In this document: piece after piece, positions 1 through 61,790 of the stretch
How the letters are laid out: each line of letters begins with the position of its first letter
Position numbering within the stretch: position 1 is the first letter of the stretch
NCBI GenBank assembly: GCA_947502405.1
Contig: CANMZT010000018.1
Location: forward strand, 1-61,790
From: an uncultured Algibacter sp.
Lineage (GTDB): Bacteria; Bacteroidota; Bacteroidia; Flavobacteriales; Flavobacteriaceae
Direction: 5' to 3'
Length of the DNA: 61,790 bases
The notes under the pieces: model-generated
Databases searched by the model: none
Seen by the model: the letters and a program-made list of their open reading frames with translations, nothing else
Told to the model about the DNA's origin: nothing
Translations under genes and position numbers: made by a program

Positions 1-36
1 TCCCCATATGTGGATACCATGAAGTTTGCTGCTTAA
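1..36 (+). CDS. 3' end of an unidentified gene (partial)
   Basis: Frame 1 reads eleven codons ending SPYVDTMKFAA and then a TAA stop. Nothing upstream is available, so the family cannot be named. It is kept as a partial gene because the next gene starts only at 190 and the window was evidently cut inside a coding region. The frame choice is uncertain. Confidence 0.35.
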   Translation, partial: SPYVDTMKFAA

Positions 37-107
37 AAAAAATTAAATTTTATTTGGTTTAATCATAGAATACGCGGGTACATAACACCAATTAAAATTC
101 TAGTTAA

Positions 108-165
108 GCAACTAAAAAGTTGCATATTAAATTTATTCGCTTTAATTTAGCAACCATAAAGTTGC
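108..165. promoter_or_regulatory. Twin palindromic operator candidates before the SRPBCC/ArsR operon
   Basis: Two palindromes share the arms GCAAC and GTTGC separated by 6 nt: 108-123 (spacer TAAAAA) and 150-165 (spacer CATAAA). Both are followed by similar TATTAA-type sequence (A/G + TATTAA). Their starts are 42 bp apart, close to four helical turns, so both would lie on one DNA face. A TAAATTTA box at 128-135, close to the Bacteroidota -7 box, lies between them. ArsR-family dimers bind such dyads, and the second gene of the operon is an ArsR-type regulator, so autorepression is inferred. Confidence 0.6.
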
Positions 166-189
166 GTATTAATCAAAAACCGAACTATA

Positions 190-621
190 ATGAAAGATTC
201 AATCAAAAAAGAAGTCGTGTTTAATCACCCCATAGACCAAGTATGGAATGCCATTACAAAAGCCGAAGAAATCTCAACCTGGTTTATCCCAGCCGATTTT
301 AAAGCCGAAAAAGGATACAAATACCTATTCACCTCACCACCAAACGATAAAGGTTGTACCACCATTGGTGGCGAAATAGTAAGCGCTAACCCTTATACGC
401 TTATTTATACTTGGATTGAAGGAAGCTCGGATATTGAAACCCTAGTTAAATGGGAACTAGAATCCACCGCAGAAGGCACAAAACTAACCCTAGAGCATTC
501 AGGTATTTCAAACTATGCAGGCGAAACTGCGATAGCCATGTTCGAGAGTTTTAATGGCGGATGGGATAATTGCATCAACGGTTTAACTAACTATTTAAAA
601 GAAATAGTAAATGCAGGATAA
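190..621 (+). CDS. SRPBCC domain protein (AHSA1-like)
   Basis: This 143-residue protein has the START/SRPBCC fold pattern of the AHSA1 family. The N-terminal strand reads KEVVFNHPIDQVWNAIT, followed by the WFIP segment near residue 32, central TYTWIEGSS-type strands, and the final helix GGWDNCINGLTNYLKE. The family binds small hydrophobic ligands in a deep cavity; no ligand can be predicted here. The stop overlaps the start of the ArsR-type regulator by 11 nt, so the two are co-transcribed and probably translationally coupled. SRPBCC-ArsR pairs are a recurrent operon type in which the regulator is thought to control the pair. The ATG at 190 is 24 nt beyond the second palindrome, which suits repression by a regulator bound there. 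Confidence 0.85.
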   Translation: MKDSIKKEVVFNHPIDQVWNAITKAEEISTWFIPADFKAEKGYKYLFTSPPNDKGCTTIGGEIVSANPYTLIYTWIEGSSDIETLVKWELESTAEGTKLTLEHSGISNYAGETAIAMFESFNGGWDNCINGLTNYLKEIVNAG

Positions 622-937
622 AATAACAAAACTATTTAAAGCCATTGCAGACCCAACAAGGCGTGATATTTTTCATGCCTTGGTTATTGCAACCTCAGCA
701 TTGTCAATTACACAAATCTCAAACCAGTTTAATATGACGCGTCAAGGCGTCACCAAACATATTAAAACTCTAGAAGAAGCTGGTTTAGTTTACATTAACT
801 CACAAGGAAGAGAACGTTTCTGTAATGCCAACCCCAAAGAACTAAAAGAAGTTAATAAATGGCTAAAATTCTACGAACAGTTCTGGGATGATAAATTGGG
901 TAGCTTAGGGGATTATTTGGATGGTAAAAAATCATAA
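611..937 (+). CDS. ArsR-family winged-helix transcriptional regulator
   Basis: This 108-residue winged-helix protein has the ArsR hallmark ADPTRRDIFHAL at residues 13-24 and a helix-turn-helix around residues 35-60 (ITQISNQFNMTRQGVTKHI, then LEEAGLV leading into the wing). The metal-binding ELCVCDL motif of arsenic and cadmium sensors is absent, so it is not a classical metal sensor. It belongs to the subgroup paired with SRPBCC proteins. The start overlaps the upstream gene by 11 nt. The twin GCAAC-N6-GTTGC palindromes upstream of the operon are the obvious candidate binding sites. The C-terminus ends in WLKFYEQFWDDKLGSLGDYL, a typical dimerisation helix of this subgroup. Confidence 0.88.
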   Translation: MQDKITKLFKAIADPTRRDIFHALVIATSALSITQISNQFNMTRQGVTKHIKTLEEAGLVYINSQGRERFCNANPKELKEVNKWLKFYEQFWDDKLGSLGDYLDGKKS

Positions 938-944
938 CCTATCG

Positions 945-1052
945 CGTCATTGTGAGGGAGGAACGACCGTAACAATCTGTTGATTATTAGCCCGAAACTC
1001 TCAACAAACAGATTCTCACGCTTTTTTTCTAATGAAAAAGCTCAGAATGACG
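945..1052. repeat. Hairpin repeat copy A (gene-less, 108 nt)
   Basis: The element begins CGTCATTGTGAG and ends CTCAGAATGACG, giving near-perfect terminal inverted repeats (11 of 12). An inner pair, AATCTGTT (974-981) and AACAGATT (1007-1014), encloses a loop of about 25 nt with the core ATTATTAGCCCGA. A run of Ts and a GAAAAAGCT segment lie in the right arm. It is followed after 16 nt by copy B in the same orientation. Confidence 0.85.
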
Positions 1053-1068
1053 TAAACATCAAACACAC

Positions 1069-1467
1069 CGTCATTGTGAGAAGGTACGACGTAACAATCT
1101 GCTTGTCGTTTAAATCAATCAAAATAAAACAACCAACCTTCAGACAAGTCATTCCATTCTGAATTCTCATTATTTATTAAAGCTAGCTTTTTATTTCTTT
1201 TGTACTTCTTAATTTGCTTCTCTCTAAAAATAGCTTCATCAATGGAGTCGAAACCTTCAAAGTAAACTAACTTTTCACAATTATATTTTGAAGCAAATCC
1301 TTTGTAAGTTTTAGATTTATGTTGATACATTCGTTTAACCAAATCACTAGTAACCCCAGTATACAAAACAGTATTATTTTTATTAGTTATAATGTAAACA
1401 TGTGATTGTCTCATAGAATAATTGGAATATTTATTTAGCAGATTCTCACGCTTTGCTCAGAATGACG
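1069..1467. mobile_element. Hairpin repeat copy B with the GIY-YIG gene between its arms
   Basis: The left arm at 1069-1105 (CGTCATTGTGAG ... AACAATCTGCTTG) and the right arm at 1437-1467 (AGCAGATTCTCACG ... CTCAGAATGACG) match the two ends of copies A and C. The loop has been replaced by a complete GIY-YIG nuclease gene. The gene's stop is 9 nt from the left arm and its start is 22 nt from the right arm. The inner stem carries a compensatory change relative to A and C: AATCTGCT pairs with AGCAGATT, against AATCTGTT with AACAGATT. The two arms therefore behave as one element although the gene separates them. The mobile nature is inferred. Confidence 0.7.
1115..1414 (-). CDS. GIY-YIG endonuclease domain protein
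   Basis: This 99-residue single-domain GIY-YIG protein is of the small UvrC-N-terminal-like (UPF0213/YhbQ-like) type. Family landmarks are visible: VYIIT at residues 6-10, the second motif YTGVTSDLVKRMYQHK at about residues 18-33 with the Arg, LVYFEGFDSIDEA, and the catalytic-type Glu in AIFREKQIKKYKR near residue 64. The end SEWNDLSEGW is also family-typical. Such enzymes cut DNA with one metal ion; the substrate of this small group is not settled. The gene lies wholly inside the arms of a hairpin repeat. No ordinary promoter is apparent, and the start at 1414 is 22 nt from the right arm, so any leader would run through the repeat. It may act on the repeat itself, as RAYT transposases do on REP sequences; that is inference. 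Confidence 0.88.
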   Translation of the reverse strand: MRQSHVYIITNKNNTVLYTGVTSDLVKRMYQHKSKTYKGFASKYNCEKLVYFEGFDSIDEAIFREKQIKKYKRNKKLALINNENSEWNDLSEGWLFYFD

Positions 1468-1484
1468 TTAATATTAAACACACA

Positions 1485-1589
1485 CGTCATTGTGAGGAGG
1501 CACGACGTAACAATCTGTTGATTATTAGCCCGAGATTCCCAACAAACAGATTCTCTCGCTTTTTTTAAATGAAAAAGCTCAGAATGACG
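1485..1589. repeat. Hairpin repeat copy C (gene-less, 105 nt)
   Basis: The same ends as copy A (CGTCATTGTGAG / CTCAGAATGACG), the same inner stem AATCTGTT/AACAGATT and the same loop core ATTATTAGCCCGA are present. It follows copy B after 17 nt. The spacer resembles the A-B spacer, both being variants of TAAACATCAAACACAC, so the cluster is a tandem array of units. It lies between the nuclease element and the 3' end of dnaE. Confidence 0.85.
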
Positions 1590-1602
1590 TTTCGATTAAT
1601 AA

Positions 1603-4600
1603 CTAATTCAACTTAAACCTAACATCCTGCGCCTCCAATTCACTCAACAATTCCTGAGACACCTTAACTTTTTGCCTTCTACTAGGCATTGTTAATTTCA
1701 TTTTTTCTTTGGTATCATACACCAAGAAATTCAAGGCTTGATTTCCAGGGTGCATGTGTAATAACTCTTTTAAGGCAACGATTTTTTGTTCGGTCAAATC
1801 CTTAATATCAACTTGTATAGATAGTTTTTTAGCATATTGCTCCATCACATCATGCAACAATTGGAAACTATTAAACTGTAATCGTGGGTCGCTCTTTTTA
1901 CCCGTGTCTTTATTCGTCCAACCTTCACGAACAAAGCTTTTTACAAACACAAAATTGTTCTGCAATAAAAAGTGACGGTATTTTAAATACTCTTCACCAA
2001 AAATTCTAAACTCGTAGCTATCGGTATAATCTTCAATAGTAAACAATGCCCATCCTTTACCCTGTTTGCTTACGCGATGTTGCACATCGGTAACCACGCC
2101 ACCAAACACCAATTCCCTATTTACATAAGGTTCTAAATTGTTAAACATGCCCACTGTGGCATTGCAAAAGGTTTTCATTTCGGTTTTAAAATCATCCAAC
2201 GGGTGTCCAGAAATATAAACCCCAACTACTTCACGCTCTTTACTCAAGGTTTTCATGGTGCCCCACTCTTCACATGGTGGCACTTCGGGTTCTGCAAATT
2301 GCACACTACTCTGCTCTCCAAACATATCAATTTGTGCAGAATTCTTGTTCTCTTTATACTTTTGTGCAAACTTTATCGCTTTCTCTAAAAAGGTAATTCC
2401 ATCGCCATCATCATGAAAATATTGCGCGCGATGTATATCGCCAAAACCATCAAAACCACCTGCATAGGCTAAATTTTCAAATGCTTTTTTATTGGCTGCA
2501 CGCAAATCAATACGTTTTGCAAAATCAAAAATAGAGCTGTAATGCCCATCTTCTTTTCGGTTATCCACAATCGTCATTACTGCACCATGGCCAACACCTT
2601 TTATGGCGCCCATACCAAAACGCACCGCACCATCCTTATTTACCGAGAACTTATAATAACTTTCATTAACATCAGGTCCTAAAACCTCTAACTTCATACG
2701 TTTACATTCTTCCATGAAGAAAGTAACCTGCTTGATGTCATTCATATTATTAGACAAAACAGCAGCCATATATTCCGCTGGGTAATGCGCTTTTAAATAC
2801 GCTGTTTGGTAAGCAATCCACGCGTAACAGGTGGAGTGCGATTTGTTGAAGGCGTAACTTGCAAAGGCTTCCCAATCCTTCCAAACTTTTTCTAAAATTT
2901 TAGCATCGTGTCCGTTGGCACTGGCCTGCTCAATAAACTTAGGCTTCATTTTATCAAGTACAGCAATCTGCTTTTTACCCATCGCTTTACGGAGTACATC
3001 AGCTTCACCTTTGGTAAAATCTGCCAAACTTTGCGACAGTAACATCACCTGCTCTTGGTATACCGTAATACCGTAAGTTTCCTTCAGGTATTCTTCCATG
3101 GCTGGTAAATCATATTCGATTTCCTCATCACCATGTTTTCTGCGAACAAAACTTGGAATGTATTCCATCGGCCCTGGACGGTACAAGGCATTCATCGCAA
3201 TTAAATCTTCGAAAACCGTTGGTTTTAAATCGCGAAGGTGTTTTTGCATCCCAGGCGATTCATATTGAAACACACCAACTGTTTCCCCACGTTGAAAAAG
3301 CGCATAGGTCTCTTCATCATCAAGCGGAAAACTCTCAGGGTCTAATTGAATGCCGTGTTTAGCTTTAACGATTTTAACGGTGTCTTTAATTAAAGTCAGC
3401 GTTTTTAATCCCAAGAAATCCATTTTTAATAACCCTGCATCTTCTACAACCGAGTTATCAAATTGTGTGACATACAAATCAGAATCTTTCGCCACTGAAA
3501 CAGGAACGAATTTGGTAATATCATCAGGAGTGATAATTACACCACAGGCATGTATTCCTGTATTTCTTACTGAACCTTCAAGTGTTCTGGCAAGATTTAC
3601 AGTTTCTGCTTGTAAATCGCTACCATCGGCAATATTTAAAAGCTCGTTGACTTTCTCTAAATCTTCGGCTCTAAATTTCTTACCGAGTTCCTTTTCATCT
3701 AAACCAAAAATCTTCCCAAGTTTAGACATGGTTGGGATTAACTTCGCAATACGATCGGCATCAAATAAAGGTAAATCTAAAACTCGTGCTGTATCGCGTA
3801 TAGACGATTTAGCTGCCATCGTACCATAGGTAATAATTTGTGCTACCTGATTGGCTCCATATTTTTCAATCACATAATCCATGACACGACTTCGGCCTTC
3901 ATCATCAAAATCAATATCAATATCGGGCATACTAATACGATCTGGATTCAAGAAACGCTCAAAAAGCAAATCGTACTTAAGCGGGTCAATATTGGTAATC
4001 CAAAGGCAATATGCCGCCACGGAACCTGCTGCAGAACCACGCCCAGGACCTACCGAGACATCCATATTTCGGGCTTCTCGAATAAAGTCTTCTACAATTA
4101 AGAAATATCCGGGATAGCCTGTGTTTTCAATAACACTTAACTCAAAATCAAGACGTTCTGTTACTTCTTCAGTTAGGGGTTCGCCATAACGCTTTTTAGC
4201 ACCTTCGTATACCAAATGTTTTAAATAGGCATTTTCTCCGCGCTTGCCTCCATCAACTTCATCTTCTTCATGCTTAAATTCTTCAGGAATATCAAAGGCA
4301 GGTAATAATACATCACGTGCTAGTTGAAACGCTTCAACTTTATCAACCACCTCTTGAACATTTATAATGGCTTCGGGCACATCGCGAAATAAAGCCTTCA
4401 TATCTTCTGAAGACTTAAAATAATATTCTTGGTTTGGCAAGCCGTAGCGGTATCCTCGACCGCGACCTATTGGAGTCGCCTGCTTTTCACCATCTTTAAC
4501 ACACAATAAAATATCGTGCGCATTGGCATCTTCTTGGTTTCTGTAATACGTGTTGTTTGATGCAACTAACTTTACATTGTGCTTTTTTGCGAGCTTAATC

Positions 4601-5988
4601 AAGGTTGGATTCACACGGTTTTCATCTTCTTGATTGTGACGCATTAGTTCTACATACAAATCATCTCCAAATTCTTCTTTCCACCACAACAGTGCTTCTT
4701 CAGCTTGATTTTCACCAATATTTAAAACTTTACTGGGTACTTCGCCATATAAATTTCCTGTGAGTACAATGATGTCTTCTTTATACTGCTGAATCAATTT
4801 TTTATCAATTCTTGGTAAATAATAGAAGCCATCTACAAAGGCATGAGACGATAGTTTTGCTAAATTATGATATCCATTTTTATTTTTAGCTAGCAGTACA
4901 ATTTGGTAACCATTATCTTTTCTGGTTTTATCGGTATGGTCTTCGCATACAAAAAACTCGCAACCCACAATAGGTTTGATAAGTTTAGCATCTGTAGATT
5001 CACCACTTTCTTCGGCTGCAGCTATTTTTTCTTTAATGCTTTTATTCGCTTTATTTACCGCATTTACAAAGTGAAATGCACCCATCATATTGGCATGATC
5101 GGTTAATGCTACAGCAGGCATATTGTGTTCTGCTGCTGCTGCAACAATATCAGAGACACTCATGGTGGATTGCAATACTGAAAATTGCGAATGGTTATGT
5201 AAATGCACAAACTCTACATCGGCTAAATTTGATGCATTTTGTTGTATGTCTTCAGAAGAAATAGAGGATTCTGATTTTGCAATTCGCTCGCGAATTTTAT
5301 CACTTTCTCGCTTAAGATTAACATGTTTTAAACCGATAGTTTGAATCGTATCCGGATTCTCTTTTTTGAAGTTCTCAAAATAATCAGGCTGAACGTCCAG
5401 TTGTTCCTTAGTATATTCACCTAAACGCACCAATTCGAAAAAACAACGCGTGGTTGCCTCAACATCGGCAGTGGCATTATGCGCTTCAGAAAAAGGGACA
5501 TTAAATAAAAACTCGTGTAACTCTGTAAGCGTTGGCAACTTAAATTTACCGTAACGTCCGCCTGGGATTTGACATAAACTAGCAGTGTGTTCAGTACAGG
5601 TGTCTAATACAGGTAATTCTTGTAATGGGTTTTCAACAGCTTCACGCACAAACTCCCCACCCATGATGTTTAAGTCGAACTTTACATTTTGCCCAACTAC
5701 AAATTTTGTTTTACCTAAAGCTTCATTAAATTTTTCTAAAACCTCAGCCAAAGGCACACCTTGTTCTTCGGCCAATTCTGTAGAAATACCATGAATTTTT
5801 TCCGCATCATACGGAATATTAAAGCCTTCTGGTTTTACTAAATAATCTTGACTCTCGATACAATTTCCCATAGCATCGTGCAATTGCCACGCAATTTGAA
5901 TACACCTTGGCCAGTTATCGGTATCTGTAATTGGTGCATCCCAACGTTTTGGTAATCCGGTGGTTTCTGTATCGAAAATTAAGTACAT
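1603..5988 (-). CDS. dnaE: DNA polymerase III alpha subunit with N-terminal proofreading exonuclease
   Basis: This 1461-residue protein is the replicative polymerase catalytic subunit. Residues 1 to about 190 form a DnaQ-type 3'-5' exonuclease: IFDTETTGLP at 4-13, VGQNVKFDLN near 97, and AHNATADVEATTR near 170. A PHP domain begins near residue 258 (FVHLHNHSQFSV, then ALTDHANMMG) with its histidine motif intact. The polymerase core has PGRGSAAGS near 646 and the catalytic PDIDIDFDDEGR near 687. The tail contains a helix-hairpin-helix region (IKGVGHGA) and an OB fold near residues 1290-1335 (FGGVVTDVQHRVSKQG). This exonuclease-polymerase fusion differs from E. coli, where proofreading is a separate DnaQ subunit, and is the usual state in Flavobacteria. 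The ATG at 5988 directly begins the exonuclease motif. The gene appears monocistronic. Confidence 0.97.
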   Translation of the reverse strand: MYLIFDTETTGLPKRWDAPITDTDNWPRCIQIAWQLHDAMGNCIESQDYLVKPEGFNIPYDAEKIHGISTELAEEQGVPLAEVLEKFNEALGKTKFVVGQNVKFDLNIMGGEFVREAVENPLQELPVLDTCTEHTASLCQIPGGRYGKFKLPTLTELHEFLFNVPFSEAHNATADVEATTRCFFELVRLGEYTKEQLDVQPDYFENFKKENPDTIQTIGLKHVNLKRESDKIRERIAKSESSISSEDIQQNASNLADVEFVHLHNHSQFSVLQSTMSVSDIVAAAAEHNMPAVALTDHANMMGAFHFVNAVNKANKSIKEKIAAAEESGESTDAKLIKPIVGCEFFVCEDHTDKTRKDNGYQIVLLAKNKNGYHNLAKLSSHAFVDGFYYLPRIDKKLIQQYKEDIIVLTGNLYGEVPSKVLNIGENQAEEALLWWKEEFGDDLYVELMRHNQEDENRVNPTLIKLAKKHNVKLVASNNTYYRNQEDANAHDILLCVKDGEKQATPIGRGRGYRYGLPNQEYYFKSSEDMKALFRDVPEAIINVQEVVDKVEAFQLARDVLLPAFDIPEEFKHEEDEVDGGKRGENAYLKHLVYEGAKKRYGEPLTEEVTERLDFELSVIENTGYPGYFLIVEDFIREARNMDVSVGPGRGSAAGSVAAYCLWITNIDPLKYDLLFERFLNPDRISMPDIDIDFDDEGRSRVMDYVIEKYGANQVAQIITYGTMAAKSSIRDTARVLDLPLFDADRIAKLIPTMSKLGKIFGLDEKELGKKFRAEDLEKVNELLNIADGSDLQAETVNLARTLEGSVRNTGIHACGVIITPDDITKFVPVSVAKDSDLYVTQFDNSVVEDAGLLKMDFLGLKTLTLIKDTVKIVKAKHGIQLDPESFPLDDEETYALFQRGETVGVFQYESPGMQKHLRDLKPTVFEDLIAMNALYRPGPMEYIPSFVRRKHGDEEIEYDLPAMEEYLKETYGITVYQEQVMLLSQSLADFTKGEADVLRKAMGKKQIAVLDKMKPKFIEQASANGHDAKILEKVWKDWEAFASYAFNKSHSTCYAWIAYQTAYLKAHYPAEYMAAVLSNNMNDIKQVTFFMEECKRMKLEVLGPDVNESYYKFSVNKDGAVRFGMGAIKGVGHGAVMTIVDNRKEDGHYSSIFDFAKRIDLRAANKKAFENLAYAGGFDGFGDIHRAQYFHDDGDGITFLEKAIKFAQKYKENKNSAQIDMFGEQSSVQFAEPEVPPCEEWGTMKTLSKEREVVGVYISGHPLDDFKTEMKTFCNATVGMFNNLEPYVNRELVFGGVVTDVQHRVSKQGKGWALFTIEDYTDSYEFRIFGEEYLKYRHFLLQNNFVFVKSFVREGWTNKDTGKKSDPRLQFNSFQLLHDVMEQYAKKLSIQVDIKDLTEQKIVALKELLHMHPGNQALNFLVYDTKEKMKLTMPSRRQKVKVSQELLSELEAQDVRFKLN

Positions 5989-6096
5989 ACGAGGTATTTA
6001 TGTGTTGAACCGTTTAATCGTTAATTCGAAAATAACGAGCATATAAAAATACGTAGAAAACTAACTTTTTTAAAATGAAGTTATAAACAGTTGTAA

Positions 6097-6127
6097 ACAA
6101 AAAACGCAACCCAATGGGTTGCGTTTT
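6097..6127 (-). terminator. Intrinsic terminator after the DUF2383 gene
   Basis: A perfect 12-bp stem AAAACGCAACCC (6101-6112) / GGGTTGCGTTTT (6116-6127) closes a 3-nt loop. On the minus strand it is followed by a T run (the A run at 6097-6104). It lies 20 nt beyond the stop of the gene at 6148-6597 and before dnaE. Confidence 0.85.
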
Positions 6128-6147
6128 CTTAACCGAATACTAATATC

Positions 6148-6597
6148 TTATGATACTAATTCTTCTTGTACTTTTTCCGTATTAATTGCCGATTGAATGG
6201 CATTTCTATGTCTGAATAACATGACATCTATTGTTGGCGGCAATGTTCTATCTTTTAAAATCTCGTCATATTCTTCTAGACTTGCTTCTTCGCCTCGGAT
6301 GGCTTCTTCTAAAATAGCTTCCTCATCATTTGATGAAAACAGCGATTTTAAACTCATCCAATTTCTATGCACTGTGCCTTTAAAACTCCCAGAGTCTTCT
6401 GGTACTTCTCCATATTGTAGTATCTCCGTTCGCAACTCTTTTGCAAATTCACTACGCTCGGTAGCTCTTCGCTTAAAGAATATTTTTAATGTTGGACTAT
6501 CTACATTTTCAGATGCGTTTAAATATCCTTTTTCGGCATCATAATTCTTGATTAATAATTCATTTAACTTGTTTGAAATTTCTTCTGTGTACTTCAT
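6148..6597 (-). CDS. PA2169-like four-helix-bundle protein (DUF2383)
   Basis: This all-helical 149-residue protein has no signal peptide. It matches the ferritin-like DUF2383/PA2169 family: LNELLIKNYDAEKGYLNASENV at the N-terminus, FFKRRATERSEFAKELRTEI, the central GSFKGTVHRNWMSLKSL, and the acidic pair EAILEEAIRGEEASLEEYDE. Conserved Glu and His residues resemble a ferritin-like metal site, but function in the family is unknown; members are often stress-induced. It stands alone, with a strong terminator after it and a 300-bp leader region before it. A shorter-motif paralogue lies at 9267-9716. Confidence 0.75.
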   Translation of the reverse strand: MKYTEEISNKLNELLIKNYDAEKGYLNASENVDSPTLKIFFKRRATERSEFAKELRTEILQYGEVPEDSGSFKGTVHRNWMSLKSLFSSNDEEAILEEAIRGEEASLEEYDEILKDRTLPPTIDVMLFRHRNAIQSAINTEKVQEELVS

Positions 6598-6897
6598 TAA
6601 ATCGTTTTCATTTTAAATTTCATGTGCTTATTTTCATCTTTTTCAAGGGCCACATGCGACCTTTGATAATTAAACTAATTATTAAACACATATAAATAAT
6701 TAATTTAATTAAGTCGGTTTCAATAATTTCTTTTAAGATGCGTATTGTTTCACATCTGCAGTAATAATATACAATCAAACACAGGATTTGTCAAGCGATT
6801 TAACAGGGTTTGTGATAGTATTAAGAGACATTAACATTTAAAGCCAATATTTAAGATAATTTATTATAAATTAGTTTTTTCATATTTAACAGTTATC
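6598..6897. other. Intergenic region without a recognisable gene
   Basis: This 300-bp AT-rich spacer separates two divergent genes, the DUF2383 protein on the minus strand and the lactonase on the plus strand, and so must hold both promoters. I see no open frame of useful length, no strong hairpin and no clear TAnnTTTG box; TATAAATTAG near 6863 is only a weak candidate. Confidence 0.6.
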
Positions 6898-7956
6898 ATG
6901 AAATTACTTGTATACCTCATTACCCTAACATTCGCTCTAAACTGCTTTTCACAGACTGCTCAACTGTACGTAGGCACATACACAAAGGGAAGTAGCAAAG
7001 GAATTTATAAAGCGGACTTTAATACCAAAACAGGACAATTAAGCGACTTAAAACTTGCAATACCTATTGACAACCCTTCATTTTTAACTTATTCTCCTGA
7101 TAGGAAATTTTTATATTCTACCAATGGTAGCGAAAGTGGTTTTATCTCTTCATACAAAATAAAAGAAGATGGAAGTTTGTTACTATTAACTCGCGTTAGT
7201 AGCAAAGGTAAAGGTCCTTGCCACATTTCAATAAGAGAAGATGGGAAAATGGTTGCGGTTTCAAACTATGTTGGTGGCAATATTGCAGTTTATCCAGTAA
7301 ATGATGATAATAGTTTAGCAGAAGCATCTCAAGTTTTTAACCAAAGCAGTAATGATAGGGAATCTCATGCCCATTCATCATTATTTTATAAAGATGAATT
7401 GTTTGTAGCTGATTTGGGGAGAAATGCCATTTTTCAATATGAAATGCAAGACGATAATTATCAATTAAAATGTGATGGTCTTGTAAAAACCACAGGCAAC
7501 CCTGGTCCACGCCATTTTAAATTCACTAAAGACGGGAAGTTTTTCTATGTAATTAATGAATATGGTGCAACCATTACCAGCATTAAACGTACAAAAAAAG
7601 GATTTAAACGAATTGATGAAGACAATACATTAGAGCCCGGTTTTACTGAATTCAATAAATGTGCAGACATTCATATATCTAAAGATGAGCGTTTTGTTTA
7701 CGGCTCTAACCGTGGCGAAAATACTATTGCAGTTTTTAAGCGTAATATCAAAAACGGAAAACTAAATAAAATTCAAAGCATATCTGTTCATGGCGATTGG
7801 CCACGTAATTTTACGATAGACCCAACAGGCAAATTTCTTTTAGTTGCCAATATGAAAACTGAAAACATTGCAGTATTTAGCATTGATAAAAACGCAGGTA
7901 CCCTAACGTATTTACACGATTTTAAAGTTCCAGAACCTGTGTGTTTATTATTTTAA
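6898..7956 (+). CDS. Secreted lactonase family protein (6-phosphogluconolactonase-type beta-propeller)
   Basis: The 352-residue precursor has a signal peptide (MKLLVYLITLTFALNCFSQ, cleavage after about residue 19). A seven-bladed propeller of the Pfam Lactonase family follows. Diagnostic pieces are LYVGTYTKGSSKGIYKADF, the GPCHISIREDGKMVAVSNY stretch with GGNIAVYPV near residue 125, the SHAHSS segment, GNPGPRHFKF near 200, and DWPRNFTIDPTGKFLLVAN near 300. Bacterial cytoplasmic members (Pgl) hydrolyse 6-phosphogluconolactone. The signal peptide here puts the enzyme in the periplasm, where phosphorylated sugars are unlikely substrates, so another sugar lactone is more probable. It appears monocistronic. 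Confidence 0.85.
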   Translation: MKLLVYLITLTFALNCFSQTAQLYVGTYTKGSSKGIYKADFNTKTGQLSDLKLAIPIDNPSFLTYSPDRKFLYSTNGSESGFISSYKIKEDGSLLLLTRVSSKGKGPCHISIREDGKMVAVSNYVGGNIAVYPVNDDNSLAEASQVFNQSSNDRESHAHSSLFYKDELFVADLGRNAIFQYEMQDDNYQLKCDGLVKTTGNPGPRHFKFTKDGKFFYVINEYGATITSIKRTKKGFKRIDEDNTLEPGFTEFNKCADIHISKDERFVYGSNRGENTIAVFKRNIKNGKLNKIQSISVHGDWPRNFTIDPTGKFLLVANMKTENIAVFSIDKNAGTLTYLHDFKVPEPVCLLF

Positions 7957-7998
7957 AATTCGACAACAAATAAAATACTGATTTTTAAAAAAATATGG

Positions 7999-8006
7999 TA
8001 TATTTG
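7999..8006 (+). promoter_or_regulatory. Promoter -7 box of rpsP
   Basis: TATATTTG at 7999-8006 matches the Bacteroidota -7 consensus TAnnTTTG. No good TTTG is found at -33. Transcription would begin near 8013, leaving a leader of about 40 nt. Confidence 0.55.
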
Positions 8007-8023
8007 CGCCCTCATTAATAACC

Positions 8024-8038
8024 GAGGTCGAGAACCTC
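8024..8038 (+). promoter_or_regulatory. Hairpin in the rpsP leader
   Basis: GAGGT (8024-8028) and ACCTC (8034-8038) form a 5-bp stem with a CGAGA loop, 15 nt before the rpsP start. Its place in a short ribosomal-protein leader suggests translational feedback or initiation control. That is inference from position only. Confidence 0.4.
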
Positions 8039-8053
8039 AAATAATTAATTATT

Positions 8054-8572
8054 ATGCCAGTAAAAATTAGATTACAAAGACACGGTAAAAAAGGAAAACC
8101 TTATTACTGGATCGTAGCAGCGGATTCCCGCTCTAAAAGAGATGGTAAATACCTTGAAAAACTAGGTGCTTACAATCCAAACACCAATCCAGCAACTGTT
8201 GAATTAAACGTTGATGGTGCTGTACAATGGTTACAAAATGGTGCACAACCAACTGACACCGCAAGAACACTTTTATCTTACAAAGGTGCTATGTTAAAAA
8301 ATCATCTTGCAGGTGGTGTTAAAAAAGGTGCTTTAACTGAAGAACAAGCAGAAGCTAAATTTACTGCTTGGTTAGAAGAAAAAGAAGCTAAAATTCAAGC
8401 TAAAGCTGATGGTTTATCTGATGCTGAAGCAAAAGCTAAAGCTGATGCACTTGCTGCTGAAAAAGCGGTAAACGAAGCAAGAATAGCTGCAGCTGCTCCT
8501 GTTGTTGAAGAAGCTGAGGAAGCAACTGAAGATGCTGCTGAAGAAGTAAAAGCTTCTAACGAAGAGGAATAA
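8054..8572 (+). CDS. rpsP: Small-subunit ribosomal protein S16 with long acidic tail
   Basis: Residues 1 to about 80 are S16: [41 protein letters not shown], and [19 protein letters not shown]16 binds 16S rRNA in the body of the 30S subunit. Residues from about 100 to 172 form a low-complexity tail rich in Ala, Glu and Lys, with heptad-like charge ([14 protein letters not shown]) and an acidic end (ASNEEE). E. coli S16 is only 82 residues; tails of this kind are usual in Bacteroidota, and their function is unknown. The gene is followed by a terminator and then by rimM, the usual functional partner. Confidence 0.97.
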
Positions 8573-8595
8573 AAAAATTAATTTTTTATACTTTT

Positions 8596-8626
8596 AAACT
8601 CCGATAGAAATGTCGGAGTTTTTTAT
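8596..8626 (+). terminator. Intrinsic terminator after rpsP
   Basis: A 9-bp stem AAACTCCGA (8596-8604) / TCGGAGTTT (8613-8621) with an 8-nt loop is followed by a T-rich stretch. It would separate rpsP from rimM transcription at least in part. Confidence 0.8.
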
Positions 8627-8641
8627 TTAACTAAACTTATA

Positions 8642-8689
8642 AAAGTTTGGTTCAATAATTCCCATGAAGATGGGAATTTCACAAACTTT
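8642..8689. repeat. Two-tier hairpin between rpsP and rimM
   Basis: The outer stem AAAGTTTG (8642-8649) / CAAACTTT (8682-8689) encloses an inner 9-bp stem AATTCCCAT (8657-8665) / ATGGGAATT (8670-8678) with a GAAG loop. The structure lies just before another hairpin at 8708-8727. Confidence 0.6.
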
Positions 8690-8707
8690 AGAATTAAATT
8701 TAAAAAG

Positions 8708-8727
8708 ATTCCCGCCTTTGCGGGAAT
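8708..8727. repeat. REP-like palindrome (ATTCCCGC-CTTT-GCGGGAAT)
   Basis: ATTCCCGC at 8708-8715 pairs perfectly with GCGGGAAT at 8720-8727 around a 4-nt CTTT loop. The motif GATTCCCGC...GCGGGAATGAC is a palindrome seen dispersed in many bacterial genomes. It ends 15 nt before the rimM start. Confidence 0.6.
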
Positions 8728-8742
8728 GACTAAATATTTTCT

Positions 8743-9270
8743 ATGAAAAAAGAAGATTGTTTTTACCTAGGGAAAATTGTAAAAAAGTATAGTTTTAAAG
8801 GTGAGGTTTTGGCTAAATTAGATACCGATCAACCTGAGCTTTATGAAAACTTAGATGCCATTTTTTTAGAGCTGAGAAATAATCTTGTTCCGTTTTTCGT
8901 AGAACGTTCGCAATTGCATAAGTCTGAATTACTGCGTTTAAAGTTTGAAGATGTTGATACCGAAGCCGATGCTGATGCCATCATGAAAAGCGACCTATAT
9001 TTGCCTTTGGATTTATTACCGAAACTGGATGGCAATAAGTTTTACTTTCATGAAGTTATAGGATTTACTATTAAAGATAAAAACTTTGGAAACGTAGGGA
9101 TTATTAAAGCTGTTAACGATACCACAGCTCAAGCACTTTTTGAAATTGATAGAAACGGAACGGAAATTTTAATCCCTATGAATGATGAATTTATTATCAA
9201 AGTAGACAGAAAGCAGAAAACTATTCTGGTTGAAACCCCTGAAGGATTAATTAATTTATATATAGACTAA
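8743..9270 (+). CDS. rimM: Ribosome maturation factor RimM
   Basis: The 175-residue protein binds S19 in assembling 30S subunits and is needed for 16S rRNA processing. The N-terminal RimM barrel starts CFYLGKIVKKYSFKGEV. The C-terminal PRC barrel begins near residue 97 with FYFHEVIGFTIKDKNFGNVG and contains TAQALFEIDRNGTEILIPM, then EFIIKVDRKQKTILVETPEGLI. The length is normal. It lies downstream of rpsP, its usual companion, but a terminator and two hairpins intervene, so expression may be uncoupled. Its stop overlaps the stop of the convergent gene on the minus strand by 4 nt. Confidence 0.95.
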   Translation: MKKEDCFYLGKIVKKYSFKGEVLAKLDTDQPELYENLDAIFLELRNNLVPFFVERSQLHKSELLRLKFEDVDTEADADAIMKSDLYLPLDLLPKLDGNKFYFHEVIGFTIKDKNFGNVGIIKAVNDTTAQALFEIDRNGTEILIPMNDEFIIKVDRKQKTILVETPEGLINLYID

Positions 9271-9716
9271 TCCACAAAAGCCTCTCCTCTCTCAATTAAA
9301 CGAGAGGTATATTGAATAGTATCTCTTTGCTTTATTAATAACTTACAAAGCTTTAAAGGCAAATTCATCTCCATCAATAATTCATTGTATTTATCAATAC
9401 TAAATTGCTCTATTCTATAAACTTCATTCTGCAAGTTAAGTGCTTTATTAATTTTTAATGATTTTTTTAAACTTGACCTAATAAGCTTATTTCTTCTATT
9501 TAACATAATAGGCTCCTGTTCTTTATCTCCAAGCTTATTAACTTCTTTTAACAACAATTGACCAAACTGATTTCTAACTTGAATTTTGTCTTTAAAAAAA
9601 GGTTTAAACTCTTCAACAAGAATATCTTTTAGAATTTCCTTATAGGTTTTTTCAACCTCTTCATTCATTATAATCAATTCATTCAGCTTACTTAAGAAAT
9701 TATTAGAGCCTTTCAT
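9267..9716 (-). CDS. Divergent DUF2383-like helical protein
   Basis: This all-helical 149-residue protein has exactly the length of the DUF2383 protein at 6148-6597 and a similar helix pattern: an N-terminal LSKLNELIIMNEEVEKTYKEIL, QVRNQFGQLLLKEV in the place of the ERSEFAKELRTEI segment, and a terminal KQRDTIQYTSRLIERGE resembling RHRNAIQSAINTEKVQ. The family link is inferred from this by-eye alignment. The acidic central residues of the paralogue are weakly kept and the protein is unusually rich in Lys. Function is unknown. It converges on rimM with overlapping stop codons and has its own upstream AT-rich promoter region. Confidence 0.6.
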   Translation of the reverse strand: MKGSNNFLSKLNELIIMNEEVEKTYKEILKDILVEEFKPFFKDKIQVRNQFGQLLLKEVNKLGDKEQEPIMLNRRNKLIRSSLKKSLKINKALNLQNEVYRIEQFSIDKYNELLMEMNLPLKLCKLLIKQRDTIQYTSRLIERGEAFVD

Positions 9717-9859
9717 TTATAATGTAAAATTTACTTTTATTATTACTACACGATAAATTTAATTTTAATTAATTTTTTTTGGCAATTAATTCAACATAGT
9801 TTTACACTATTTATTAACTACTTTTTTATTGATTACTTAATTTACTCTAAAACAACACC

Positions 9860-10576
9860 ATGCCTTCTAAACCATTCGCTTTTAAATATTTCAAAATATC
9901 TCAAGATAAATGCGCCATGAAAATTGGAACAGACGGTGTGCTTTTAGGCGCTTGGTCTTCATTAAAAAAGAATCCATTTTCCATTTTAGATATTGGTGCT
10001 GGCACAGGCATATTATCATTAATGTTAGCGCAAAGAAGTGAAGCCGAACTTATAGATGCTATTGAAATTGATGCCAATACTTATGAGCAATGTGTAGAGA
10101 ATTTTGAGCAATCTCCTTGGGGAGACCGTTTGTTCTGCTATCATGCGTCTTTGGAAGAATTTACAGAAGAAATTGAAGATAAATATGATTTAATCATTTG
10201 TAATCCACCATTTTATTCAGAAGATTTTAAAACTGATAATAAGCAACGTGATTTAGCAAGATTTCAAGATGCAATGCCGTTTGAACATTTATTGAAAAGC
10301 GTTTCACAATTATTATCTCCTTTAGGCTCTTTTAACGTTGTTATTCCTTTTAAAGAGGAAGCTTATTTTACAGAATTAGCTTCCTCTTTAAATTTATTTC
10401 CGAATAGAACACTACATATTAAGGGTAATCCTGATGCTTTAATAAAAAGAAGTTTAATAGAATTCTCTTTTCAAAATACAGATAGTGAAACTTCTGAATT
10501 GATTATTGAAAGACAAAGGCACGAATACACAGAAGACTATATTAATTTGACTAAAGATTTTTATTTAAAAATGTGA
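9860..10576 (+). CDS. trmN6: tRNA1(Val) (adenine37-N6)-methyltransferase
   Basis: This 238-residue class I SAM methyltransferase has the AdoMet motif DIGAGTGILSLMLAQR near residue 43, an acidic DAIEIDANTYEQC loop near 72, and the N6-adenine motif NPPFY at residues 114-118. The opening KPFAFKYFKISQDKCAMKIGTDGVLLG is diagnostic of the TrmN6/YfiC family, which methylates A37 of tRNA1(Val). The length is normal. It is transcribed divergently from the DUF2383-like gene. Confusion with RsmC-like or PrmC-like enzymes is unlikely given the N-terminus. Confidence 0.9.
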   Translation: MPSKPFAFKYFKISQDKCAMKIGTDGVLLGAWSSLKKNPFSILDIGAGTGILSLMLAQRSEAELIDAIEIDANTYEQCVENFEQSPWGDRLFCYHASLEEFTEEIEDKYDLIICNPPFYSEDFKTDNKQRDLARFQDAMPFEHLLKSVSQLLSPLGSFNVVIPFKEEAYFTELASSLNLFPNRTLHIKGNPDALIKRSLIEFSFQNTDSETSELIIERQRHEYTEDYINLTKDFYLKM

Positions 10577-10685
10577 TTTAATTAATAAAGATTATTTAAA
10601 TTTGATTAAAAATATTGATAATTTGATAACAAAAACATCATTTCACTAATTATCTTTCTTTAATTCCTTTTTAAATTCAGTCTTT

Positions 10686-11864
10686 ATGCGACCAGATCTT
10701 TTTGAAGCACCAGATTATTACAACCTTGATGAATTACTTACTGATGAACACAAACTAGTTAGAGATGCTGCACGAGAATGGGTAAAACGAGATGTTTCTC
10801 CAATCATTGAGGAGTATGCTCAAAAAGCAGAATTTCCAAAACAAATTATTGGTGGTTTAGCTGAAATTGGAGCTTTTGGACCTTACATTCCTATGGAATA
10901 TGGTGGTGCTGGACTAGACCAAATAAGTTATGGTTTAATAATGCAAGAAATTGAGCGTGGCGATTCTGGAGTACGCTCAACTGCTTCGGTACAATCCTCT
11001 TTAGTGATGTATCCTATTTGGAAATACGGTAATGAGGAGCAACGGAACAAATACTTACCTAAACTAGCAAGTGGCGAATGGATGGGGTGTTTTGGTTTAA
11101 CTGAACCAGACCATGGGAGTAACCCAGGGGGCATGACAACAAATTTTAAAGATATGGGCGACCATTATCTTTTAAATGGTGCTAAAATGTGGATTAGTAA
11201 TGCGCCTTTTGCGGAAGTAGCTGTAGTTTGGGCTAAAAACGAAGAAGGTAGAATACACGGCATTATTGTTGAGCGCGGTATGGAGGGTTTTACTACTCCA
11301 GAAACACATAGTAAATGGTCTTTAAGAGCATCAGCAACTGGCGAATTAATCTTTGATAATGTAAAAGTACCCAAGGAGAATCTATTACCCAATAAATCTG
11401 GGCTTGGAGCTCCTCTTGGATGTCTGGATTCAGCGCGTTACGGTATTGCTTGGGGTGCTATTGGCGCAGCAATGGATTGTTATGATACCGCATTAAGATA
11501 TAGCAAAGAGCGAATGCAATTTGGCAAACCTATTGGTCAGTTTCAATTACAACAAAAGAAACTTGCCGAAATGATTACAGAAATTACCAAAGCACAACTT
11601 TTAGCTTGGAGACTAGGTGTTATGCGAGAAAACGGTACTGCTACTTCAGCACAAATCTCTATGGCAAAACGTAACAATGTAGATATGGCTATTAATATTG
11701 CCCGAGAAGCTAGACAAATGTTAGGTGGAATGGGAATTACTGGGGAATATTCGATTATGCGTCATTCCATGAATCTTGAAAGTGTGATTACTTATGAAGG
11801 CACTCACGACATTCATTTGCTGATTACAGGATTAGATATTACCGGACTCAATGCCTTTAAATAA
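10686..11864 (+). CDS. gcdH: Glutaryl-CoA dehydrogenase (acyl-CoA dehydrogenase family)
   Basis: This 392-residue flavoprotein would convert glutaryl-CoA to crotonyl-CoA in lysine and tryptophan breakdown. Seen in sequence: an N-terminal helical domain; the FAD/substrate loop CFGLTEPDHGSNPGGM near residue 138, with the FGLTEPDxGS form typical of GCDH; WISNAPFAEVAVVWAK near 170; and the C-terminal YEGTHDIHLLITGLDITG near 369, whose Glu is the catalytic base in this family. Human GCDH carries nearly the same YEGTHDIH-LI-G-ITG block. The gene stands alone, 122 nt before the start of the large candidate PEPCK gene. A saccharopine dehydrogenase, another lysine-breakdown enzyme, lies at 40.4 kb. 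Confidence 0.9.
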   Translation: MRPDLFEAPDYYNLDELLTDEHKLVRDAAREWVKRDVSPIIEEYAQKAEFPKQIIGGLAEIGAFGPYIPMEYGGAGLDQISYGLIMQEIERGDSGVRSTASVQSSLVMYPIWKYGNEEQRNKYLPKLASGEWMGCFGLTEPDHGSNPGGMTTNFKDMGDHYLLNGAKMWISNAPFAEVAVVWAKNEEGRIHGIIVERGMEGFTTPETHSKWSLRASATGELIFDNVKVPKENLLPNKSGLGAPLGCLDSARYGIAWGAIGAAMDCYDTALRYSKERMQFGKPIGQFQLQQKKLAEMITEITKAQLLAWRLGVMRENGTATSAQISMAKRNNVDMAINIAREARQMLGGMGITGEYSIMRHSMNLESVITYEGTHDIHLLITGLDITGLNAFK

Positions 11865-11950
11865 ATATCATAAATCAGCAATTTAAGACTGGATATTTTA
11901 CTACATCGTTATCGTAGAAATATACTGATAACATGACTTTTGACATGTTT

Positions 11951-11976
11951 TTTGCAAAGTTCTTATTATAGTTTTG
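11951..11976 (+). promoter_or_regulatory. Promoter candidate of the large PEPCK-like gene
   Basis: TAGTTTTG at 11969-11976 fits TAnnTTTG, with a TTTG at 11951-11954. The 14-nt spacing is shorter than the usual 17-23. Transcription from here would start near 11983. That rules out the TTG at 11974 as a start codon and favours the ATG at 12001. Confidence 0.5.
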
Positions 11977-12000
11977 TTTAAGAAATTTAAGCGAAACGTC

Positions 12001-15000
12001 ATGAAAGAATCAAGAAGAGACATTATTCAGTTTATTAACTTGCAATTAGCATCAATTGGGCAACCTATATTTAAGGACAAAGTAGATAGTAAGGAAAAGT
12101 TTTGCGATCCTGAATTCGAAAAAACAACACGTCCATTAATAATGAGTCTTAGAGAAAAATCAAGACTTTTAGCAGACCACTTAGCTCCTGCCGATTCAAG
12201 AATTCAAAATTTTATAGACGACTATTTAAAAGATGTATCTGTTGACACATCCTATAAACTACCAAATAACACATTAATACTTTCCAAAAAAGGACAAGCA
12301 AGAGAAGCCAGTTTACCACCAGATGGTAACTCTTTTGAAAGTGATTTAGTAAATTCAAAACGACTAAAACAAGGGATTTTAAACAATCCGTTGCACGACA
12401 AAAGAACAACCAAAGGCACCTTTCATATAGTTGAAGGACCACTTCCGGTGCCTTTAGACAAAAAAGAAGTTCCTAGAGTGGTTTTAGCTCATTTTTTAAA
12501 TGCAGCTTTCAAACCTTCAGACGAATTAAACACATTACCATTTACTTCAAATCAAGACGATAAGGCTAAAACTATGGTTTCTATGCTTTTAAGACCCGTA
12601 GTTTGTCCAGAGGTAAAAGGTATTATTAGCGAAAAACGATTAGAAGTTCGCTTCTTTGCTCCTGGTTCTTTGGTGAGTAACCTAGACTTTGTTGAAAATA
12701 TTTTTGGCAATGCGGGCAATCCTAATTTAGCACATAATGATGCTGCCTTAGACCCAGAGCATTGGACAGGACACACAGGATGTATTATTCTTGCTCCACA
12801 ACTATTAAAGTTAAAAAAGAAAGATGTTGGGCTTCCACATTTTGATGATGCTACAGACCGCCAGAAAAAAGATGGCATGTGTTGGATAGAGGAAAACGAA
12901 CTATATAATGATGGCGGCGCTTTTAAAATTACATGTAGAGATGAAAGTGGTGTTGTAGTTACTTTGATAGCTGATAACTATTACGGTTATTCCAAAAAAG
13001 AAATTAAAACTCAAATTAGTTATTCTGCTAATTTATACGGGGTTTTAGAGGAAGAGCATGCTGGTGGTGCAATAGCTTACGCTAGACGTGTTATGGGAGA
13101 TACTGTAAATTGTAATGATTACAATCAATATTATGGATTAGACCATACGTTTGAAGATGTAAAAAACTTATTAAAGGATCGTATTGAGGTTAAACCAGAA
13201 AACTATGCGATAGACAAGAAATACCCAAATATAGTTTATATACCAGAATCGTCTTATTTCAATACCAACACCAATAACATCAGTTGGAACTACAAAGGCA
13301 AAGAACAGCAATTAAAGTTATCGCCTTTTAAAACATATATTCACCCTTCAGGTAATAAACTTAGATTAGAAAAGCACAAATCCATCGATTTATGGCGTAT
13401 TGTTGAAACCTATCCTGAAGGTGTATTTTGTCATAAACCCTGCACGGTATCTGGTGGTGGTAAATCTGAGATTTCTAAATCTATGCAGAATGCCATTACC
13501 TACGCTAGGTTTAACATTCATAATATAGAAGAAGATTTCAAAAGAGCTGATGAAATCATTGAGTTTGATTACTCAACAAGATGGAAAGTAAAAGACCCTA
13601 ACAGACCAAAATCAAGATCATTTTTGAGTGAAAAAAGAACTTTGGGTTCTGTTGTAAAACTGTTAACACCTTCAGAAGAAAACTCAGATGAGTTTAATGC
13701 GTGGTTAGAAAACATTCCAGTACATATACGCTCGCTAGTTTTATTTGTTAAACGATTGTTCAGACAAGCCCATGGCGGCAACCTTAACTGGAAAGACTTA
13801 ATGTCTGTAGATATAATTAATGGTGTTGCAGGCACTTCTTTAATCTATAATAACAACCCTGTTGTAGGTAGTTATGTTCGTATTGGGTTTAATCAACAAG
13901 GCAACTGGATGTTGAACAAATTACGTTCTGATTTTTCAGCTAGTGAAAAAATTCAAACAGAAGATGATATTTCAGCGTCTATAACCATCCCGAGAAACCA
14001 GTTTAAAGATTTAAACCCTGAATACACCAATAAAAGTGTTAAGGTATTAACAAACTGTGAGGCGCATTTATTCCAAAGACCAGATGAAGCTATAGTAAGA
14101 GGTTATGATAAGGGTGCTGAATTAGATATTATTTCTGATGGTAGATTTTTAACTAACTATGAGATGCTTACTAAAAAGGATGCTATAGAAATATATGAAG
14201 ACACTATAAATTATGATAAGTATACGCAACCCGTTCAAGATTTCATAAAAGAGATTATTGATAGTAATGAGGAAGATATTCAGTTTGTATTACCATCTCA
14301 CCCAAGAATTATTGAAGATGGTTTACCAACTAAAAACCCACGTTATCTAGAGCCAAATAGGTTTTATAATGAAACTGAAGCATCTTATATATCAGATATG
14401 GGTGTGCGTTTAAAACGAAAAATTAAATTAGAAGACCCCGTAATACATACCGTTAATGCTGTTTTACCTGGTAGAAGAAATAATCCAGTTGATAGAGAGG
14501 CAGGTATTAGACCATTGGCAGTATACAACCCTATACATTATCAGGAAACTCCTGAATTGTTTATGGATTTTATTTGTAGTTTAACAGGTAAATCGCCATC
14601 AACTACAGGAGCAGGATCTGAAGGCGCGTTAACTAAAGCACCGTTTAATATGCTAACGCCAACAACCGATTTAAACAATGCTTTATTATCGCATATACTA
14701 ACAGAATCTAACGGGTTTAGTACAGCTGCAGGTTATGTTGGCGCAGAGAACAAAATAGACCATGATGTAAGTTTATTAATACCAGAAATTTGGGCGAGAA
14801 TGGCTCCAGAAGATAGAGACCCAAATAACTTAATTGAAAATGGCTCTTTAGAGAAACTTGAAGATTTTGAGTATGAAGGTAAAAAAGTATTAGCAAGTAG
14901 ATTGGGTTATAGAATTACTAAAACTTTTGCTCTACTTTGTTTAAACAGAATTTTTGATGAACCTACAGCAGTATTTAATAAAAGAATGCTAAAACCAGAA

Positions 15001-15459
15001 CTTCAAGGTATGGAAGATTACGTTGATGGCATCAATAATATTGTTGAAGCACAACAAAAAGTAGCTTTAAATTATTTTGAAGATGGCAGTGTAGAAGCCG
15101 CTATTCCACCTTTAAAAATCTTATTGCATATTATGGCATATGGTGAATATGAAGGTAAAGATATCAGCAATCCAGAGTTACGTAAATATTTTGATAGAGA
15201 TTATGTTTTAAATAGTGAATGGTACAAAGAACGTTTGAAATTAAAACAACAAAAAGATGTTCGTTTCTATGAAGCACAAGTAAACTATTTAGAAAGTTTC
15301 ATTAACAATCCTGACAACAAAACTCTTGTTACTGAAATGAATATTACTGACCGATTAAAATCTGTAAAAGCACTGCATGAAAAGGTTAAATCTGATAACT
15401 ATCTAGATAGTTTAGTTGGAACAATTGGAGCAGACCCGCTATATAAAAAAGTTAGTTAA
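12001..15459 (+). CDS. Large protein, candidate pyrophosphate-type PEP carboxykinase
   Basis: The protein has 1152 residues with no signal peptide or membrane segment. Its size and several blocks recall the PPi-dependent PEP carboxykinases (EC 4.1.1.38, about 1100-1170 residues) of Propionibacterium and Entamoeba, which interconvert oxaloacetate plus PPi with PEP, CO2 and phosphate. The blocks are HTGCIILAP near residue 257, LIADNYYGYSKKEIKTQIS near 320, EEEHAGGAIAYARRVMG near 343, a P-loop-like SGGGKSEISKS near 483, and the C-terminal LVGTIGADPLYKK. This family reading comes from memory of the blocks, not from a search, so it is moderate. An ATP-type PEPCK is also present in the window. The ATG at 12001 is preferred to a TTG 27 nt upstream, which overlaps the promoter box. 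A strong terminator follows. Confidence 0.6.
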   Translation: MKESRRDIIQFINLQLASIGQPIFKDKVDSKEKFCDPEFEKTTRPLIMSLREKSRLLADHLAPADSRIQNFIDDYLKDVSVDTSYKLPNNTLILSKKGQAREASLPPDGNSFESDLVNSKRLKQGILNNPLHDKRTTKGTFHIVEGPLPVPLDKKEVPRVVLAHFLNAAFKPSDELNTLPFTSNQDDKAKTMVSMLLRPVVCPEVKGIISEKRLEVRFFAPGSLVSNLDFVENIFGNAGNPNLAHNDAALDPEHWTGHTGCIILAPQLLKLKKKDVGLPHFDDATDRQKKDGMCWIEENELYNDGGAFKITCRDESGVVVTLIADNYYGYSKKEIKTQISYSANLYGVLEEEHAGGAIAYARRVMGDTVNCNDYNQYYGLDHTFEDVKNLLKDRIEVKPENYAIDKKYPNIVYIPESSYFNTNTNNISWNYKGKEQQLKLSPFKTYIHPSGNKLRLEKHKSIDLWRIVETYPEGVFCHKPCTVSGGGKSEISKSMQNAITYARFNIHNIEEDFKRADEIIEFDYSTRWKVKDPNRPKSRSFLSEKRTLGSVVKLLTPSEENSDEFNAWLENIPVHIRSLVLFVKRLFRQAHGGNLNWKDLMSVDIINGVAGTSLIYNNNPVVGSYVRIGFNQQGNWMLNKLRSDFSASEKIQTEDDISASITIPRNQFKDLNPEYTNKSVKVLTNCEAHLFQRPDEAIVRGYDKGAELDIISDGRFLTNYEMLTKKDAIEIYEDTINYDKYTQPVQDFIKEIIDSNEEDIQFVLPSHPRIIEDGLPTKNPRYLEPNRFYNETEASYISDMGVRLKRKIKLEDPVIHTVNAVLPGRRNNPVDREAGIRPLAVYNPIHYQETPELFMDFICSLTGKSPSTTGAGSEGALTKAPFNMLTPTTDLNNALLSHILTESNGFSTAAGYVGAENKIDHDVSLLIPEIWARMAPEDRDPNNLIENGSLEKLEDFEYEGKKVLASRLGYRITKTFALLCLNRIFDEPTAVFNKRMLKPELQGMEDYVDGINNIVEAQQKVALNYFEDGSVEAAIPPLKILLHIMAYGEYEGKDISNPELRKYFDRDYVLNSEWYKERLKLKQQKDVRFYEAQVNYLESFINNPDNKTLVTEMNITDRLKSVKALHEKVKSDNYLDSLVGTIGADPLYKKVS

Positions 15460-15487
15460 TTTAGTTGTATTTAGTTATTAATTAGTG

Positions 15488-15521
15488 AAAAAATCCGAGT
15501 TAATTAACTCGGATTTTTTTT
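15488..15521 (+). terminator. Intrinsic terminator after the large PEPCK-like gene
   Basis: A perfect 26-nt palindrome at 15491-15516 (arm AAATCCGAGTTAA) is followed by a T run to 15521. The T run also supplies the TTTG of the next promoter. Confidence 0.88.
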
Positions 15522-15549
15522 GTAACCATAAATTCAAACTATATATTTG
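15519..15549 (+). promoter_or_regulatory. Bacteroidota promoter, TTTG-N19-TATATTTG
   Basis: TTTG at 15519-15522 and TATATTTG at 15542-15549 are separated by exactly 19 nt. This is the best match to the Bacteroidota -33/-7 consensus in the window. Transcription would begin near 15556. Confidence 0.7.
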
Positions 15550-15564
15550 CCAAAAATTGAACTT

Positions 15565-15936
15565 TTGCAAAAATCAACTGCAATACTTTTTGTTTTATTA
15601 TACATGCTTGCTATGTTAAGACCTGTTCAACCTTATGTTGAATATATCTTAAATCAAGATTATATTGCTGAGTTTTTATGTATTAATAAAGACAAACCTG
15701 AGCTTCAATGTAATGGTAAATGTCATTTAGTTAAAGAAATTGAAAAGCAACAAAAGAATGACGCTAATGCTTTGGCAATTTCTATAGAAAACTACCCTAT
15801 TGGTTTTGTAAATATTTTAAAAGTTAAAGCCTTAAATAGTTTTACATCTCTAAAAAAACATACAAGTACCCCTTACCAAAAATTATATAGTTTCAACTAC
15901 AACTATAGTGCGTTTCAGCCACCCGATTTAGTTTAA
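15565..15936 (+). CDS. Small membrane protein with Cys pairs, unknown function
   Basis: The protein has about 123 residues. A hydrophobic segment (TAILFVLLYMLAMLRPV) precedes YVEYILNQDYIAEFLCINKDKPELQC and NGKCHLVKEIEK, giving three cysteines plus a histidine in the pattern C-x11-C-x3-C-x-H. Similar short proteins occur in Bacteroidota near metal transport genes, but the function is unknown. The Cys/His pattern and the following His-rich outer-membrane protein suggest metal, perhaps copper, handling; this is inference. Start choice: the upstream TTG at 15547 lies inside the -7 box, so the TTG at 15565 is preferred. An ATG at 15604 would delete the membrane segment. Confidence 0.6.
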   Translation: MQKSTAILFVLLYMLAMLRPVQPYVEYILNQDYIAEFLCINKDKPELQCNGKCHLVKEIEKQQKNDANALAISIENYPIGFVNILKVKALNSFTSLKKHTSTPYQKLYSFNYNYSAFQPPDLV

Positions 15937-15968
15937 TTTTATTGCTGCTTTTGATGTATTACGCCTTT

Positions 15969-16125
15969 GCGTTAGCGATAGAAGCGGCATCCTTTATGCG
16001 AGCATTACTGAACGGAAGTTTTAATACTAAAACGAATAGTTCTTTAAAAAACTAGACACCGAAACTAGTGCGAGACTGCCTCGCAGAAAGATATAGCGGA
16101 TAGCGCGACCCTTGTGGTAACGCCC
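15969..16125 (+). repeat. Dispersed GCGTTA/TAACGC element, copy R1 (157 nt)
   Basis: The 5' box GCGTTAGCGATAGAAGCGG and the 3' box (ATATAGCGGATAGCGCGACC, then CTTGTGGTAACGCCC) flank a variable interior. The interior contains a GCGAG/CTCGC hairpin and CTAG repeats. The ends pair (GCGTTA with TAACGC). It fills the spacer between the small Cys protein and the His-rich outer-membrane gene and ends 34 nt before the latter's start. Confidence 0.8.
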
Positions 16126-16159
16126 AAAAAATTCTCATATAATTAATTTAAAATAAACG

Positions 16160-17197
16160 ATGAAACATATATTCATTGCAATATTTTGTATTGCAACAAC
16201 CTTAACTTTTGCACAACACGAACACGACAATAAACACGAATCGAACTCTGACCAATGGTCGGCAAACAGACCTGATGGACATGCGCCAATTTCTGTAATG
16301 GGAGACCATACGCACCATAAAGGCGGCTTAATGTTTTCTTACCGATACATGACTATGGACATGCGCCAATTAAGACAGGGAACTGATGATGCTACAACTG
16401 CAGATGCGCATTCTGGTTACATGGTAGCACCTTTAGATATGGTTATGAACATGCACATGTTGGGTGCTATGTACTCGCCTTCGGATAAAATAACATTAAT
16501 GGTTATGGCTAATTATCTGGAAAACGATATGAATTTACAAATGCGTAATGGTAACCAATTTGCCACTAACACATCTGGTTTAGGTGATGTTTCTGTAAAT
16601 GCTTTATACAGTATTTTTAATAAAAACAGAAAAGCTATGCATGCTCAAATTGGTGTAAACATCCCAACGGGAAGTATTGAAGAGAAAAATGTTTTACCAA
16701 TGTCTATGGGTAACGAAGTACAATTACCTTACCCCATGCAATTGGGAACAGGCTCTTTTGGTGCTAATTTAGGGGTGACTTATTTAGGGCAATGTGATAA
16801 ATTTTCTTGGGGACACCAATTATCTGGAATGATTAATATTAATGATAACGACCAAGATTATAAATTTGGAAATCGTTATAAATTCAATAACTGGATTGCT
16901 GCTAAAGCTGGAAAAAACTTAAGTGTTTCTGTACGCTTAGAAGGTGTTTTAGTTGACGAAATTGATGGTACTAGCGAGTTCTTAAACCCCATGATGGTAA
17001 CTACGGCAGACATTACAAACTCTGGAGGTACTTTTATAAATTCTGGTTTTGGGTTAAACTATCTAATAACTGATGGTGGGTTAAGCGGACTAAGGTTTGC
17101 TACTGAAATATCAACACCACTTTACCAAGATTTAAATGGTATTCAATTAAAACAGAATTACAATTTAACATTTGGGTTACAGTACGCGATTCATTAA
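16160..17197 (+). CDS. His-rich outer-membrane beta-barrel protein (transporter-like)
   Basis: The 345-residue precursor has a signal peptide (IFIAIFCIATTLTFA, cleavage near residue 18). A His-rich mature start follows (QHEHDNKHESNS, then MGDHTHHKGG). The rest alternates aromatic strands typical of a beta-barrel: GLMFSYRYMTMDM, KITLMVMANYLEND, LGDVSVNALYSIF, and a C-terminal strand NLTFGLQYAIH ending in an aromatic-rich motif. It resembles the transporter/phenol-MetA-degradation barrel families often found with copper or heavy-metal efflux genes. The His and Met richness fits metal binding, but the substrate is not known. It may be co-expressed with the Cys protein upstream, though repeat R1 lies between them. 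Confidence 0.65.
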   Translation: MKHIFIAIFCIATTLTFAQHEHDNKHESNSDQWSANRPDGHAPISVMGDHTHHKGGLMFSYRYMTMDMRQLRQGTDDATTADAHSGYMVAPLDMVMNMHMLGAMYSPSDKITLMVMANYLENDMNLQMRNGNQFATNTSGLGDVSVNALYSIFNKNRKAMHAQIGVNIPTGSIEEKNVLPMSMGNEVQLPYPMQLGTGSFGANLGVTYLGQCDKFSWGHQLSGMININDNDQDYKFGNRYKFNNWIAAKAGKNLSVSVRLEGVLVDEIDGTSEFLNPMMVTTADITNSGGTFINSGFGLNYLITDGGLSGLRFATEISTPLYQDLNGIQLKQNYNLTFGLQYAIH

Positions 17198-17220
17198 AAC
17201 CTCTTTTTGTTCCAAACTTT

Positions 17221-17251
17221 AAAAAAGCATCTCAAAATGAGATGCTTTTTT
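17221..17251 (+). terminator. Intrinsic terminator after the His-rich barrel gene
   Basis: A 13-bp stem AAAAAAGCATCTC (17221-17233) / GAGATGCTTTTTT (17239-17251) closes an AAAAT loop; its 3' arm provides the T run. Confidence 0.85.
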
Positions 17252-17297
17252 ATGCGTTTTAGCTTTCCTCAATAAAATTGTATCTTTAAAATAAAAA

Positions 17298-18074
17298 ATG
17301 AAATTGAAATTAACCTTACTATGCTATAGTCTGGGCGTCCTTTTGTCTTTTGGTTGCTCTGATAGTTCTGAGTATGATATTCAAAATGAAGACATCGAAA
17401 TTATTGATGAGCAAGAGGAAGAAGAAACTGAAGAAGAATCTGGGGAAGAAACCAATAACGAAACTTCAAATGGAAGCACCCTCAAAATTCTTTCTTTAGG
17501 CGATAGCTACACCATAGGCCAAAGTGTTTGCCAAACCTGCAGATTTCCAGAACAACTGAAAGATAGTTTAAAACGACGCGTAGAATCTACTTCTAACATT
17601 CAACTTAATATTATCGCGCGAACTGGATGGACTACTTCAAATCTAAAAAATGCTATTGCAACTCAAAACCCTGAAAATGACTACAATTTAGTCACACTTT
17701 TAATAGGTGTAAACAATGAATTTCAAAATCGTCCATTTTCAATTTACGAAACGGAGTTTCCAGAGCTAGTAAATACTGCCATTCAAAAAGCTAGAGGGGA
17801 TAAAAACAAGGTTATTGTTGTTTCTATTCCTGATTATGCATACACACCCTTTGGAAATGGCAACACTATAATTTCGCAACGATTAAACCGTTATAATGGC
17901 TTTGCGAGGGACTACTGTTCGGATAATAATATTAGCTATGTGTTTATTACTGATATTACGCGAGAAGGGCTAGATAAACCAGAACTTGTTGCTTCAGATG
18001 GTTTACATCCTTCTGCCTTAGCGTACACGAGATTTGTAGATCGTATTCTACCTGTAGCTCTAAGAAAACTTTAA
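17298..18074 (+). CDS. SGNH/GDSL hydrolase lipoprotein
   Basis: The 258-residue precursor has a lipoprotein signal (LLSFGC lipobox, Cys near residue 20). A very acidic linker (EEEETEEESGEE) leads into an SGNH hydrolase. The catalytic Ser block SLGDSYTIGQS lies near residue 66, the Gly/Asn blocks ARTGWTT and LLIGVNNEFQ follow, and the Asp-His pair is in ASDGLHPSALAY near residue 234. The family cleaves esters, often acetyl groups on sugars or lipids. The protein is expected on a membrane surface facing the periplasm or the outside. No substrate can be read from context. The gene is flanked by two terminators and so stands alone. Confidence 0.85.
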   Translation: MKLKLTLLCYSLGVLLSFGCSDSSEYDIQNEDIEIIDEQEEEETEEESGEETNNETSNGSTLKILSLGDSYTIGQSVCQTCRFPEQLKDSLKRRVESTSNIQLNIIARTGWTTSNLKNAIATQNPENDYNLVTLLIGVNNEFQNRPFSIYETEFPELVNTAIQKARGDKNKVIVVSIPDYAYTPFGNGNTIISQRLNRYNGFARDYCSDNNISYVFITDITREGLDKPELVASDGLHPSALAYTRFVDRILPVALRKL

Positions 18075-18090
18075 ACACCCATTAAAAATT

Positions 18091-18121
18091 AAAAAAGCGT
18101 TTCTATTAGAATTGCTTTTTT
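18091..18121 (+). terminator. Intrinsic terminator after the SGNH lipoprotein
   Basis: AAAAAAGC (18091-18098) pairs with GCTTTTTT (18114-18121), and an inner TTCT/AGAA extends the hairpin. It lies 16 nt after the stop codon. Confidence 0.7.
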
Positions 18122-18136
18122 GTTTACATTTACTAC

Positions 18137-19036
18137 ATGTTTTCATCCAAGAAAAGATTAGATAACGCATACAAAAATGCTAAAGTCATTGATTTTGATG
18201 ATGACAGCAAGTTTATTCTATTTAGTGATTGCCATAGAGGTGATAATAGTTTTGCAGATGATTTTGCAAACAACCGAAACATATACTTTCATGCTCTTAA
18301 GCATTATTACGCCGAGGGTTTTCAGTATTGTGAACTTGGTGATGGTGACGAACTTTGGGAAAATTTATCTTTTGACTCCATTTTAAATGCACATAAAAAT
18401 GTGTATATGCTTATGAAGCTTTTTCATAAGGATAATCGACTACATATGATTTGGGGCAATCATGACATGGTATATCGAAATCCAGATTATGTTAAAAAAC
18501 ATTTATCAACGTATTTTGATCCTAAGGTAGGTGAAGATGTTGAGCTTTTTGGAGACATAACTTATCATGAAGGTATTATTTTAAAACACTGTATGACTGA
18601 CCAGGAAATATTCTTAGCACATGGTCATCAAGCAGATTGGTGGAATTTCCTGTTTTGGAAATGGAGTCGTTTTATGGTTCGTATTTTATGGAAACCTCTT
18701 AACGTTATGGGAATTGCCGACCCTACAAGTCCTGCAAAAAACTACAAAGAACTTATTAAAGTTGAACGTAGAACTAAAAAATGGATTACAGAGAATGATA
18801 ATTTGATGACCATATTTGGTCATACACACAGACCTCGTTTTCCAGAACCTGGCGATATTGCTTTTTTTAATGATGGTAGCTGCGTACACCCAAGAAGTAT
18901 AACGGGTATTGAAATTGAAAACGGCGCCATTTCATTAATTAAATGGCAAATTGCTACAACGGATGACGGGACACTTCAAATTGTTAGAGTTTTATTAGAA
19001 GGTCCTGTAAAACTTTCGGATTACAAAACCGATTAA
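18137..19036 (+). CDS. Metallophosphoesterase (calcineurin-like)
   Basis: The 299-residue protein carries all calcineurin-like phosphoesterase blocks: FSDCHRGD near residue 30 (D-x-H), LGDGDELWEN near 68 (GDxxE), IWGNHDMVYR near 108 (GNHD), LAHGHQADWW near 160, and IFGHTHRPRF near 225 (GHTH). These bind two metal ions. No signal peptide is seen. It resembles UDP-2,3-diacylglucosamine hydrolase-type enzymes (LpxH-like folds), but the exact substrate is uncertain. It is followed after 16 nt by the DUF1853 gene, so the two probably share a transcript. Confidence 0.88.
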   Translation: MFSSKKRLDNAYKNAKVIDFDDDSKFILFSDCHRGDNSFADDFANNRNIYFHALKHYYAEGFQYCELGDGDELWENLSFDSILNAHKNVYMLMKLFHKDNRLHMIWGNHDMVYRNPDYVKKHLSTYFDPKVGEDVELFGDITYHEGIILKHCMTDQEIFLAHGHQADWWNFLFWKWSRFMVRILWKPLNVMGIADPTSPAKNYKELIKVERRTKKWITENDNLMTIFGHTHRPRFPEPGDIAFFNDGSCVHPRSITGIEIENGAISLIKWQIATTDDGTLQIVRVLLEGPVKLSDYKTD

Positions 19037-19052
19037 TTAATTGGTTTTTGAA

Positions 19053-19856
19053 ATGACAAACGTTCTCCAAAAACGATATGAAGGTTTTTTAAAAACACCT
19101 TGTTTATGGTTAAATAATTCTGTGTTTAATATTAAGCAATTTGAAACCTCTTCTAAATCTAATAAAACAGAGGTTTATTTAGATGAAAATCTACGTCTTG
19201 GTAAATATGTTGAACGCTTAGTTTCTTTTGAATTAGAGCAAGAAAAGAATATTTCTGTTTTAGCCGAAAATATTCAAATTCAAGATGGTAAAACTACTTT
19301 GGGCGAATTGGATTGTTTGCTTCTTAGAAACAACAAACTGATTCATCTAGAGGTTATTTATAAATTTTACTTGTATGATGAATCTGTTGGGGATTCTGAA
19401 ATTGAACATTTTATTGGTCCTAACAGGAAGGATTCTTTAGTTGAAAAACTAAACAAATTAAAGGATAAACAATTACCACTACTCTTCTCTAATGCTTGTA
19501 AACCGTATTTAAATACTTTTGATTTAAACACTAAAAACATTGAGCAACAGGTTTATTTTAAGGCACAGTTGTTTATTCCTTTTACTAATCAAGGTATTAA
19601 GCTAAAAACGTTAAACAATTCATGCATTGCAGGATTTTATGTTAACTTAAATGTATTAGAACAATTTAATGATTGTAAGTTTTACATACCAACTAAAAAA
19701 GATTGGTTGGTTATTCCGCATACCAACGTGAACTGGTTAAACTTTAATGCCTTTGAGCTGAAAACTAATGATTTTATTGAGCAAAAATTTTCAACTTTAT
19801 GTTGGATTAAGTTCAAAAATGGGGAATTAAAAAAGCTGTTTTTGGTTTGGTGGTAA
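19053..19856 (+). CDS. DUF1853 family protein
   Basis: The protein has 267 residues from the ATG at 19053; an upstream in-frame TTG at 19041 is less likely. It matches the DUF1853 family pattern: LRLGKYVERLVSFEL near residue 47, the nuclease-like block TTLGELDCLLLRNNKLIHLEVIYKFYL near 84, FIGPNRKDSLVEKLNKL, and the C-terminal aromatic LCWIKFKNGELKKLFLVWW. The ELD...E-x-IYKF arrangement resembles the PD-(D/E)XK nuclease fold (Asp, Glu, Lys), but activity is not established for this family. It probably forms a transcript with the metallophosphoesterase. Confidence 0.75.
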   Translation: MTNVLQKRYEGFLKTPCLWLNNSVFNIKQFETSSKSNKTEVYLDENLRLGKYVERLVSFELEQEKNISVLAENIQIQDGKTTLGELDCLLLRNNKLIHLEVIYKFYLYDESVGDSEIEHFIGPNRKDSLVEKLNKLKDKQLPLLFSNACKPYLNTFDLNTKNIEQQVYFKAQLFIPFTNQGIKLKTLNNSCIAGFYVNLNVLEQFNDCKFYIPTKKDWLVIPHTNVNWLNFNAFELKTNDFIEQKFSTLCWIKFKNGELKKLFLVWW

Positions 19857-19897
19857 GCTCTAAGTTTATTAAAAGATATGACTTTAACAAATAGTCT

Positions 19898-19982
19898 GCG
19901 TTAGGGATTGTAGTGGAAATCCTTTTTATGAGGCACGAATAAAAAGATTGTAACGAAAAGCCCGACCCGATAGGGTAACGCC
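19898..19982 (+). repeat. Dispersed GCGTTA/TAACGC element, copy R2 (85 nt)
   Basis: The 5' box GCGTTAGGGATTGTAGTGGA and the 3' box (GAAAAGCCCGACCC, GATA loop, GGGTAACGCC) surround a short hairpin CTTTTTAT/ATAAAAAG. This is the most compact copy and so best shows the core architecture. It lies between two convergent genes and ends 11 nt from the stop of the DUF1508 gene. Confidence 0.82.
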
Positions 19983-19993
19983 AAAAAATTAAA

Positions 19994-20332
19994 TTATATG
20001 GAATAGGTTACACTATCGATTTCTGCTTCGTTTGCGTTGGTTTTAATCATTGCTATAATGTTTTCCATAACATTTTTATCAATAAATTTTTCACTAATAC
20101 CAATTACTTTGTTTTTGGATACTTTAAATTTGAAATAAGGGCTTTCATTAAGAGAAATGTGTCGCTCATACTTCTCATCTTTTAATGCTAATTTTTTAAT
20201 TAGCTGAATGTAGTTAAAGCAGATTAATCTTGAAGAATATGCGCAACTTGTAAATATAATTTGTTTATGATTAGATTTTAAAAAAAATCTATATTTACCT
20301 GTTTCGTCTTTGAATATTTTAAATAGTGCCAT
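19994..20332 (-). CDS. DUF1508 (YegP-like) domain protein
   Basis: This 112-residue protein begins with the YegP pattern: FKIFKDETGKYRFFLKSNHKQIIFTS, i.e. F-x-I-x-K-D-x-x-G-x-Y-R-F-x-L-K. YegP proteins carry tandem DUF1508 repeats of about 50 residues; the second repeat here is degenerate (SPYFKFKVSKNKVIGISEKF). Function is unknown. The gene is convergent with DUF1853, with repeat R2 between them, and lies downstream of the ferredoxin gene on the same strand, separated by 56 nt. Confidence 0.6.
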   Translation of the reverse strand: MALFKIFKDETGKYRFFLKSNHKQIIFTSCAYSSRLICFNYIQLIKKLALKDEKYERHISLNESPYFKFKVSKNKVIGISEKFIDKNVMENIIAMIKTNANEAEIDSVTYSI

Positions 20333-20388
20333 TGATTAATCTCTTTATTATTGAGACCCATTTTTTGGCAAAATGTCACTTTTATATT

Positions 20389-20718
20389 TTAACTTTCTGG
20401 AGCTAACTCCACTTCCAGACCTTCCATTTCTGGAGTGATTTGAATTTGGCAACCTAAGCGGCTATTATCTTGCACATCAAACGCTTCAGATAACATTGCT
20501 TCTTCATCATCGCTCATTTCTGGCAGTTCTGTTTCACTTTTAACATAACACTGACATGATGCACACATAGCCATCCCCCCGCAAACACCAATAGTACCTT
20601 CTGGGGCAAGCTCGTAAGACCTTACTACTTCCATAAGGTTCATAGCCATATCTGTAGGGGCAACAATATCGTGTGTTACGCCGTCTCTATCTGTGATTTT
20701 TATGTTTACGTCTTCCAT
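20389..20718 (-). CDS. 2Fe-2S ferredoxin
   Basis: This 109-residue adrenodoxin-type ferredoxin has the cluster ligands in GVCGGMAMCASCQCYV near residues 43-58 (C-x5-C-x2-C) and the fourth Cys in DNSRLGCQIQITPEM near residue 95. The sequence GVTHDIVAPTDMAMNLMEVV is the usual N-terminal part. It would donate electrons in Fe-S cluster assembly or to a hydroxylase. Its place next to an Nfu-domain protein and an Mrp/ApbC ATPase favours a link to Fe-S biogenesis. A -7-like box TAAATTTG on the minus strand at 20769-20776 suggests its own promoter. Confidence 0.9.
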   Translation of the reverse strand: MEDVNIKITDRDGVTHDIVAPTDMAMNLMEVVRSYELAPEGTIGVCGGMAMCASCQCYVKSETELPEMSDDEEAMLSEAFDVQDNSRLGCQIQITPEMEGLEVELAPES

Positions 20719-20768
20719 TAACTTTTATTATTACTTCTTCTGCTAAAAGCATTTCATATTTCGTGCCA

Positions 20769-20776
20769 CAAATTTA
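20769..20776 (-). promoter_or_regulatory. Promoter -7 box of the ferredoxin gene
   Basis: On the minus strand the bases at 20776-20769 read TAAATTTG, matching TAnnTTTG. Transcription would begin about 45 nt before the start codon at 20718. The -33 box is weak. Confidence 0.45.
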
Positions 20777-20933
20777 GCACAAGCACTTCTATTTTCTATT
20801 TTTTTATTTATGAATTTACAATGTGGAATAAAAAAATGTAGCATCCTTAAAATTCTAAGTATTTAAGAACCCCTTTTGCAGTGGTATGTTGTTTTAATTG
20901 AAACTTTTGCAGCTTTTTTTAATTGACTAGTAT

Positions 20934-21176
20934 TTAAGCGTCAATATTTACAACTTGTTCAATTTGTGGCGCATGTTTTTTTATGGTCATTTCTACCCCA
21001 GATTTAAGTGTCATTTGATTTACACTGCAACCCACACAAGCCCCTTTTAATTGCACTTTAACAAGTTTATCATCTTCAATAGACAACAAAGAGATGTCAC
21101 CGCCATCACTTTGTAAAAACGGACGAATCTCTTCTAATGCAATTTCAACTTTTTCTTTTAGTTCTTCTGAAGTCAT
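20934..21176 (-). CDS. NifU C-terminal-like Fe-S scaffold/carrier protein
   Basis: This 80-residue protein consists of only the Nfu domain: IRPFLQSDGGDISLLSIE, then VQLKGACVGCSVNQMTLKSGVE with the CxxC pair near residues 46-49, and a terminal helix. Such proteins hold or transfer a 4Fe-4S cluster between two subunits. It starts 3 nt after the stop of the Mrp gene, so the two are translated from one transcript. Together with the downstream ferredoxin they form a small Fe-S module. Confidence 0.92.
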   Translation of the reverse strand: MTSEELKEKVEIALEEIRPFLQSDGGDISLLSIEDDKLVKVQLKGACVGCSVNQMTLKSGVEMTIKKHAPQIEQVVNIDA

Positions 21177-21179
21177 ACT

Positions 21180-22316
21180 TTACTTTTTAACTGCTGAACA
21201 ACCTGCCATGGTTGTAATTTTAATAGCTTCGGTTGGTGGTAAACTATCATTTCTCCTCACTACTTCCTGAACTACGTTTTGAGTTAATTTCTCAAAAGCT
21301 TGTTCTAGTGGTGTTTCGGTTTGCAATGCAGCTGGCCTACCAACATCTCCCGCTTCTCTGATACTTTGTACCAATGGCAATTCTCCTAAAAACGGCACAT
21401 CTAAGTCTTCGGCTAAATGTTTTGCACCTTCTTGTCCGAAGATAAAATATTTATTATCTGGCAATTCTGCAGGAGTAAAGTACGCCATATTTTCTATAAT
21501 TCCTAAAACTGGCACATTTATACTGTCTTGTTGAAACATAGCAACGCCTTTTTTAGCATCGGCTAGGGCAACATTTTGAGGCGTACTCACTACAACAGCA
21601 CCAGTAATTGGAAGCGATTGCATGATACTTAAGTGGATATCTCCCGTTCCAGGAGGTAAATCTAACAACAAGAAATCTAACTCACCCCAATGGGCATCAA
21701 AAATCATTTGATTTAGAGCTTTTGCTGCCATAGGTCCTCGCCATACTACAGCTTGATTTGGTTGTGTAAAAAATCCAATAGAAAGTACTTTTACTCCATA
21801 ATTTTCGATAGGTTTCATTTTAGATTTTCCATTAATGTTTACAGCCAAAGGCTTTTCAGCTTCAACATCAAACATTATTGGTATAGAAGGCCCATAAATA
21901 TCAGCATCTAAAATCCCAACTTTAAATCCCATTTTGGATAAACTTACTGCTAAATTAGCCGTAACGGTAGACTTTCCAACACCACCTTTACCTGATGCTA
22001 CGGCTACAATATTTTGAATTCCAGGAATAGGTTTTCCTTTTATAACGTTAGCTTTTGGTTTTGCTGGCGCTTCAACCTTAACATTTACTGTTATTTTAGC
22101 CTTTTCATAAACCTTCTCATGGATGGTTTTAAGGATATCTACCTCAGTACGTTTTTTTGCTTGTAAACTTGGGTTCTTAATAGTAATATCTACTATAACC
22201 TCATCAGCAAATGTTACCACATTTTTTACCGCACCACTCTCTACCATGTTTTGTCCTTCTCCAGGAACAGTAATATTCTCGAGAGCTTTTAATATATCTT
22301 GCTTATTTAATTTCAT
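21180..22316 (-). CDS. Mrp/NBP35 family ATP-binding Fe-S carrier (ApbC)
   Basis: The 378-residue protein has an N-terminal MIP18/DUF59-like region (ILKALENITVPGEGQNMVE, with the usual DP replaced by TV). It is followed by the Mrp ATPase: deviant Walker A ASGKGGVGKSTVTANLA near residue 108, DADIYGPSIP near 140, and LDLPPGTGDIHLS near 220. The conserved C-x-x-C of many homologues is not evident in the usual MxxCPHC position: the INMAYFTP-type stretch reads ENMAYFTPAELP. A Cys does occur in the C-terminal MAGCSAVKK. Mrp/ApbC proteins deliver Fe-S clusters to target proteins. It is first in the mrp-nfu operon. The altered Cys motif resembles other Bacteroidota homologues. Confidence 0.9.
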   Translation of the reverse strand: MKLNKQDILKALENITVPGEGQNMVESGAVKNVVTFADEVIVDITIKNPSLQAKKRTEVDILKTIHEKVYEKAKITVNVKVEAPAKPKANVIKGKPIPGIQNIVAVASGKGGVGKSTVTANLAVSLSKMGFKVGILDADIYGPSIPIMFDVEAEKPLAVNINGKSKMKPIENYGVKVLSIGFFTQPNQAVVWRGPMAAKALNQMIFDAHWGELDFLLLDLPPGTGDIHLSIMQSLPITGAVVVSTPQNVALADAKKGVAMFQQDSINVPVLGIIENMAYFTPAELPDNKYFIFGQEGAKHLAEDLDVPFLGELPLVQSIREAGDVGRPAALQTETPLEQAFEKLTQNVVQEVVRRNDSLPPTEAIKITTMAGCSAVKK

Positions 22317-22434
22317 TTATTAAGAATGATTCTAAAGGCAAAGATAGAGAATAAAGCTTGAAGATAGAAGCCAGAAGTTAGAAGTTTTATTGATGTGATT
22401 ATTGGAGATTTTTATGAATGATGGATTTAGTATT

Positions 22435-22520
22435 ATTTGTAAATTTTTTATAAATTAGGAAATAATTACATATTTTGTATATTTGATGATATTTGTGAAT
22501 TTTTCATAAATTAGGAGATA
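22435..22520 (+). repeat. Direct 30-bp repeats with dyads around the fic promoter
   Basis: The segments at 22435-22464 and 22491-22520 agree at 27 of 30 positions and are 56 bp apart. Each contains a near-palindrome of the form TTTGTGAA-N3-TTCATAAA; the first reads TTTGTAAA-N3-TTTATAAA. A TATATTTG -7 box at 22478-22485 lies between them, and the second repeat runs into the Fic start codon, including TTAGGAGATATG. The layout suits paired operators or a duplicated leader. Confidence 0.7.
22478..22485 (+). promoter_or_regulatory. Promoter -7 box of the fic gene
   Basis: TATATTTG matches TAnnTTTG. Transcription would start near 22492, at the second 30-bp repeat. Confidence 0.5.
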
Positions 22521-23818
22521 TGATTGAAAAAGCGCCAAAAATAAAGTTAAACAAACAAGAAGAATTAATACAAGTTGCTAATGCAATAAATCAAATTTCC
22601 TCTGTATTTAAGAAAATACAAAAAGAATACCTATACTGGGATAAAATTAAACATCTAAATCAACCAAAAAATCTTTGGGAAATAACTAAAACATTAAGAA
22701 AGATAAATCGAAAAGTACTAATAATTGAAAATTCAAAAAAACCTCTTAGATTAGAATATAATGTTAATGATTTTAGTCAACAAAAACTCCACTACCTGGA
22801 CTTTAATTTTGGAGCTGGTCTTCAAAAAGAAAAACTACTTTCAGATTTAGACAAAGAAAGCTACTTAAACAATGCTTTAATGGAAGAATCCATTTTTTCA
22901 TCCATGATTGAAGGTGCTACTACCACAAGAGTTAAGGCAAAAGACATGCTCCGAAAAAACAAAAAGCCTAAAAACAAAAGTGAGCAAATGATATTGAATA
23001 ATTATAAAACTATTCAATATATAAGTGAAAATCAAGATGACAATATTTCCATTGACAAATTATATGAGATACACCGTTTAGTAACATACAACACTTTAGA
23101 AGATGAAAATATTGGTGTTTTTAGGAAAACAAATGACGTTCATGTTATGAACGAAATTACAGGAGAAATTGTACATACACCTCCAAATTTTGAAGAACTT
23201 GACGCTTTAATGAAATCGTTTTGCGACTTTTTTAACAACAATCCAAAAGAAGACTTTATACACCCAATTGTAAAAGGGAGTATTTTACACTTTTTAATTG
23301 GCTATATCCATCCTTTTGTAGATGGAAACGGACGAACAGCGCGTGCTATTTTTTATTGGTATTTATTAAAAAACGGATATTGGTTAACAGAATATTTATC
23401 TATTTCTAGAGTAATTATGAAAACTAAAGTACAATATGAAAAAGCATACATCTATACTGAAATTGATGATATGGATGTTACTTATTTCATTCATTATCAA
23501 GTTAAAGTTTTAATGCGCGCTTTTGAAGAACTTAAAACTTATGTTGCCAAGAAAAAGAAAGAACAAACTAAGCTTTCAAAGTATTTACAATTAGAAAATA
23601 TTAATGAAAGACAAGCCATTATCCTTCAAAAAATTGAAGAAAATGAAAACAGATTTTTTACAGTTAAAGAAATTGAAAATACATTTAGTATAACTAACCA
23701 AACAGCCAGAACAGATATAGAGGAACTTGTTGAACGAGAATTTCTAAAAAAGGTTGCTGTGAACAAAAAGACATATAATTATTGGAAAGGTGATAAATTT
23801 GAAGAGATGCTGAAATAA
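22520..23818 (+). CDS. Fic-domain AMP-transferase, class II, with C-terminal winged helix
   Basis: The 432-residue protein has the Fic core motif HPFVDGNGRTAR near residue 264, complete with the catalytic His and the phosphate-binding Gly-Asn-Gly-Arg. The inhibitory motif (S/T)-x3-E-(G/N) appears as SSMIEG at about residues 127-132, before the core, defining a self-inhibited class II enzyme. The N-terminal cap is helical. Residues after about 350 form a coiled region, then a DNA-binding winged helix (FFTVKEIENTFSITNQTARTDIEELV). The enzyme would AMPylate Ser/Thr/Tyr on an unknown target; the winged helix may make it autoregulatory. Its leader holds two dyad-bearing direct repeats. No antitoxin gene adjoins it. 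Confidence 0.9.
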   Translation: MIEKAPKIKLNKQEELIQVANAINQISSVFKKIQKEYLYWDKIKHLNQPKNLWEITKTLRKINRKVLIIENSKKPLRLEYNVNDFSQQKLHYLDFNFGAGLQKEKLLSDLDKESYLNNALMEESIFSSMIEGATTTRVKAKDMLRKNKKPKNKSEQMILNNYKTIQYISENQDDNISIDKLYEIHRLVTYNTLEDENIGVFRKTNDVHVMNEITGEIVHTPPNFEELDALMKSFCDFFNNNPKEDFIHPIVKGSILHFLIGYIHPFVDGNGRTARAIFYWYLLKNGYWLTEYLSISRVIMKTKVQYEKAYIYTEIDDMDVTYFIHYQVKVLMRAFEELKTYVAKKKKEQTKLSKYLQLENINERQAIILQKIEENENRFFTVKEIENTFSITNQTARTDIEELVEREFLKKVAVNKKTYNYWKGDKFEEMLK

Positions 23819-23835
23819 ACTCAGTATGCAGTAAA

Positions 23836-24165
23836 TTATAATTCTTTAGAAGGATCCCAATACACCTTTTCTAAATCTTGAATTTGATTTTCAATAACCT
23901 CAACACCTTCACTTTCTAGTAGCTGTTGCATGAGATTTGTACCATCAAAATGATGCTTACCGGTTAGCAAACCTTTTCGGTTTACCACACGATGTGCTGG
24001 CACATCTTTTCCGCCAGAACCGTTCATAGCATAACCTACCATTCTTGAACTTCTAGCCGCTCCCAAATATTTTGCAATAGCTCCGTAGCTTGTTACTCTT
24101 CCGTACGGGATTAATTTGGCAACTTCATAAACTTTATCAAAAAAATTAAGCGTTTCAGGTTTCAT
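23836..24165 (-). CDS. Alkyltransferase-like DNA-repair protein (MGMT fold, no active Cys)
   Basis: This 109-residue protein has the MGMT DNA-binding core: VYEVAKLIPYGRVTSYGAIAKYLG near residues 12-35, with the Arg finger (GAARSSRMVGYAM) near 36-47. The alkyl-acceptor motif P-C-H-R is P-A-H-R at residues 56-59, so Cys is replaced by Ala. Such alkyltransferase-like proteins bind O6-alkylguanine without removing the alkyl group and hand the lesion to nucleotide excision repair. The length is normal for ATLs. The gene's start abuts the stop of the LysE-type gene, and the two are probably co-transcribed. Confidence 0.88.
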   Translation of the reverse strand: MKPETLNFFDKVYEVAKLIPYGRVTSYGAIAKYLGAARSSRMVGYAMNGSGGKDVPAHRVVNRKGLLTGKHHFDGTNLMQQLLESEGVEVIENQIQDLEKVYWDPSKEL

Positions 24166-24795
24166 CTATAAATCTTTAATAATATTGATTAAAGTAACAA
24201 TGGAAATTATTCCTGTAATGCCTCCAATAATGCGATTCATGTTTTTCTGAGATGTGAATGTTTTGCCTTTTATTTTATCAAAAAAGAAAATGTACATGTA
24301 AAGCGTTACAAATGTTCCTGTACCTGCTCCAATAACGTAGGCCATAATATTGGTTGGCTCAAAACTCATCCAACCGAATGACGCTAAAGTAATCGACATA
24401 TAGGCTTGATATGGGATAGGAAGCACATTGATAGCAGACATAAAAGCACCTTGAAAAAACCGACTATGTTTACTTCTAATCTTAGGTTCTATTTGTTGTT
24501 TAGGTGCCGACTTAGCAACAAATAAAAAGTATATAGTTATTAATATAAAAATAACTAAAGCTACACTTCTCAATACACCAACCACCTCTGGATGCATACT
24601 TAGATAACGCGCAAAAATACTTGCCAGATAAGTTTGCGCTAAAACAATAATACATACACCTACAGAGAATACAATACCTCTAACATGGCCTTCTTTTAAG
24701 CTTATTTTCGCTGCTGTCATATTTAACAACCCTGGAGGAACAACCCCAATCATGGCGAAGAATAAACCCAAAAAGAAGACAAAAGTTATATTCAC
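24166..24795 (-). CDS. LysE-family transporter
   Basis: This 209-residue integral membrane protein has six predicted hydrophobic helices, starting VFFLGLFFAMIGVVPPGLLNMTAA with the PPGLLN motif, the LysE/RhtB-type P-x-G-P-x region. Members export amino acids or small metabolites. The substrate here is unknown. It lies between trmB (spacing 2 nt) and the ATL gene (start 1 nt after its stop), so the three genes appear to form a minus-strand operon. Confidence 0.82.
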   Translation of the reverse strand: MNITFVFFLGLFFAMIGVVPPGLLNMTAAKISLKEGHVRGIVFSVGVCIIVLAQTYLASIFARYLSMHPEVVGVLRSVALVIFILITIYFLFVAKSAPKQQIEPKIRSKHSRFFQGAFMSAINVLPIPYQAYMSITLASFGWMSFEPTNIMAYVIGAGTGTFVTLYMYIFFFDKIKGKTFTSQKNMNRIIGGITGIISIVTLINIIKDL

Positions 24796-24797
24796 TA

Positions 24798-25472
24798 TTA
24801 TTTGATTTTGAACCTAATATACGTAATTGGTTTGTTTTGTTCGAGATACTGAGACTCGTAAAAAGTTTGAATACTTGTTACTTCTTCTGGACTACCTTCT
24901 TGTTTATAAACGTTATGATTGGCATACAACACCTCGTGTCCAGCACCATGTAATAACCCTAGTGTGTAACCATGCATAAACTCGCTATCTGTTTTTAAAT
25001 TCACTACACCATCTTTGGTTAATATTTTTTTATAACGCTCTAAAAATGCAGCGTTAGTCATACGATGCTTTGTTCTTTTATATTTTATTTGCGGATCTGG
25101 GAAAGTAATCCAAATTTCATCAACTTCGTTTTCAGCGAATGCATGATCAATCAATTCTATTTGTGTTCTAAGAAATCCCACATTTGGTATATTCTCTTCT
25201 ATAGCTGTTTTGGCACCTCTCCAAAAGCGCGCGCCTTTAATATCTATTCCTATAAAATTTTTGTTTGGGTATTTTTTGGCGAGTGCTACCGAGTATTCTC
25301 CTTTCCCGCAACCTAACTCTAAAACTAATGGGTTATCATTTTTGAAAAAGCTGGCTCTCCAATTCCCTTTTAATTTGAAATTAGACTGAACTAATTCGTC
25401 TCTAGAAGGTTGAATTACATTGGCAAATGTTTCGTTTTCTTTAAATCTTTTTAATTTGTTTTTACTTCCCAA
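24798..25472 (-). CDS. trmB: tRNA (guanine46-N7)-methyltransferase
   Basis: The 224-residue SAM methyltransferase forms m7G46 in the tRNA variable loop. It has the AdoMet motif VLELGCGKGEYSVALAKKYP near residue 49, GIDIKGARFWRGAKTA near 74, and the family hallmark WITFPDPQIKYKRTKHRM near 118. The C-terminal YETKF region appears as YESQYLEQNKPITYIRFKIK. The length is normal. It is the first gene of the three-gene minus-strand operon. Confidence 0.95.
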   Translation of the reverse strand: MGSKNKLKRFKENETFANVIQPSRDELVQSNFKLKGNWRASFFKNDNPLVLELGCGKGEYSVALAKKYPNKNFIGIDIKGARFWRGAKTAIEENIPNVGFLRTQIELIDHAFAENEVDEIWITFPDPQIKYKRTKHRMTNAAFLERYKKILTKDGVVNLKTDSEFMHGYTLGLLHGAGHEVLYANHNVYKQEGSPEEVTSIQTFYESQYLEQNKPITYIRFKIK

Positions 25473-25567
25473 AGTTTTAACGATTTCTTATTATTAATTT
25501 TGAATTGGTAAAATTAAGGAAATACACAAGAACCTTAATAGCTTATCTTTGAAATTAGCAAAAAAGT

Positions 25568-25667
25568 GCGTGAGGGATTGAGGCATTTGTTGAAGCTCTT
25601 TTTGTGTTGTTGCACCTATGCAACACAAAAAAGCGACTGCCGAAAGCCCGACCCTTGGGGCACGCCC
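25568..25667 (+). repeat. Dispersed GCGTTA/TAACGC element, copy R3 (100 nt)
   Basis: The 5' box GCGTGAGGGATTG and the 3' box (CGAAAGCCCGACCC, TT, GGGGCACGCCC) flank a perfect 11-bp hairpin TTTTTGTGTTG/CAACACAAAAA. Here the ends read GCGTG and CACGC: the T-to-G change in the left arm is matched by A-to-C in the right arm, preserving pairing. It ends 8 nt before the ATG of the glycosyltransferase gene. Confidence 0.82.
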
Positions 25668-25675
25668 AAATTAAA

Positions 25676-26722
25676 ATGAAAAAACGAATTTTAGTTGCTC
25701 CTTTAAATTGGGGATTAGGACATGCAGCGCGTTGTATACCAATTGTAAACGCATTGATTAGTAAAGGTTTTGCACCTGTAATTGCTAGCGATGGTGCTGC
25801 TTTAACTTTGCTGAGAAAGGAATTCCCTAACTTACCTAGCATTGAGTTGCCATCTTATAACGTGACTTACTCTAAGAACAGCAAGCTTTTTAAATTAAAG
25901 CTGCTTAAGGATTCGCCTAAACTCTTGAAGGCTATTAAGGATGAAAAAAAAGTTGTTTCTAAGATTTTAGAGGACATTGATATTGCTGGTATTATTTCGG
26001 ATAACCGATTGGGGGTACGCCATAACAAAGTGCCATCTGTTTTTATGACGCACCAGCTAAATGTTTTGAGTGGCAACACGACTTGGTTGAGCACTAAAAT
26101 GCATCAAGAAATTATAAAGAAATTTGATGAATGTTGGATTCCTGATACCAAAGGCGATATAAATTTAACTGGGAGACTGGGACATGCGAAAGACTTTGAT
26201 ATACCTGCTAAATATATGGGTCCGCTGAGTAGGTTTACAAAAACAGACACTACAATTAAAAACGATTTATTAGTTCTGCTTTCTGGACCAGAACCACAAC
26301 GCTCCTTACTTGAAACCAAATTACTATTTGAACTTAAAAACTATTCTGGAAAGATTGTTTTTGTTAAAGGCACTATGGAAAAAGAGCAAACTAAAAGGGC
26401 TTTAGATAATATGACCATTTATAATTTTATGACTTCGGCCCTTTTGGAAAAAACTATAAATGAAAGTGCTTTGGTGCTATCTAGATCTGGTTACACAACT
26501 GTTATGGATTTGGCTAAACTTAACAAAAAAGCCTTTTTTATACCTACTCCAGGACAGTTTGAGCAAGAATATTTAGCCAAACGCCTTACTGAAATGAATT
26601 TAGTACCCAGTTGCGAACAAAATAGTTTTACTATTGATAAGTTAAAAGAAATTAATGCTTACGAAGGCTTAAAAGCTTTTGATTTTGAAACTGATTACAA
26701 AGATCTATTCAGTTTTTTCTAG
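25676..26722 (+). CDS. Glycosyltransferase (MurG-like, GT28-type fold)
   Basis: The protein has 348 residues from the ATG at 25676. An earlier in-frame start at 25604 would place 24 codons inside repeat R3 and is rejected. The N-terminal block RILVAPLNWGLGHAARCIPIVNAL is the MurG/GT-B glycine-rich motif. SLLLLSGPEPQRS-like strands (DLLVLLSGPEPQRS) begin the C-terminal half. The donor-site part LEKTINESALVLSRSGYTTVMDLAKL, then FIPTPGQFEQEYLA, is characteristic of UDP-sugar enzymes of the MurG type. It would add a sugar to an unknown acceptor in the inner membrane or cytoplasm. Its 3' end overlaps the convergent histidine kinase gene by 18 nt. Confidence 0.8.
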   Translation: MKKRILVAPLNWGLGHAARCIPIVNALISKGFAPVIASDGAALTLLRKEFPNLPSIELPSYNVTYSKNSKLFKLKLLKDSPKLLKAIKDEKKVVSKILEDIDIAGIISDNRLGVRHNKVPSVFMTHQLNVLSGNTTWLSTKMHQEIIKKFDECWIPDTKGDINLTGRLGHAKDFDIPAKYMGPLSRFTKTDTTIKNDLLVLLSGPEPQRSLLETKLLFELKNYSGKIVFVKGTMEKEQTKRALDNMTIYNFMTSALLEKTINESALVLSRSGYTTVMDLAKLNKKAFFIPTPGQFEQEYLAKRLTEMNLVPSCEQNSFTIDKLKEINAYEGLKAFDFETDYKDLFSFF

Positions 26723-27748
26723 AGTAAATGAAAACTCACTTCCAACACCATACTCGCTTTCTACATATATTTTTTCGTTGTGTGCCTCTATAATATGTTT
26801 AACTATAGAAAGCCCAAGACCAGAACCTCCTTCTTTTCTTGAACCACTTTTATCTACACGATAAAAACGCTCAAAAAGTCTAGGTATATGTATTTTGCTT
26901 ATACCCTCTCCATTATCTGTTACCCTAACAATTACTTTGTTTTTAATTAAGTTTTCTATACTTACTTCAGTTGTACCCTTTTCACTTCCGTATTTAATAG
27001 AGTTTACAATTAAATTCGCTAAAACCTGCTGAATGCGCTCTTTATCAGCTTTAACCATAACTGGGTTGGTATATTCTCTATCAAATATTAGAGATATTTT
27101 TTTCTTACTCGCTTTTATCTCCAACATTTCAAAAACATTTTCTACCAGCTCTACAATATCAAAAACTTCTATATTTAAACTTAAATCGCCAACTTCTAAT
27201 TTGGTAATCATATCCAAATCTTTAATGATATAGCCTAGTCTCTCAATACCCTTACTTGCTCTTAACAGATACTTTTCTCTGATGTTTTCATCATCCATAG
27301 CACCGTCAAGCAAAGTTAAAATATAGCCTTGAACTGTAAATAATGGTGTTTTTAACTCGTGTGATACATTACCTAAAAACTCTTTCCTGTACTCTTCTCT
27401 AACCTTTAAGGTTTCAATTTCAATTTTTTTATCTCGGGCAAACCTATCTATTTCTTCAGTTAAGGTTTGCATGTTTGTTGTTATAGCACCTTTGGCTATA
27501 CTCGCAGATTCTAGAAGTGTTAAATCGTCATAGATTTTTTTTACTCGTTTGTAAATAAAGCGTTCAACATTATACTGTATAATAATAAATGAAAATATAA
27601 AAATACTAACCGCAAACATTAATGCGTAATACCACTCTAGACTATGATAGTAATACAAAAAAACACTCATTAAGAGTGTTGAGTATAGAGTGATATAAAT
27701 TGCTGTACGGACAGCAAATCGATAAGATTTTTTAAATTTTGCTTGCAT
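26705..27748 (-). CDS. PhoR-like sensor histidine kinase
   Basis: The 347-residue kinase has two close membrane helices near residues 13-55 and a short intervening loop, so no large periplasmic sensor. The HisKA block EFLGNVSHELKTPLFTVQG lies near residue 130 with the phosphorylated His. The ATPase domain has ILANLIVNSIKYG, VRVTDNGEGISKIHI, RFYRVDKSGSRKEGGSGLGLSIVKHI and an end strand. Its start codon overlaps the response regulator stop by one base (TAATG), giving an RR-HK operon. The layout resembles PhoB/PhoR of phosphate starvation, but no phosphate genes adjoin it, so the signal is uncertain. The 3' end overlaps the convergent glycosyltransferase. Confidence 0.9.
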   Translation of the reverse strand: MQAKFKKSYRFAVRTAIYITLYSTLLMSVFLYYYHSLEWYYALMFAVSIFIFSFIIIQYNVERFIYKRVKKIYDDLTLLESASIAKGAITTNMQTLTEEIDRFARDKKIEIETLKVREEYRKEFLGNVSHELKTPLFTVQGYILTLLDGAMDDENIREKYLLRASKGIERLGYIIKDLDMITKLEVGDLSLNIEVFDIVELVENVFEMLEIKASKKKISLIFDREYTNPVMVKADKERIQQVLANLIVNSIKYGSEKGTTEVSIENLIKNKVIVRVTDNGEGISKIHIPRLFERFYRVDKSGSRKEGGSGLGLSIVKHIIEAHNEKIYVESEYGVGSEFSFTLEKTE

Positions 27749-28428
27749 TAATCTACAAACTTATAGCCTACACCTTTTATAGTTTTAAAGCTTTTATCAC
27801 CTAGTTTTTCTCGAAGTTTCCTAATATGAACATCAATAGTTCTACCTCCAACTATAACCTCGTTACCCCAAACAGCATCAAGAATTTCGTCTCTCTTAAA
27901 CACTTTTCCTGGTTTGGATGCTAGTAAAGATAATAATTCAAATTCTTTTCTCGGTAAAATCATTTCTTTTCCTTTGTAAATGATTTTATATTCATCTCTG
28001 TTAATCTCTAAACTTCCAACCTTAACGGTATCAACAACATCTTCTTCCTTAAAACGTCTAAGTAAAGCTTTTACTTTACTTACTAATACTTTTGGTTTTA
28101 TAGGTTTTGTAATGTAATCATCTGCCCCTGCATCAAAACCAGCTACTTGAGAATAATCTTCTCCTCTTGCCGTCAAAAAGGTAACAATAGTGTTTTTTAA
28201 ATCTGGATTTTTTCTAATAATTTCACAGGCTTCAATACCATCCATTTCTGGCATCATAACATCTAATATTATTAAATGAGGAAGTTCTTTTTTAGCCGTT
28301 TTAACGCCTTCTTGTCCGTTTTCGGCTGTAATTACTTGGTATCCCTCATTAGATAGATTGTAACCAACTATTTCTAAGATATCTGGCTCATCATCAACTA
28401 ATAAGATCTTAATATCTTTTTTTTTCAT
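27748..28428 (-). CDS. PhoB-like response regulator (winged helix)
   Basis: The 226-residue regulator has a receiver domain: acidic LLVDDEPDILEIVG at residues 10-23, the phosphorylated Asp in LIILDVMMPEMDG near 55, and Thr and Lys near TFLTARGE and DYITKPIKP. It is joined to an OmpR/PhoB winged helix (EINRDEYKIIYKGKEM; VWGNEVIVGGRTIDVHIRKLREKLG; TIKGVGYKF). It would bind direct repeats as a dimer. It precedes the kinase gene and is divergent from the T9SS peptide gene at 28625, with nearly 200 bp of shared regulatory DNA between them. Confidence 0.92.
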   Translation of the reverse strand: MKKKDIKILLVDDEPDILEIVGYNLSNEGYQVITAENGQEGVKTAKKELPHLIILDVMMPEMDGIEACEIIRKNPDLKNTIVTFLTARGEDYSQVAGFDAGADDYITKPIKPKVLVSKVKALLRRFKEEDVVDTVKVGSLEINRDEYKIIYKGKEMILPRKEFELLSLLASKPGKVFKRDEILDAVWGNEVIVGGRTIDVHIRKLREKLGDKSFKTIKGVGYKFVD

Positions 28429-28570
28429 TTATTGATATTATTATTTATTTAAGTAAAGATAAAACATCTGTTATTATTTTATTAAAATATTAAAATTAAT
28501 AACATTAAGGTAACAAACACTTTATTCAGAATGTAAGATTTCGACCAATTACTGCAATCTTTAACAGTAA

Positions 28571-28605
28571 TTTGGCACCACTTTTGCTGTTATATATTAT
28601 CTTTG
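28571..28605 (+). promoter_or_regulatory. Promoter of the T9SS peptide gene
   Basis: TTTG at 28571-28574 and TATCTTTG at 28598-28605 are spaced by 23 nt, near the upper limit for Bacteroidota promoters. The start codon follows about 20 nt later. Confidence 0.5.
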
Positions 28606-28624
28606 TTAAACCAAATCGTAGTGT

Positions 28625-28966
28625 ATGAAAAAAATTTACTCATTATTTTTATTCGCCGCTCTTACATGCTTTACGCACCAAAATTTGGTTGCCCAAAATC
28701 ATGCTAAGAATCCCTCTACGCAGCCTAATATTGAAGGATTATCCATTTACCCTAATCCTGTTAATAAAGAACAATCTTTTATTAACATTGCCTCAAAACA
28801 TAGTTTAGTAAAAACCATTGAGATTTTTGATGTTTTAGGAAAACAAGTTTATGCCAACATCTTAACTGGAAAACAGCTTAATATTTCTAGTTTAAGAAAA
28901 GGGGTTTATATTTTAAAAATTACTGAGAATAACATAAGCGAATCAAGGAAACTTGTTATAAAATAG
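28625..28966 (+). CDS. Short secreted protein consisting of a T9SS type A sorting domain
   Basis: The 113-residue precursor has a signal peptide (SLFLFAALTCFTHQNLVAQ). A mature part of only about 89 residues follows, nearly all of it the type A sorting domain: LSIYPNPVNKEQSFINIAS, VKTIEIFDVLGKQVYAN, ISSLRKGVYILKIT, then ESRKLVIK. The YPNP and LSKGVY-like motifs are diagnostic. There is almost no cargo domain, so the secreted product is the sorting domain itself or a carrier for a surface anchor. The gene is divergent from phoB-like regulator DNA and has a matching promoter and terminator. Confidence 0.88.
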   Translation: MKKIYSLFLFAALTCFTHQNLVAQNHAKNPSTQPNIEGLSIYPNPVNKEQSFINIASKHSLVKTIEIFDVLGKQVYANILTGKQLNISSLRKGVYILKITENNISESRKLVIK

Positions 28967-28989
28967 CTTTAAAACGAATACAAATTAGA

Positions 28990-29018
28990 AAGCGTTGTTT
29001 TTAACAGCGCTTTTTTTA
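28990..29018 (+). terminator. Intrinsic terminator after the T9SS peptide gene
   Basis: AAAGCGTTG (28990-28998) pairs with CAGCGCTTT (29006-29014), with one G-U, and a T run follows. Confidence 0.75.
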
Positions 29019-29048
29019 TTTTACATACTTTTGTGTCTTTGCTGAAGT

Positions 29049-30029
29049 ATGACTGATATAGATTCCATTTTTAACATAAAAAATCAAGCTGAATTTGAAG
29101 CGCTAGCATTAAAAGTCTTTAAATTTCAATTTGAAAATAATCGTGTTTATCGTTCTTTTTGCGACTTGCTCTACAAACACCCTAGTGAAGTAAAAACGAT
29201 AAAAGACATTCCTTTTTTACCAATTCAGTTTTTTAAAACCAAAAATATACTTAGTTCAAAAGAGAAAATTCAAAAAACATTTACCAGTTCTGGCACTACC
29301 GGAAGTTTAACCAGTAAGCACCTTGTAACAGATTTAAATATTTACAAACAAAGTTTTACTAAAGGGTTTGAGGCATTTTATGGCCCTATCGAAGACTATG
29401 TTGTTTTAGGGCTATTACCTTCTTATTTAGAGCGAGAAGGTTCATCCTTAATATACATGGTAGACTCTATGGTTAAAACCTCTAGATATGCAGAAAGTGG
29501 ATTCTATTTAAACAATCTGAATGATTTAAAGGAGTCATTAATTAAATTAGATTCAGAGGGTAAAAACATTTTACTTATTGGGGTTTCATTTGCACTTTTA
29601 GATTTAGTTGAAGCACATCAATTTAATCTACAAAACACCATTATTATGGAAACAGGTGGCATGAAAGGTAGAAGAAAAGAGTTAATTAGAAAAGAGCTTC
29701 ACAATAGACTAAAAAAAGGTTTTGGTGTTAAACATATACATAGCGAATATGGGATGACCGAACTTTTGAGTCAGGCCTACTCTAAAGAACATGGTATTTT
29801 TAATTGCCCACCGTGGATGAAAGTTTTAACGCGAGATACAGAAGATGCTTTAACCATTCAAAAAACAGGAAAAACAGGCGGTTTAAATATAATTGATTTA
29901 GCCAATATTAATTCCTGCGCTTTTATTGCAACACAAGATTTAGGGCGTGTGACTGATGATGGTTCTTTTGAAATTATTGGTCGTTTTGACAATTCAGATA
30001 TCCGAGGTTGTAACCTTATGGTGCTTTAA
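29049..30029 (+). CDS. LuxE-like acyl-protein synthetase/acyltransferase
   Basis: The 326-residue protein belongs to the LuxE family of adenylate-forming enzymes. It has the helical N-terminus (FNIKNQAEFEALALKVFKFQ), the FFKTKNILSS segment, the phosphate loop TFTSSGTTGSLTSKHLV near residue 80, METGGMKGRRKELIR near 200, EYGMTELLSQAY near 237 and the DLANINSCAFIATQDLGRV stretch. LuxE activates fatty acids; flavobacterial homologues without lux genes may activate other carboxylic acids for surface polysaccharide or peptide synthesis. No partner genes are seen here. A TACTTTTG -7 box at 29026-29033 lies 15 nt upstream. Confidence 0.82.
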   Translation: MTDIDSIFNIKNQAEFEALALKVFKFQFENNRVYRSFCDLLYKHPSEVKTIKDIPFLPIQFFKTKNILSSKEKIQKTFTSSGTTGSLTSKHLVTDLNIYKQSFTKGFEAFYGPIEDYVVLGLLPSYLEREGSSLIYMVDSMVKTSRYAESGFYLNNLNDLKESLIKLDSEGKNILLIGVSFALLDLVEAHQFNLQNTIIMETGGMKGRRKELIRKELHNRLKKGFGVKHIHSEYGMTELLSQAYSKEHGIFNCPPWMKVLTRDTEDALTIQKTGKTGGLNIIDLANINSCAFIATQDLGRVTDDGSFEIIGRFDNSDIRGCNLMVL

Positions 30030-30077
30030 ACTGTAAGGTCTTCCTAATTTTCAGACTTAACTTAGGAACATATATTT

Positions 30078-30524
30078 ATGCGAAGTTTAATCATAATTTT
30101 TACACTAGCAATTTCTTCATTATCTGCTCAGAGTATTGATTACAATATAAAAAAGGGGTATGCTGCTAATGGTTATGATGTAGTTGCCTATTTTAACAAC
30201 AATGCTATTGAAGGGAATAAAAAATTTACTGCTTTATATGATGATGTAAAATATAAGTTTTCATCAGAAAACAATCTCAATACGTTTAAAAAAGACCCCA
30301 AAATGTATATTCCACAGTACGGCGGCTATTGCGCTTATGCTGTTGCTTTAAAAAGTAGTAAGGTTTCCATAAACCCTAAAACTTTTCAAATCAAATACGG
30401 AAAACTCTATTTATTTTATAATGCTTGGGGAACTAATACATTGAATTTATGGAAGATTGAAAACGAAAATGCACTAAAAGAAAAAGCTGATATTAATTGG
30501 GAAAACATAAAATTCAAAAAATAA
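30078..30524 (+). CDS. Secreted YHS-domain protein
   Basis: The 148-residue precursor has a signal peptide (LIIIFTLAISSLSAQ). It carries the YHS-type domain: GYAANGYDVVAYFNNNAIEGNKKFTALYDDVKYKFSSENNLNTFKKDP, then YIPQYGGYCAYAVALKSSK. The YxxQYGGYCAYAV block is typical of the periplasmic YHS group found near metal or redox genes. Function is not established; a bound metal is possible. It ends before a strong bidirectional terminator. Confidence 0.82.
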   Translation: MRSLIIIFTLAISSLSAQSIDYNIKKGYAANGYDVVAYFNNNAIEGNKKFTALYDDVKYKFSSENNLNTFKKDPKMYIPQYGGYCAYAVALKSSKVSINPKTFQIKYGKLYLFYNAWGTNTLNLWKIENENALKEKADINWENIKFKK

Positions 30525-30611
30525 TATTCTCTTTAGTAAGCTATTCAAAAAGTATACGACAAAATTTAAGCTAAGAAAAAGAAAAATTAGTTTTTAATTA
30601 GTTGGTTAGTC

Positions 30612-30646
30612 AAAAAAAAAGCCTGAGCTCTCACTCAGGCTTTTTT
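30612..30646. terminator. Bidirectional terminator between the YHS and RHS-like lipoprotein genes
   Basis: The 7-bp G/C-rich stem GCCTGAG (30621-30627) / CTCAGGC (30634-30640) is flanked by an A run and a T run, so it serves both converging genes. The T run continues to 30646. Confidence 0.85.
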
Positions 30647-30658
30647 AATACCTTTCTT

Positions 30659-31594
30659 TTACTCCCAAACATAGGTTATTGACCCATAATCTAGATAATT
30701 TGGCAACTCACTTAATAAAGCGCTGGTTAAGTAATTATTTTTATCAAAACTATTGTTGTAGATTTCTTTATATGTGTGATCGTTGTATTGATACCATTCA
30801 ATTTCTTTAGCAAATTTATTCCCTTGCTGATTTACTAAAATATTTTTCAAGTTATAAAACCCTTGCCCTGAAGAAAGAATTTGATATTCAAAAAACTGAT
30901 TGAAAAATGGATGCTTTTCTTCTTCACTGTAAGTCACACTCAAATTAATATTACTTGTAGTAGTATCTAAAGAGCCTTCATCGATTGGCCCTGAACCAGA
31001 AATACAGTTACCATCAGCATCATAAATAAAAGACATGTTACTTTTTAAAATATCACCTCTAAATACTTTTACTAAATCAATCAAACCAGAATTATTAAAC
31101 TGATATTCGGTTTTATAATCTCGATTTTCATCCAATCTAATCATTTTATTACCTGAATATGTCACCTTGCTTGAAACTGAGTTTTCAGAAATAAAATTCC
31201 CAGAGGTATCGTAATAACTGTAAGTTTCTATAACATCAGAAATTTTATTATCAGCGTTATACAAGAATTCAGTTACTTCTTTGTTTTCTAGAACATTAGT
31301 TTCGCTATCATAATCAAAAAATTCATTTTTAGACAGTTTACCTGTAGCATTATATTGGTAAGTTTCTATCTTATTCCCAAAATCATCTGTCATAAATATA
31401 ATTCTACCTTGAGAATCATACTCAATATTTCTTACTACCTTAGAGTTATTTTCAAAAAATTCGTAAACAATCTTAGTCAATCTTTTTTCCGAGTTTACAG
31501 TTTCGTCGCTAGCTTTATCATTTGATTCCGAAGAACATGAAATCATTGAAAATAGGCACAGCACTAAAACTAACTTAAAACAAACACTTTTCAT
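30659..31594 (-). CDS. Lipoprotein with YD/RHS-like repeats
   Basis: The 311-residue precursor has a lipoprotein signal ending in SMISC (Cys near residue 20). The mature part holds repeated YD-like strands: VVRNIEYDSQGRIIFMTDDFGN, IETYQYNATGKLSKNEFF, EFLYNADNKISDVIETY, and FIYDADGNCISGSG. These resemble RHS/YD repeats in a small beta-rich shell. Function is unknown, as in the many Bacteroidota lipoproteins of this type. It is convergent with YHS and closely follows tyrS (12 nt), so it may be co-transcribed with it. Confidence 0.72.
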   Translation of the reverse strand: MKSVCFKLVLVLCLFSMISCSSESNDKASDETVNSEKRLTKIVYEFFENNSKVVRNIEYDSQGRIIFMTDDFGNKIETYQYNATGKLSKNEFFDYDSETNVLENKEVTEFLYNADNKISDVIETYSYYDTSGNFISENSVSSKVTYSGNKMIRLDENRDYKTEYQFNNSGLIDLVKVFRGDILKSNMSFIYDADGNCISGSGPIDEGSLDTTTSNINLSVTYSEEEKHPFFNQFFEYQILSSGQGFYNLKNILVNQQGNKFAKEIEWYQYNDHTYKEIYNNSFDKNNYLTSALLSELPNYLDYGSITYVWE

Positions 31595-31606
31595 AATTCA
31601 AAATTT

Positions 31607-32902
31607 CTAAACAATTTGTAATACAAAATAATTCTTCTTGCCTCTTTGTAACAATACAAACTTATTGTTTATTAAATCGGCTTTAGTAATTTTATAATCG
31701 TCTCTTACTTTTTCTTTATTTACAGAAATTGAATTTTCTTTAAGCGCTCTACGTGCTTCACCATTAGACTTTAAAAATCCACCTTTTTCTGCCAAAGCTC
31801 CTATAATATCTAAACCATTATCAATTTCTGATTTCGATATTTGTGTTTGTGGAACCCCATCAAAAACATCTAAAAACGTTTTTTCATCAAGTGCTTTTAA
31901 ATCTTCACTAGTTGATTTTCCAAAAAGAATATTACTTGCTTTTACAGCATTCTCTAAATCCTGCTTAGAATGCACCATAACTGTAATTTCTTCAGCTAAA
32001 CGTTTTTGCAATACTCGTAAATGAGGTGCTTCTTTATGTTCAGAAATTAAACTATTAATTTCATCTTTGTTTAAAAACGTAAAGATTTTTATGTATTTCT
32101 CTGCATCCTCATCACTAGAATTCAACCAGTATTGGTAAAATTTATAGGGCGATGTTCTATTGGCATCTAGCCAAACGTTTCCTCCTTCAGACTTTCCAAA
32201 CTTAGACCCGTCAGACTTAGTTATTAATGGACATGTTATAGCATACCCTTTGCCTCCAGCAATTCTTCTAATTAATTCAGTTCCTGTTGTAATATTTCCC
32301 CATTGGTCGCTTCCACCCATTTGAATAGAACAATCATTTGCTTTGTATAGGTGAAGAAAATCATAACCTTGTACAAGCTGATAGGTAAACTCTGTAAAAC
32401 TCATGCCTTCTGATGATTCAGATGAAATTCTGTTTTTTACAGAATCTTTAGCCATCATATAGTTTACAGTAATGTGCTTACCTACATCGCGAATAAACTC
32501 AAGAAAAGAGAAATCTTTCATCCAATCGTAATTATTCACAAGTTCAGCTGCATTAGCCTCATCACTTTCAAAGTCTAAAAAATGAGCCAATTGCCCTTTT
32601 ATAGCTTCTTGATTGTGTCTTAATGTTTTTTCGTCTAATAAATTACGTTCGTTTGATTTTCCAGAAGGATCTCCAATCATCCCTGTTGCACCACCAACTA
32701 ACGCTACGGGTTTATGTCCACAACGTTGGTAATGTGCTAAAAGCATAATTGGTACCAAATTACCAATGTGTAAAGAATCTGCCGTTGGATCAAACCCCAC
32801 ATAAGCACTTCGCATGCTTTCCATTAAATGGTCTTCTGCCCCAGGCATAACGGTATGTATCATGCCTCTCCAAGTTAATTCTTCAACAAAATTCTTTATC
32901 AT
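31607..32902 (-). CDS. tyrS: Tyrosyl-tRNA synthetase
   Basis: The 431-residue class I synthetase charges tRNA-Tyr. It has the HIGH-type motif [13 protein letters not shown] near residue 43, [18 protein letters not shown], the [16 protein letters not shown] block near 195, and the KMSKS-type KFGKSEGGN near 228. A C-terminal S4-like domain follows ([15 protein letters not shown]). The start at 32902 ([13 protein letters not shown]) is chosen over the longer frame from 32983, which adds 27 unrelated residues. Minus-strand -7 boxes TATCTTTG (32970-32963) and TAGTTTTG (32960-32953) support this, since transcription would start inside the longer frame. Confidence 0.95.
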
Positions 32903-32962
32903 TTTTACAGCTTTAAGTTCAAATTTATAACATATCCACACTGGGATTTTTACAAAACTATG

Positions 32963-32970
32963 CAAAGATA
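32963..32970 (-). promoter_or_regulatory. Promoter -7 box of tyrS
   Basis: Minus-strand TATCTTTG at 32970-32963 fits TAnnTTTG; a second match, TAGTTTTG, lies at 32960-32953. The start at 32902 would have a leader of about 50 nt. Confidence 0.5.
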
Positions 32971-33023
32971 AAAATACACGCATAATTACTTATGGATTCT
33001 GAATAATTCTTTAATTTAGTTGC

Positions 33024-34025
33024 ATGATTTTAGTAACAGGAGGTACGGGTTTAGTTGGTGGGCATTTACTCTACAGACTTATTTCTGAGCAAAAGAAAGT
33101 AAGAGCTATTTACAGAAACAAACGTAAACTTGAAAACACCAAAAACATATTTTCTTGTTATACAGTTGATTCTGAAACACTATTCAATAAGATTGAATGG
33201 ATTGAGGCTGACCTATTAGATATTCCAGCTTTAACCAAAGCTTTTAAAGATATAAAAACAGTTTATCACGCTGCTGCATTTGTATCTTTTGAACCAGATA
33301 AATATCAGCTTTTAAGAAAAACAAATATTGAGGGCACTGCAAATATTGTAAACCTTTGTATTGCTAATAACATAGAAAAACTTTGCTATGTAAGCTCTAT
33401 TGCAACTTTGGGAAGCACGTTAAATAATACATCTATATCTGAAGATACCAACTGGAACCCTGAAGATGATAATAGTGTTTATGCCATAACTAAATATGGT
33501 GCTGAAATGGAAGTTTGGAGAGGTACACAAGAGGGTGTTGACGCCGTTGTTGTTAATCCCGGTGTTATTTTGGGTGCAGGTATTTGGAGATATGGCACAG
33601 GAAGTTTATTTAAAAAAGCGCATAAAGGCTTAAAATACTATACTTCTGGAACTGTTGGATTGATAGCCGTTGAAGATGTGGTTAATATTATGATTGCATT
33701 AATGCATAGCCAAATAAAAAATAAACGTTTTGTTTTAGTAGCTGAAAATTGGAGTTACAAAGATTTTCTTGAAGCTTTAGCAATATCTGTTGGTGCAAAA
33801 CCTCCTAAAAAAATTGCGAGTAAAAGCTTATTAAGTCTGGCTTGGAAATTGGATTGGTTAAAGCATAAGCTAACAGGAAAGCGAAGGCAGTTAACCAAAC
33901 ATATTGCAAAATCTTTAACAACTAAAACACATTACAGTAGTGATAACATAAAATCAGCTTTGAATTATAAGTTTAAAGCTATTGGTGAAGCTATTAGTTG
34001 TGTTGGATCTAATTATCCGAAATAG
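33024..34025 (+). CDS. NAD-dependent epimerase/dehydratase (extended SDR)
   Basis: The 333-residue Rossmann protein opens with MILVTGGTGLVGGHLLYRLI, the extended-SDR cofactor motif GxxGxxG at residues 7-13. The DIKTVYHAAAFVS block and the YAITKYGAEMEVW active-site pair (Tyr, x3, Lys) near residues 155-159 follow. The sequence VVVNPGVILGAG is typical of the dihydroflavonol-4-reductase-like subgroup. It acts in the cytoplasm; the substrate is unknown. It is divergent from tyrS, and its 3' end overlaps the convergent DUF4296 gene by 17 nt. Confidence 0.87.
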   Translation: MILVTGGTGLVGGHLLYRLISEQKKVRAIYRNKRKLENTKNIFSCYTVDSETLFNKIEWIEADLLDIPALTKAFKDIKTVYHAAAFVSFEPDKYQLLRKTNIEGTANIVNLCIANNIEKLCYVSSIATLGSTLNNTSISEDTNWNPEDDNSVYAITKYGAEMEVWRGTQEGVDAVVVNPGVILGAGIWRYGTGSLFKKAHKGLKYYTSGTVGLIAVEDVVNIMIALMHSQIKNKRFVLVAENWSYKDFLEALAISVGAKPPKKIASKSLLSLAWKLDWLKHKLTGKRRQLTKHIAKSLTTKTHYSSDNIKSALNYKFKAIGEAISCVGSNYPK

Positions 34026-34557
34026 GCTCAACTATACCTTCTAATTCTTCAATACTTTCTTCTAGAAGTGTATCATCAACTTCAATTAACTCTTTAATTT
34101 TAGGTATTACTAAGGAATCTTTAACACCAATTTTTAAGCTATCCTTTGCTTTTAAGGCTTTTTTTAACGAATCTGCTTCTCGTTTCGTTTTTTCTTTCCA
34201 CTCAGAAGCTTCTTGCTTTTTTAGTGCTTTTTTTAATCTATCCAAACTATCAGCTAATTTGGTATAAATCTCCTCATACTCTTCAATATGATATGCATAA
34301 TAATTATTGCTTAAAGCAAATTGCAAGCTATCTATATTGTGTTTTTCATAAATATAGGTATCCATGTTTAGACTGCTGTCTCTCATGATTAGTTTATTCT
34401 TAGAGCTTGCAGAAGTAATAAGCTTAGCATCAATTAAAATATCAACCATTTTATCCTTAGAAATTAAATGCTTTGGTTTATCAGGCCCTTTTAATTCATT
34501 ACACCCTAAGGTAATAAAAACCATTCCAATGCATACTATAAGTCGCTTAAAAATCAT
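34009..34557 (-). CDS. DUF4296 lipoprotein
   Basis: The 182-residue precursor has a lipobox (GMVFITLGC, Cys near residue 19). The DUF4296 block HLISKDKMVDILIDAKLITSA and a helical second half follow, with FALSNNYYAYHIEEYEEIYTKLADSLDRLKKALKKQE. The end is a long charged coiled coil with an acidic C-terminus. Function is unknown; the family is confined to Bacteroidota. Its start overlaps the dihydroorotase stop by 4 nt, so it is translated from the same transcript. The 3' end overlaps the convergent SDR gene. Confidence 0.8.
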   Translation of the reverse strand: MIFKRLIVCIGMVFITLGCNELKGPDKPKHLISKDKMVDILIDAKLITSASSKNKLIMRDSSLNMDTYIYEKHNIDSLQFALSNNYYAYHIEEYEEIYTKLADSLDRLKKALKKQEASEWKEKTKREADSLKKALKAKDSLKIGVKDSLVIPKIKELIEVDDTLLEESIEELEGIVEPISDN

Positions 34558-35900
34558 CTATTAAAAGTTAATCGTTTTGCCGATTTAACGGAGCTAAATT
34601 TAGCATTTTCATACACTAAATTACCATTTAAAAACGTATGTGTAATTCTAGATTTAAATGTTGCTCCTTCAAAGGGAGACCACCCACATTTATACAATAT
34701 ATTATCTTTTGTTACTGTCCATGGATTATTTAAATCAACCATAACCAAATCCGCATAAAAGCCTTCTTTTACATAGCCACGTCTTTCAACTTGAAATAAA
34801 ATGGCTGGGTTATGGCACATTTTCTTTACTATTTTTTCTAAAGAAATTTTTTCTTTATGATACATTTCCAACATTGCTGGTAAAGCATGTTGTACTAATG
34901 GGCCTCCTGAAGGTGCACTTGTGTAAACGTTTTTTTTCTCACCTATAGTATGCGGTGCGTGGTCTGTAGCAATAACATCTATTCTATCATCTAGTAAAGC
35001 TTCCCATAACTGGTCTCTATCGGCTTTTGTTTTTACAGCAGGATTCCATTTTATAAAAGTACCTTTATTATCATAGTCTTCATCAGAAAACCATAAATGA
35101 TGAATACATACCTCTGCGGTAATCTTTTTATCTTTTAACGGAATATCATTAGTAAATAAATTAGTTTCTTTTCCTGTAGATAAATGAAAAACATGTAATC
35201 TAGCTCCTGTTTTTTTTGCAAGTTCTATAGCTTTAGATGATGATAAATAACAAGCTTCTTCACTTCTGATGATAGGGTGATATTTAATAGGAATATCGTC
35301 TCCAAACTTATCAATATGTGCTTTTAGGTTTTTACGAACTGTAGCTTCATCTTCGCAATGCACAGAAATAACCATATCTGTACTTTTAAAGATTTTTTCT
35401 AAAACTTTAGGATCGTCCACCAGCATATTCCCTGTTGAAGAACCTAAAAATAGTTTCAATCCTGCAACCTGATTAATATCTAGCTTTAATATTTCATCCA
35501 AATTATCGTTTGTACCACCAAACATAAACGAATAATTTGCCCAAGATGATTTTGCAGCAATATCAAACTTTTCCTCAAGCTTTTCAATAGTTGTTGTTTG
35601 CGGATTTGTATTGGGCATCTCAACAAAAGAGGTAATACCTCCTGCTATAGCAGCTTTGGATTCTGTTTCAATATTTGCCTTGTGGGTTAATCCAGGTTCT
35701 CTAAAATGCACTTGATCATCAATTGCTCCAGGTAGAATATATTTTCCTTCAGCATCAATTACTAATACATCTGCAGATTTTGCACTAATAGATTCAGAAA
35801 TTTGTTTAATATACTCGCCTTCAATTAAAATATCTCCATTAAAAATTGAACCTTCATTAACTATATTAGCATTTTTTATAAGTGTAGTTTTCTTTTGCAT
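34554..35900 (-). CDS. pyrC: Dihydroorotase
   Basis: The 448-residue amidohydrolase catalyses the third step of pyrimidine synthesis, cyclising carbamoyl aspartate. Metal and substrate residues are visible: GAIDDQVHFREPGLTHKAN near residue 60 (H-x-R), FVEMPNTNPQTT near 92, VHCEDE near 181, HVFHLSTGKETN near 236, and IATDHAPHTIGEKK near 310, with the final Asp-His pair. The length and TIM-barrel pattern suit class I (PyrC-like, long form). A lysine to be carbamylated would lie in the LKLFLGS-type segment. It is between the dolichyl-phosphate-mannose-synthase-like gene (5 nt) and DUF4296 (overlap), making a three-gene operon. Confidence 0.93.
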   Translation of the reverse strand: MQKKTTLIKNANIVNEGSIFNGDILIEGEYIKQISESISAKSADVLVIDAEGKYILPGAIDDQVHFREPGLTHKANIETESKAAIAGGITSFVEMPNTNPQTTTIEKLEEKFDIAAKSSWANYSFMFGGTNDNLDEILKLDINQVAGLKLFLGSSTGNMLVDDPKVLEKIFKSTDMVISVHCEDEATVRKNLKAHIDKFGDDIPIKYHPIIRSEEACYLSSSKAIELAKKTGARLHVFHLSTGKETNLFTNDIPLKDKKITAEVCIHHLWFSDEDYDNKGTFIKWNPAVKTKADRDQLWEALLDDRIDVIATDHAPHTIGEKKNVYTSAPSGGPLVQHALPAMLEMYHKEKISLEKIVKKMCHNPAILFQVERRGYVKEGFYADLVMVDLNNPWTVTKDNILYKCGWSPFEGATFKSRITHTFLNGNLVYENAKFSSVKSAKRLTFNR

Positions 35901-35905
35901 ATTTT

Positions 35906-36640
35906 TTATTTTTTAGAATCCCTGTAAAACAAACTTTTCAACTTCATAGAAATAACACCAAAAATAGCTTCAGAAATAATACCTGAACTTAATTTGGACT
36001 CTCCTCGTGTTCTATCAGTAAATATAACAGGGACTTCAACAATTTTAAACTTTTTTAAATAGGCCTTGAATTTCATTTCAATTTGAAACGCATATCCTAT
36101 AAACTTCACAGCATTCAAATCAATGGCTTCTAGCACATGTCTCTTGTAACACACAAAACCTGCCGTTGTATCATGGATTTTCATCCCCGTGATTAATCTC
36201 ACATATTTTGAGGCCAGATAAGACATTAAAACTCTAGCCATAGGCCAGTTAACAACATTTACCCCTGTTTTGTATCTAGAACCAATGGACATATCCGCAC
36301 CTTCAAGCTGGCAGGCATTATAAAGTTTCAAAATATCATTAGGATCATGTGAGAAATCAGCATCCATCTCAAAAATATAATCATAGCTTTTTTGTAAACT
36401 CCATTTAAATCCATGAATGTAAGCTGTACCTAAGCCAGACTTTTCTTTTCTTACCTCTAAAAAAAGTTTTTCGGGAAATTCTTTTTGTAATTCTTTAACC
36501 TTTAATGCTGTTAAATCAGGTGAATTATCATCAACAATAAGGATGTGAATATGATCAGACTGTGATAACACTGCCTTAATTATAGCTTCAATATTTTCAA
36601 TCTCATTATATGTTGGAATAATCACTATTGTATCAGCCAT
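35906..36640 (-). CDS. Polyprenol-phosphate mannosyltransferase (GT2)
   Basis: The 244-residue GT-A glycosyltransferase lacks the long C-terminal membrane domain of some relatives. Motifs are VIIPTYNEIENIEAIIKAVL near the start, LIVDDNSPDLTA (first Asp pair), EMDADFSHDP near residue 95 (the DxD-type metal site), GSRYKTGVN near 122, and the C-terminal FTDRTRGESKLS. This is dolichyl-phosphate-mannose synthase-like, making a lipid-linked sugar for cell-surface glycans or lipoprotein glycosylation. It is the first gene of the pyrC operon. Confidence 0.87.
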   Translation of the reverse strand: MADTIVIIPTYNEIENIEAIIKAVLSQSDHIHILIVDDNSPDLTALKVKELQKEFPEKLFLEVRKEKSGLGTAYIHGFKWSLQKSYDYIFEMDADFSHDPNDILKLYNACQLEGADMSIGSRYKTGVNVVNWPMARVLMSYLASKYVRLITGMKIHDTTAGFVCYKRHVLEAIDLNAVKFIGYAFQIEMKFKAYLKKFKIVEVPVIFTDRTRGESKLSSGIISEAIFGVISMKLKSLFYRDSKK

Positions 36641-36761
36641 ATTACTATCTGTACAGAAATCCTTTTATAGTTTTAGCAAATGTACATTAATCAGCGTTTA
36701 TTTATTTTAAATATTTCCTAATAATACATGCTTATTTTAAAAATTATAATAATTTTAACCC

Positions 36762-37409
36762 ATGCTTCGTCACATAGTTTCAAACGAAATATTTACTATT
36801 CTATTGGTTTTAGGTTTAATTATAATTGCTACTGCAAAATTAATTGCTCCTAAACGGTTTGACGATTTTATTTTAGTTTTAGGTAACGACAAGTACCTGA
36901 AAATTTATTCTAGAGACCAGAAGTTTTTCGACAATTTTGATGCCTTGTTATTTGCTAATTTGGTACTATCTGTTTCTGTTTTCTGCTTTATTGTTTATAA
37001 AAAAATCTCAGAAGTCTCCAATATTTCTGGTAACACTATGTTTAAACTAAGTTTTAGTATTGGGGTTTTTATTCTAATCAAAGTACTTATTGAACGCTTA
37101 ATTGGTAGCCTTTTTGAAATTGATAAGCTTGTAGATCAATACTTATTTCAAAAAACAAGTTTTAAAAATTATTTAGGGTTGGTACTACTACCCATTAATG
37201 CTTTACTCCTATACAGTTTTAAGCCAACAATGCCAATTATCTATGGCATTATATCATTATTATTAATTGTTAATATCATAGGCCTAATTAGTTCATTTAA
37301 AACGCATCAAAGTCTAATAAAAAACAACTTATTCTATTTTATTTTGTATCTTTGCGCTCTCGAAATCGCACCCTATATCATTTTATATAAGGTGTTTATT
37401 GCAAATTAA
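36762..37409 (+). CDS. DUF4271 membrane protein
   Basis: The 215-residue integral membrane protein has about six hydrophobic helices (EIFTILLVLGLIIIATAKLI; ANLVLSVSVFCFIVYK; LSFSIGVFILIKVL; LVLLPINALLLY; GIISLLLIVNIIGLIS; LFYFILYLCALEIAPYIIL). The final CALEIAPYIILYK is the DUF4271 hallmark. Function is unknown. The family is confined to Bacteroidota and is very often found directly before the uroporphyrinogen-III synthase gene, as here with a 20-nt gap. A -7-like box TATCTTTG at 37347-37354, inside the coding region, could give the next gene its own start. Confidence 0.85.
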   Translation: MLRHIVSNEIFTILLVLGLIIIATAKLIAPKRFDDFILVLGNDKYLKIYSRDQKFFDNFDALLFANLVLSVSVFCFIVYKKISEVSNISGNTMFKLSFSIGVFILIKVLIERLIGSLFEIDKLVDQYLFQKTSFKNYLGLVLLPINALLLYSFKPTMPIIYGIISLLLIVNIIGLISSFKTHQSLIKNNLFYFILYLCALEIAPYIILYKVFIAN

Positions 37410-37429
37410 AAGAAAAACGACTTGCGCTT

Positions 37430-38179
37430 ATGAAAGTGAAAACCATTTTAGTATCTCAACCAGAACCTAAAATAGAGAACTCGCCCTACTTCGATTTACA
37501 AGAAAAGCAACGCGTAAAAATAGATTTCAGACCGTTTATTCATGTAGAAGGCGTATCTGCTAAGGAAATTAGGCATCAAAAAATTGATTTAAGCAATTAC
37601 ACAGCAATTATTTTAACAAGTAGAAATGCTGTGGATCACTTTTTTAGAATCGCTGAGGAAATGCGTTTTAAAGTTCCAGACACGATGAAGTATTTTTGCC
37701 AGTCTGAAGCAGTTGCATATTACTTACAAAAATACGTGGTTTACAGAAAGCGTAAGATTTATGTTGGTAAACGTACGTTTGCTGAATTATCCCCGCTTAT
37801 CAAAAAATACAAAGACGAGAAGTTTTTATTACCTAACACAGATAAGGTGAAACCTGCTGTACCTCAAATTCTTAATGATTTGGGAGTAGATTGGAAACAA
37901 GCAACGTTTTACAAAACTGTGGTTAGCGATTTATCGGATTTAGCTGATGTTTACTACGATGTTTTAGTATTCTTTAGCCCTTCAGGAATTGAATCTTTAT
38001 TTCAAAACTTTCCAGATTTCAAACAAAATGATACGCGTATCGCTGTTTTTGGAAATACAACTATTAAAGCTGTTGAAGAAAAAGGATTGCGTGTAGATAT
38101 TGCTGCACCAACTCCCGAGACACCTTCTATGACTATGGCTTTACAGAAATATATTGAAAAAGCTAATAAAGGGAAATAG
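37430..38179 (+). CDS. hemD: Uroporphyrinogen-III synthase
   Basis: The 249-residue two-lobed protein would cyclise hydroxymethylbilane to uroporphyrinogen III in haem synthesis. Family features include VKTILVSQPEPKIENSPYF at the start, NYTAIILTSRNAVDHFFRI near residue 60, KYFCQSEAVAYYLQKYV near 90, VLVFFSPSGIESLFQNFP near 182, and RIAVFGNTTIKAVEEKGLRVDI near 203. This branch is strongly diverged from E. coli HemD, as usual in Bacteroidota. It is paired with DUF4271 and followed by a 32-nt perfect palindromic terminator. Confidence 0.88.
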   Translation: MKVKTILVSQPEPKIENSPYFDLQEKQRVKIDFRPFIHVEGVSAKEIRHQKIDLSNYTAIILTSRNAVDHFFRIAEEMRFKVPDTMKYFCQSEAVAYYLQKYVVYRKRKIYVGKRTFAELSPLIKKYKDEKFLLPNTDKVKPAVPQILNDLGVDWKQATFYKTVVSDLSDLADVYYDVLVFFSPSGIESLFQNFPDFKQNDTRIAVFGNTTIKAVEEKGLRVDIAAPTPETPSMTMALQKYIEKANKGK

Positions 38180-38203
38180 TAGAACTTTATTATACAATAT
38201 AAT

Positions 38204-38237
38204 AAAAAGGGATGATTTTAAAATCATCCCTTTTTTT
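38204..38237. terminator. Bidirectional terminator between hemD and pckA
   Basis: A perfect 32-nt palindrome spans 38204-38235 (left arm AAAAAGGGATGATTTT) with A and T runs at its ends. It serves both converging genes. Confidence 0.88.
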
Positions 38238-38239
38238 AT

Positions 38240-39856
38240 CTAAAAGGCATAGCGCTGTGGACCGCCACGCCTAATCTCTTCACTACAATGCATTTCAAAC
38301 TTTTTAAAGTTTTCCCTAAACGCGTTGGTTAACTTAAATGCCATGGTGTAATAAGCTTCATCGTCGTTCCAAGTTTGCCTTGGGCTTAATACGCTTGTTG
38401 GTACCCCAGGACAGCTTCTTGGTTGCGCTACACCAAATACAGAATGAATGTGATAATCATCGTAATTATATAAACCTAGTTTACCATCTAACACCGCATT
38501 TATCATAGCACGCGTGTATTTTAATTTCATTCGTGTGCCTACACCATAAGGGCCTCCAGTCCAACCTGTATTTACTAACCAAACATTTACACCTGCTTCT
38601 AGCATTTTTTTACTTAACATTTCAGCATATTTAGCAGGATGCAAAGGCATAAAAGGTGCTCCAAAACATGCAGAAAACGAGGGCTGTGGCTCTTTAACAC
38701 CAGCTTCTGTTCCCGCCACTTTAGCGGTATATCCAGATATAAAATGATATGCTGCTTGACTTGGTGTTAATTTAGATATTGGTGGAATCACCCCAAATGC
38801 ATCAGCAGTTAAAAAGAATATATTTTTTGGGTTTTTACCAATTGATGGCACTTTTATATTTTCAATATGATGGATAGGGTAACTTACGCGGGTATTTTGA
38901 GTTATGGAAGTATCTGCAAAATCTACCTCAGCATTATCGTTTAAGATGACATTTTCAAGAATGGCTCCTTTTTTAATGGCATCATATATTTCAGGTTCAT
39001 TATCTCTACTTAGGTTAATCACTTTTGCATAACAACCACCTTCAAAATTAAACACGGTATTTTCGTTAGTCCAACCATGTTCATCGTCGCCTATTAAACT
39101 TCTATCAGGATCCGTAGATAATGTTGTTTTTCCTGTTCCTGATAAACCAAAAAACACTGCGGTATCTCCATCTTTACCAACATTAGCACTACAATGCATT
39201 GGTAATGTATTTTTAAATACAGGAAGAATAAAGTTTAAGGCAGAAAAAATACCTTTTTTTATTTCGCCTGTATAACCTGTTCCTCCAATTAAGGCAATCT
39301 TTCTTGAAAAATTAAGAATAGCAAAATTATGCTGACGTGTACCATCAATTTCGGCATCAGCCATAAAACCCGGTGCATTAACAATAGTCCATTGAGGATT
39401 AAAGTCTTCTAATTCTAATTCGTCAGGACGTAAAAACATATTATATGCAAACTGGTTACTCCAGGGATATTCATTAATAACACGAATACTTAGTTTATAG
39501 TTTTCATCTGCACAGGCATAAGTATCTCTCACATACAACTCCCTATTAGATAAATAATCTATAACCTTTGCATATAAAGCATCAAATTTTTTGGGTCCAA
39601 ACGGAATATTAATATCACCCCACCAAATCCTATCTTTAGTAATATCATCCTTAACTATAAATCTATCTTTTGGAGAACGCCCTGTAAACTCACCTGTGTT
39701 AACTGCCAACGCGCCAGAAGACGCCTCTACCCCAAGACCTTTTTCTATCGAAATAGCATGAAGTTCATCAGGAGATAATTGATACTTTACTTTTGCATTT
39801 TTTATGCCATATTGCTCTAACGAAATCGTTTTCGTAGCCTGACCATAGTTTCCCAT
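38240..39856 (-). CDS. pckA: Phosphoenolpyruvate carboxykinase (ATP)
   Basis: The 538-residue enzyme converts oxaloacetate and ATP to PEP and CO2. It has the NFTGRSPKDRF-type motif (GEFTGRSPKDRFIV near residue 54), the metal and OAA region HNFAILNFSRKIALIGGTGYTGEIKKG, the P-loop FFGLSGTGKTTLST near 240, DDEHGW near 263, the adenine-side FEGGCYAKVI, and TRVSYPIHH. The C-terminal NTGWTGGPYGVG is typical of the ATP-dependent class. It is the key gluconeogenic exit from the C4 pool. It stands alone, convergent with hemD. A candidate PPi-type PEPCK lies 23 kb away. Confidence 0.97.
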   Translation of the reverse strand: MGNYGQATKTISLEQYGIKNAKVKYQLSPDELHAISIEKGLGVEASSGALAVNTGEFTGRSPKDRFIVKDDITKDRIWWGDINIPFGPKKFDALYAKVIDYLSNRELYVRDTYACADENYKLSIRVINEYPWSNQFAYNMFLRPDELELEDFNPQWTIVNAPGFMADAEIDGTRQHNFAILNFSRKIALIGGTGYTGEIKKGIFSALNFILPVFKNTLPMHCSANVGKDGDTAVFFGLSGTGKTTLSTDPDRSLIGDDEHGWTNENTVFNFEGGCYAKVINLSRDNEPEIYDAIKKGAILENVILNDNAEVDFADTSITQNTRVSYPIHHIENIKVPSIGKNPKNIFFLTADAFGVIPPISKLTPSQAAYHFISGYTAKVAGTEAGVKEPQPSFSACFGAPFMPLHPAKYAEMLSKKMLEAGVNVWLVNTGWTGGPYGVGTRMKLKYTRAMINAVLDGKLGLYNYDDYHIHSVFGVAQPRSCPGVPTSVLSPRQTWNDDEAYYTMAFKLTNAFRENFKKFEMHCSEEIRRGGPQRYAF

Positions 39857-39916
39857 AAATTGACTTAAAATTATTTATTCAACAAAATTAAAACAATTAT
39901 TTTAAGTATATAGCAA

Positions 39917-40315
39917 CTATATTGCCTTTTTAGACGAAATCTTTATGAAATCAACAAACATAAAGCTCCACGCTAGAATCAATAACAAACCACCTATTGG
40001 TGTAACAAAACCAATAATCTTGAAATCAAAAGAGCTTAACGCGTTGGTTGCTAGTCCATAAATAGATCCAGAAAAGAACAACACGCCAATAACCACTAAA
40101 TAATAGACTATTTTTTTTGTCTTAAACTTAATTAAAGAGGTGCTCCCTAGAAATAGCAATAAAAGTGCATGATACATCTGATACCTAACTCCCGTTTCAA
40201 AAGTTTGTTGAGACTCAAACGGGATGAGTTCTTTTAGGGCATGAGCACCAAAAGCACCAAAAATAATACTTAAAACACCTAACACAGTTGCGGTAATTAA
40301 TATTGTTTTATTCAT
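39917..40315 (-). CDS. DUF423 membrane protein
   Basis: The protein has 132 residues from ATG 40315; a longer frame from 40345 adds ten unlikely residues. Four hydrophobic helices are visible, starting ILITATVLGVLSIIFGAFGAHALKELI, with the GAFGAHALK block diagnostic of DUF423 (YwdK/TMEM256-like). ETGVRYQMYHALLLLFLG follows. Function is unknown across the family. It is divergent from the saccharopine dehydrogenase gene. Confidence 0.88.
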   Translation of the reverse strand: MNKTILITATVLGVLSIIFGAFGAHALKELIPFESQQTFETGVRYQMYHALLLLFLGSTSLIKFKTKKIVYYLVVIGVLFFSGSIYGLATNALSSFDFKIIGFVTPIGGLLLILAWSFMFVDFIKISSKKAI

Positions 40316-40427
40316 TTTTTTATAAATTATTCTCAATAAATACATTTAATATTTATTAATTTCGTAAAATTAAAAGCTTTTTAAGCTATTCACTAATTAA
40401 AAACAAAATTACTTAACAAAACTCAAT

Positions 40428-41792
40428 ATGCGAAAGGTTTTAGTTATTGGTTCTGGAAAATCAACATCATATTTAATAAAATATTTGTTAGATAAATCTT
40501 CTGAAGAACAATTATTCATAACAGTTGGAGATTTACATATTGAAAACGCAAAAAAACTAATTGGCAATCATGAAAATGCTAAAGCTATTAAGCTAGACGT
40601 TTTTAATGAAACATCTAGAATTAGCGCCATAAAAAAAGCTGATATTGTAGTTTCCATGCTACCTGCACGTTTCCATATTGAAGTTGCAAAAGATTGCATT
40701 ACTTATAAAAAAAATATGGTAACGGCTTCCTATGTAAGCAAGGACATGCAAGCTTTGGATGAACAAGCCAAAACCAATAACCTCATTCTACTAAACGAAA
40801 TTGGGGTAGATCCAGGGATAGATCACATGAGCGCTATGCAAGTACTTGACCGTATTAGAGATAAAGGCGGTAAAATTATTTTGTTTGAATCTTTTACTGG
40901 TGGGTTAATTGCTCCAGAAAGCGATAATAATTTATGGAATTATAAATTCACTTGGAATCCCAGAAATGTGGTAACCGCAGGACAAGGTGGTGCCGCTAAA
41001 TTCCTGCAAGAGGGCACCTATAAGTACATTCCATATAACCGATTGTTTAGACGCACCGAGTTTTTAGAAATTGATAATTTTGGGCGTTTTGAAGTCTATG
41101 CCAATAGAGATTCTTTAAAATACCAAAATGCTTATGGTTTAAAAAACATAAAAACCTTATATCGAGGCACTATGCGTCGTGTTGGCTTTAGTCGCGCATG
41201 GAATATCTTTGTTATTCTGGGTATGACAGACGATAGTTATACCATTGACGATAGCGAAAACATGAGCTACCGCGATTTTACAAACTCGTTTTTACCCTAC
41301 AGCCCCACAGATTCTGTGGAGTTAAAGCTTCGCCATGAATTAAAAATAGACCAAGACGATATGGTTTGGGACAAACTTGTAGAACTTGATATTTTTAACC
41401 CAAACAAACCTGTAGAACTCAAAAAAGCAACACCTGCTCAAATTCTCCAAAAAATATTGATGGATAGCTGGACTCTTTCAGATAAGGACAAAGACATGAT
41501 TGTTATGTACCACAAATTTGGCTACGAATTAAAAGGTAAAAAACATCAAATAGATGCCAATATGGTTGTTTTAGGCGAAGACCAAACCTACACTGCTATG
41601 TCTAAAACAGTGGGATTACCCCTTGCAATGGCTACACTCGCTATTTTAAATGGTAAAATCACCACACCAGGAGTTCAAATCCCAATTACCAAGGAAATTT
41701 ACAACCCAATTTTAAAAGAGCTAGAAACTTTTGGCATCACATTTAATGAAAAGGAGGTACCATATTTAGGCTACAACCCATTAAATAATTAA
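40428..41792 (+). CDS. Saccharopine dehydrogenase family protein
   Basis: The 454-residue enzyme opens with the Rossmann motif VLVIGSGKSTSYLIKYLL and shows the SDH signature blocks: IKKADIVVSMLPARFHIEVAKDCI near residue 67, NEIGVDPGIDHMSAMQVLDRI near 121, FESFTGGLIAPESDNN near 151, and NYKFTWNPRNVVTAGQGGAA near 170. These match the saccharopine dehydrogenase (glutamate-forming) half of the lysine pathway enzyme. It would split saccharopine to glutamate and aminoadipate semialdehyde. It is followed by repeat R4, a small membrane ORF and an Lrp/AsnC regulator, suggesting amino-acid control. Confidence 0.85.
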   Translation: MRKVLVIGSGKSTSYLIKYLLDKSSEEQLFITVGDLHIENAKKLIGNHENAKAIKLDVFNETSRISAIKKADIVVSMLPARFHIEVAKDCITYKKNMVTASYVSKDMQALDEQAKTNNLILLNEIGVDPGIDHMSAMQVLDRIRDKGGKIILFESFTGGLIAPESDNNLWNYKFTWNPRNVVTAGQGGAAKFLQEGTYKYIPYNRLFRRTEFLEIDNFGRFEVYANRDSLKYQNAYGLKNIKTLYRGTMRRVGFSRAWNIFVILGMTDDSYTIDDSENMSYRDFTNSFLPYSPTDSVELKLRHELKIDQDDMVWDKLVELDIFNPNKPVELKKATPAQILQKILMDSWTLSDKDKDMIVMYHKFGYELKGKKHQIDANMVVLGEDQTYTAMSKTVGLPLAMATLAILNGKITTPGVQIPITKEIYNPILKELETFGITFNEKEVPYLGYNPLNN

Positions 41793-41797
41793 AATTT

Positions 41798-41948
41798 GGG
41801 CGTTACCCACAAGGGGTCGGGCTTTCCGCTATATCTTTTTTGTAATAAATTTGTTTAAGTATCTCATAAAGCGTTTTTCATGTTAAATCTATGCGAAATC
41901 AAACTTACTAGTAAGCACAAAAAAGGATGTCGCTGCAATCCCTAACGC
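41798..41948 (-). repeat. Dispersed GCGTTA/TAACGC element, copy R4 (151 nt)
   Basis: Read on the minus strand: 5' box GCGTTAGGGATTGCAGCGAC, a hairpin CTTTTTTGT/ACAAAAAAG around a variable 80-nt interior, and the 3' box (AGCGGAAAGCCCGACCCC, TTGT, GGGTAACGCCC). The 3' box starts 5 nt after the saccharopine dehydrogenase stop. The stem ends pair as GCGTTA/TAACGC. Confidence 0.85.
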
Positions 41949-42006
41949 AATTCATAGTTTCAATTTAAAACCAAATACTTATTTTTATGTTTTTATTTGA
42001 AACAAA

Positions 42007-42267
42007 ATGAAGCGTTTACCGGATATTATAATATTAGCTATTTTTTCAATTCACTTTTTAGGTAACGTTTTAATAAATATTATCGGTGTTCCTCTTGCTG
42101 CATATCACTCTTACGAAGCATGGCAAGAAGTTGAAACAACCAACCATTCATTACAAAAGCAGAATACAAATATTAAAACAAAACAAAAAACTGCTCATAA
42201 TACAGTAGACACAATATTAAGCACTAACAACACCCATGAAACAAAAACCAAAAGTAATTACCATTGA
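42007..42267 (+). CDS. Small putative membrane protein
   Basis: The 86-residue frame has one long hydrophobic segment (DIIILAIFSIHFLGNVLINIIGVPLAAYHSY). A hydrophilic Thr/Asn/Lys-rich tail follows. It overlaps the start of the Lrp gene by 32 nt and is in a different frame. It could be a real small protein co-expressed with the regulator, since the hydrophobic pattern is unusual for a chance frame. The low-complexity tail and lack of a recognised family keep confidence low. Confidence 0.35.
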   Translation: MKRLPDIIILAIFSIHFLGNVLINIIGVPLAAYHSYEAWQEVETTNHSLQKQNTNIKTKQKTAHNTVDTILSTNNTHETKTKSNYH

Positions 42268-42706
42268 TGGTATCGATAAAAAAATACTTCGCGCTTTAAC
42301 CACAGATGCCAGAACCCCTATTTTAGAAATTGCTAGAAACGTAGGTATTTCAGGTGCAGCTATACATCAACGTCTGAGGAAATTAGAAAAATCCAAACTT
42401 ATTTCAGGCTCAAAATTTATTATAAATCATGAAGTTTTAGGTTTTACAACATTAGCCTTTGTTGGTATTTATCTTGACAAAGCAGCTAATACAGACGATG
42501 TTGTTAGAGCATTAAAACGTATTCCTGAAGTTTTAGAATGCCATTATACTACTGGCAACTATAGCTTATTCATAAAACTATTAAGTAAAGACAACGCACA
42601 CTTAATGCGATTACTTCACGAAAAAATTCAAACCATTACAGGAGTACAACGCACAGAATCTCTTATTTCATTAGATCAACAAATTGATAGACAAGTACAT
42701 ATCTAA
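42236..42706 (+). CDS. Lrp/AsnC-family transcriptional regulator
   Basis: The 156-residue regulator has an N-terminal helix-turn-helix: IDGIDKKILRALTTDARTPILEIARNVGISGAAIHQRLRKLEKSKLISG, the typical Lrp layout near residues 10-58. A C-terminal effector (RAM) domain follows: LAFVGIYLDKAANTDDVVRALKRIPEVLECHYTTGNYSLFIKLLSKD. It binds an amino acid and DNA as an oligomer. Its place after saccharopine dehydrogenase suggests control of amino-acid breakdown; this is inference. The start lies inside the preceding small ORF. Confidence 0.92.
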   Translation: MKQKPKVITIDGIDKKILRALTTDARTPILEIARNVGISGAAIHQRLRKLEKSKLISGSKFIINHEVLGFTTLAFVGIYLDKAANTDDVVRALKRIPEVLECHYTTGNYSLFIKLLSKDNAHLMRLLHEKIQTITGVQRTESLISLDQQIDRQVHI

Positions 42707-42800
42707 TTTGGTGTCATTTAAATTTAATAAAGCAAATCAATTTTATATTCTCGGTATAATTATTGATTAGTATTGCCAATAACATTTCAAACTAAAATCA

Positions 42801-43346
42801 ATGAAAAAAAAGTACTTAGTATTACTCGTTACTGCACTATTTGCAGCGTCTATGTTTTCTCAAGAGAATAAAGACAGTAAAAGCATTTCCACAGAAAATT
42901 TCAATGAAGTAAAAATAAACGGATTGTATCTTGTTCTTGGAGCCTTTGATGTTACGTATGAACGAACCATTAATCAAGAATCGGCATTTGGTGTAAATGT
43001 ATTTTTACCTTTTGATGACGATATAAATGATGACATCAACTATTACATATCTCCATATTACCGTTTTTATTTTGGAAAAAAATATGCGTCGGGATTCTTT
43101 GTAGAAGGATTCGGAATGTTAAATTCAACAAATGATTACAGTTTTTCTGGCAATTTCGATACTAGCATTAAGGAAGATAATATTACCGACTTTGCATTAG
43201 GTATTGGTTTAGGTGGTAAATGGATTACTGAAAGTGGGTTTATTGGCGAATTAAATTTTGGTGTAGGTAGAAATCTTTTTAATAACGATAGATATGATTA
43301 TGAAATTGTAGCAAAAGTAGGCATTACACTTGGTTATAGATTCTAA
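42801..43346 (+). CDS. Outer-membrane beta-barrel protein
   Basis: The 181-residue precursor has a signal peptide (YLVLLVTALFAASMFSQ). Alternating beta strands follow: LYLVLGAFDVTYERTI, SAFGVNVFLPF, YYISPYYRFYFGKKYASGFFVEGFGML, DFALGIGLGGKWI, and a final VGITLGYRF. It resembles the DUF3575-type small barrels of Bacteroidota. Function is unknown. Its -7 region is not clear, and a strong terminator follows. Confidence 0.75.
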   Translation: MKKKYLVLLVTALFAASMFSQENKDSKSISTENFNEVKINGLYLVLGAFDVTYERTINQESAFGVNVFLPFDDDINDDINYYISPYYRFYFGKKYASGFFVEGFGMLNSTNDYSFSGNFDTSIKEDNITDFALGIGLGGKWITESGFIGELNFGVGRNLFNNDRYDYEIVAKVGITLGYRF

Positions 43347-43364
43347 AAAACTACTAATAGAAAC

Positions 43365-43392
43365 AAAAACCCAAGCTATGCTTGGGTTTTTT
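43365..43392. terminator. Terminator between the barrel protein and glyS
   Basis: A 12-bp stem AAAAACCCAAGC (43365-43376) / GCTTGGGTTTTT (43380-43391) closes a TAT loop. A and T runs allow it to end both converging genes. Confidence 0.85.
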
Positions 43393-43427
43393 GATTTAAA
43401 TAATATTAATCCTTTTTTAGGGATTTG

Positions 43428-44972
43428 TTATTTCATCTTCATCAACCAATTACGTACATCAACCTCTTTCTTAATAATCATGCGCAAATCTTCAATTTTA
43501 ACACGTTGCTGTTCCATAGAATCTCTGTGACGGATAGTAACCGTATTATCATTTAGCGTATCATGGTCTACAGTAATACAAAACGGTGTTCCATTAGCGT
43601 CTTGTCTACGGTAACGCCTTCCAACCGCATCTTTTTCATCATAAATTACATTAAAATCCCATTTTAGTTCCTCAACAATATTTCTAGCGATTTCAGGCAA
43701 ACCATCCTTTTTAACTAATGGCAAAATAGCTGCTTTAGTTGGTGCCAAAACGCTTGGTAATTTTAAAACAGTTCGTGACTTTCCATCTCCTAAATCCTCT
43801 TCTTGCAAAGCATTTGAGAATACTGCTAAAAACATTCTATCTAAACCTATTGATGTTTCTAGGACATACGGTGTATAACTTGCATTGTCTTCATGATCAA
43901 AATATTGTAATTTTTTACCTGAATATTCCTCATGTGCTTTTAAATCAAAATCCGTTCTAGAATGAATACCTTCTAATTCTTTAAAACCAAATGGAAATTT
44001 AAATTCAATATCTGCAGCGGCATCAGCATAATGTGCTAATTTTTCATGGTCATGAAAACGATAATTATCTTCACCCATACCAAGAGACAAATGCCATTTC
44101 ATTCTCGTCTTCTTCCAATGCTCATACCATTCTCCTTGAGTACCTGGTTTTATAAAAAACTGCATTTCCATTTGTTCAAACTCACGCATTCTAAATATAA
44201 ACTGTCTTGCAACAATTTCATTCCTAAATGCTTTACCAGTTTGTGCTATACCAAAAGGAATTTTTTGTCGACTTGTTTTCTGTACATTCAAAAAGTTAAC
44301 AAAAATACCTTGAGCCGTTTCCGGACGTAAATACAAATCCATAGCTGTATCAGCCGAAGCTCCAAGCTTAGTTCCAAACATTAAATTAAATTGCTTAACG
44401 TCTGTCCAGTTTTTGCTACCTGTTAATGGATCTGCAATTTCTAGTTCTTCTATTAAAGCTTTTACATCAGCTAAATCTTCATTCTCTAAAGATTTAGCCA
44501 TTCTTGAAAGTATGGTGTTTATCTTTTCTTGATACCCCAGAACGCGTCCGTTAGTAGAAACAAACTCTTCTTTATTAAAAGCATCTCCAAAGCGTTTTGC
44601 AGCCTTTTTAACTTCTTTATCTATCTTACCTTCAATTTTAGCACAATAGTCTTCAATTAAAACATCAGCTCTGTATCGCTTCTTCGAATCTTTATTATCA
44701 ATTAATGGGTCATTAAATGCATCAACGTGCCCTGAAGCTTTCCAAGTTGTTGGGTGCATAAAAATAGCAGCATCAATTCCTACTATATTTTCATTCATTT
44801 GCACCATAGCTTTCCACCAATAGTCTCGAATGTTTTTCTTTAACTCTGCTCCGTTTTGTGCATAATCGTATACTGCACTTAAACCATCATAAATTTCACT
44901 GCTTTGAAACACATAGCCGTACTCCTTAGCATGCGAAATTACCTTCTTAAATTGATCATCTTGATTTGCCAT
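43428..44972 (-). CDS. glyS: Glycyl-tRNA synthetase, single-chain type
   Basis: The 514-residue class II synthetase is the single-chain (eukaryote/archaea-like) GlyRS and not the two-subunit GlyQ/GlyS of E. coli. The N-terminus FQSSEIYDGLSAVYDYAQNGAELKKNI and WWKAMVQMNENIVGID are diagnostic. Motif 2 (QTGKAFRNEIVARQFIFRMREFEQMEMQFF) lies near residue 240. Motif 3 is TSIGLDRMFLAVFS near 381. The C-terminal anticodon domain begins near APTKAAILPLV. It stands alone and converges on the barrel gene. Confidence 0.95.
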   Translation of the reverse strand: MANQDDQFKKVISHAKEYGYVFQSSEIYDGLSAVYDYAQNGAELKKNIRDYWWKAMVQMNENIVGIDAAIFMHPTTWKASGHVDAFNDPLIDNKDSKKRYRADVLIEDYCAKIEGKIDKEVKKAAKRFGDAFNKEEFVSTNGRVLGYQEKINTILSRMAKSLENEDLADVKALIEELEIADPLTGSKNWTDVKQFNLMFGTKLGASADTAMDLYLRPETAQGIFVNFLNVQKTSRQKIPFGIAQTGKAFRNEIVARQFIFRMREFEQMEMQFFIKPGTQGEWYEHWKKTRMKWHLSLGMGEDNYRFHDHEKLAHYADAAADIEFKFPFGFKELEGIHSRTDFDLKAHEEYSGKKLQYFDHEDNASYTPYVLETSIGLDRMFLAVFSNALQEEDLGDGKSRTVLKLPSVLAPTKAAILPLVKKDGLPEIARNIVEELKWDFNVIYDEKDAVGRRYRRQDANGTPFCITVDHDTLNDNTVTIRHRDSMEQQRVKIEDLRMIIKKEVDVRNWLMKMK

Positions 44973-45129
44973 AGGTGCAAAAATAAAAAACCGCTTAAAA
45001 CTAAAAGGCTTTATTAAGGAAAAATATCAGATTGTTAATCTCAATTAATTATACTCCATTCAGCTAAAAAAAAACCTTATAGAGTTAAACTCCTAACTAG
45101 GTGTTATTAATCAATAACTAAAAAAATTG

Positions 45130-45137
45130 TATTTTTG
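45130..45137 (+). promoter_or_regulatory. Promoter -7 box of the secreted sugar-dehydrogenase-like gene
   Basis: TATTTTTG fits TAnnTTTG and lies 23 nt before the start at 45161. The -33 box is weak. Confidence 0.45.
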
Positions 45138-45160
45138 CTTTTCTTAATAGCTATGAAAAA

Positions 45161-47707
45161 ATGAAAATACTCTCCCTACGCCTTATGGCACTAATGCTTT
45201 GCGTTTGCACGTTAAATTATGCTCAAATTACGTATGAATCCGCATTTCCAAACATTAATTTTGAATTTCCTGTAGAAATCCAAAATGCAAATGATAATTC
45301 TGATAGACTTTTTATTGTTGAACAATCTGGTAGAATTAAAGTGTTTCCAAACCAGAGTGATGTTACAAGCGCATCTGTAAGCACTTTTCTCGATATCTCA
45401 GATGATCCAGTATATTTTATAAATGGACAAGAAATTGGACTGCTAGGGCTTGCTTTTCATCCTGAATTTGTAACTAATAATTACTTTTACGTATACTACA
45501 CAACAATTAGTCCTTCTCCTGATGTTATAGTAAGGGTGGTGCTTTCTAGATTTACCGTTAGTAGCTCAGATCCTAATTTAGCAGACCCTAATAGCGAATT
45601 AATCCTTTTTGAATTTGATAAAAATCAATTAGAAAGTAATCATAACGGAGGAAAAATAGCTTTCGGGCCTGATGGATATCTATATATTTCTGTTGGCGAT
45701 GGAGGTGGTGCTAATGACCCACAAGGAAATGCGCAAAACACCAATAATATTTTTGGCAATATACTAAGAATTGATGTAGACTTGGATTCAAGTAATCCAG
45801 TAGAAACAAATCCTACATTGCCAAATGGCAATTATGAAATCCCTAGTGACAATCCATTTGTAGGATCCAGCGGTTTAGATGAAATTTATGCTTATGGTTT
45901 TCGAAACACTTGGAAATTTTCTTTTGATCAAGTTTCTGGTAGATTATGGGGTGCCGACGTTGGTCAAGGAGAGTTTGAGGAGATTAATCTTATTCAAAAT
46001 GGTAAAAACTATGGATGGAGTCGTTTTGAAGCTAACTCAGTTGCAAATAGTGGAGTTACTATAGCAGGACCAACCGAATTTCCAGTGTTTTCTGCTGACC
46101 ACAATCAAGGAGACCAATCTATTACAGGTGGTTATGTATATAGAGGATCTGAAATTACTAGTTTAAGTCCAGATATTAACTCTAAGTACATCTACGGAGA
46201 TTATATTAGCGGAAGGGTTTGGGCATTAAATTACAATGCTTCTACTGGTAATGCAAGTAGAACAGAACTATTCAAAACTTCAGGCGAATTCATATCTTCT
46301 TTTGGAGTTGATGAAAGTGGTGAATTATATTTTAGTGATTATGGCACTAATGCGCAACTTTACAAATTAATAGACGGTACTTCTCCACCTTCTGGAACTC
46401 CAGTAAGTGGAACTGGTGAATGGTCAAATTTAAACGAAGGTATTAGTAACGGTATTGTAAATGCAATAGTTACTGCTCCAAATGGAACTATTTATCATGG
46501 TGGTAGTTTTAACACTGCTGGCACTATAACTGCTAATAATATTGCTATGTGGAACGAAACCTTAGGTTGGCAGGCACTAGGTAGTGGATCTAACGGAACG
46601 ATAAGTAGCTTAGTAATAGCTCCAAATGGCGATGTATTTGTCGGAGGTTCTTTTACTGAAATTGGAGGTGTAAATGCTCAAAACATTGCTAAATGGGATG
46701 GCTCTACGTGGTCTGCTTTAGGCACAGGAATTGATGGTAGTGTTGCTGCTCTTGCATTACGACCTAACGGAAATTTATACGCTGGAGGTATTTTTGAAAC
46801 TATTAATGGAAATACTGTTAGAAATATAGCGGAATGGAATGGTAGTCAATGGAATGCGCTTACTGATGCTACCACTACTATTTCTGGAACAAATAATGAA
46901 ATTAGATCTTTAGCTTTAGATAGTGACGGAACATTATATGTAGGCGGGAATTTTGATGAAGCTGGTAATATAACCGCCAATAGAATTGCTACCTGGAATG
47001 GTACTAATTGGGGAACACTTGGCTCTGGCACAAGTGGATTCGTTCAAGCGATAGCCTTAACATCAACAGATGTATATATTGGAGGAAACTTTGCAATTGC
47101 TGGCGGGCAAACTGTAAATCGTGTTGCGCAATGGAACAAAAGTGCGTTGTCTTGGTCTCCTCTAGGTAATGGTGTAAACAATATTATAAACGCATTAATT
47201 CATGATGGGACTTACTTGTATGCTGGAGGTGCTTTTGATTTAGCAAATATTGACATAAACAATAGCAACATTGTTAACAATATTGCTCGATGGAGTACAA
47301 CGGAAGGCTGGGAAGCTCTTGGAACTAATATGAATGTTGGGGTTGATATAAAAATCAACACACTACAATTCGCAAAAGATGCTGATGGAATAGACAAACT
47401 GTTTGCTGGTGGAAATTTTTCTACTGCAGGAGCTACCAATGCTAATAATACAGCTAGATGGGTATCTGACAACCTATTAAGTACTTTATCAACTAAAAAA
47501 GACAACTCAATCTTTATCTATCCTAACCCAACAAGTGGAAAGATATTTTTATCTAAAGATAAGGCTTGGAAATTTTTAGACCTTACAGGTAAGGTTATTA
47601 ATGAAGGTTTTAGCAATAGACTGAATATCTCAAAATACGCAGAAGGTCTTTACTTTTTGAAATTTGAAAACGGTAAAACATTAAAAATTATAAAAACATC
47701 TAATTGA
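45161..47707 (+). CDS. Secreted PQQ-dependent sugar dehydrogenase-like protein with propeller repeats and T9SS domain
   Basis: The 848-residue precursor has a signal peptide (LRLMALMLCVCTLNYAQ). Residues about 20-400 match the soluble glucose-dehydrogenase fold (sugar dehydrogenase/HHIP-like): RLFIVEQSGRIKVFP, GLLGLAFHPEF, NHNGGKIAFGPDGYLYISVGDGG, and AYGFRNTWKFSFD. About 340 residues of repeats follow, each with a variant of GGSF-x-G-x-ANNIAxW (NGDVFVGGSFTEIGG; NGNLYAGGIFETING; GTLYVGGNFDEAG), likely another propeller. The C-terminus is a type A sorting domain (IFIYPNPTSGKIFLSKD, ISKYAEGLYFLKFENGK). It would be exported through T9SS and anchored or released at the surface, possibly acting on sugars. 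Whether PQQ is bound is not shown. Confidence 0.85.
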   Translation: MKILSLRLMALMLCVCTLNYAQITYESAFPNINFEFPVEIQNANDNSDRLFIVEQSGRIKVFPNQSDVTSASVSTFLDISDDPVYFINGQEIGLLGLAFHPEFVTNNYFYVYYTTISPSPDVIVRVVLSRFTVSSSDPNLADPNSELILFEFDKNQLESNHNGGKIAFGPDGYLYISVGDGGGANDPQGNAQNTNNIFGNILRIDVDLDSSNPVETNPTLPNGNYEIPSDNPFVGSSGLDEIYAYGFRNTWKFSFDQVSGRLWGADVGQGEFEEINLIQNGKNYGWSRFEANSVANSGVTIAGPTEFPVFSADHNQGDQSITGGYVYRGSEITSLSPDINSKYIYGDYISGRVWALNYNASTGNASRTELFKTSGEFISSFGVDESGELYFSDYGTNAQLYKLIDGTSPPSGTPVSGTGEWSNLNEGISNGIVNAIVTAPNGTIYHGGSFNTAGTITANNIAMWNETLGWQALGSGSNGTISSLVIAPNGDVFVGGSFTEIGGVNAQNIAKWDGSTWSALGTGIDGSVAALALRPNGNLYAGGIFETINGNTVRNIAEWNGSQWNALTDATTTISGTNNEIRSLALDSDGTLYVGGNFDEAGNITANRIATWNGTNWGTLGSGTSGFVQAIALTSTDVYIGGNFAIAGGQTVNRVAQWNKSALSWSPLGNGVNNIINALIHDGTYLYAGGAFDLANIDINNSNIVNNIARWSTTEGWEALGTNMNVGVDIKINTLQFAKDADGIDKLFAGGNFSTAGATNANNTARWVSDNLLSTLSTKKDNSIFIYPNPTSGKIFLSKDKAWKFLDLTGKVINEGFSNRLNISKYAEGLYFLKFENGKTLKIIKTSN

Positions 47708-48381
47708 TAAAAAATCTAATAAATTTATTCTTCCCTAAAGTATGTTACGCCTGCCATAACTTACTAAGTGATAATGAAGAATCCATTTGTTTAGATTGTC
47801 GTCATGATTTACCTGTAACCAATTTTCATTTTGATGATAATGACAGTGTCAAGAAAATGCTTTACGGCAGAGCAAAAATTGAAAATGGTACTGCTTTATT
47901 TAGGTTTGAAAAAAAAGGCAATGTCCAGCGGCTTATCCATAACCTTAAATATAAAGGTCATGAACATATTGGTTTTATTTTAGGAAATTGGTTGGGTGGC
48001 GAATTAAAAACACTTGAAACCTACCAAAGTATTGATGCTGTTATTCCTGTTCCTCTACATAATAATAAGCTAAAAAAAAGAGGTTATAATCAAGTGGCTA
48101 AATTTGGACAGCAAATTGCTAAAGCTTTAAATGCAACCTATTTGGATGATGTTTTGATTAAAATTTCAAATACTAAATCTCAAACTAATAAAAAACGATT
48201 TGCAAGATGGACCAATAGTAATGAACTTTTTGCATTAAAAAACATTACAAAAATTGAGAATAAGCACATTTTAATTGTAGATGATATTATTACAACTGGC
48301 GCAACAATTGAAGCCTGTGTATCTGTTTTAAATGTTGCAGAAGATGTAAAAATTAGTATTGCAACCATGGCAATAGCTTAA
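47704..48381 (+). CDS. ComF family phosphoribosyltransferase
   Basis: The 225-residue protein has an N-terminal double zinc ribbon (CYACHNL ... CLDCRHDL) and a phosphoribosyltransferase-type fold: YKGHEHIGFILGNWL, AVIPVPLHNNKLKKRGYNQVAKFGQQIA, KSQTNKKRFARWTN, and the PRPP-site motif HILIVDDIITTGATIEACV near residue 197. ComF takes part in DNA uptake in competent species; the family's chemistry is unclear. The start is a TTG at 47704 that overlaps the stop of the T9SS protein, an unusual coupling of a housekeeping gene with a large secreted one. Confidence 0.88.
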   Translation: MIKNLINLFFPKVCYACHNLLSDNEESICLDCRHDLPVTNFHFDDNDSVKKMLYGRAKIENGTALFRFEKKGNVQRLIHNLKYKGHEHIGFILGNWLGGELKTLETYQSIDAVIPVPLHNNKLKKRGYNQVAKFGQQIAKALNATYLDDVLIKISNTKSQTNKKRFARWTNSNELFALKNITKIENKHILIVDDIITTGATIEACVSVLNVAEDVKISIATMAIA

Positions 48382-48416
48382 GTAAAGAACCGTTATATTT
48401 TTTAGTAGAATTCATG

Positions 48417-48424
48417 TACTTTTG
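48417..48424 (+). promoter_or_regulatory. Promoter -7 box of the Ig-like lipoprotein gene
   Basis: TACTTTTG fits TAnnTTTG and lies 19 nt before the ATG at 48444. It supports the ATG over the upstream TTG codons at 48438 and 48441. Confidence 0.45.
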
Positions 48425-48443
48425 CTAAAATTTAAAATTGTTG

Positions 48444-50051
48444 ATGAACAAGACCCTTTCAAATTTTATTTTTACTTTTATTATTGGCTTCTTTTTTATA
48501 AACTGTGCAAATCGCGGCACGCCAGATGGTGGCCCCAAAGATGAAACACCCCCTACCATAATTAAATCTGATCCTGAAAATTATACTACTAACTTTAAGG
48601 GCAATGAAATTCGAGTTTATTTTGATGAATACATTAAAATAAAAGACCTACAAAAACAACTTATTATTTCGCCTCCAATGAAAACACAACCCGATGTTAC
48701 TCCACTGGGTGGCGCAAGTAAATATATTACCATTAAAATTTACGATACTTTACAGCCTAATACTACTTATGCCTTTAATTTTGGAAATAGTATAACTGAT
48801 AACAATGAAGGCAACCCCTACCCATATTATCGTTACGTATTTTCAACTGGAGATTATATTGATTCTTTATCTGTAAATGGAAACATTGTTGACGCGTTAA
48901 AAAAAGAACCTGAGACCTTTGTAAATGTAGCTTTATATGAAGTTGATTCTACATTCTCTGATTCTATCATCTATAAAGAAACGCCAAAATATATTACCAA
49001 TACACTTGATAGTCTTACAACATTTTCTGTAGAAAATTTAAGACCTGGAAAGTACCTCCTGATGGCTCTTAAAGATGGAAATGATGATAACAAATTTCAG
49101 CAAAAAACAGACCAAATAGGGTTTCACAAAAGCTTTATTGAAGTGCCTACAGACACATCATATACACTTAGACTTTTTAAAGAAGATATTGATTATAACG
49201 CAACTAGACCACGTTTAATTTCTGGTGAAAAAATTGCTTTTGGGTATGAAGGTGATTACGAAGGTATGAAGATTGATATCTTATCTGAAACACCTCCTGA
49301 ATTTGAATATAGAATTACCAAAGATCCTAAAACAGATACTTTAAACTATTGGTATAAACCTAGATTAAAAGAAGTTGACTCATTAATTTTTAAGGTTTCA
49401 AAAAAAGAATTTGAAAAAGAATTTACAGCACGAATCAGTGAACAAAAACGAGATACTTTAGTAATAAGTGCATCGCCTTCAGGGAATATTGGGTATGACG
49501 AAGACTTTAAAATTTCTGGAACAACACCTTTATTGAATTTTGATGACTCTAAAATATCAATGATGGATAAGGATTCAACTCAGGTAAAATTCACCACAGA
49601 TTTTGACACCCTTTTAAACATATATTCTATAAAATTTGACAAAACAGAAGACAATAATTACAAAATTGAAATACTTCCTGAAGCCTTCGAGGATTTCTTC
49701 GGCGGTAAAAACAAAGACACCTTAAATTACAGTTTAAGAACCCGTAAAGCATCTGATTTTGGTTATGTACGCTTTAATTTAATTAATGCTACTTATCCAT
49801 TAATCGTTCAGCTTACAGACAAAAGTGGTAAAGTAAAATTTGAACAATTTGTAGATAAAGCAGGCTCTGTAGACTTTTTGAATTTGGATGCTGGTATGTA
49901 TTCAATTAGAATTATTCATGATGCTAACGGTAACAAAAAGTTTGACTCGGGTAATTATTTAAAAAAGACTCAGCCTGAAAAGGTAAGTCATTTTCAAGAA
50001 ATTGAAATTAGAGCAGATTGGGGGCTAGAAGAAACTCTTTCGTTTAAGTAA
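48444..50051 (+). CDS. Lipoprotein with bacterial Ig-like domains
   Basis: The 535-residue precursor starts at ATG 48444; the longer frame begins with two TTG codons. The lipoprotein signal is FIFTFIIGFFFINC. The mature part opens with ANRGTPDGGPKDETPPTIIKSDPEN, a hallmark of a Bacteroidota lipoprotein family with an SbsA/Big_5-type Ig-like domain (NEIRVYFDEYIKIKDLQKQLIISPPMK; YAFNFGNSITDNNEGN). The tail holds a Cna-like/transthyretin-like strand set (FLNLDAGMYSIRIIHDANGNKKFDSG). Function is unknown. The 3' end overlaps the convergent omega-amidase gene by 8 nt. Confidence 0.82.
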   Translation: MNKTLSNFIFTFIIGFFFINCANRGTPDGGPKDETPPTIIKSDPENYTTNFKGNEIRVYFDEYIKIKDLQKQLIISPPMKTQPDVTPLGGASKYITIKIYDTLQPNTTYAFNFGNSITDNNEGNPYPYYRYVFSTGDYIDSLSVNGNIVDALKKEPETFVNVALYEVDSTFSDSIIYKETPKYITNTLDSLTTFSVENLRPGKYLLMALKDGNDDNKFQQKTDQIGFHKSFIEVPTDTSYTLRLFKEDIDYNATRPRLISGEKIAFGYEGDYEGMKIDILSETPPEFEYRITKDPKTDTLNYWYKPRLKEVDSLIFKVSKKEFEKEFTARISEQKRDTLVISASPSGNIGYDEDFKISGTTPLLNFDDSKISMMDKDSTQVKFTTDFDTLLNIYSIKFDKTEDNNYKIEILPEAFEDFFGGKNKDTLNYSLRTRKASDFGYVRFNLINATYPLIVQLTDKSGKVKFEQFVDKAGSVDFLNLDAGMYSIRIIHDANGNKKFDSGNYLKKTQPEKVSHFQEIEIRADWGLEETLSFK

Positions 50052-50823
50052 TATTAAACGTATCTCTATCATCTAAAAACTTAAGCTTATTTCTGTAAGC
50101 TTCAATATGACGCTTCTCAAGAGTTACAACTTGCACCGCTTCTTCATTAGGATCAAATTCAGTAATAAGATTCCCTAAAACATCGTAGACTGCAGAATGC
50201 CCTGAGTATTCACTTTTAACACCATCAACTCCTACTCTATTTACACCAACACAGTAACTCATATTTTCTATGGCTCGTGCTTTTAGCAAAGCATCCCAAG
50301 CAGAAACTCTGGGTTTTGGCCAATTGGCAACGTATAATAAAACATCATAATCTTCGGTGTTTCTTGACCAAACAGGAAAGCGTAAATCATAACAAATTAA
50401 AGGTCTAATTTTCCACCCTTTGTAATGTACAATTACTTTTTCTTTTCCTGCTGTATAGGTTTTATCTTCACCAACTAAAGTAAAAGTATGCCTTTTATCA
50501 TAAGATGTTATATAACCAGAAGGTTCTACAAAAAGCAAGCGATTATAAAAATTGCTCTTTTCTGAAATTACAATACTACCAACTATAGCAGCGTTTGTTT
50601 TTGATGCCATTTCTTTCATCCATAAAACGGTTTTACCATTCATGGTTTCGGCAACAAATTTTGCATGCATTGTAAATCCGGTTGTAAACATTTCTGGAAG
50701 TACAATAACATCTATTCTCTCAGAAATACTCTCAATCTTTTTAGTAAAATTTTGGCGGTTTTTTGTTGGGTTTTCCCAAACCAAATCAGATTGGATTAAA
50801 GCTATTTTAAGTTCGTTTTGCAT
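50044..50823 (-). CDS. Omega-amidase-like nitrilase superfamily hydrolase
   Basis: The 259-residue nitrilase-fold enzyme has the Glu-Lys-Cys triad: Glu in VIVLPEMFTTGF near residue 43, Lys in YDKRHTFTLVGED near 110, and Cys in PLICYDLRFPVWSR near 144. The C-terminal VGVDGVKSEYSGHSAVYD is Nit2/YafV-like. Such enzymes deamidate 2-oxoglutaramate or 2-oxosuccinamate made by glutamine or asparagine transaminases. A matching aminotransferase lies 0.7 kb upstream on the same strand, supporting a tandem pathway. The 3' end overlaps the Ig-like lipoprotein gene. Confidence 0.9.
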   Translation of the reverse strand: MQNELKIALIQSDLVWENPTKNRQNFTKKIESISERIDVIVLPEMFTTGFTMHAKFVAETMNGKTVLWMKEMASKTNAAIVGSIVISEKSNFYNRLLFVEPSGYITSYDKRHTFTLVGEDKTYTAGKEKVIVHYKGWKIRPLICYDLRFPVWSRNTEDYDVLLYVANWPKPRVSAWDALLKARAIENMSYCVGVNRVGVDGVKSEYSGHSAVYDVLGNLITEFDPNEEAVQVVTLEKRHIEAYRNKLKFLDDRDTFNIT

Positions 50824-50928
50824 TCAAACAACAGATTTATTAACGACACTTAAATTACCATTTTACCTCTCTTTTACCAAAATAAAAATGTTAATTACTT
50901 ATTATATTTACACGAATTGAAATTCTTT

Positions 50929-51426
50929 TTAAGAACGCTTCAATTTCTTTTTTGCCTTTTCTGTGGCAGCTTTGTACTTTTCAATCTTCTCTAACCATTT
51001 TTCTTCGTCTTGTGGAGATAGTTTACCCTGCTTTTTTAGCTTTTCGTATTTATTAATAGCAGCTTTGTGCTTTTTAGTAGATTTATCAAAATTAGACTGC
51101 GCTTTCTTTCTTTTCTTTAATTCCTTTTCAGCCTTTTTTTGCTTCTTTTCGGCTCTTTTTTGTTCTTTTTCAGCCTTTTCTTGCTCTTTTTCCGCTTTTT
51201 CTAGACGCTTTTTGGTTTCTTCAGTGGCTTTAATTTGTGACATTTTTTTATCGAAAGCCGCACGTATTTCTGATTGCTTTTCAACTGAAAACGTATCTGT
51301 AACATCTACACTGTCTTTAAAAATTCTATCTTCTTTTATTTCATATTTAACACCATTAAAACTTACGTCTTGGGCATTAACTACAAAGCCTAAACATATA
51401 AATAATACTACTAATAATATTCTCAT
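50929..51426 (-). CDS. Secreted or periplasmic coiled-coil protein
   Basis: The protein has 165 residues from ATG 51426, which begins a clear signal peptide (RILLVVLFICLGFVVNAQ). An upstream in-frame ATG at 51450 is possible, and the longer frame from 51495 overlaps the aminotransferase. After a short DVSFNGVKYEIKEDRIFKDS part comes a long lysine- and glutamate-rich coiled coil (EKAEKEQEKAEKEQKRAEKKQ) and a basic tail ending KKKLKRS. The composition may bind acidic surfaces or nucleic acids, but function is unknown. It lies between the aminotransferase and omega-amidase genes. Confidence 0.6.
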   Translation of the reverse strand: MRILLVVLFICLGFVVNAQDVSFNGVKYEIKEDRIFKDSVDVTDTFSVEKQSEIRAAFDKKMSQIKATEETKKRLEKAEKEQEKAEKEQKRAEKKQKKAEKELKKRKKAQSNFDKSTKKHKAAINKYEKLKKQGKLSPQDEEKWLEKIEKYKAATEKAKKKLKRS

Positions 51427-51485
51427 TATATTTTTTTTAAAATTTGACATCTCATATTTTAGACACAAACTTTTTATAAAAGTTA

Positions 51486-52628
51486 CTAAATACAATTCAA
51501 AATTTCTGCAGCTAGTTTTAGAGTATCGTCTTTCTTAGCAAAACAAAATCGTAACACCTTATTATCCAAGTTATTTTCATTAAAAACAGACAAAGGAATA
51601 GCTGCCAAACCAGATTCAATAGTTAATCTTTTTGCAAAATCCACATCATATTCTTGAGTAATCTCTGAATAGTCCAACACTTGAAAATAAGTCCCTTTTG
51701 ATGGTTGAAATTTAAATTTTGAATCTTTAATTAAACTTAGAAACAAATCTCTTTTTTCTTGGTAAAATTTAGATAAACCCAAATAATGTTTTGGTTCTTG
51801 CATATAATCTGCTATACCTTTTTGGGTGGGATGATGTACACAAAACACACTAAATTGATGTACTTGCATAAACAGTTTCATAAGTTCTTTTGGAGCACAA
51901 CAATAACCAACCCGCCAGCCCGTATTATGGAAGGTTTTACAAAAAGATGCTACAACAAAACTTCTGGATTTTAAATCTGGAAACAAACATGCACTTTGAT
52001 GTTTTTCTCCGTCATAAATCATGTGTTCGTAAACCTCATCACTTAAAACAATAATATTGGTGTTTTTAGTGATTCGTTCTAACTCTAACATATATTCTTT
52101 TGAAAACACTGTACCACTTGGATTATGAGGCGTATTGATAATAATCATTTTAGTACGATTATTAACCTTTCCTTTTACTAATTCCCAGTCTACATTAAAA
52201 CTAGGCGCTCCAAGTTGAATAGGAATTGCCTTCCCGCCGTTAAGGATGATTCCAGGTTCGTAACTATCGTATGCGGGTTTAAAAATAATAACCTCATCAC
52301 CCGGACTAATAAAGGTTGAAAGTATTGTTGAAATGGCCTGAGTTGCACCTGCAGTAATCGTAATTTCTGTTTCTGGATGGTACGTTGCATTATAAAGTGT
52401 ATGCATTTTTTTGGCAATAGCTTCTCGCAACTCTAAATTACCAGCCATGGGTGCGTATTGATTGTAACCCGAATTCATGGCATTACTAACTAAATTTATA
52501 AGTTCTTGGTCACTACCAAAATCTGGAAACCCTTGAGACAAATTTATGGCATTGTGCGCTTTGGCTAATTTGCTCATTACAGAAAAAATAGTTGTCCCTA
52601 CCTCGGGTAATTTTGAATCGTGTTGCAT
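51486..52628 (-). CDS. Methionine/glutamine-type PLP aminotransferase
   Basis: The 380-residue fold type I aminotransferase begins LPEVGTTIFSVMSKLAKAHNAINLSQGFPDF, the YbdL/KAT pattern (methionine aminotransferase; kynurenine/glutamine transaminase K). The PLP Lys is in VVASFCKTFHNTGWRVGY near residue 236. The IINTPHNPSGTVFS and LSDEVYEHMIYDG blocks bind cofactor. It would transaminate methionine-derived or glutamine keto acids. With the omega-amidase it fits the glutamine transaminase-omega-amidase pair that closes methionine salvage; the coupling here is inferred from co-orientation. Confidence 0.88.
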   Translation of the reverse strand: MQHDSKLPEVGTTIFSVMSKLAKAHNAINLSQGFPDFGSDQELINLVSNAMNSGYNQYAPMAGNLELREAIAKKMHTLYNATYHPETEITITAGATQAISTILSTFISPGDEVIIFKPAYDSYEPGIILNGGKAIPIQLGAPSFNVDWELVKGKVNNRTKMIIINTPHNPSGTVFSKEYMLELERITKNTNIIVLSDEVYEHMIYDGEKHQSACLFPDLKSRSFVVASFCKTFHNTGWRVGYCCAPKELMKLFMQVHQFSVFCVHHPTQKGIADYMQEPKHYLGLSKFYQEKRDLFLSLIKDSKFKFQPSKGTYFQVLDYSEITQEYDVDFAKRLTIESGLAAIPLSVFNENNLDNKVLRFCFAKKDDTLKLAAEILNCI

Positions 52629-52659
52629 AGTAGTAAATATAGCAACTTCTGGTAAAAGT

Positions 52660-53349
52660 TTAGATGCCTAACTTGGAAAGTAATTCTTGCTTATAGGTGC
52701 GCCCAATAGGGATTTTACTATCCTTAACATAAATAGTGTTCCCTGAAATCTTACTAACAAACAAGGTGTTTATAATAAAAGATTTATGTACTTGAATGAA
52801 TACATTTTCGGGTAGTTTCTCGTTCCATTTTTTTAGAGAATCAATGTAAGAAAGCTTTTTGTTTTCTGTTACTACTGTAATGTAATTACGTTCAGACTCT
52901 ATGTACAATATATTGTCTAATACGATTTTATGGAGTGTTTTGTCTACATTTAAAAAGATAACGTTTTCACTTTCGTTAGAAATGGGTTTAGATACTTCAA
53001 CTCTTTCTTTTACCTTATTAATGGCCCTTAAAAACCTATCAAACGAGAATGGTTTTACTAAATAATCTACAATAGTATCTAAATCAAAACTACTAACTGC
53101 GTACTCTGAATAAGCCGTAGTCATTATTATTGATGGTGGATTTTTTACAGTTTTTATAAAATCCAGACCAGACATATCTGGCAAATTAATATCAAGAAAA
53201 ACCAAATCGATAGATTCTTTGTTTAAAAACGAATTGGCCTCAATAGCAGCCTGAAATGTTTTAACTAACTCTAAATTTGGGATTTTAGAAATAAAACGTT
53301 CTAAAATCTTTTGAGCAGGTATTTCATCTTCAATTATTACACAAGTCAT
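52660..53349 (-). CDS. LytTR response regulator
   Basis: The 229-residue regulator has a receiver domain (CVIIEDEIPAQKILERFI; phospho-Asp in DLVFLDINLPDMSGLDF near residue 55; DYLVKPFSFDRFL near 105). A LytTR DNA-binding domain follows (VIFLNVDKTLHKIVLDNILYIESE; FIQVHKSFIINTLFVSKI; IPIGRTYKQELLSKL). It would bind promoter repeats as a dimer. Its start overlaps the kinase stop by 4 nt, so they form one operon. Confidence 0.92.
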   Translation of the reverse strand: MTCVIIEDEIPAQKILERFISKIPNLELVKTFQAAIEANSFLNKESIDLVFLDINLPDMSGLDFIKTVKNPPSIIMTTAYSEYAVSSFDLDTIVDYLVKPFSFDRFLRAINKVKERVEVSKPISNESENVIFLNVDKTLHKIVLDNILYIESERNYITVVTENKKLSYIDSLKKWNEKLPENVFIQVHKSFIINTLFVSKISGNTIYVKDSKIPIGRTYKQELLSKLGI

Positions 53350-54317
53350 TTTAAATGTAATTTAAGCGAGACAGTAAACGTTTCACCTTTATTAATATTC
53401 AACTCGTAATTATCTTTATAAATAAGTTCCAAACGCTTCTCAAGGTTCTGCAATCCTATTTTTAAATCGTTTGTAGTTACTTTTTCACTGTTATAATCAT
53501 TTTCGCAAGTAAAGTTTAAAACACCTTCATTAACCACAATATGAACTTTAATTTCACTATTCAGAATACTATGTTTAAAAGCATTTTCTATAATGGTTAT
53601 TAAAAGCAAAGGTGCTATTTGATATTGATGAGAATTAATGGTTTTTGTGTATGAAATTTGCTTAACCCCTTCGGTTCTTATTTTCTGAAATTTTATATAA
53701 TTATCAATAAAATGAATTTCTTTTTCAAGTGAAATGGTCTTCTCATTACTTTCATACAATACGTGCTTCAAATTATCAGAAAGCATCAAAATTAATTCTG
53801 GGGTGTCATGTGGTTTTTCAATAGAATAAGAATAAATTGTATTCAAATTATTGAATAATACATGCGGATTGATTTGCGATTTTAAAAACTTCAATTCCAT
53901 TTCTGCATGCTCTTTTTTTACAGCCTCAACTTCTTCTTGCTCATCTATAAAGCGATACAAAACCCATACAAACGAGAAGAAAATAAGCGGCACTAAAGTT
54001 TGCCATAAATAATCACTCAAACATTTAGGAATACTACAACCACATTGTGCAAAGGCATAACAATACAATTGTGTTGCAAAAAATGAAATACCAGCAAACA
54101 CAAACACATATAAAACATAGAGTTTTTTTCTAACAAAGAATGGAAGCAGAAAAAAGTGGTTTACATAAACAATGGCCACCAAAATCGATACATATTGCAG
54201 AAATGGATTTTCTTTCCAATAATAATCTGAAAACAAAAATAAAGACACAAACACAAACAACATCCAAAATAAAATATGGACGAGAACCTGTGATGTATTC
54301 TTATTTATAAAAGTCAT
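53346..54317 (-). CDS. LytS-type sensor histidine kinase
   Basis: The 323-residue kinase has four predicted membrane helices in the N-terminal 125 residues (VLVHILFWMLFVFVSLFLF; YVSILVAIVYVNHFFLLPF; LYVLYVFVFAGISFFATQLY; LVPLIFFSFVWVLYRF). The kinase is of the His_kinase (LytS) type: FLKSQINPHVLFNNLNTIYSYSI with the phospho-His near residue 173, then LLITIIENAFKHS and the end GLQNLEKRLELIY. The ligand is unknown. The cysteine triad CGCSIPKC between helices could be sensory; that is inference. Confidence 0.88.
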   Translation of the reverse strand: MTFINKNTSQVLVHILFWMLFVFVSLFLFSDYYWKENPFLQYVSILVAIVYVNHFFLLPFFVRKKLYVLYVFVFAGISFFATQLYCYAFAQCGCSIPKCLSDYLWQTLVPLIFFSFVWVLYRFIDEQEEVEAVKKEHAEMELKFLKSQINPHVLFNNLNTIYSYSIEKPHDTPELILMLSDNLKHVLYESNEKTISLEKEIHFIDNYIKFQKIRTEGVKQISYTKTINSHQYQIAPLLLITIIENAFKHSILNSEIKVHIVVNEGVLNFTCENDYNSEKVTTNDLKIGLQNLEKRLELIYKDNYELNINKGETFTVSLKLHLK

Positions 54318-54513
54318 TTTTTAAAAGTAATGAGAAAAGATAAAACCATCAAAGAATCTGTACGAATGTACGTTTTGTAGTTATGAACGTAGAATTTGCC
54401 GTTTGCAAACAATTGGCATACATAAGTATCGCTATTTAAGTTGAATGTACAAAGTATTAGAAAATCTTGTATTTGACATTTATGTTTGACAGTATCAATC
54501 AAAACATCAATTC

Positions 54514-55416
54514 ATGAAACGAGCATTTTTTACACTCTCCATTTTACTTAGCCTACAGTTATGTTTTTCCCAAACCTTAAATTATATCGAACTTGACAAA
54601 AAAGGCAATGAAATGCTTTTGGGAGAAATAAACAAAAATGGTTTAACTCGAAACTCATTTAACGCTTGGTTTTCAAAAAACTATGACGATTATTTAGTAA
54701 ACAAAGCGGTTACTAAACAGCTAAAAGACTCCTTAAAACATTGTGAAATTAAGGTGTTTTTAGGAACATGGTGTGGCGATAGCAAAAAGGAAGTCCCTAG
54801 GTTTTACAAGGTTTTAGAGACTGCTAAGTTTCCTGAAAATCAGCTACAAGTTATAGCTGTAAACAGAACTGAAGATGCTTATAAACAAAGTCCAAACCAT
54901 GAAGAAAAAGGTTTAAACATTCATCGTGTACCAACCTTTATTTTTTATAAAGATGGAAAAGAAGTGAATCGAATTGTAGAACATCCTAAAGAAACCTTTG
55001 AGCGTGATATGTTAAGTATTGTTAAGGATAATAAATACAGATCAAATTATGTAATTGCCAATTACATGGATCATTTGCTCAATACAAAATCATTAGACAG
55101 CCTTAGAATTGATGAATCTAATTTAGTAGCAAAGTTTGTTGAATTCACAAAAGGCAGTAGAGAACTAAACACCTATGGCTATTCCTTACTCCGCTCAAAT
55201 CGTATTGAAAAAGCTTTATATGTTTTTGATTTTAATGCAAAAATGTTTCCTTATAGACATAATGTATATGATAGTTTAGGCGAAGCCCATTTTAAAGCAG
55301 AAAACTATACTAAAGCCCTTAAAAACTATTATAAAGTATTAAGTTTAAAGCCAGATGATGAAAATGCTTTAGAAATGATTGAAAAAATTAAGTTAAAAAC
55401 TGATGCTGAGAAATAA
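54514..55416 (+). CDS. Thioredoxin-fold protein with TPR tail
   Basis: The 300-residue precursor has a signal peptide (AFFTLSILLSLQLCFSQ). Its thioredoxin-like domain has the active-site region VFLGTWCGDSKKEVPRFYKV near residue 90, with the pattern C-G-D-S, so the second cysteine of CxxC is serine. A GLNIHRVPTFIFYKDGKEV block with cis-Pro follows. Residues from about 220 form TPR-like helices (YSLLRSNRIEKALYVFDFNAK; YDSLGEAHFKAENYTKALKNYYKVL). Loss of the second Cys rules out ordinary oxidoreduction; it may bind substrates or form mixed disulfides. It is the first of three overlapping genes. Confidence 0.85.
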   Translation: MKRAFFTLSILLSLQLCFSQTLNYIELDKKGNEMLLGEINKNGLTRNSFNAWFSKNYDDYLVNKAVTKQLKDSLKHCEIKVFLGTWCGDSKKEVPRFYKVLETAKFPENQLQVIAVNRTEDAYKQSPNHEEKGLNIHRVPTFIFYKDGKEVNRIVEHPKETFERDMLSIVKDNKYRSNYVIANYMDHLLNTKSLDSLRIDESNLVAKFVEFTKGSRELNTYGYSLLRSNRIEKALYVFDFNAKMFPYRHNVYDSLGEAHFKAENYTKALKNYYKVLSLKPDDENALEMIEKIKLKTDAEK

Positions 55417-55906
55417 TTACTATACTTACTTGATAGTTACCCTTTTGGTTTTTGGATGTCAAAATTTAAAAAAGGTTCAGAAAGATTATGAGAATCAAAT
55501 TGGAGACACACCTTTTGACAAAACTAGAGACAATCCGAATTTTAAGTTCTGTGATTCTACCAAGGTACTACACAAACGGGCTTATATTAGATACTCTGGC
55601 GGCGAAAAAGCTTTAGAGGAGGAGCTAATAAAAAAGTATAATTTTCAACCTAACTATAGAACATTCAGCGGTTATTTTATTATCCATTTTGCTGTGAATT
55701 GCAATAATAAAACAGGACGCTTTAGAATGGAAATTTTGGACACCAACTTTAGGAAAACTAATTGTCCGGAAGGTTTAGAAAGTCAAATACTTTCTCTAGC
55801 AAAATCGTTAGAAAATTGGCATCATGCTTTTTACAGAGGTAAAGATTATGATGGTTACAGATTTATAAATATAAAAATGAAAAACGGGAAAATTGTAAAA
55901 TCATGA
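55403..55906 (+). CDS. Small lipoprotein, unknown function
   Basis: The 167-residue precursor has a lipobox (YLIVTLLVFGC, Cys near residue 19). The mature part reads NLKKVQKDYENQIGD and then CDSTKVLHKRAYIRYSGGEKALEEELI. It ends with strand-like RFINIKMKNGKIVKS, resembling TonB-C-type folds. No family is recognised with confidence. It overlaps the thioredoxin-fold gene by 14 nt and the TPR gene by 4 nt, so the three are translated together. Confidence 0.7.
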   Translation: MLRNNYYTYLIVTLLVFGCQNLKKVQKDYENQIGDTPFDKTRDNPNFKFCDSTKVLHKRAYIRYSGGEKALEEELIKKYNFQPNYRTFSGYFIIHFAVNCNNKTGRFRMEILDTNFRKTNCPEGLESQILSLAKSLENWHHAFYRGKDYDGYRFINIKMKNGKIVKS

Positions 55907-56724
55907 AAAGTATAATTTTTACTGTTATGTTAATAATCACAACGACAGCAAGTATAAGTCAAGTAAACTGTTATATATACCCTGAAGGAAGCCCAGAAAG
56001 ACAAGCTTGCGAACTATGCGATGAAGCCATAAAACATCCACAAGGAAGCAAAACATCTCAATTATTATTTGATAAGGCTATAGCTGTAGGACCAAAATTT
56101 GCATGGGCATATTACGAGAAATCTGTACCCTATTTTAAACGTGGTTTTTTGCTAGAAGGTTTAGAAATCTTAAACGAAGCAATACAATTAAAACCACTAG
56201 ATTACCTCTGTTACAGAGCTTATTGGTATTGGCAATATCGAAATTACAAACTTTGCATACAAGATTTAGAAACTTATTATAACATGCCTAAAGCGTTTAT
56301 CCAATTTACTCCCGGAGGTGAAAAAGATATGCGAATTATTTTAGGCTTAGCTTATGCAAGAACTGGCGATTACAAAAAAGGGATTAAAACCATAAAAGAT
56401 TGTTTAAAAACTTATGATTCTGAAGATGATTTTGGGTTTGCAGATTACCATTCATTAGGTATGCTGTACGTAAAAGATAAGCAATACGATAATGCAATTA
56501 ACGCACTAGAAAAACAATTGCTTATTAATAAAGATATTGCTGACACTTATTACTATTTAGGATTAGCACATTTGAAAAAAAACAATAAAACCAAAGCTTT
56601 AAACTATTTTCAAAAAGGCTTCAAAAAACTAAAAGATGAAGGACGCTATCGTAATACTAATGCAGGTTTTTATGTGTATCCTTCAGATTTTGAAGAAGTA
56701 TTAATCACCCTAAAATCAGATTAA
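55903..56724 (+). CDS. Secreted TPR protein
   Basis: The 273-residue precursor has a signal peptide (IIFTVMLIITTTASISQ) and then several tetratricopeptide repeats: LLFDKAIAVGPKFAWAYYEKSVPYFKRG, LEILNEAIQLKPLDYLCYRAYW, IILGLAYARTGDYKKGIKTIKDCL, and YYYLGLAHLKKNNKTKALNYFQKGF. A Cys-rich start (CYIYPEGSPERQACELCDEA) could form disulfides. It probably scaffolds protein contacts in the periplasm or at the outer membrane. It overlaps the lipoprotein gene by 4 nt and the convergent MutS-like gene by 4 nt. Confidence 0.83.
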   Translation: MKSIIFTVMLIITTTASISQVNCYIYPEGSPERQACELCDEAIKHPQGSKTSQLLFDKAIAVGPKFAWAYYEKSVPYFKRGFLLEGLEILNEAIQLKPLDYLCYRAYWYWQYRNYKLCIQDLETYYNMPKAFIQFTPGGEKDMRIILGLAYARTGDYKKGIKTIKDCLKTYDSEDDFGFADYHSLGMLYVKDKQYDNAINALEKQLLINKDIADTYYYLGLAHLKKNNKTKALNYFQKGFKKLKDEGRYRNTNAGFYVYPSDFEEVLITLKSD

Positions 56725-58493
56725 ACAATATCCATCTTTTTTAGCAAAAATGACGCATTCATATTTTTACAAACCCCTTCTTTAAGTTTATAATCAAAAT
56801 AAAGTTCATCGTTGATAATCTGTGCGTCGAAAAAGTAATTTTTTACATCATCTAATTCTTTTTCAATATCGCACAAGCTTAAATCGTGTGTAGCTATAAT
56901 ACCCGTTGCATTAGAAGCCACTAATTTTTCAACAAACTTTTTAGAACCTAAAGCTTTATCAGTACTATTTGTTCCTTTTAAAATTTCATCTAAAACAATA
57001 AAATAAGGTTCTTCCTGTATAGCGTCAACAATAAATTTGAGACGAGTTAATTCTGAAAAGAAATACGAACTATCATCAGTTAAAGAATCTGAAGTTCGCA
57101 TACTTGTAATTAACTTTACAGGTGAATACTCACTCGATTTAGCACAAACTGGCAATCCGATATTAGCCATTACTATATGCAAAGAAACGGTTCTTAAAAA
57201 CGTACTCTTTCCTGCCATATTTGCACCAGTAACTATAAAAAATTGTTCGTTATCAATAGTTAAATCACTATCAATACGTTTTTGTTTGTTTAATAATGGA
57301 TGCCCTAAGTTTTCTGCTTTAATAACAGATTCACCTTCTACAATATTTGGATAAACAAAATCTGGATGGTTATAAGCGTAGTTACCTAGCGAGTTATAGG
57401 CATCGAAAAAGGAAACCACATCAAACCAATCAGACACTTTATCTCGGTATTTAGCAATCCATTGTTTAATCTTGTAACTGTTTTTAATATCTGTTAGAAA
57501 ATAACCATTGCCAAAAATAGCTCCTATAATATTATTTCTATTATCTAAAGCATCCAAGGATCTTGAGAAGGTTTTAAAAATAATTGAAGCTTTTTTGTCT
57601 CCCGATTGAATTTGTTTTTGTTTTTCTTGTAGTAACTGAGAGGAAAAAGATTCGTTTTCAATTAAATCTAATAACAATGCATATTGCCGAAACGTATCTC
57701 GAACCTTATCGGTATTAGAGGAAAGGCTACTTATTTTTTTAACATATTTTCCTGTAATAGCAAAACCTACAAATATCCAATATCCAATTAAAGCTTGATT
57801 TGTAATTACACCTGTAACGGTAAGAATAAAAATAAGCACAGAACTCAGCCCAAAAACTAATGGCAACCACGACATGTATTTAGGCAAAAATGATTTATGG
57901 TTTTGTAACCAACTAATAATGCTTTTTGCTGGCGTTTCAATTTCAACTAAATTAGAGGTAGCAGAATAGTATTGTCGCCATTTGGGTTTTGTACTTAATT
58001 CTTTAATGGCTTCTTGACGTTCTTTAATAGCATTAACATTGTTAGCTTTTAAAGTATCAGCTAATTTTTTTGTGCCTTCAAAAACGGTTGTTCTATTAAT
58101 GAATTGAAAAAAAGAACCACGTCCAAATAAATCAATATCTAAACTATAGCAATGGTTTGGGTCTTGAAATTCTGAACCATCATTTCTACCGTGAAAATCA
58201 CCAGAAATAACTTTAATTTCCTCCTCATTAATATCTACCAAAGCCCTATTAAAATCACGTTTACGTTTTATATCAGTATATTTTGAAAGTAAATAAATAA
58301 ACACCACAACACCTAAAACAGCAATTGGAACTGCTATTTGCCAATGGTTAAAAAAGAAATAAACACCAAAACCTGTAACTGAGAATACCAACAAACGAAG
58401 CGTGCTTAAGCCTGTCATTTGTTTGTATAAACTTTTAACCTCAGCTTGATATGTCTTTAGGTGTTTTTTATAATATTTTAATGGGGTTTTCAT
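56721..58493 (-). CDS. MutS-family ATPase with membrane segments
   Basis: The 590-residue protein ends in a MutS-like ATPase: Walker A FIVTGANMAGKSTFLRTVSL near residue 428, PVKLITSMRTSDSLTDDSSYFFSELTRL near 462, and the Walker B EEPYFIVLDEILKGTNSTDKALG near 507. The N-terminal 250 residues carry hydrophobic helices (LLVFSVTGFGVYFFF; PIAVLGVVVFIYLL; and a pair near residues 215-250), not the MutS mismatch-recognition domain. Such membrane-linked MutS homologues are common in Bacteroidota but their role is unknown; classical mismatch repair is unlikely. It overlaps the TPR gene by 4 nt. Confidence 0.85.
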   Translation of the reverse strand: MKTPLKYYKKHLKTYQAEVKSLYKQMTGLSTLRLLVFSVTGFGVYFFFNHWQIAVPIAVLGVVVFIYLLSKYTDIKRKRDFNRALVDINEEEIKVISGDFHGRNDGSEFQDPNHCYSLDIDLFGRGSFFQFINRTTVFEGTKKLADTLKANNVNAIKERQEAIKELSTKPKWRQYYSATSNLVEIETPAKSIISWLQNHKSFLPKYMSWLPLVFGLSSVLIFILTVTGVITNQALIGYWIFVGFAITGKYVKKISSLSSNTDKVRDTFRQYALLLDLIENESFSSQLLQEKQKQIQSGDKKASIIFKTFSRSLDALDNRNNIIGAIFGNGYFLTDIKNSYKIKQWIAKYRDKVSDWFDVVSFFDAYNSLGNYAYNHPDFVYPNIVEGESVIKAENLGHPLLNKQKRIDSDLTIDNEQFFIVTGANMAGKSTFLRTVSLHIVMANIGLPVCAKSSEYSPVKLITSMRTSDSLTDDSSYFFSELTRLKFIVDAIQEEPYFIVLDEILKGTNSTDKALGSKKFVEKLVASNATGIIATHDLSLCDIEKELDDVKNYFFDAQIINDELYFDYKLKEGVCKNMNASFLLKKMDIV

Positions 58494-58519
58494 GATGCTT
58501 AAATCTGAGATAAAGAAAC

Positions 58520-58547
58520 AAAAAAAGCTCCGAAATTCTCAGAGCTT
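58520..58547 (-). terminator. Intrinsic terminator after the BI-1 gene
   Basis: AAAGCTC (58524-58530) pairs with GAGCTTT (58542-58548), with the inner GA/TC extending it. The A run to its left gives a T run on the minus strand after the stop of the BI-1 gene. Confidence 0.75.
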
Positions 58548-58571
58548 TCATAATAATATATTGTTTAAATT

Positions 58572-59288
58572 TTAATCCCTAGACATGAATATTCTTAATA
58601 TATACCAAAATAGTAACATTAAGGATGCAAACAATCCTAAAGCAGCAGGAATATACTCTTCCTCACTGTATTTATGTACTAAATTTGAAGTTTGATATAA
58701 TATGCTTCCGCCAGCTAATAAACACATCCCCACAAAGAACCATAACCCCATATTAAAGCCAAAAATGGTTCCCGCTATAATTAATCCCAATGCAATAAAA
58801 AAGCCAATAGTCAAACCTGTTTTTAAAAACGAAAAATCCTTTTTTGTTACAAATACAACCGCAGATAAACCTGCAAATAATGCTAAAGTTACTATAGCAG
58901 CCTGCTGCAATATCTCACTCCCTGCATCCATATAAAATGCAGCAATGTATATCATAGGAACAAAAATAAACGCTTCAGCTAAAATGTATATCCCATAAGC
59001 GATATACTGTTTATTTTTATCTGTAGTTCGTAAAGCCATACTTTCAGCATAATTTGTAATTAGCATAAAGCCTCCCAACATCACTAACCAAAGATATCCT
59101 TCAGTCATTGATAATGCAAAATTCACAATGGTTTCACTTTGCAATAAAAGATATTCAAAAAAAATAAATACTAAAACACCACCAGCAACATGGGTGTAAG
59201 TTTTTTTATAAAAAGCTACACGCTCTTCATTAGCTAGATGACTCACCAAGGTTCTAGCTGGTACTGGGTTCTCGAATTGATTATTCAT
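58572..59288 (-). CDS. Bax inhibitor-1/YccA family membrane protein
   Basis: The 238-residue protein has seven hydrophobic helices: THVAGGVLVFIFFEYLLL; LWLVMLGGFMLI; YIAYGIYILAEAFIFVPMIYIAA; IVTLALFAGLSAVVFV; FLKTGLTIGFFIALGLIIAGTIFG; WFFVGMCLLAGGSILYQTSNLV; and the last near residues 212-233. A BI-1 fold is diagnostic, with the SILYQTSNLVHKY segment. Bacterial BI-1 proteins conduct calcium in a pH-dependent way. It follows the zinc metallopeptidase gene by 18 nt and is probably co-transcribed. Confidence 0.88.
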   Translation of the reverse strand: MNNQFENPVPARTLVSHLANEERVAFYKKTYTHVAGGVLVFIFFEYLLLQSETIVNFALSMTEGYLWLVMLGGFMLITNYAESMALRTTDKNKQYIAYGIYILAEAFIFVPMIYIAAFYMDAGSEILQQAAIVTLALFAGLSAVVFVTKKDFSFLKTGLTIGFFIALGLIIAGTIFGFNMGLWFFVGMCLLAGGSILYQTSNLVHKYSEEEYIPAALGLFASLMLLFWYILRIFMSRD

Positions 59289-59306
59289 AATATCTAATCT
59301 TTAGTA

Positions 59307-59999
59307 TTAACTTCTTCTATTTAAAAATATACTCACAAAATACAATAGTGTAGCCAAAGAACCTATTGCAGCCACTAAATATGTTCTTGCTGCCCATTTT
59401 AAAGCATCCTTTGCACCAGCATGCTCTTCTCTTGTAACCATGTTCTTATTTTCTAACCACGCTAAAGCTCTATTACTTGCATCATATTCTACAGGGAGCG
59501 TTATAAAAGTAAAAAGTGTTGTTACGGCAAAAAGCGCAATCCCAAGTAAAAATATTCCATTTCCTAAGGCTGTACCAGCGGCAGACATTCCAAGGCCCAC
59601 CATAATAACTATATTTGATAATTTACTACTTATACCAACTGCAGGCACAATAGCTGAACGCATTTTTAACCAACTATAAGCCTGGGCATGTTGAACCGCA
59701 TGACCTACTTCGTGTGCCGCAACAGCTGCTGCTGCCGCATTGCGTAGTGCATAAACAGATTCACTTAGGTTTACTGTCTTATTTTGAGGGTTGTAATGAT
59801 CTGTTAAACTTCCACTCGTGGAGACAACAGACACATTAGTAATACCATGATCTGCTAACATTTTTTCAGCAATTTCTGCTCCACTCATTCCGTTTTGCAA
59901 AGTAATTTTGGAATAATGTTCAAACTTGCTTTTTAGCTTATTACTAACATAAGAACTAATTAAAAAAAGCAAACCTCCTAATATATAATATCCTATCAT
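59307..59999 (-). CDS. Neutral zinc metallopeptidase (YugP-like), membrane-bound
   Basis: The 230-residue protein has an N-terminal helix (YYILGGLLFLISSYVSNKL), a zinc-peptidase site AAAAVAAHEVGHAVQHAQAYSW near residue 90 (H-E-x-x-H), and hydrophobic helices after it (VGISSKLSNIVIMVGLGMS; FLLGIALFAVTTLFTFITL; ending YLVAAIGSLATLLYFVSIFL). The Asn-Leu-Ser-containing NKTVNLSESVYALRNAAAAAV belongs to the Zn_peptidase_2 family. Role unknown, perhaps membrane-protein turnover. It precedes BI-1. Confidence 0.9.
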   Translation of the reverse strand: MIGYYILGGLLFLISSYVSNKLKSKFEHYSKITLQNGMSGAEIAEKMLADHGITNVSVVSTSGSLTDHYNPQNKTVNLSESVYALRNAAAAAVAAHEVGHAVQHAQAYSWLKMRSAIVPAVGISSKLSNIVIMVGLGMSAAGTALGNGIFLLGIALFAVTTLFTFITLPVEYDASNRALAWLENKNMVTREEHAGAKDALKWAARTYLVAAIGSLATLLYFVSIFLNRRS

Positions 60000-60102
60000 A
60001 ATTTTTTGTAATTATCGTAAATTTAATAAATCATTGTCAAAAATAACGCCAATTTTACAAACTGCAGGTTTGTCAGACTCATTTCCTCCCTTTATTTAAT
60101 AC

Positions 60103-60136
60103 AAAAACACCTAACTCTTGATAAGAATTAGGCGTT
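60103..60136 (-). terminator. Intrinsic terminator after the alanine dehydrogenase gene
   Basis: On the minus strand AACGCCTAATTCTT (60136-60123) pairs with AAGAGTTAGGTGTT (60119-60106), using two G-U pairs, with an ATC loop, and the T run continues. It lies 22 nt after the stop. Confidence 0.75.
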
Positions 60137-60157
60137 AATACTAATTAAATTAAATTC

Positions 60158-61252
60158 TTAAGCCATTTCCATGTCAAAGGCTTCAGCAATTTCTTTATAA
60201 ACTATTTCTCCTTTAACAATATTTAAACCTTTTGAAAGTGATTTACTGTTTTCGCAAGCCTTTTCCCAACCTTCATTGGCCAATTTTATAACATAAGGCA
60301 AAGTAACATTTGTTAAAGCTACTGTTGATGTATACGGAACAGCTCCAGGCATATTTGCAACACAGTAATGTACAACATCATCAATAATATAAGTAGGATC
60401 TTCGTGTGTGGTGGCTTTTGTTGTTTCAAAACACCCGCCTTGATCTACAGCCACATCAACAATAACAGTTCCTGGCCTCATATCTTTAAGCATATTTTTG
60501 GTAATTAATTTAGGCGCTTTGGCACCTTTAATTAATACACCTCCTATAATTAAATCTGCTTCCTTTATACGATTTCTAATATTATATTCACTTGAGAATT
60601 CGGTAACTACATGATTAGGCATCACATCATTTACATAGCGTAATTGATTCATATTTATATCCATTATAGTAACATGTGCTCCCAAACCTGCCGCCATTTT
60701 TGCAGCTTGAATTCCAACAATTCCAGCCCCTAAAACCAACACTTTACCCGGTGGCACCCCCGGAACACCACCTAATAAAACCCCACGTCCTTTAATAGGC
60801 TTCTCTAAGTATTTTGCTCCCTGTTGGATAGACATTCTACCTGCAACTTCAGACATTGGTATGAGCAATGGTAAGGCACCATTTTCATCCTCAACCGTTT
60901 CATAAGCAATACAAACAGACTTACTTTTAATCATAGCATTTGTTAGTATTTCACTTGAAGCAAAATGAAAATAAGTAAATACAACTTGATTGGGTTTAAT
61001 TAAATCATACTCTTCTTGTATAGGCTCTTTAACCTTTACAATCATATCACTTTCGGCATACACCTCAGCTATAGAATTTAAAATGATAGCGCCTACTTCT
61101 TTATAATCTTCATCAAAAAAACCACTACCAAAACCGGCACTAGCTTGCACATAAACAGTATGATTTTTTTTAGTCAGCTCATAAACTCCTGCAGGAGTCA
61201 TTCCTACTCGGTTTTCATTGTTTTTAATTTCCTTTGGAACACCAATCTTCAT
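60158..61252 (-). CDS. ald: Alanine dehydrogenase
   Basis: The 364-residue enzyme converts L-alanine to pyruvate, ammonium and NADH. It opens with MKIGVPKEIKNNENRVGMTPAGVYEL, diagnostic of the AlaDH/PNT family. The NAD site is VLVLGAGIVGIQAAKMAAGLGAHVTIMDIN near residue 170, and the active-site region KVKEPIQEEYDLIKPNQVVFTYFHFAS is near 73. The acidic VDVAVDQGGCFETTKATTHEDP region fits. It fits amino-acid growth. The gene stands alone with its own terminator. Confidence 0.95.
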   Translation of the reverse strand: MKIGVPKEIKNNENRVGMTPAGVYELTKKNHTVYVQASAGFGSGFFDEDYKEVGAIILNSIAEVYAESDMIVKVKEPIQEEYDLIKPNQVVFTYFHFASSEILTNAMIKSKSVCIAYETVEDENGALPLLIPMSEVAGRMSIQQGAKYLEKPIKGRGVLLGGVPGVPPGKVLVLGAGIVGIQAAKMAAGLGAHVTIMDINMNQLRYVNDVMPNHVVTEFSSEYNIRNRIKEADLIIGGVLIKGAKAPKLITKNMLKDMRPGTVIVDVAVDQGGCFETTKATTHEDPTYIIDDVVHYCVANMPGAVPYTSTVALTNVTLPYVIKLANEGWEKACENSKSLSKGLNIVKGEIVYKEIAEAFDMEMA

Positions 61253-61421
61253 AACTTATTTTTTGGGTTAATTTTATTGTACAAATTACAATGAAAATTA
61301 AAAAAAACTAAGTTATATATGGACTAGAAGACGATTTTTATGAATTTTTAAAAAACAGAAATCTCTTTTTATCAAATCAAGAATTTAGGCTATCAAATAA
61401 GTATTCAAATTATCAAGTTCT

Positions 61422-61682
61422 TTATTTATTCCTGTATTTAATTTTAAAAAATATTAGTAAAAATGAAGATACTACAGTAATTGTATTTGCAAAAATCATT
61501 GACGGACTATGCTTTAAAACCCCATAAGCTAACCAAGCCAAAATACCAACAAAGAAAATTAATAACATAGGTAGAGATAGACCAGATACATCCTTAGTAC
61601 GCCACGTTTTATAAACCTGCGGAAGAAATGCCGCCGTAGTTAAAATAGCAGCTGCAAAACCAATAATTTCAGTATACTCCAT
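61422..61682 (-). CDS. SemiSWEET sugar transporter
   Basis: The 86-residue three-helix protein begins at ATG 61682 (MEYTEIIGFAAAILTTAAF). A longer frame from 61715 would add codons from repeat R5 (MGNAQVINLKP) and is rejected. The PQ-type block FLPQVYKTWRTKDVSGLSLPM, then LLIFFVGILAWLAYGVL and FANTITVVSSFLLIFFKI, is diagnostic of bacterial SemiSWEETs, which dimerise to pass sugars down a gradient. The substrate is unknown. Repeat R5 ends 20 nt upstream of its start. Confidence 0.9.
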   Translation of the reverse strand: MEYTEIIGFAAAILTTAAFLPQVYKTWRTKDVSGLSLPMLLIFFVGILAWLAYGVLKHSPSMIFANTITVVSSFLLIFFKIKYRNK

Positions 61683-61702
61683 AGGCTTTAAATTTATTAC
61701 TT

Positions 61703-61790
61703 GGGCGTTACCCAAAGGGTCGGGCTATCCGTTACAAGTCCTCGCTTCTGCGCTAAGGCGCAAAAGCTGTGGGCTTTCCACTACTATCCC
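61703..61790 (-). repeat. Dispersed GCGTTA/TAACGC element, copy R5 (cut by window end)
   Basis: Read on the minus strand: a 5' part GGGATAGTAGTGGAAAGCCC, a hairpin built on GCGC-CTTA-GCGC with outer GCTT/AAGC pairing, and the 3' box (AACGGATAGCCCGACCC, TTT, GGGTAACGCCC). The first few bases (GCGTTA) should lie just past 61790. Its 3' end faces the SemiSWEET start. Confidence 0.82.

Follow-up and report, generated by a model that had tools for sequence, protein, structure and literature searches.

A GIY-YIG nuclease gene enclosed by inverted CGTC-type REPs: a likely autonomous REPIN-like mobile element

Why does a small nuclease gene sit inside a hairpin repeat, between two further copies of that repeat that carry no gene? 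The question is raised by a window of 61,790 nucleotides (the whole stretch of DNA analyzed here, from an uncultured Algibacter sp.), in which a single-domain GIY-YIG gene is enclosed by inverted palindromes tagged with CGTC. Repeats with such tags have been described. CGTC-tagged REPs (Di Nocera et al. 2013, PMC3733652) carry the tag CGTC, TGTC or CCTC outside a palindrome that starts with A-T and has a stem of 8-9 bp, a loop of 4-5 nt and a short tail, mostly CCA. They occur in many copies, mainly as head-to-head dimers, and include dRS3 of Neisseria and RPE-4 and RPE-6 of Rickettsia; in H. neapolitanus, CGTC-1 dimers lie within palindromes. No association of these REPs with transposase genes was reported, and the 2013 survey, which found no enzyme for them, guessed that it had been lost or replaced by others. 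The string GIY is absent from the main text of that paper.

Three related hairpin units, A, B and C, joined by a recurring spacer of 16-17 nt, lie in the intergenic stretch that separates an arsR-like gene (611-937) from dnaE (1603-5988, minus strand). Copy A (945-1052, plus strand) and copy C (1485-1589, plus strand) are gene-less dimers of a CGTC-type repeat with their tags outward. Copy A is supported by direct repeat families D1-D6 and by matches of the end 12-mers, and occupies the same place in two congeners (G008 and G007); C is 93% identical to A over 61 nt (repeat D1). Folded as single-stranded DNA, both are more stable than shuffles (z -2.65 for A and -2.72 for C). Copy B (1069-1467) is the sole gene-bearing unit. 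Its left arm (1069-1103, plus strand) is a REP reading CGTCATTGTGAG...ACAATCTGCT, and its right arm (1437-1467, minus strand) is a REP reading CGTCATTCTGAG...AGAATCTGCT on the minus strand; both tags point outward, and both arms were recovered by the oriented detector described below (locus L031). The GIY-YIG gene, of 99 codons, lies between them at 1115-1414 on the minus strand, separated from the arms by about 9-11 nt and 22 nt. The spacer after A, TAAACATCAAACACAC (1053-1068), recurs after other units (repeat D2) and is nearly identical in the same two congeners; the spacer after B, TTAATATTAAACACACA (1468-1484), is a diverged copy of it (repeat D2, 90% over 29 nt).

The end arms of copies A and C are CGTCATTGTGAG/CTCAGAATGACG. 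With at most one mismatch, each end 12-mer occurs at the same 6 places in the window, all of them unit ends; the shuffled window gave means of 0.08 and 0.15 matches for the two 12-mers, and none of 100 shuffles reached 6. The inner stem is AATCTGTT/AACAGATT in A and C versus AATCTGCT/AGCAGATT in B. An earlier note, made from sequence alone, had claimed copies A and C and a middle copy at 1069-1467, a 99-residue GIY-YIG gene 9 and 22 nt from its arms, and the change of inner stem between A/C and B. All of this held, with the refinement that the outer arms of B are not exact inverses of each other: the left arm pairs ATTGT with ACAAT, and the right arm, as reverse complement, ATTCT with AGAAT. 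Because each arm is self-complementary and their stems differ, they are as expected of two separate REP hairpins. Read from the outside inward, an arm of B consists of CGTC, ATTNT, a loop, ANAAT and CTG, and the unit is two tagged palindromes face to face with tags outward. As single-stranded DNA, the single arms of B showed no extra fold stability over shuffles (z 0.95 and 1.14). The view that the arms form only a long hairpin was rejected, since the arms of B differ from each other yet are internally complementary, though A and C do fold as long hairpins.

By resemblance of sequence, the window arms correspond to CGTC-tagged REPs in an aberrant form. The element family and these REPs have in common an outer tag CGTC, TGTC or CCTC, a palindrome beginning with AT, mostly head-to-head pairing and many copies, and every window arm begins with CGTC; a short tail may be shared as well. 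The window arms differ in having stems of 5 bp (ATTGT/ACAAT and ATTCT/AGAAT), loops of at least 12 nt and the tail CTG instead of CCA, so that the published stem and loop lengths are not met. Many arms of the relatives discussed below fit that definition closely (e.g., GTCATTCCTGCGAAGGCAGGAATC), and the CCA tail follows several arms of the TCCC/TCCT type (uncounted). Pairs of plus and minus REPs are found in many genomes (likewise uncounted). Dispersed copies are present as well: in the genome to which the window belongs, CGTCATTGTGAG with at most one mismatch occurs at 31 places, including the window's 6, versus 9 for a reversed control pattern, and many of the 31 look single. The REP-like second half was also present in 22 of 25 such loci examined, and 12 of these 25 CGTC sites sit inside one other palindrome (ATCTTTTTAAAA...TTTTAAAAAGGAT). 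The proposal of a mobile hairpin element, made in the earlier note, is supported with caveats: the arms are CGTC-type REPs, and the kind is the known one of REP dimers or REPINs, not a new hairpin family. Descent of A and C from the gene-bearing copy is inference only; with a recurring spacer joining the units, tandem amplification, or entry of the gene into one unit, is also possible.

The product of the gene matches the Pfam GIY-YIG domain PF01541 (E 4.6e-18; 65.7 bits versus a cut-off of 22.6). Residues Y7, Y18, R28, H32, E65 and N84 are invariant across 30 alignment rows, at the positions usually named catalytic in the superfamily. An AlphaFold2 model built with 30 sequences predicts a GIY-YIG fold with a mean pLDDT of 92.9. 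Domain, predicted fold and invariant residues place the protein in the GIY-YIG superfamily, the catalytic roles being general background. The closest solved structures by fold are the UPF0213 protein BH0048 (1zg2, E 1.2e-4), the N-terminal domain of UvrC (E 0.02) and Slx1 (E 0.04); by sequence they are 1zg2, 1ywl and 1yd6. The single-domain UPF0213 proteins (BH0048, 1zg2; EF2693, 1ywl) share fold and size with the window nuclease, but are titled hypothetical and show only distant similarity to its clade (E 8.7e-10 with the profile), which has a conserved C-terminal part (..NPxWxDL). Slx1, which according to entry titles acts on branched DNA, and the UvrC N-terminal domain share the GIY-YIG fold, but, unlike the window nuclease, are parts of larger enzymes. 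The NCBIfam and PADLOC models matched, both weakly, are those of a group I intron endonuclease and a homing endonuclease. A reading of the gene as a defence gene was rejected, PADLOC giving merely a weak homing-endonuclease match (E 0.0016).

Relatives of the nuclease were chosen by protein similarity alone, using an alignment of ten such proteins and taking the best 80 of at least 566 genome relatives. Their hosts belong to Bacteroidota, Pseudomonadota, Planctomycetota, Chloroflexota, Cyanobacteriota, Nitrospirota, Actinomycetota, Omnitrophota and others. Flanks were searched with an oriented REP detector (GTCA[TC], stem of at least 6, loop of 3-40, tail C) reaching 200 nt from the gene, and 77 of the 80 genome loci were usable for this count. 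An outward REP lay within reach upstream of 54 of the 77 genes and downstream of 52; 37 had one on both sides, 69 on at least one side and 8 on neither. ORFs from the same loci served as controls if they had at least 100 codons and were more than 450 nt distant; of these 86, 2 had an outward REP upstream, 3 downstream and none on both sides. Shuffled flanks gave 2 upstream, 2 downstream and none on both sides, of 385. ORFs within 450 nt of the nuclease had them more often (10 and 16 on the two sides and 3 on both, of 127), because they share the same intergenic DNA with the nuclease gene. A comparison of the two flanks with each other used 86 loci, including six viral ones, which were all that the viral collection gave; two loci (L085 and L130) had no ORF match, and 81 of 84 had flanks long enough. 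Inverted flank matches scored at least 24 in 34 of the 81 loci versus 2.8 expected from swapped pairs; direct matches were as frequent as inverted ones (37 of 81 at the same score).

A larger sample was drawn from Bacteroidota: 130 loci with high-ranking profile matches, usually open frames and no more than a few from any genome, chosen without looking at the flanks. It gave 132 usable genes, one of 133 being dropped for short flanks; three genes had been fetched twice, and these duplicates were removed before the arm-type analysis (211 to 208 genes). An outward REP was present on at least one side of 94 of the 132 genes and on both sides of 57, leaving 38 with none in reach. Just 9 far control ORFs were available here, none with REPs on both sides and 1 with a REP on one. 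Inward-facing REPs were also common, with 52 upstream versus 76 outward, 58 versus 75 downstream and 39 versus 57 on both sides; among the 77 genes above they numbered 25 upstream and 20 downstream. Since REPs come in dimers and clusters, inward REPs are to be expected, and outward orientation is a preference, not a rule. In three copies from one genome (G172) and one from another (G063, L265), the shared DNA continues past the REPs and takes in an outer inverted repeat about 27 nt long.

The association is specific for the clade of the window gene. In the genus and four other genomes, leaving out genes with less than 200 nt of flank and repeated proteins, an outward REP lay beside 10 of 14 small GIY-YIG genes of the window's kind (A1-like), compared with 0 of 10 other small and 0 of 8 long GIY-YIG genes, i.e., 0 of 18 on either side (Fisher p 1.6e-5). 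The detector can in turn undercount. In three of the species that the 2013 survey names, repeats of the CGTC kind flank a GIY-YIG gene: Azospirillum lipoferum, treated below, Novosphingobium aromaticivorans, with a perfect inverted repeat around the gene (tag CGTC, stem starting with GC instead of AT), and Sinorhizobium meliloti, with CCTC-type palindromes on both sides. The repeats of the latter two were missed by the detector and recognized by eye only.

These counts bear on the simplest rival, that intergenic REPs and horizontally acquired small genes coincide, or that the REPs are terminators. In its favor, both are intergenic, the 3' REP sometimes starts at the stop codon (a downstream gap of 0 in 14 of 208 genes), and neighboring ORFs share the same REPs. 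Against it stand the far control ORFs and the other GIY-YIG genes, none of which was bracketed; arms occur upstream as often as downstream; and nuclease lineage predicts REP type, as shown below. We regard this explanation as all but excluded. The association of the REP pair with the GIY-YIG gene, and its specificity for the clade, are shown by these data.

Other small GIY-YIG genes were also observed. In the own genome several of them are flanked by different tagged palindromes: GTCATTCCGCACTTGATGCGGAATC is inverted around the gene at C8:11725, GTCATTCCTGCG..GCAGGAATC is inverted around each of the genes at C6:80686 and C6:81172, and GTCATTTCGACG..AGAAATC lies on both sides of the gene at C20:40607, the nearest two being in direct orientation. 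A further set of small GIY-YIG genes, found in the genus, adjoins tRNA genes, with the 3' part of the tRNA duplicated at three loci, which gives it a homing-like look.

Arm types show a cognate pairing of nuclease and REP. In 55 of 92 elements the 4-nt stem type is the same in both arms (permuted mean 11.2, maximum 23), and in 37 it differs. A maximum likelihood tree (quick search) was built from 101 nuclease rows, limited to those with one arm type seen at least 5 times. Arm type required 28 changes on this tree versus 55.8 after shuffling (minimum 49 of 2000 shuffles), and when shuffling was confined within phyla (96 rows), 28 versus 54.3 (minimum 47). Among the 25 rows outside Bacteroidota, there were 8 changes versus 12.6 (minimum 10). 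Host phylum follows the tree only slightly, with 22 changes versus 24.8 shuffled (minimum 23). The TGCG group spans Chloroflexota, Planctomycetota, Cyanobacteriota, Omnitrophota, Rickettsia and Bacteroidota, and the TCCC/TCCT group spans Nitrospirota, Sphingomonas, a betaproteobacterium and others; host names of metagenome bins (e.g., one 'Halobacteria archaeon') may be misassigned. Pairs of nucleases from the same genome (26 pairs in 11 genomes) had a type in common in 8 of 11 cases when at least 60% identical and in 1 of 15 below 60%. Because agreement in type within a genome goes with identity, the host is removed as an explanation. The tree shuffles show that a nuclease lineage and its matching REP type travel together between phyla.

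Copy numbers were examined in 32 of 33 named genomes (L137 was left out), and a reversed control pattern gave 0 in all 32. Where the sampled nuclease has TGCG arms, the genome contained the TGCG REP in 16 of 16 cases (4-70 copies, counting the arms), and 5 of the 16 also had the TCCY REP. Where it has TCCC/TCCT arms, the TCCY REP was present in 9 of 9 (1-49 copies, again counting the arms), and 6 of these 9 also had the TGCG REP. In seven genomes with other arms, the two REPs were found in 3 and 1, respectively. The cognate REP is always present in the 16 and 9 genomes of these two kinds, its arms being counted in, yet it is not exclusive to them. Across 198 Bacteroidota genomes, the TGCG REP occurs in 47, and 44 of these have a match to the nuclease profile versus 79 of the 151 others (Fisher p 8e-8, not corrected for relatedness). 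Three genomes with the REP, G011 (423 copies), G116 and G142, had no profile match at the threshold used, and these exceptions speak against a strict rule. PF01541 was matched there by long frames only in G011 (609 and 460 codons) and by frames of 585 and 661 codons in G142, and in G116 by two long frames and one weak match of 117 codons. High copy number can therefore exist without the small nuclease, at least now. Mobilization by a RAYT in trans was considered as a general explanation and rejected: a Y1 transposase (Y1_Tnp) was not found in G011, G116 or G142. The own genome (G000) gave one weak Y1_Tnp match inside a frame of 1274 codons, and G089 gave three matches.

Presence and absence of the element at orthologous sites are shown in three settings. 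At the window locus, the own genome has A, B with the gene, and C. One congener (G008) has A, the left arm and the gene, without the right arm, plus two gene-less units; in G007 there are two gene-less hairpin units but no gene; and G002 has one decayed hairpin. In six others (G001, G003, G004, G005, G006 and G009), neither hairpin nor gene was found in the 760 nt beside dnaE, where the neighbor differs. A relative of the nuclease occurs in 34 plasmid records, of which ten were examined; two of these ten loci, in Rhizobium K1/93 and Photobacterium, have no such repeat. In Azospirillum lipoferum AZO_p3, the gene sits in the gap separating sufB from sufC, and GTCATCCCCGCGAAGGCGGGGATC dimers flank it on either side. 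This gap measures 617 nt, versus 87, 91 and 129 nt in A. oryzae, A. ramasamyi and strain B510, in which neither gene nor REP was seen; as the relatives without the gene also lack the REPs, the REP-gene-REP block is either wholly present or wholly absent. The Sphingobium plasmids TYG46, TYG73 and MM15 have CCGTCACCCCGGG..gene..CCCGGGGTGAC; at the site of the element, TYG64 and TYG74 have a solo two-tagged palindrome and TYG72 another sequence. A gene-less dimer with similar inner arms is present elsewhere in TYG73 and absent in TYG46 (about 100 kb of these two plasmids compared), its junction being too diverged to read. No target-site duplication or exact junction could be read in Azospirillum, Sphingobium or the genus, where the flanks are too diverged. 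Two checks that the earlier note had set for itself, arms around the genes of relatives and empty sites at syntenic loci, were thus both met, the former by the 69 of 77 and 94 of 132 genes with a REP on at least one side against 0 of 18 other GIY-YIG genes, and the latter by the gene-less hairpins of G007 and the decayed one of G002.

The main rival arises from the same sites. It holds that a homing-type selfish gene cuts a gene-less REP dimer and is copied into its loop by repair over the arms, the REPs themselves spreading by other means. Free-standing GIY-YIG homing endonucleases are indeed selfish small nuclease genes of the same superfamily as the window gene. The solo palindromes of TYG64 and TYG74 where three other plasmids have the element, the gene-less hairpins at the window locus in G007, the homing-like look of the tRNA-adjoining group, the weak matches to group I intron and homing endonuclease models, and the many REPs persisting in G011 without the nuclease all speak for it. 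Homing, however, leaves unexplained both how the REPs spread and why REP type is tied to nuclease lineage across phyla; at the Azospirillum site, REPs and gene are absent together in three aligned relatives; and the solo palindrome of Sphingobium can also be read as the scar of an internal deletion. The window gene also differs from free-standing homing endonucleases in lying between inverted hairpins that are dispersed on their own as well, and it does not fit intron or intein homing, being intergenic (between the arsR-like gene and dnaE) and bracketed by repeats, although no Rfam intron search was made. We consider this rival unlikely.

A second rival is that the protein is a housekeeping nuclease that processes REP hairpins during replication or repair and is kept beside its substrate without driving mobility. 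The nearest folds, which include Slx1 and the UvrC nuclease domain, would suit such a role. However, the distribution of the gene is patchy: a profile match (E <= 1e-8) was found in 123 of 198 Bacteroidota genomes, with up to 19 in one genome and some with internal stop codons, the threshold also letting in some other small GIY-YIG genes. This pattern, the closely similar nuclease paralogs at different sites, and the presence and absence between relatives fit a selfish gene better, and we judge the housekeeping reading very unlikely.

The best explanation is that positions 1069-1467 are a mobile element, probably an autonomous REPIN-like one, whose sole gene is a small GIY-YIG nuclease cognate to its REP type. 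No assay was carried out, and binding, nicking, excision and insertion are inferred. The element would consist of two inverted CGTC-type REPs, tags outward, enclosing the single-domain nuclease gene, with gene-less dimers such as A and C as its non-autonomous relatives or passengers. In the single-stranded or cruciform state of the element, the nuclease most likely recognizes the tagged hairpins by structure and stem sequence and nicks near their tags. A dimer freed or copied in this way, whether or not it carries the gene, would then be placed elsewhere via host repair or replication, often into the loops of other palindromes. This target preference is hinted at by the own-genome CGTC sites inside another palindrome, by the outer inverted repeat around the three G172 copies and by CGTC-1 in H. 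neapolitanus (PMC3733652). GIY-YIG enzymes cut by hydrolysis without a covalent protein-DNA link. Without such a link, joining cannot proceed as it does with HUH transposases such as RAYTs; if the chemistry is plain hydrolysis, resealing and insertion would have to rely on the host.

A close known parallel is the REP/REPIN system with its RAYT (TnpA_REP, acting with GTAG REPs), in which, as here, one nuclease gene lies inside inverted REPs and many gene-less REPs, often dimers, occur besides (PMC3733652; the remainder is general background). The window kind shares with a REPtron the enclosure of a nuclease gene by REPs of a type dispersed in the genome. It differs in that a RAYT is an HUH/Y1 enzyme, whereas the window enzyme is a GIY-YIG nuclease, and in its tag, CGTC instead of GTAG. 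A widespread, RAYT-like hairpin element with its own nuclease of another superfamily was the core inference drawn when the locus was first read, and the sequence checks support it; that the nuclease drives the mobility is inferred.

REPs and their RAYT mobilizers are already known; a dedicated GIY-YIG enzyme for the CGTC superfamily appears new within the literature searched, its role being inferred. In the open-access literature searched, with partial match lists and without preprints and most subscription journals, we found no link of GIY-YIG with REPs, palindromes, RAYT, CGTC or miniature inverted repeats, nor, again from a partial match list, a paper about the repeat string of the window. 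The only paper found with both GIY-YIG and 'extragenic palindrom' (PMC9465073) uses the words in unrelated ways, and in the passages searched of the RepRanger paper (PMC12306157) the words RAYT, transposase and nuclease do not occur. A bolder reading, toward which the balance tips only slightly, is that these elements are a cross-phylum class of minimal transposons whose only protein is a GIY-YIG nuclease of about 95 residues, that they move as or between tagged hairpin pairs with each lineage matched to one REP stem type, and that they supply the missing mobilizer of CGTC REPs, including the RPEs of Rickettsia and dRS3 of Neisseria. To our knowledge, no earlier DNA transposition system works by GIY-YIG chemistry alone, without any DDE, HUH, serine or tyrosine recombinase enzyme; if the bolder reading is true, this one would be the first.

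CGTC REPs are widespread short repeats of bacteria without a known mobilizing enzyme, and a small nuclease tied by lineage to REP type suggests a candidate. With this tie, and with the gene present beside the repeats in three species of the 2013 survey, the question becomes testable with one purified protein and synthetic hairpins. If the proposal is true, the REP/REPIN lifestyle has at least two origins, based on unrelated nucleases. It would also account for the great number and patchy distribution of small GIY-YIG genes, and would provide a compact nuclease family with natural hairpin specificities; if transposition were proven, these proteins would represent a new class of enzymes for moving DNA.

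In the genome from which the window derives, a single other palindrome, with stems ATCTTTTTAAAA/TTTTAAAAAGGAT, encloses 12 of the 25 examined sites that carry the CGTC tag of the REP palindrome (loci L003, L005, L009-L011, L013, L015, L016, L019-L021 and L025). These enclosed sites appear to be single REPs and not dimers. In another genome, G011, the sequence GTCATTGCGAG..AGCAATC is present in 423 copies, and neither a small GIY-YIG gene nor a Y1 transposase was found in that genome.

An additional group of small GIY-YIG genes, of the MKTYFVYILKCSD / MYFYYVYILKCSD type, was observed at loci L044, L045, L052 and L060. A different repeat, of the GTCTCGACTGCGCTCGACCAGAC or TGTCATGTTGAGCGCAGTCGAAACA type, lies near these genes; such repeats fall outside the scoring of our detector, an oriented search for REPs beside genes.

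A separate group, in the Algibacter genome of the window and in congeners, has a tRNA gene near the small GIY-YIG gene at all six loci scanned (L037, L055, L063, L048, L056 and L057; tRNAs Asn, Val, Val, Leu, Arg and Arg), and no REP flanks were found at these six genes. At L037, L055 and L063, the 3' portion of the tRNA sequence recurs on the far side of the GIY-YIG gene, a pattern that might reflect entry of the latter into the tRNA gene with restoration of the tRNA end.

Four nuclease elements, at L263, L287 and L288 (genome G172) and L265 (genome G063), are closely alike (about 93-95% over ~530 nt). Beyond their REPs they share an outer inverted repeat of ~27 nt, TTGTAGATGT..AATTC..TGACA. 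This repeat could be either a target within which the elements are nested or part of a mobile unit that is larger than the element. In Sphingobium strains TYG74 (L308) and TYG64 (L310), a solo palindrome tagged at both ends occupies the place where sister plasmids carry the element; internal deletion between repeated half-stems is one possible explanation. Finally, locus L195 (genome G075, contig C86, positions 44333-46900) is a tandem array of three nuclease genes with REPs between them. These REP-separated units are ~89-95% alike, and the array points to the element having been amplified locally.
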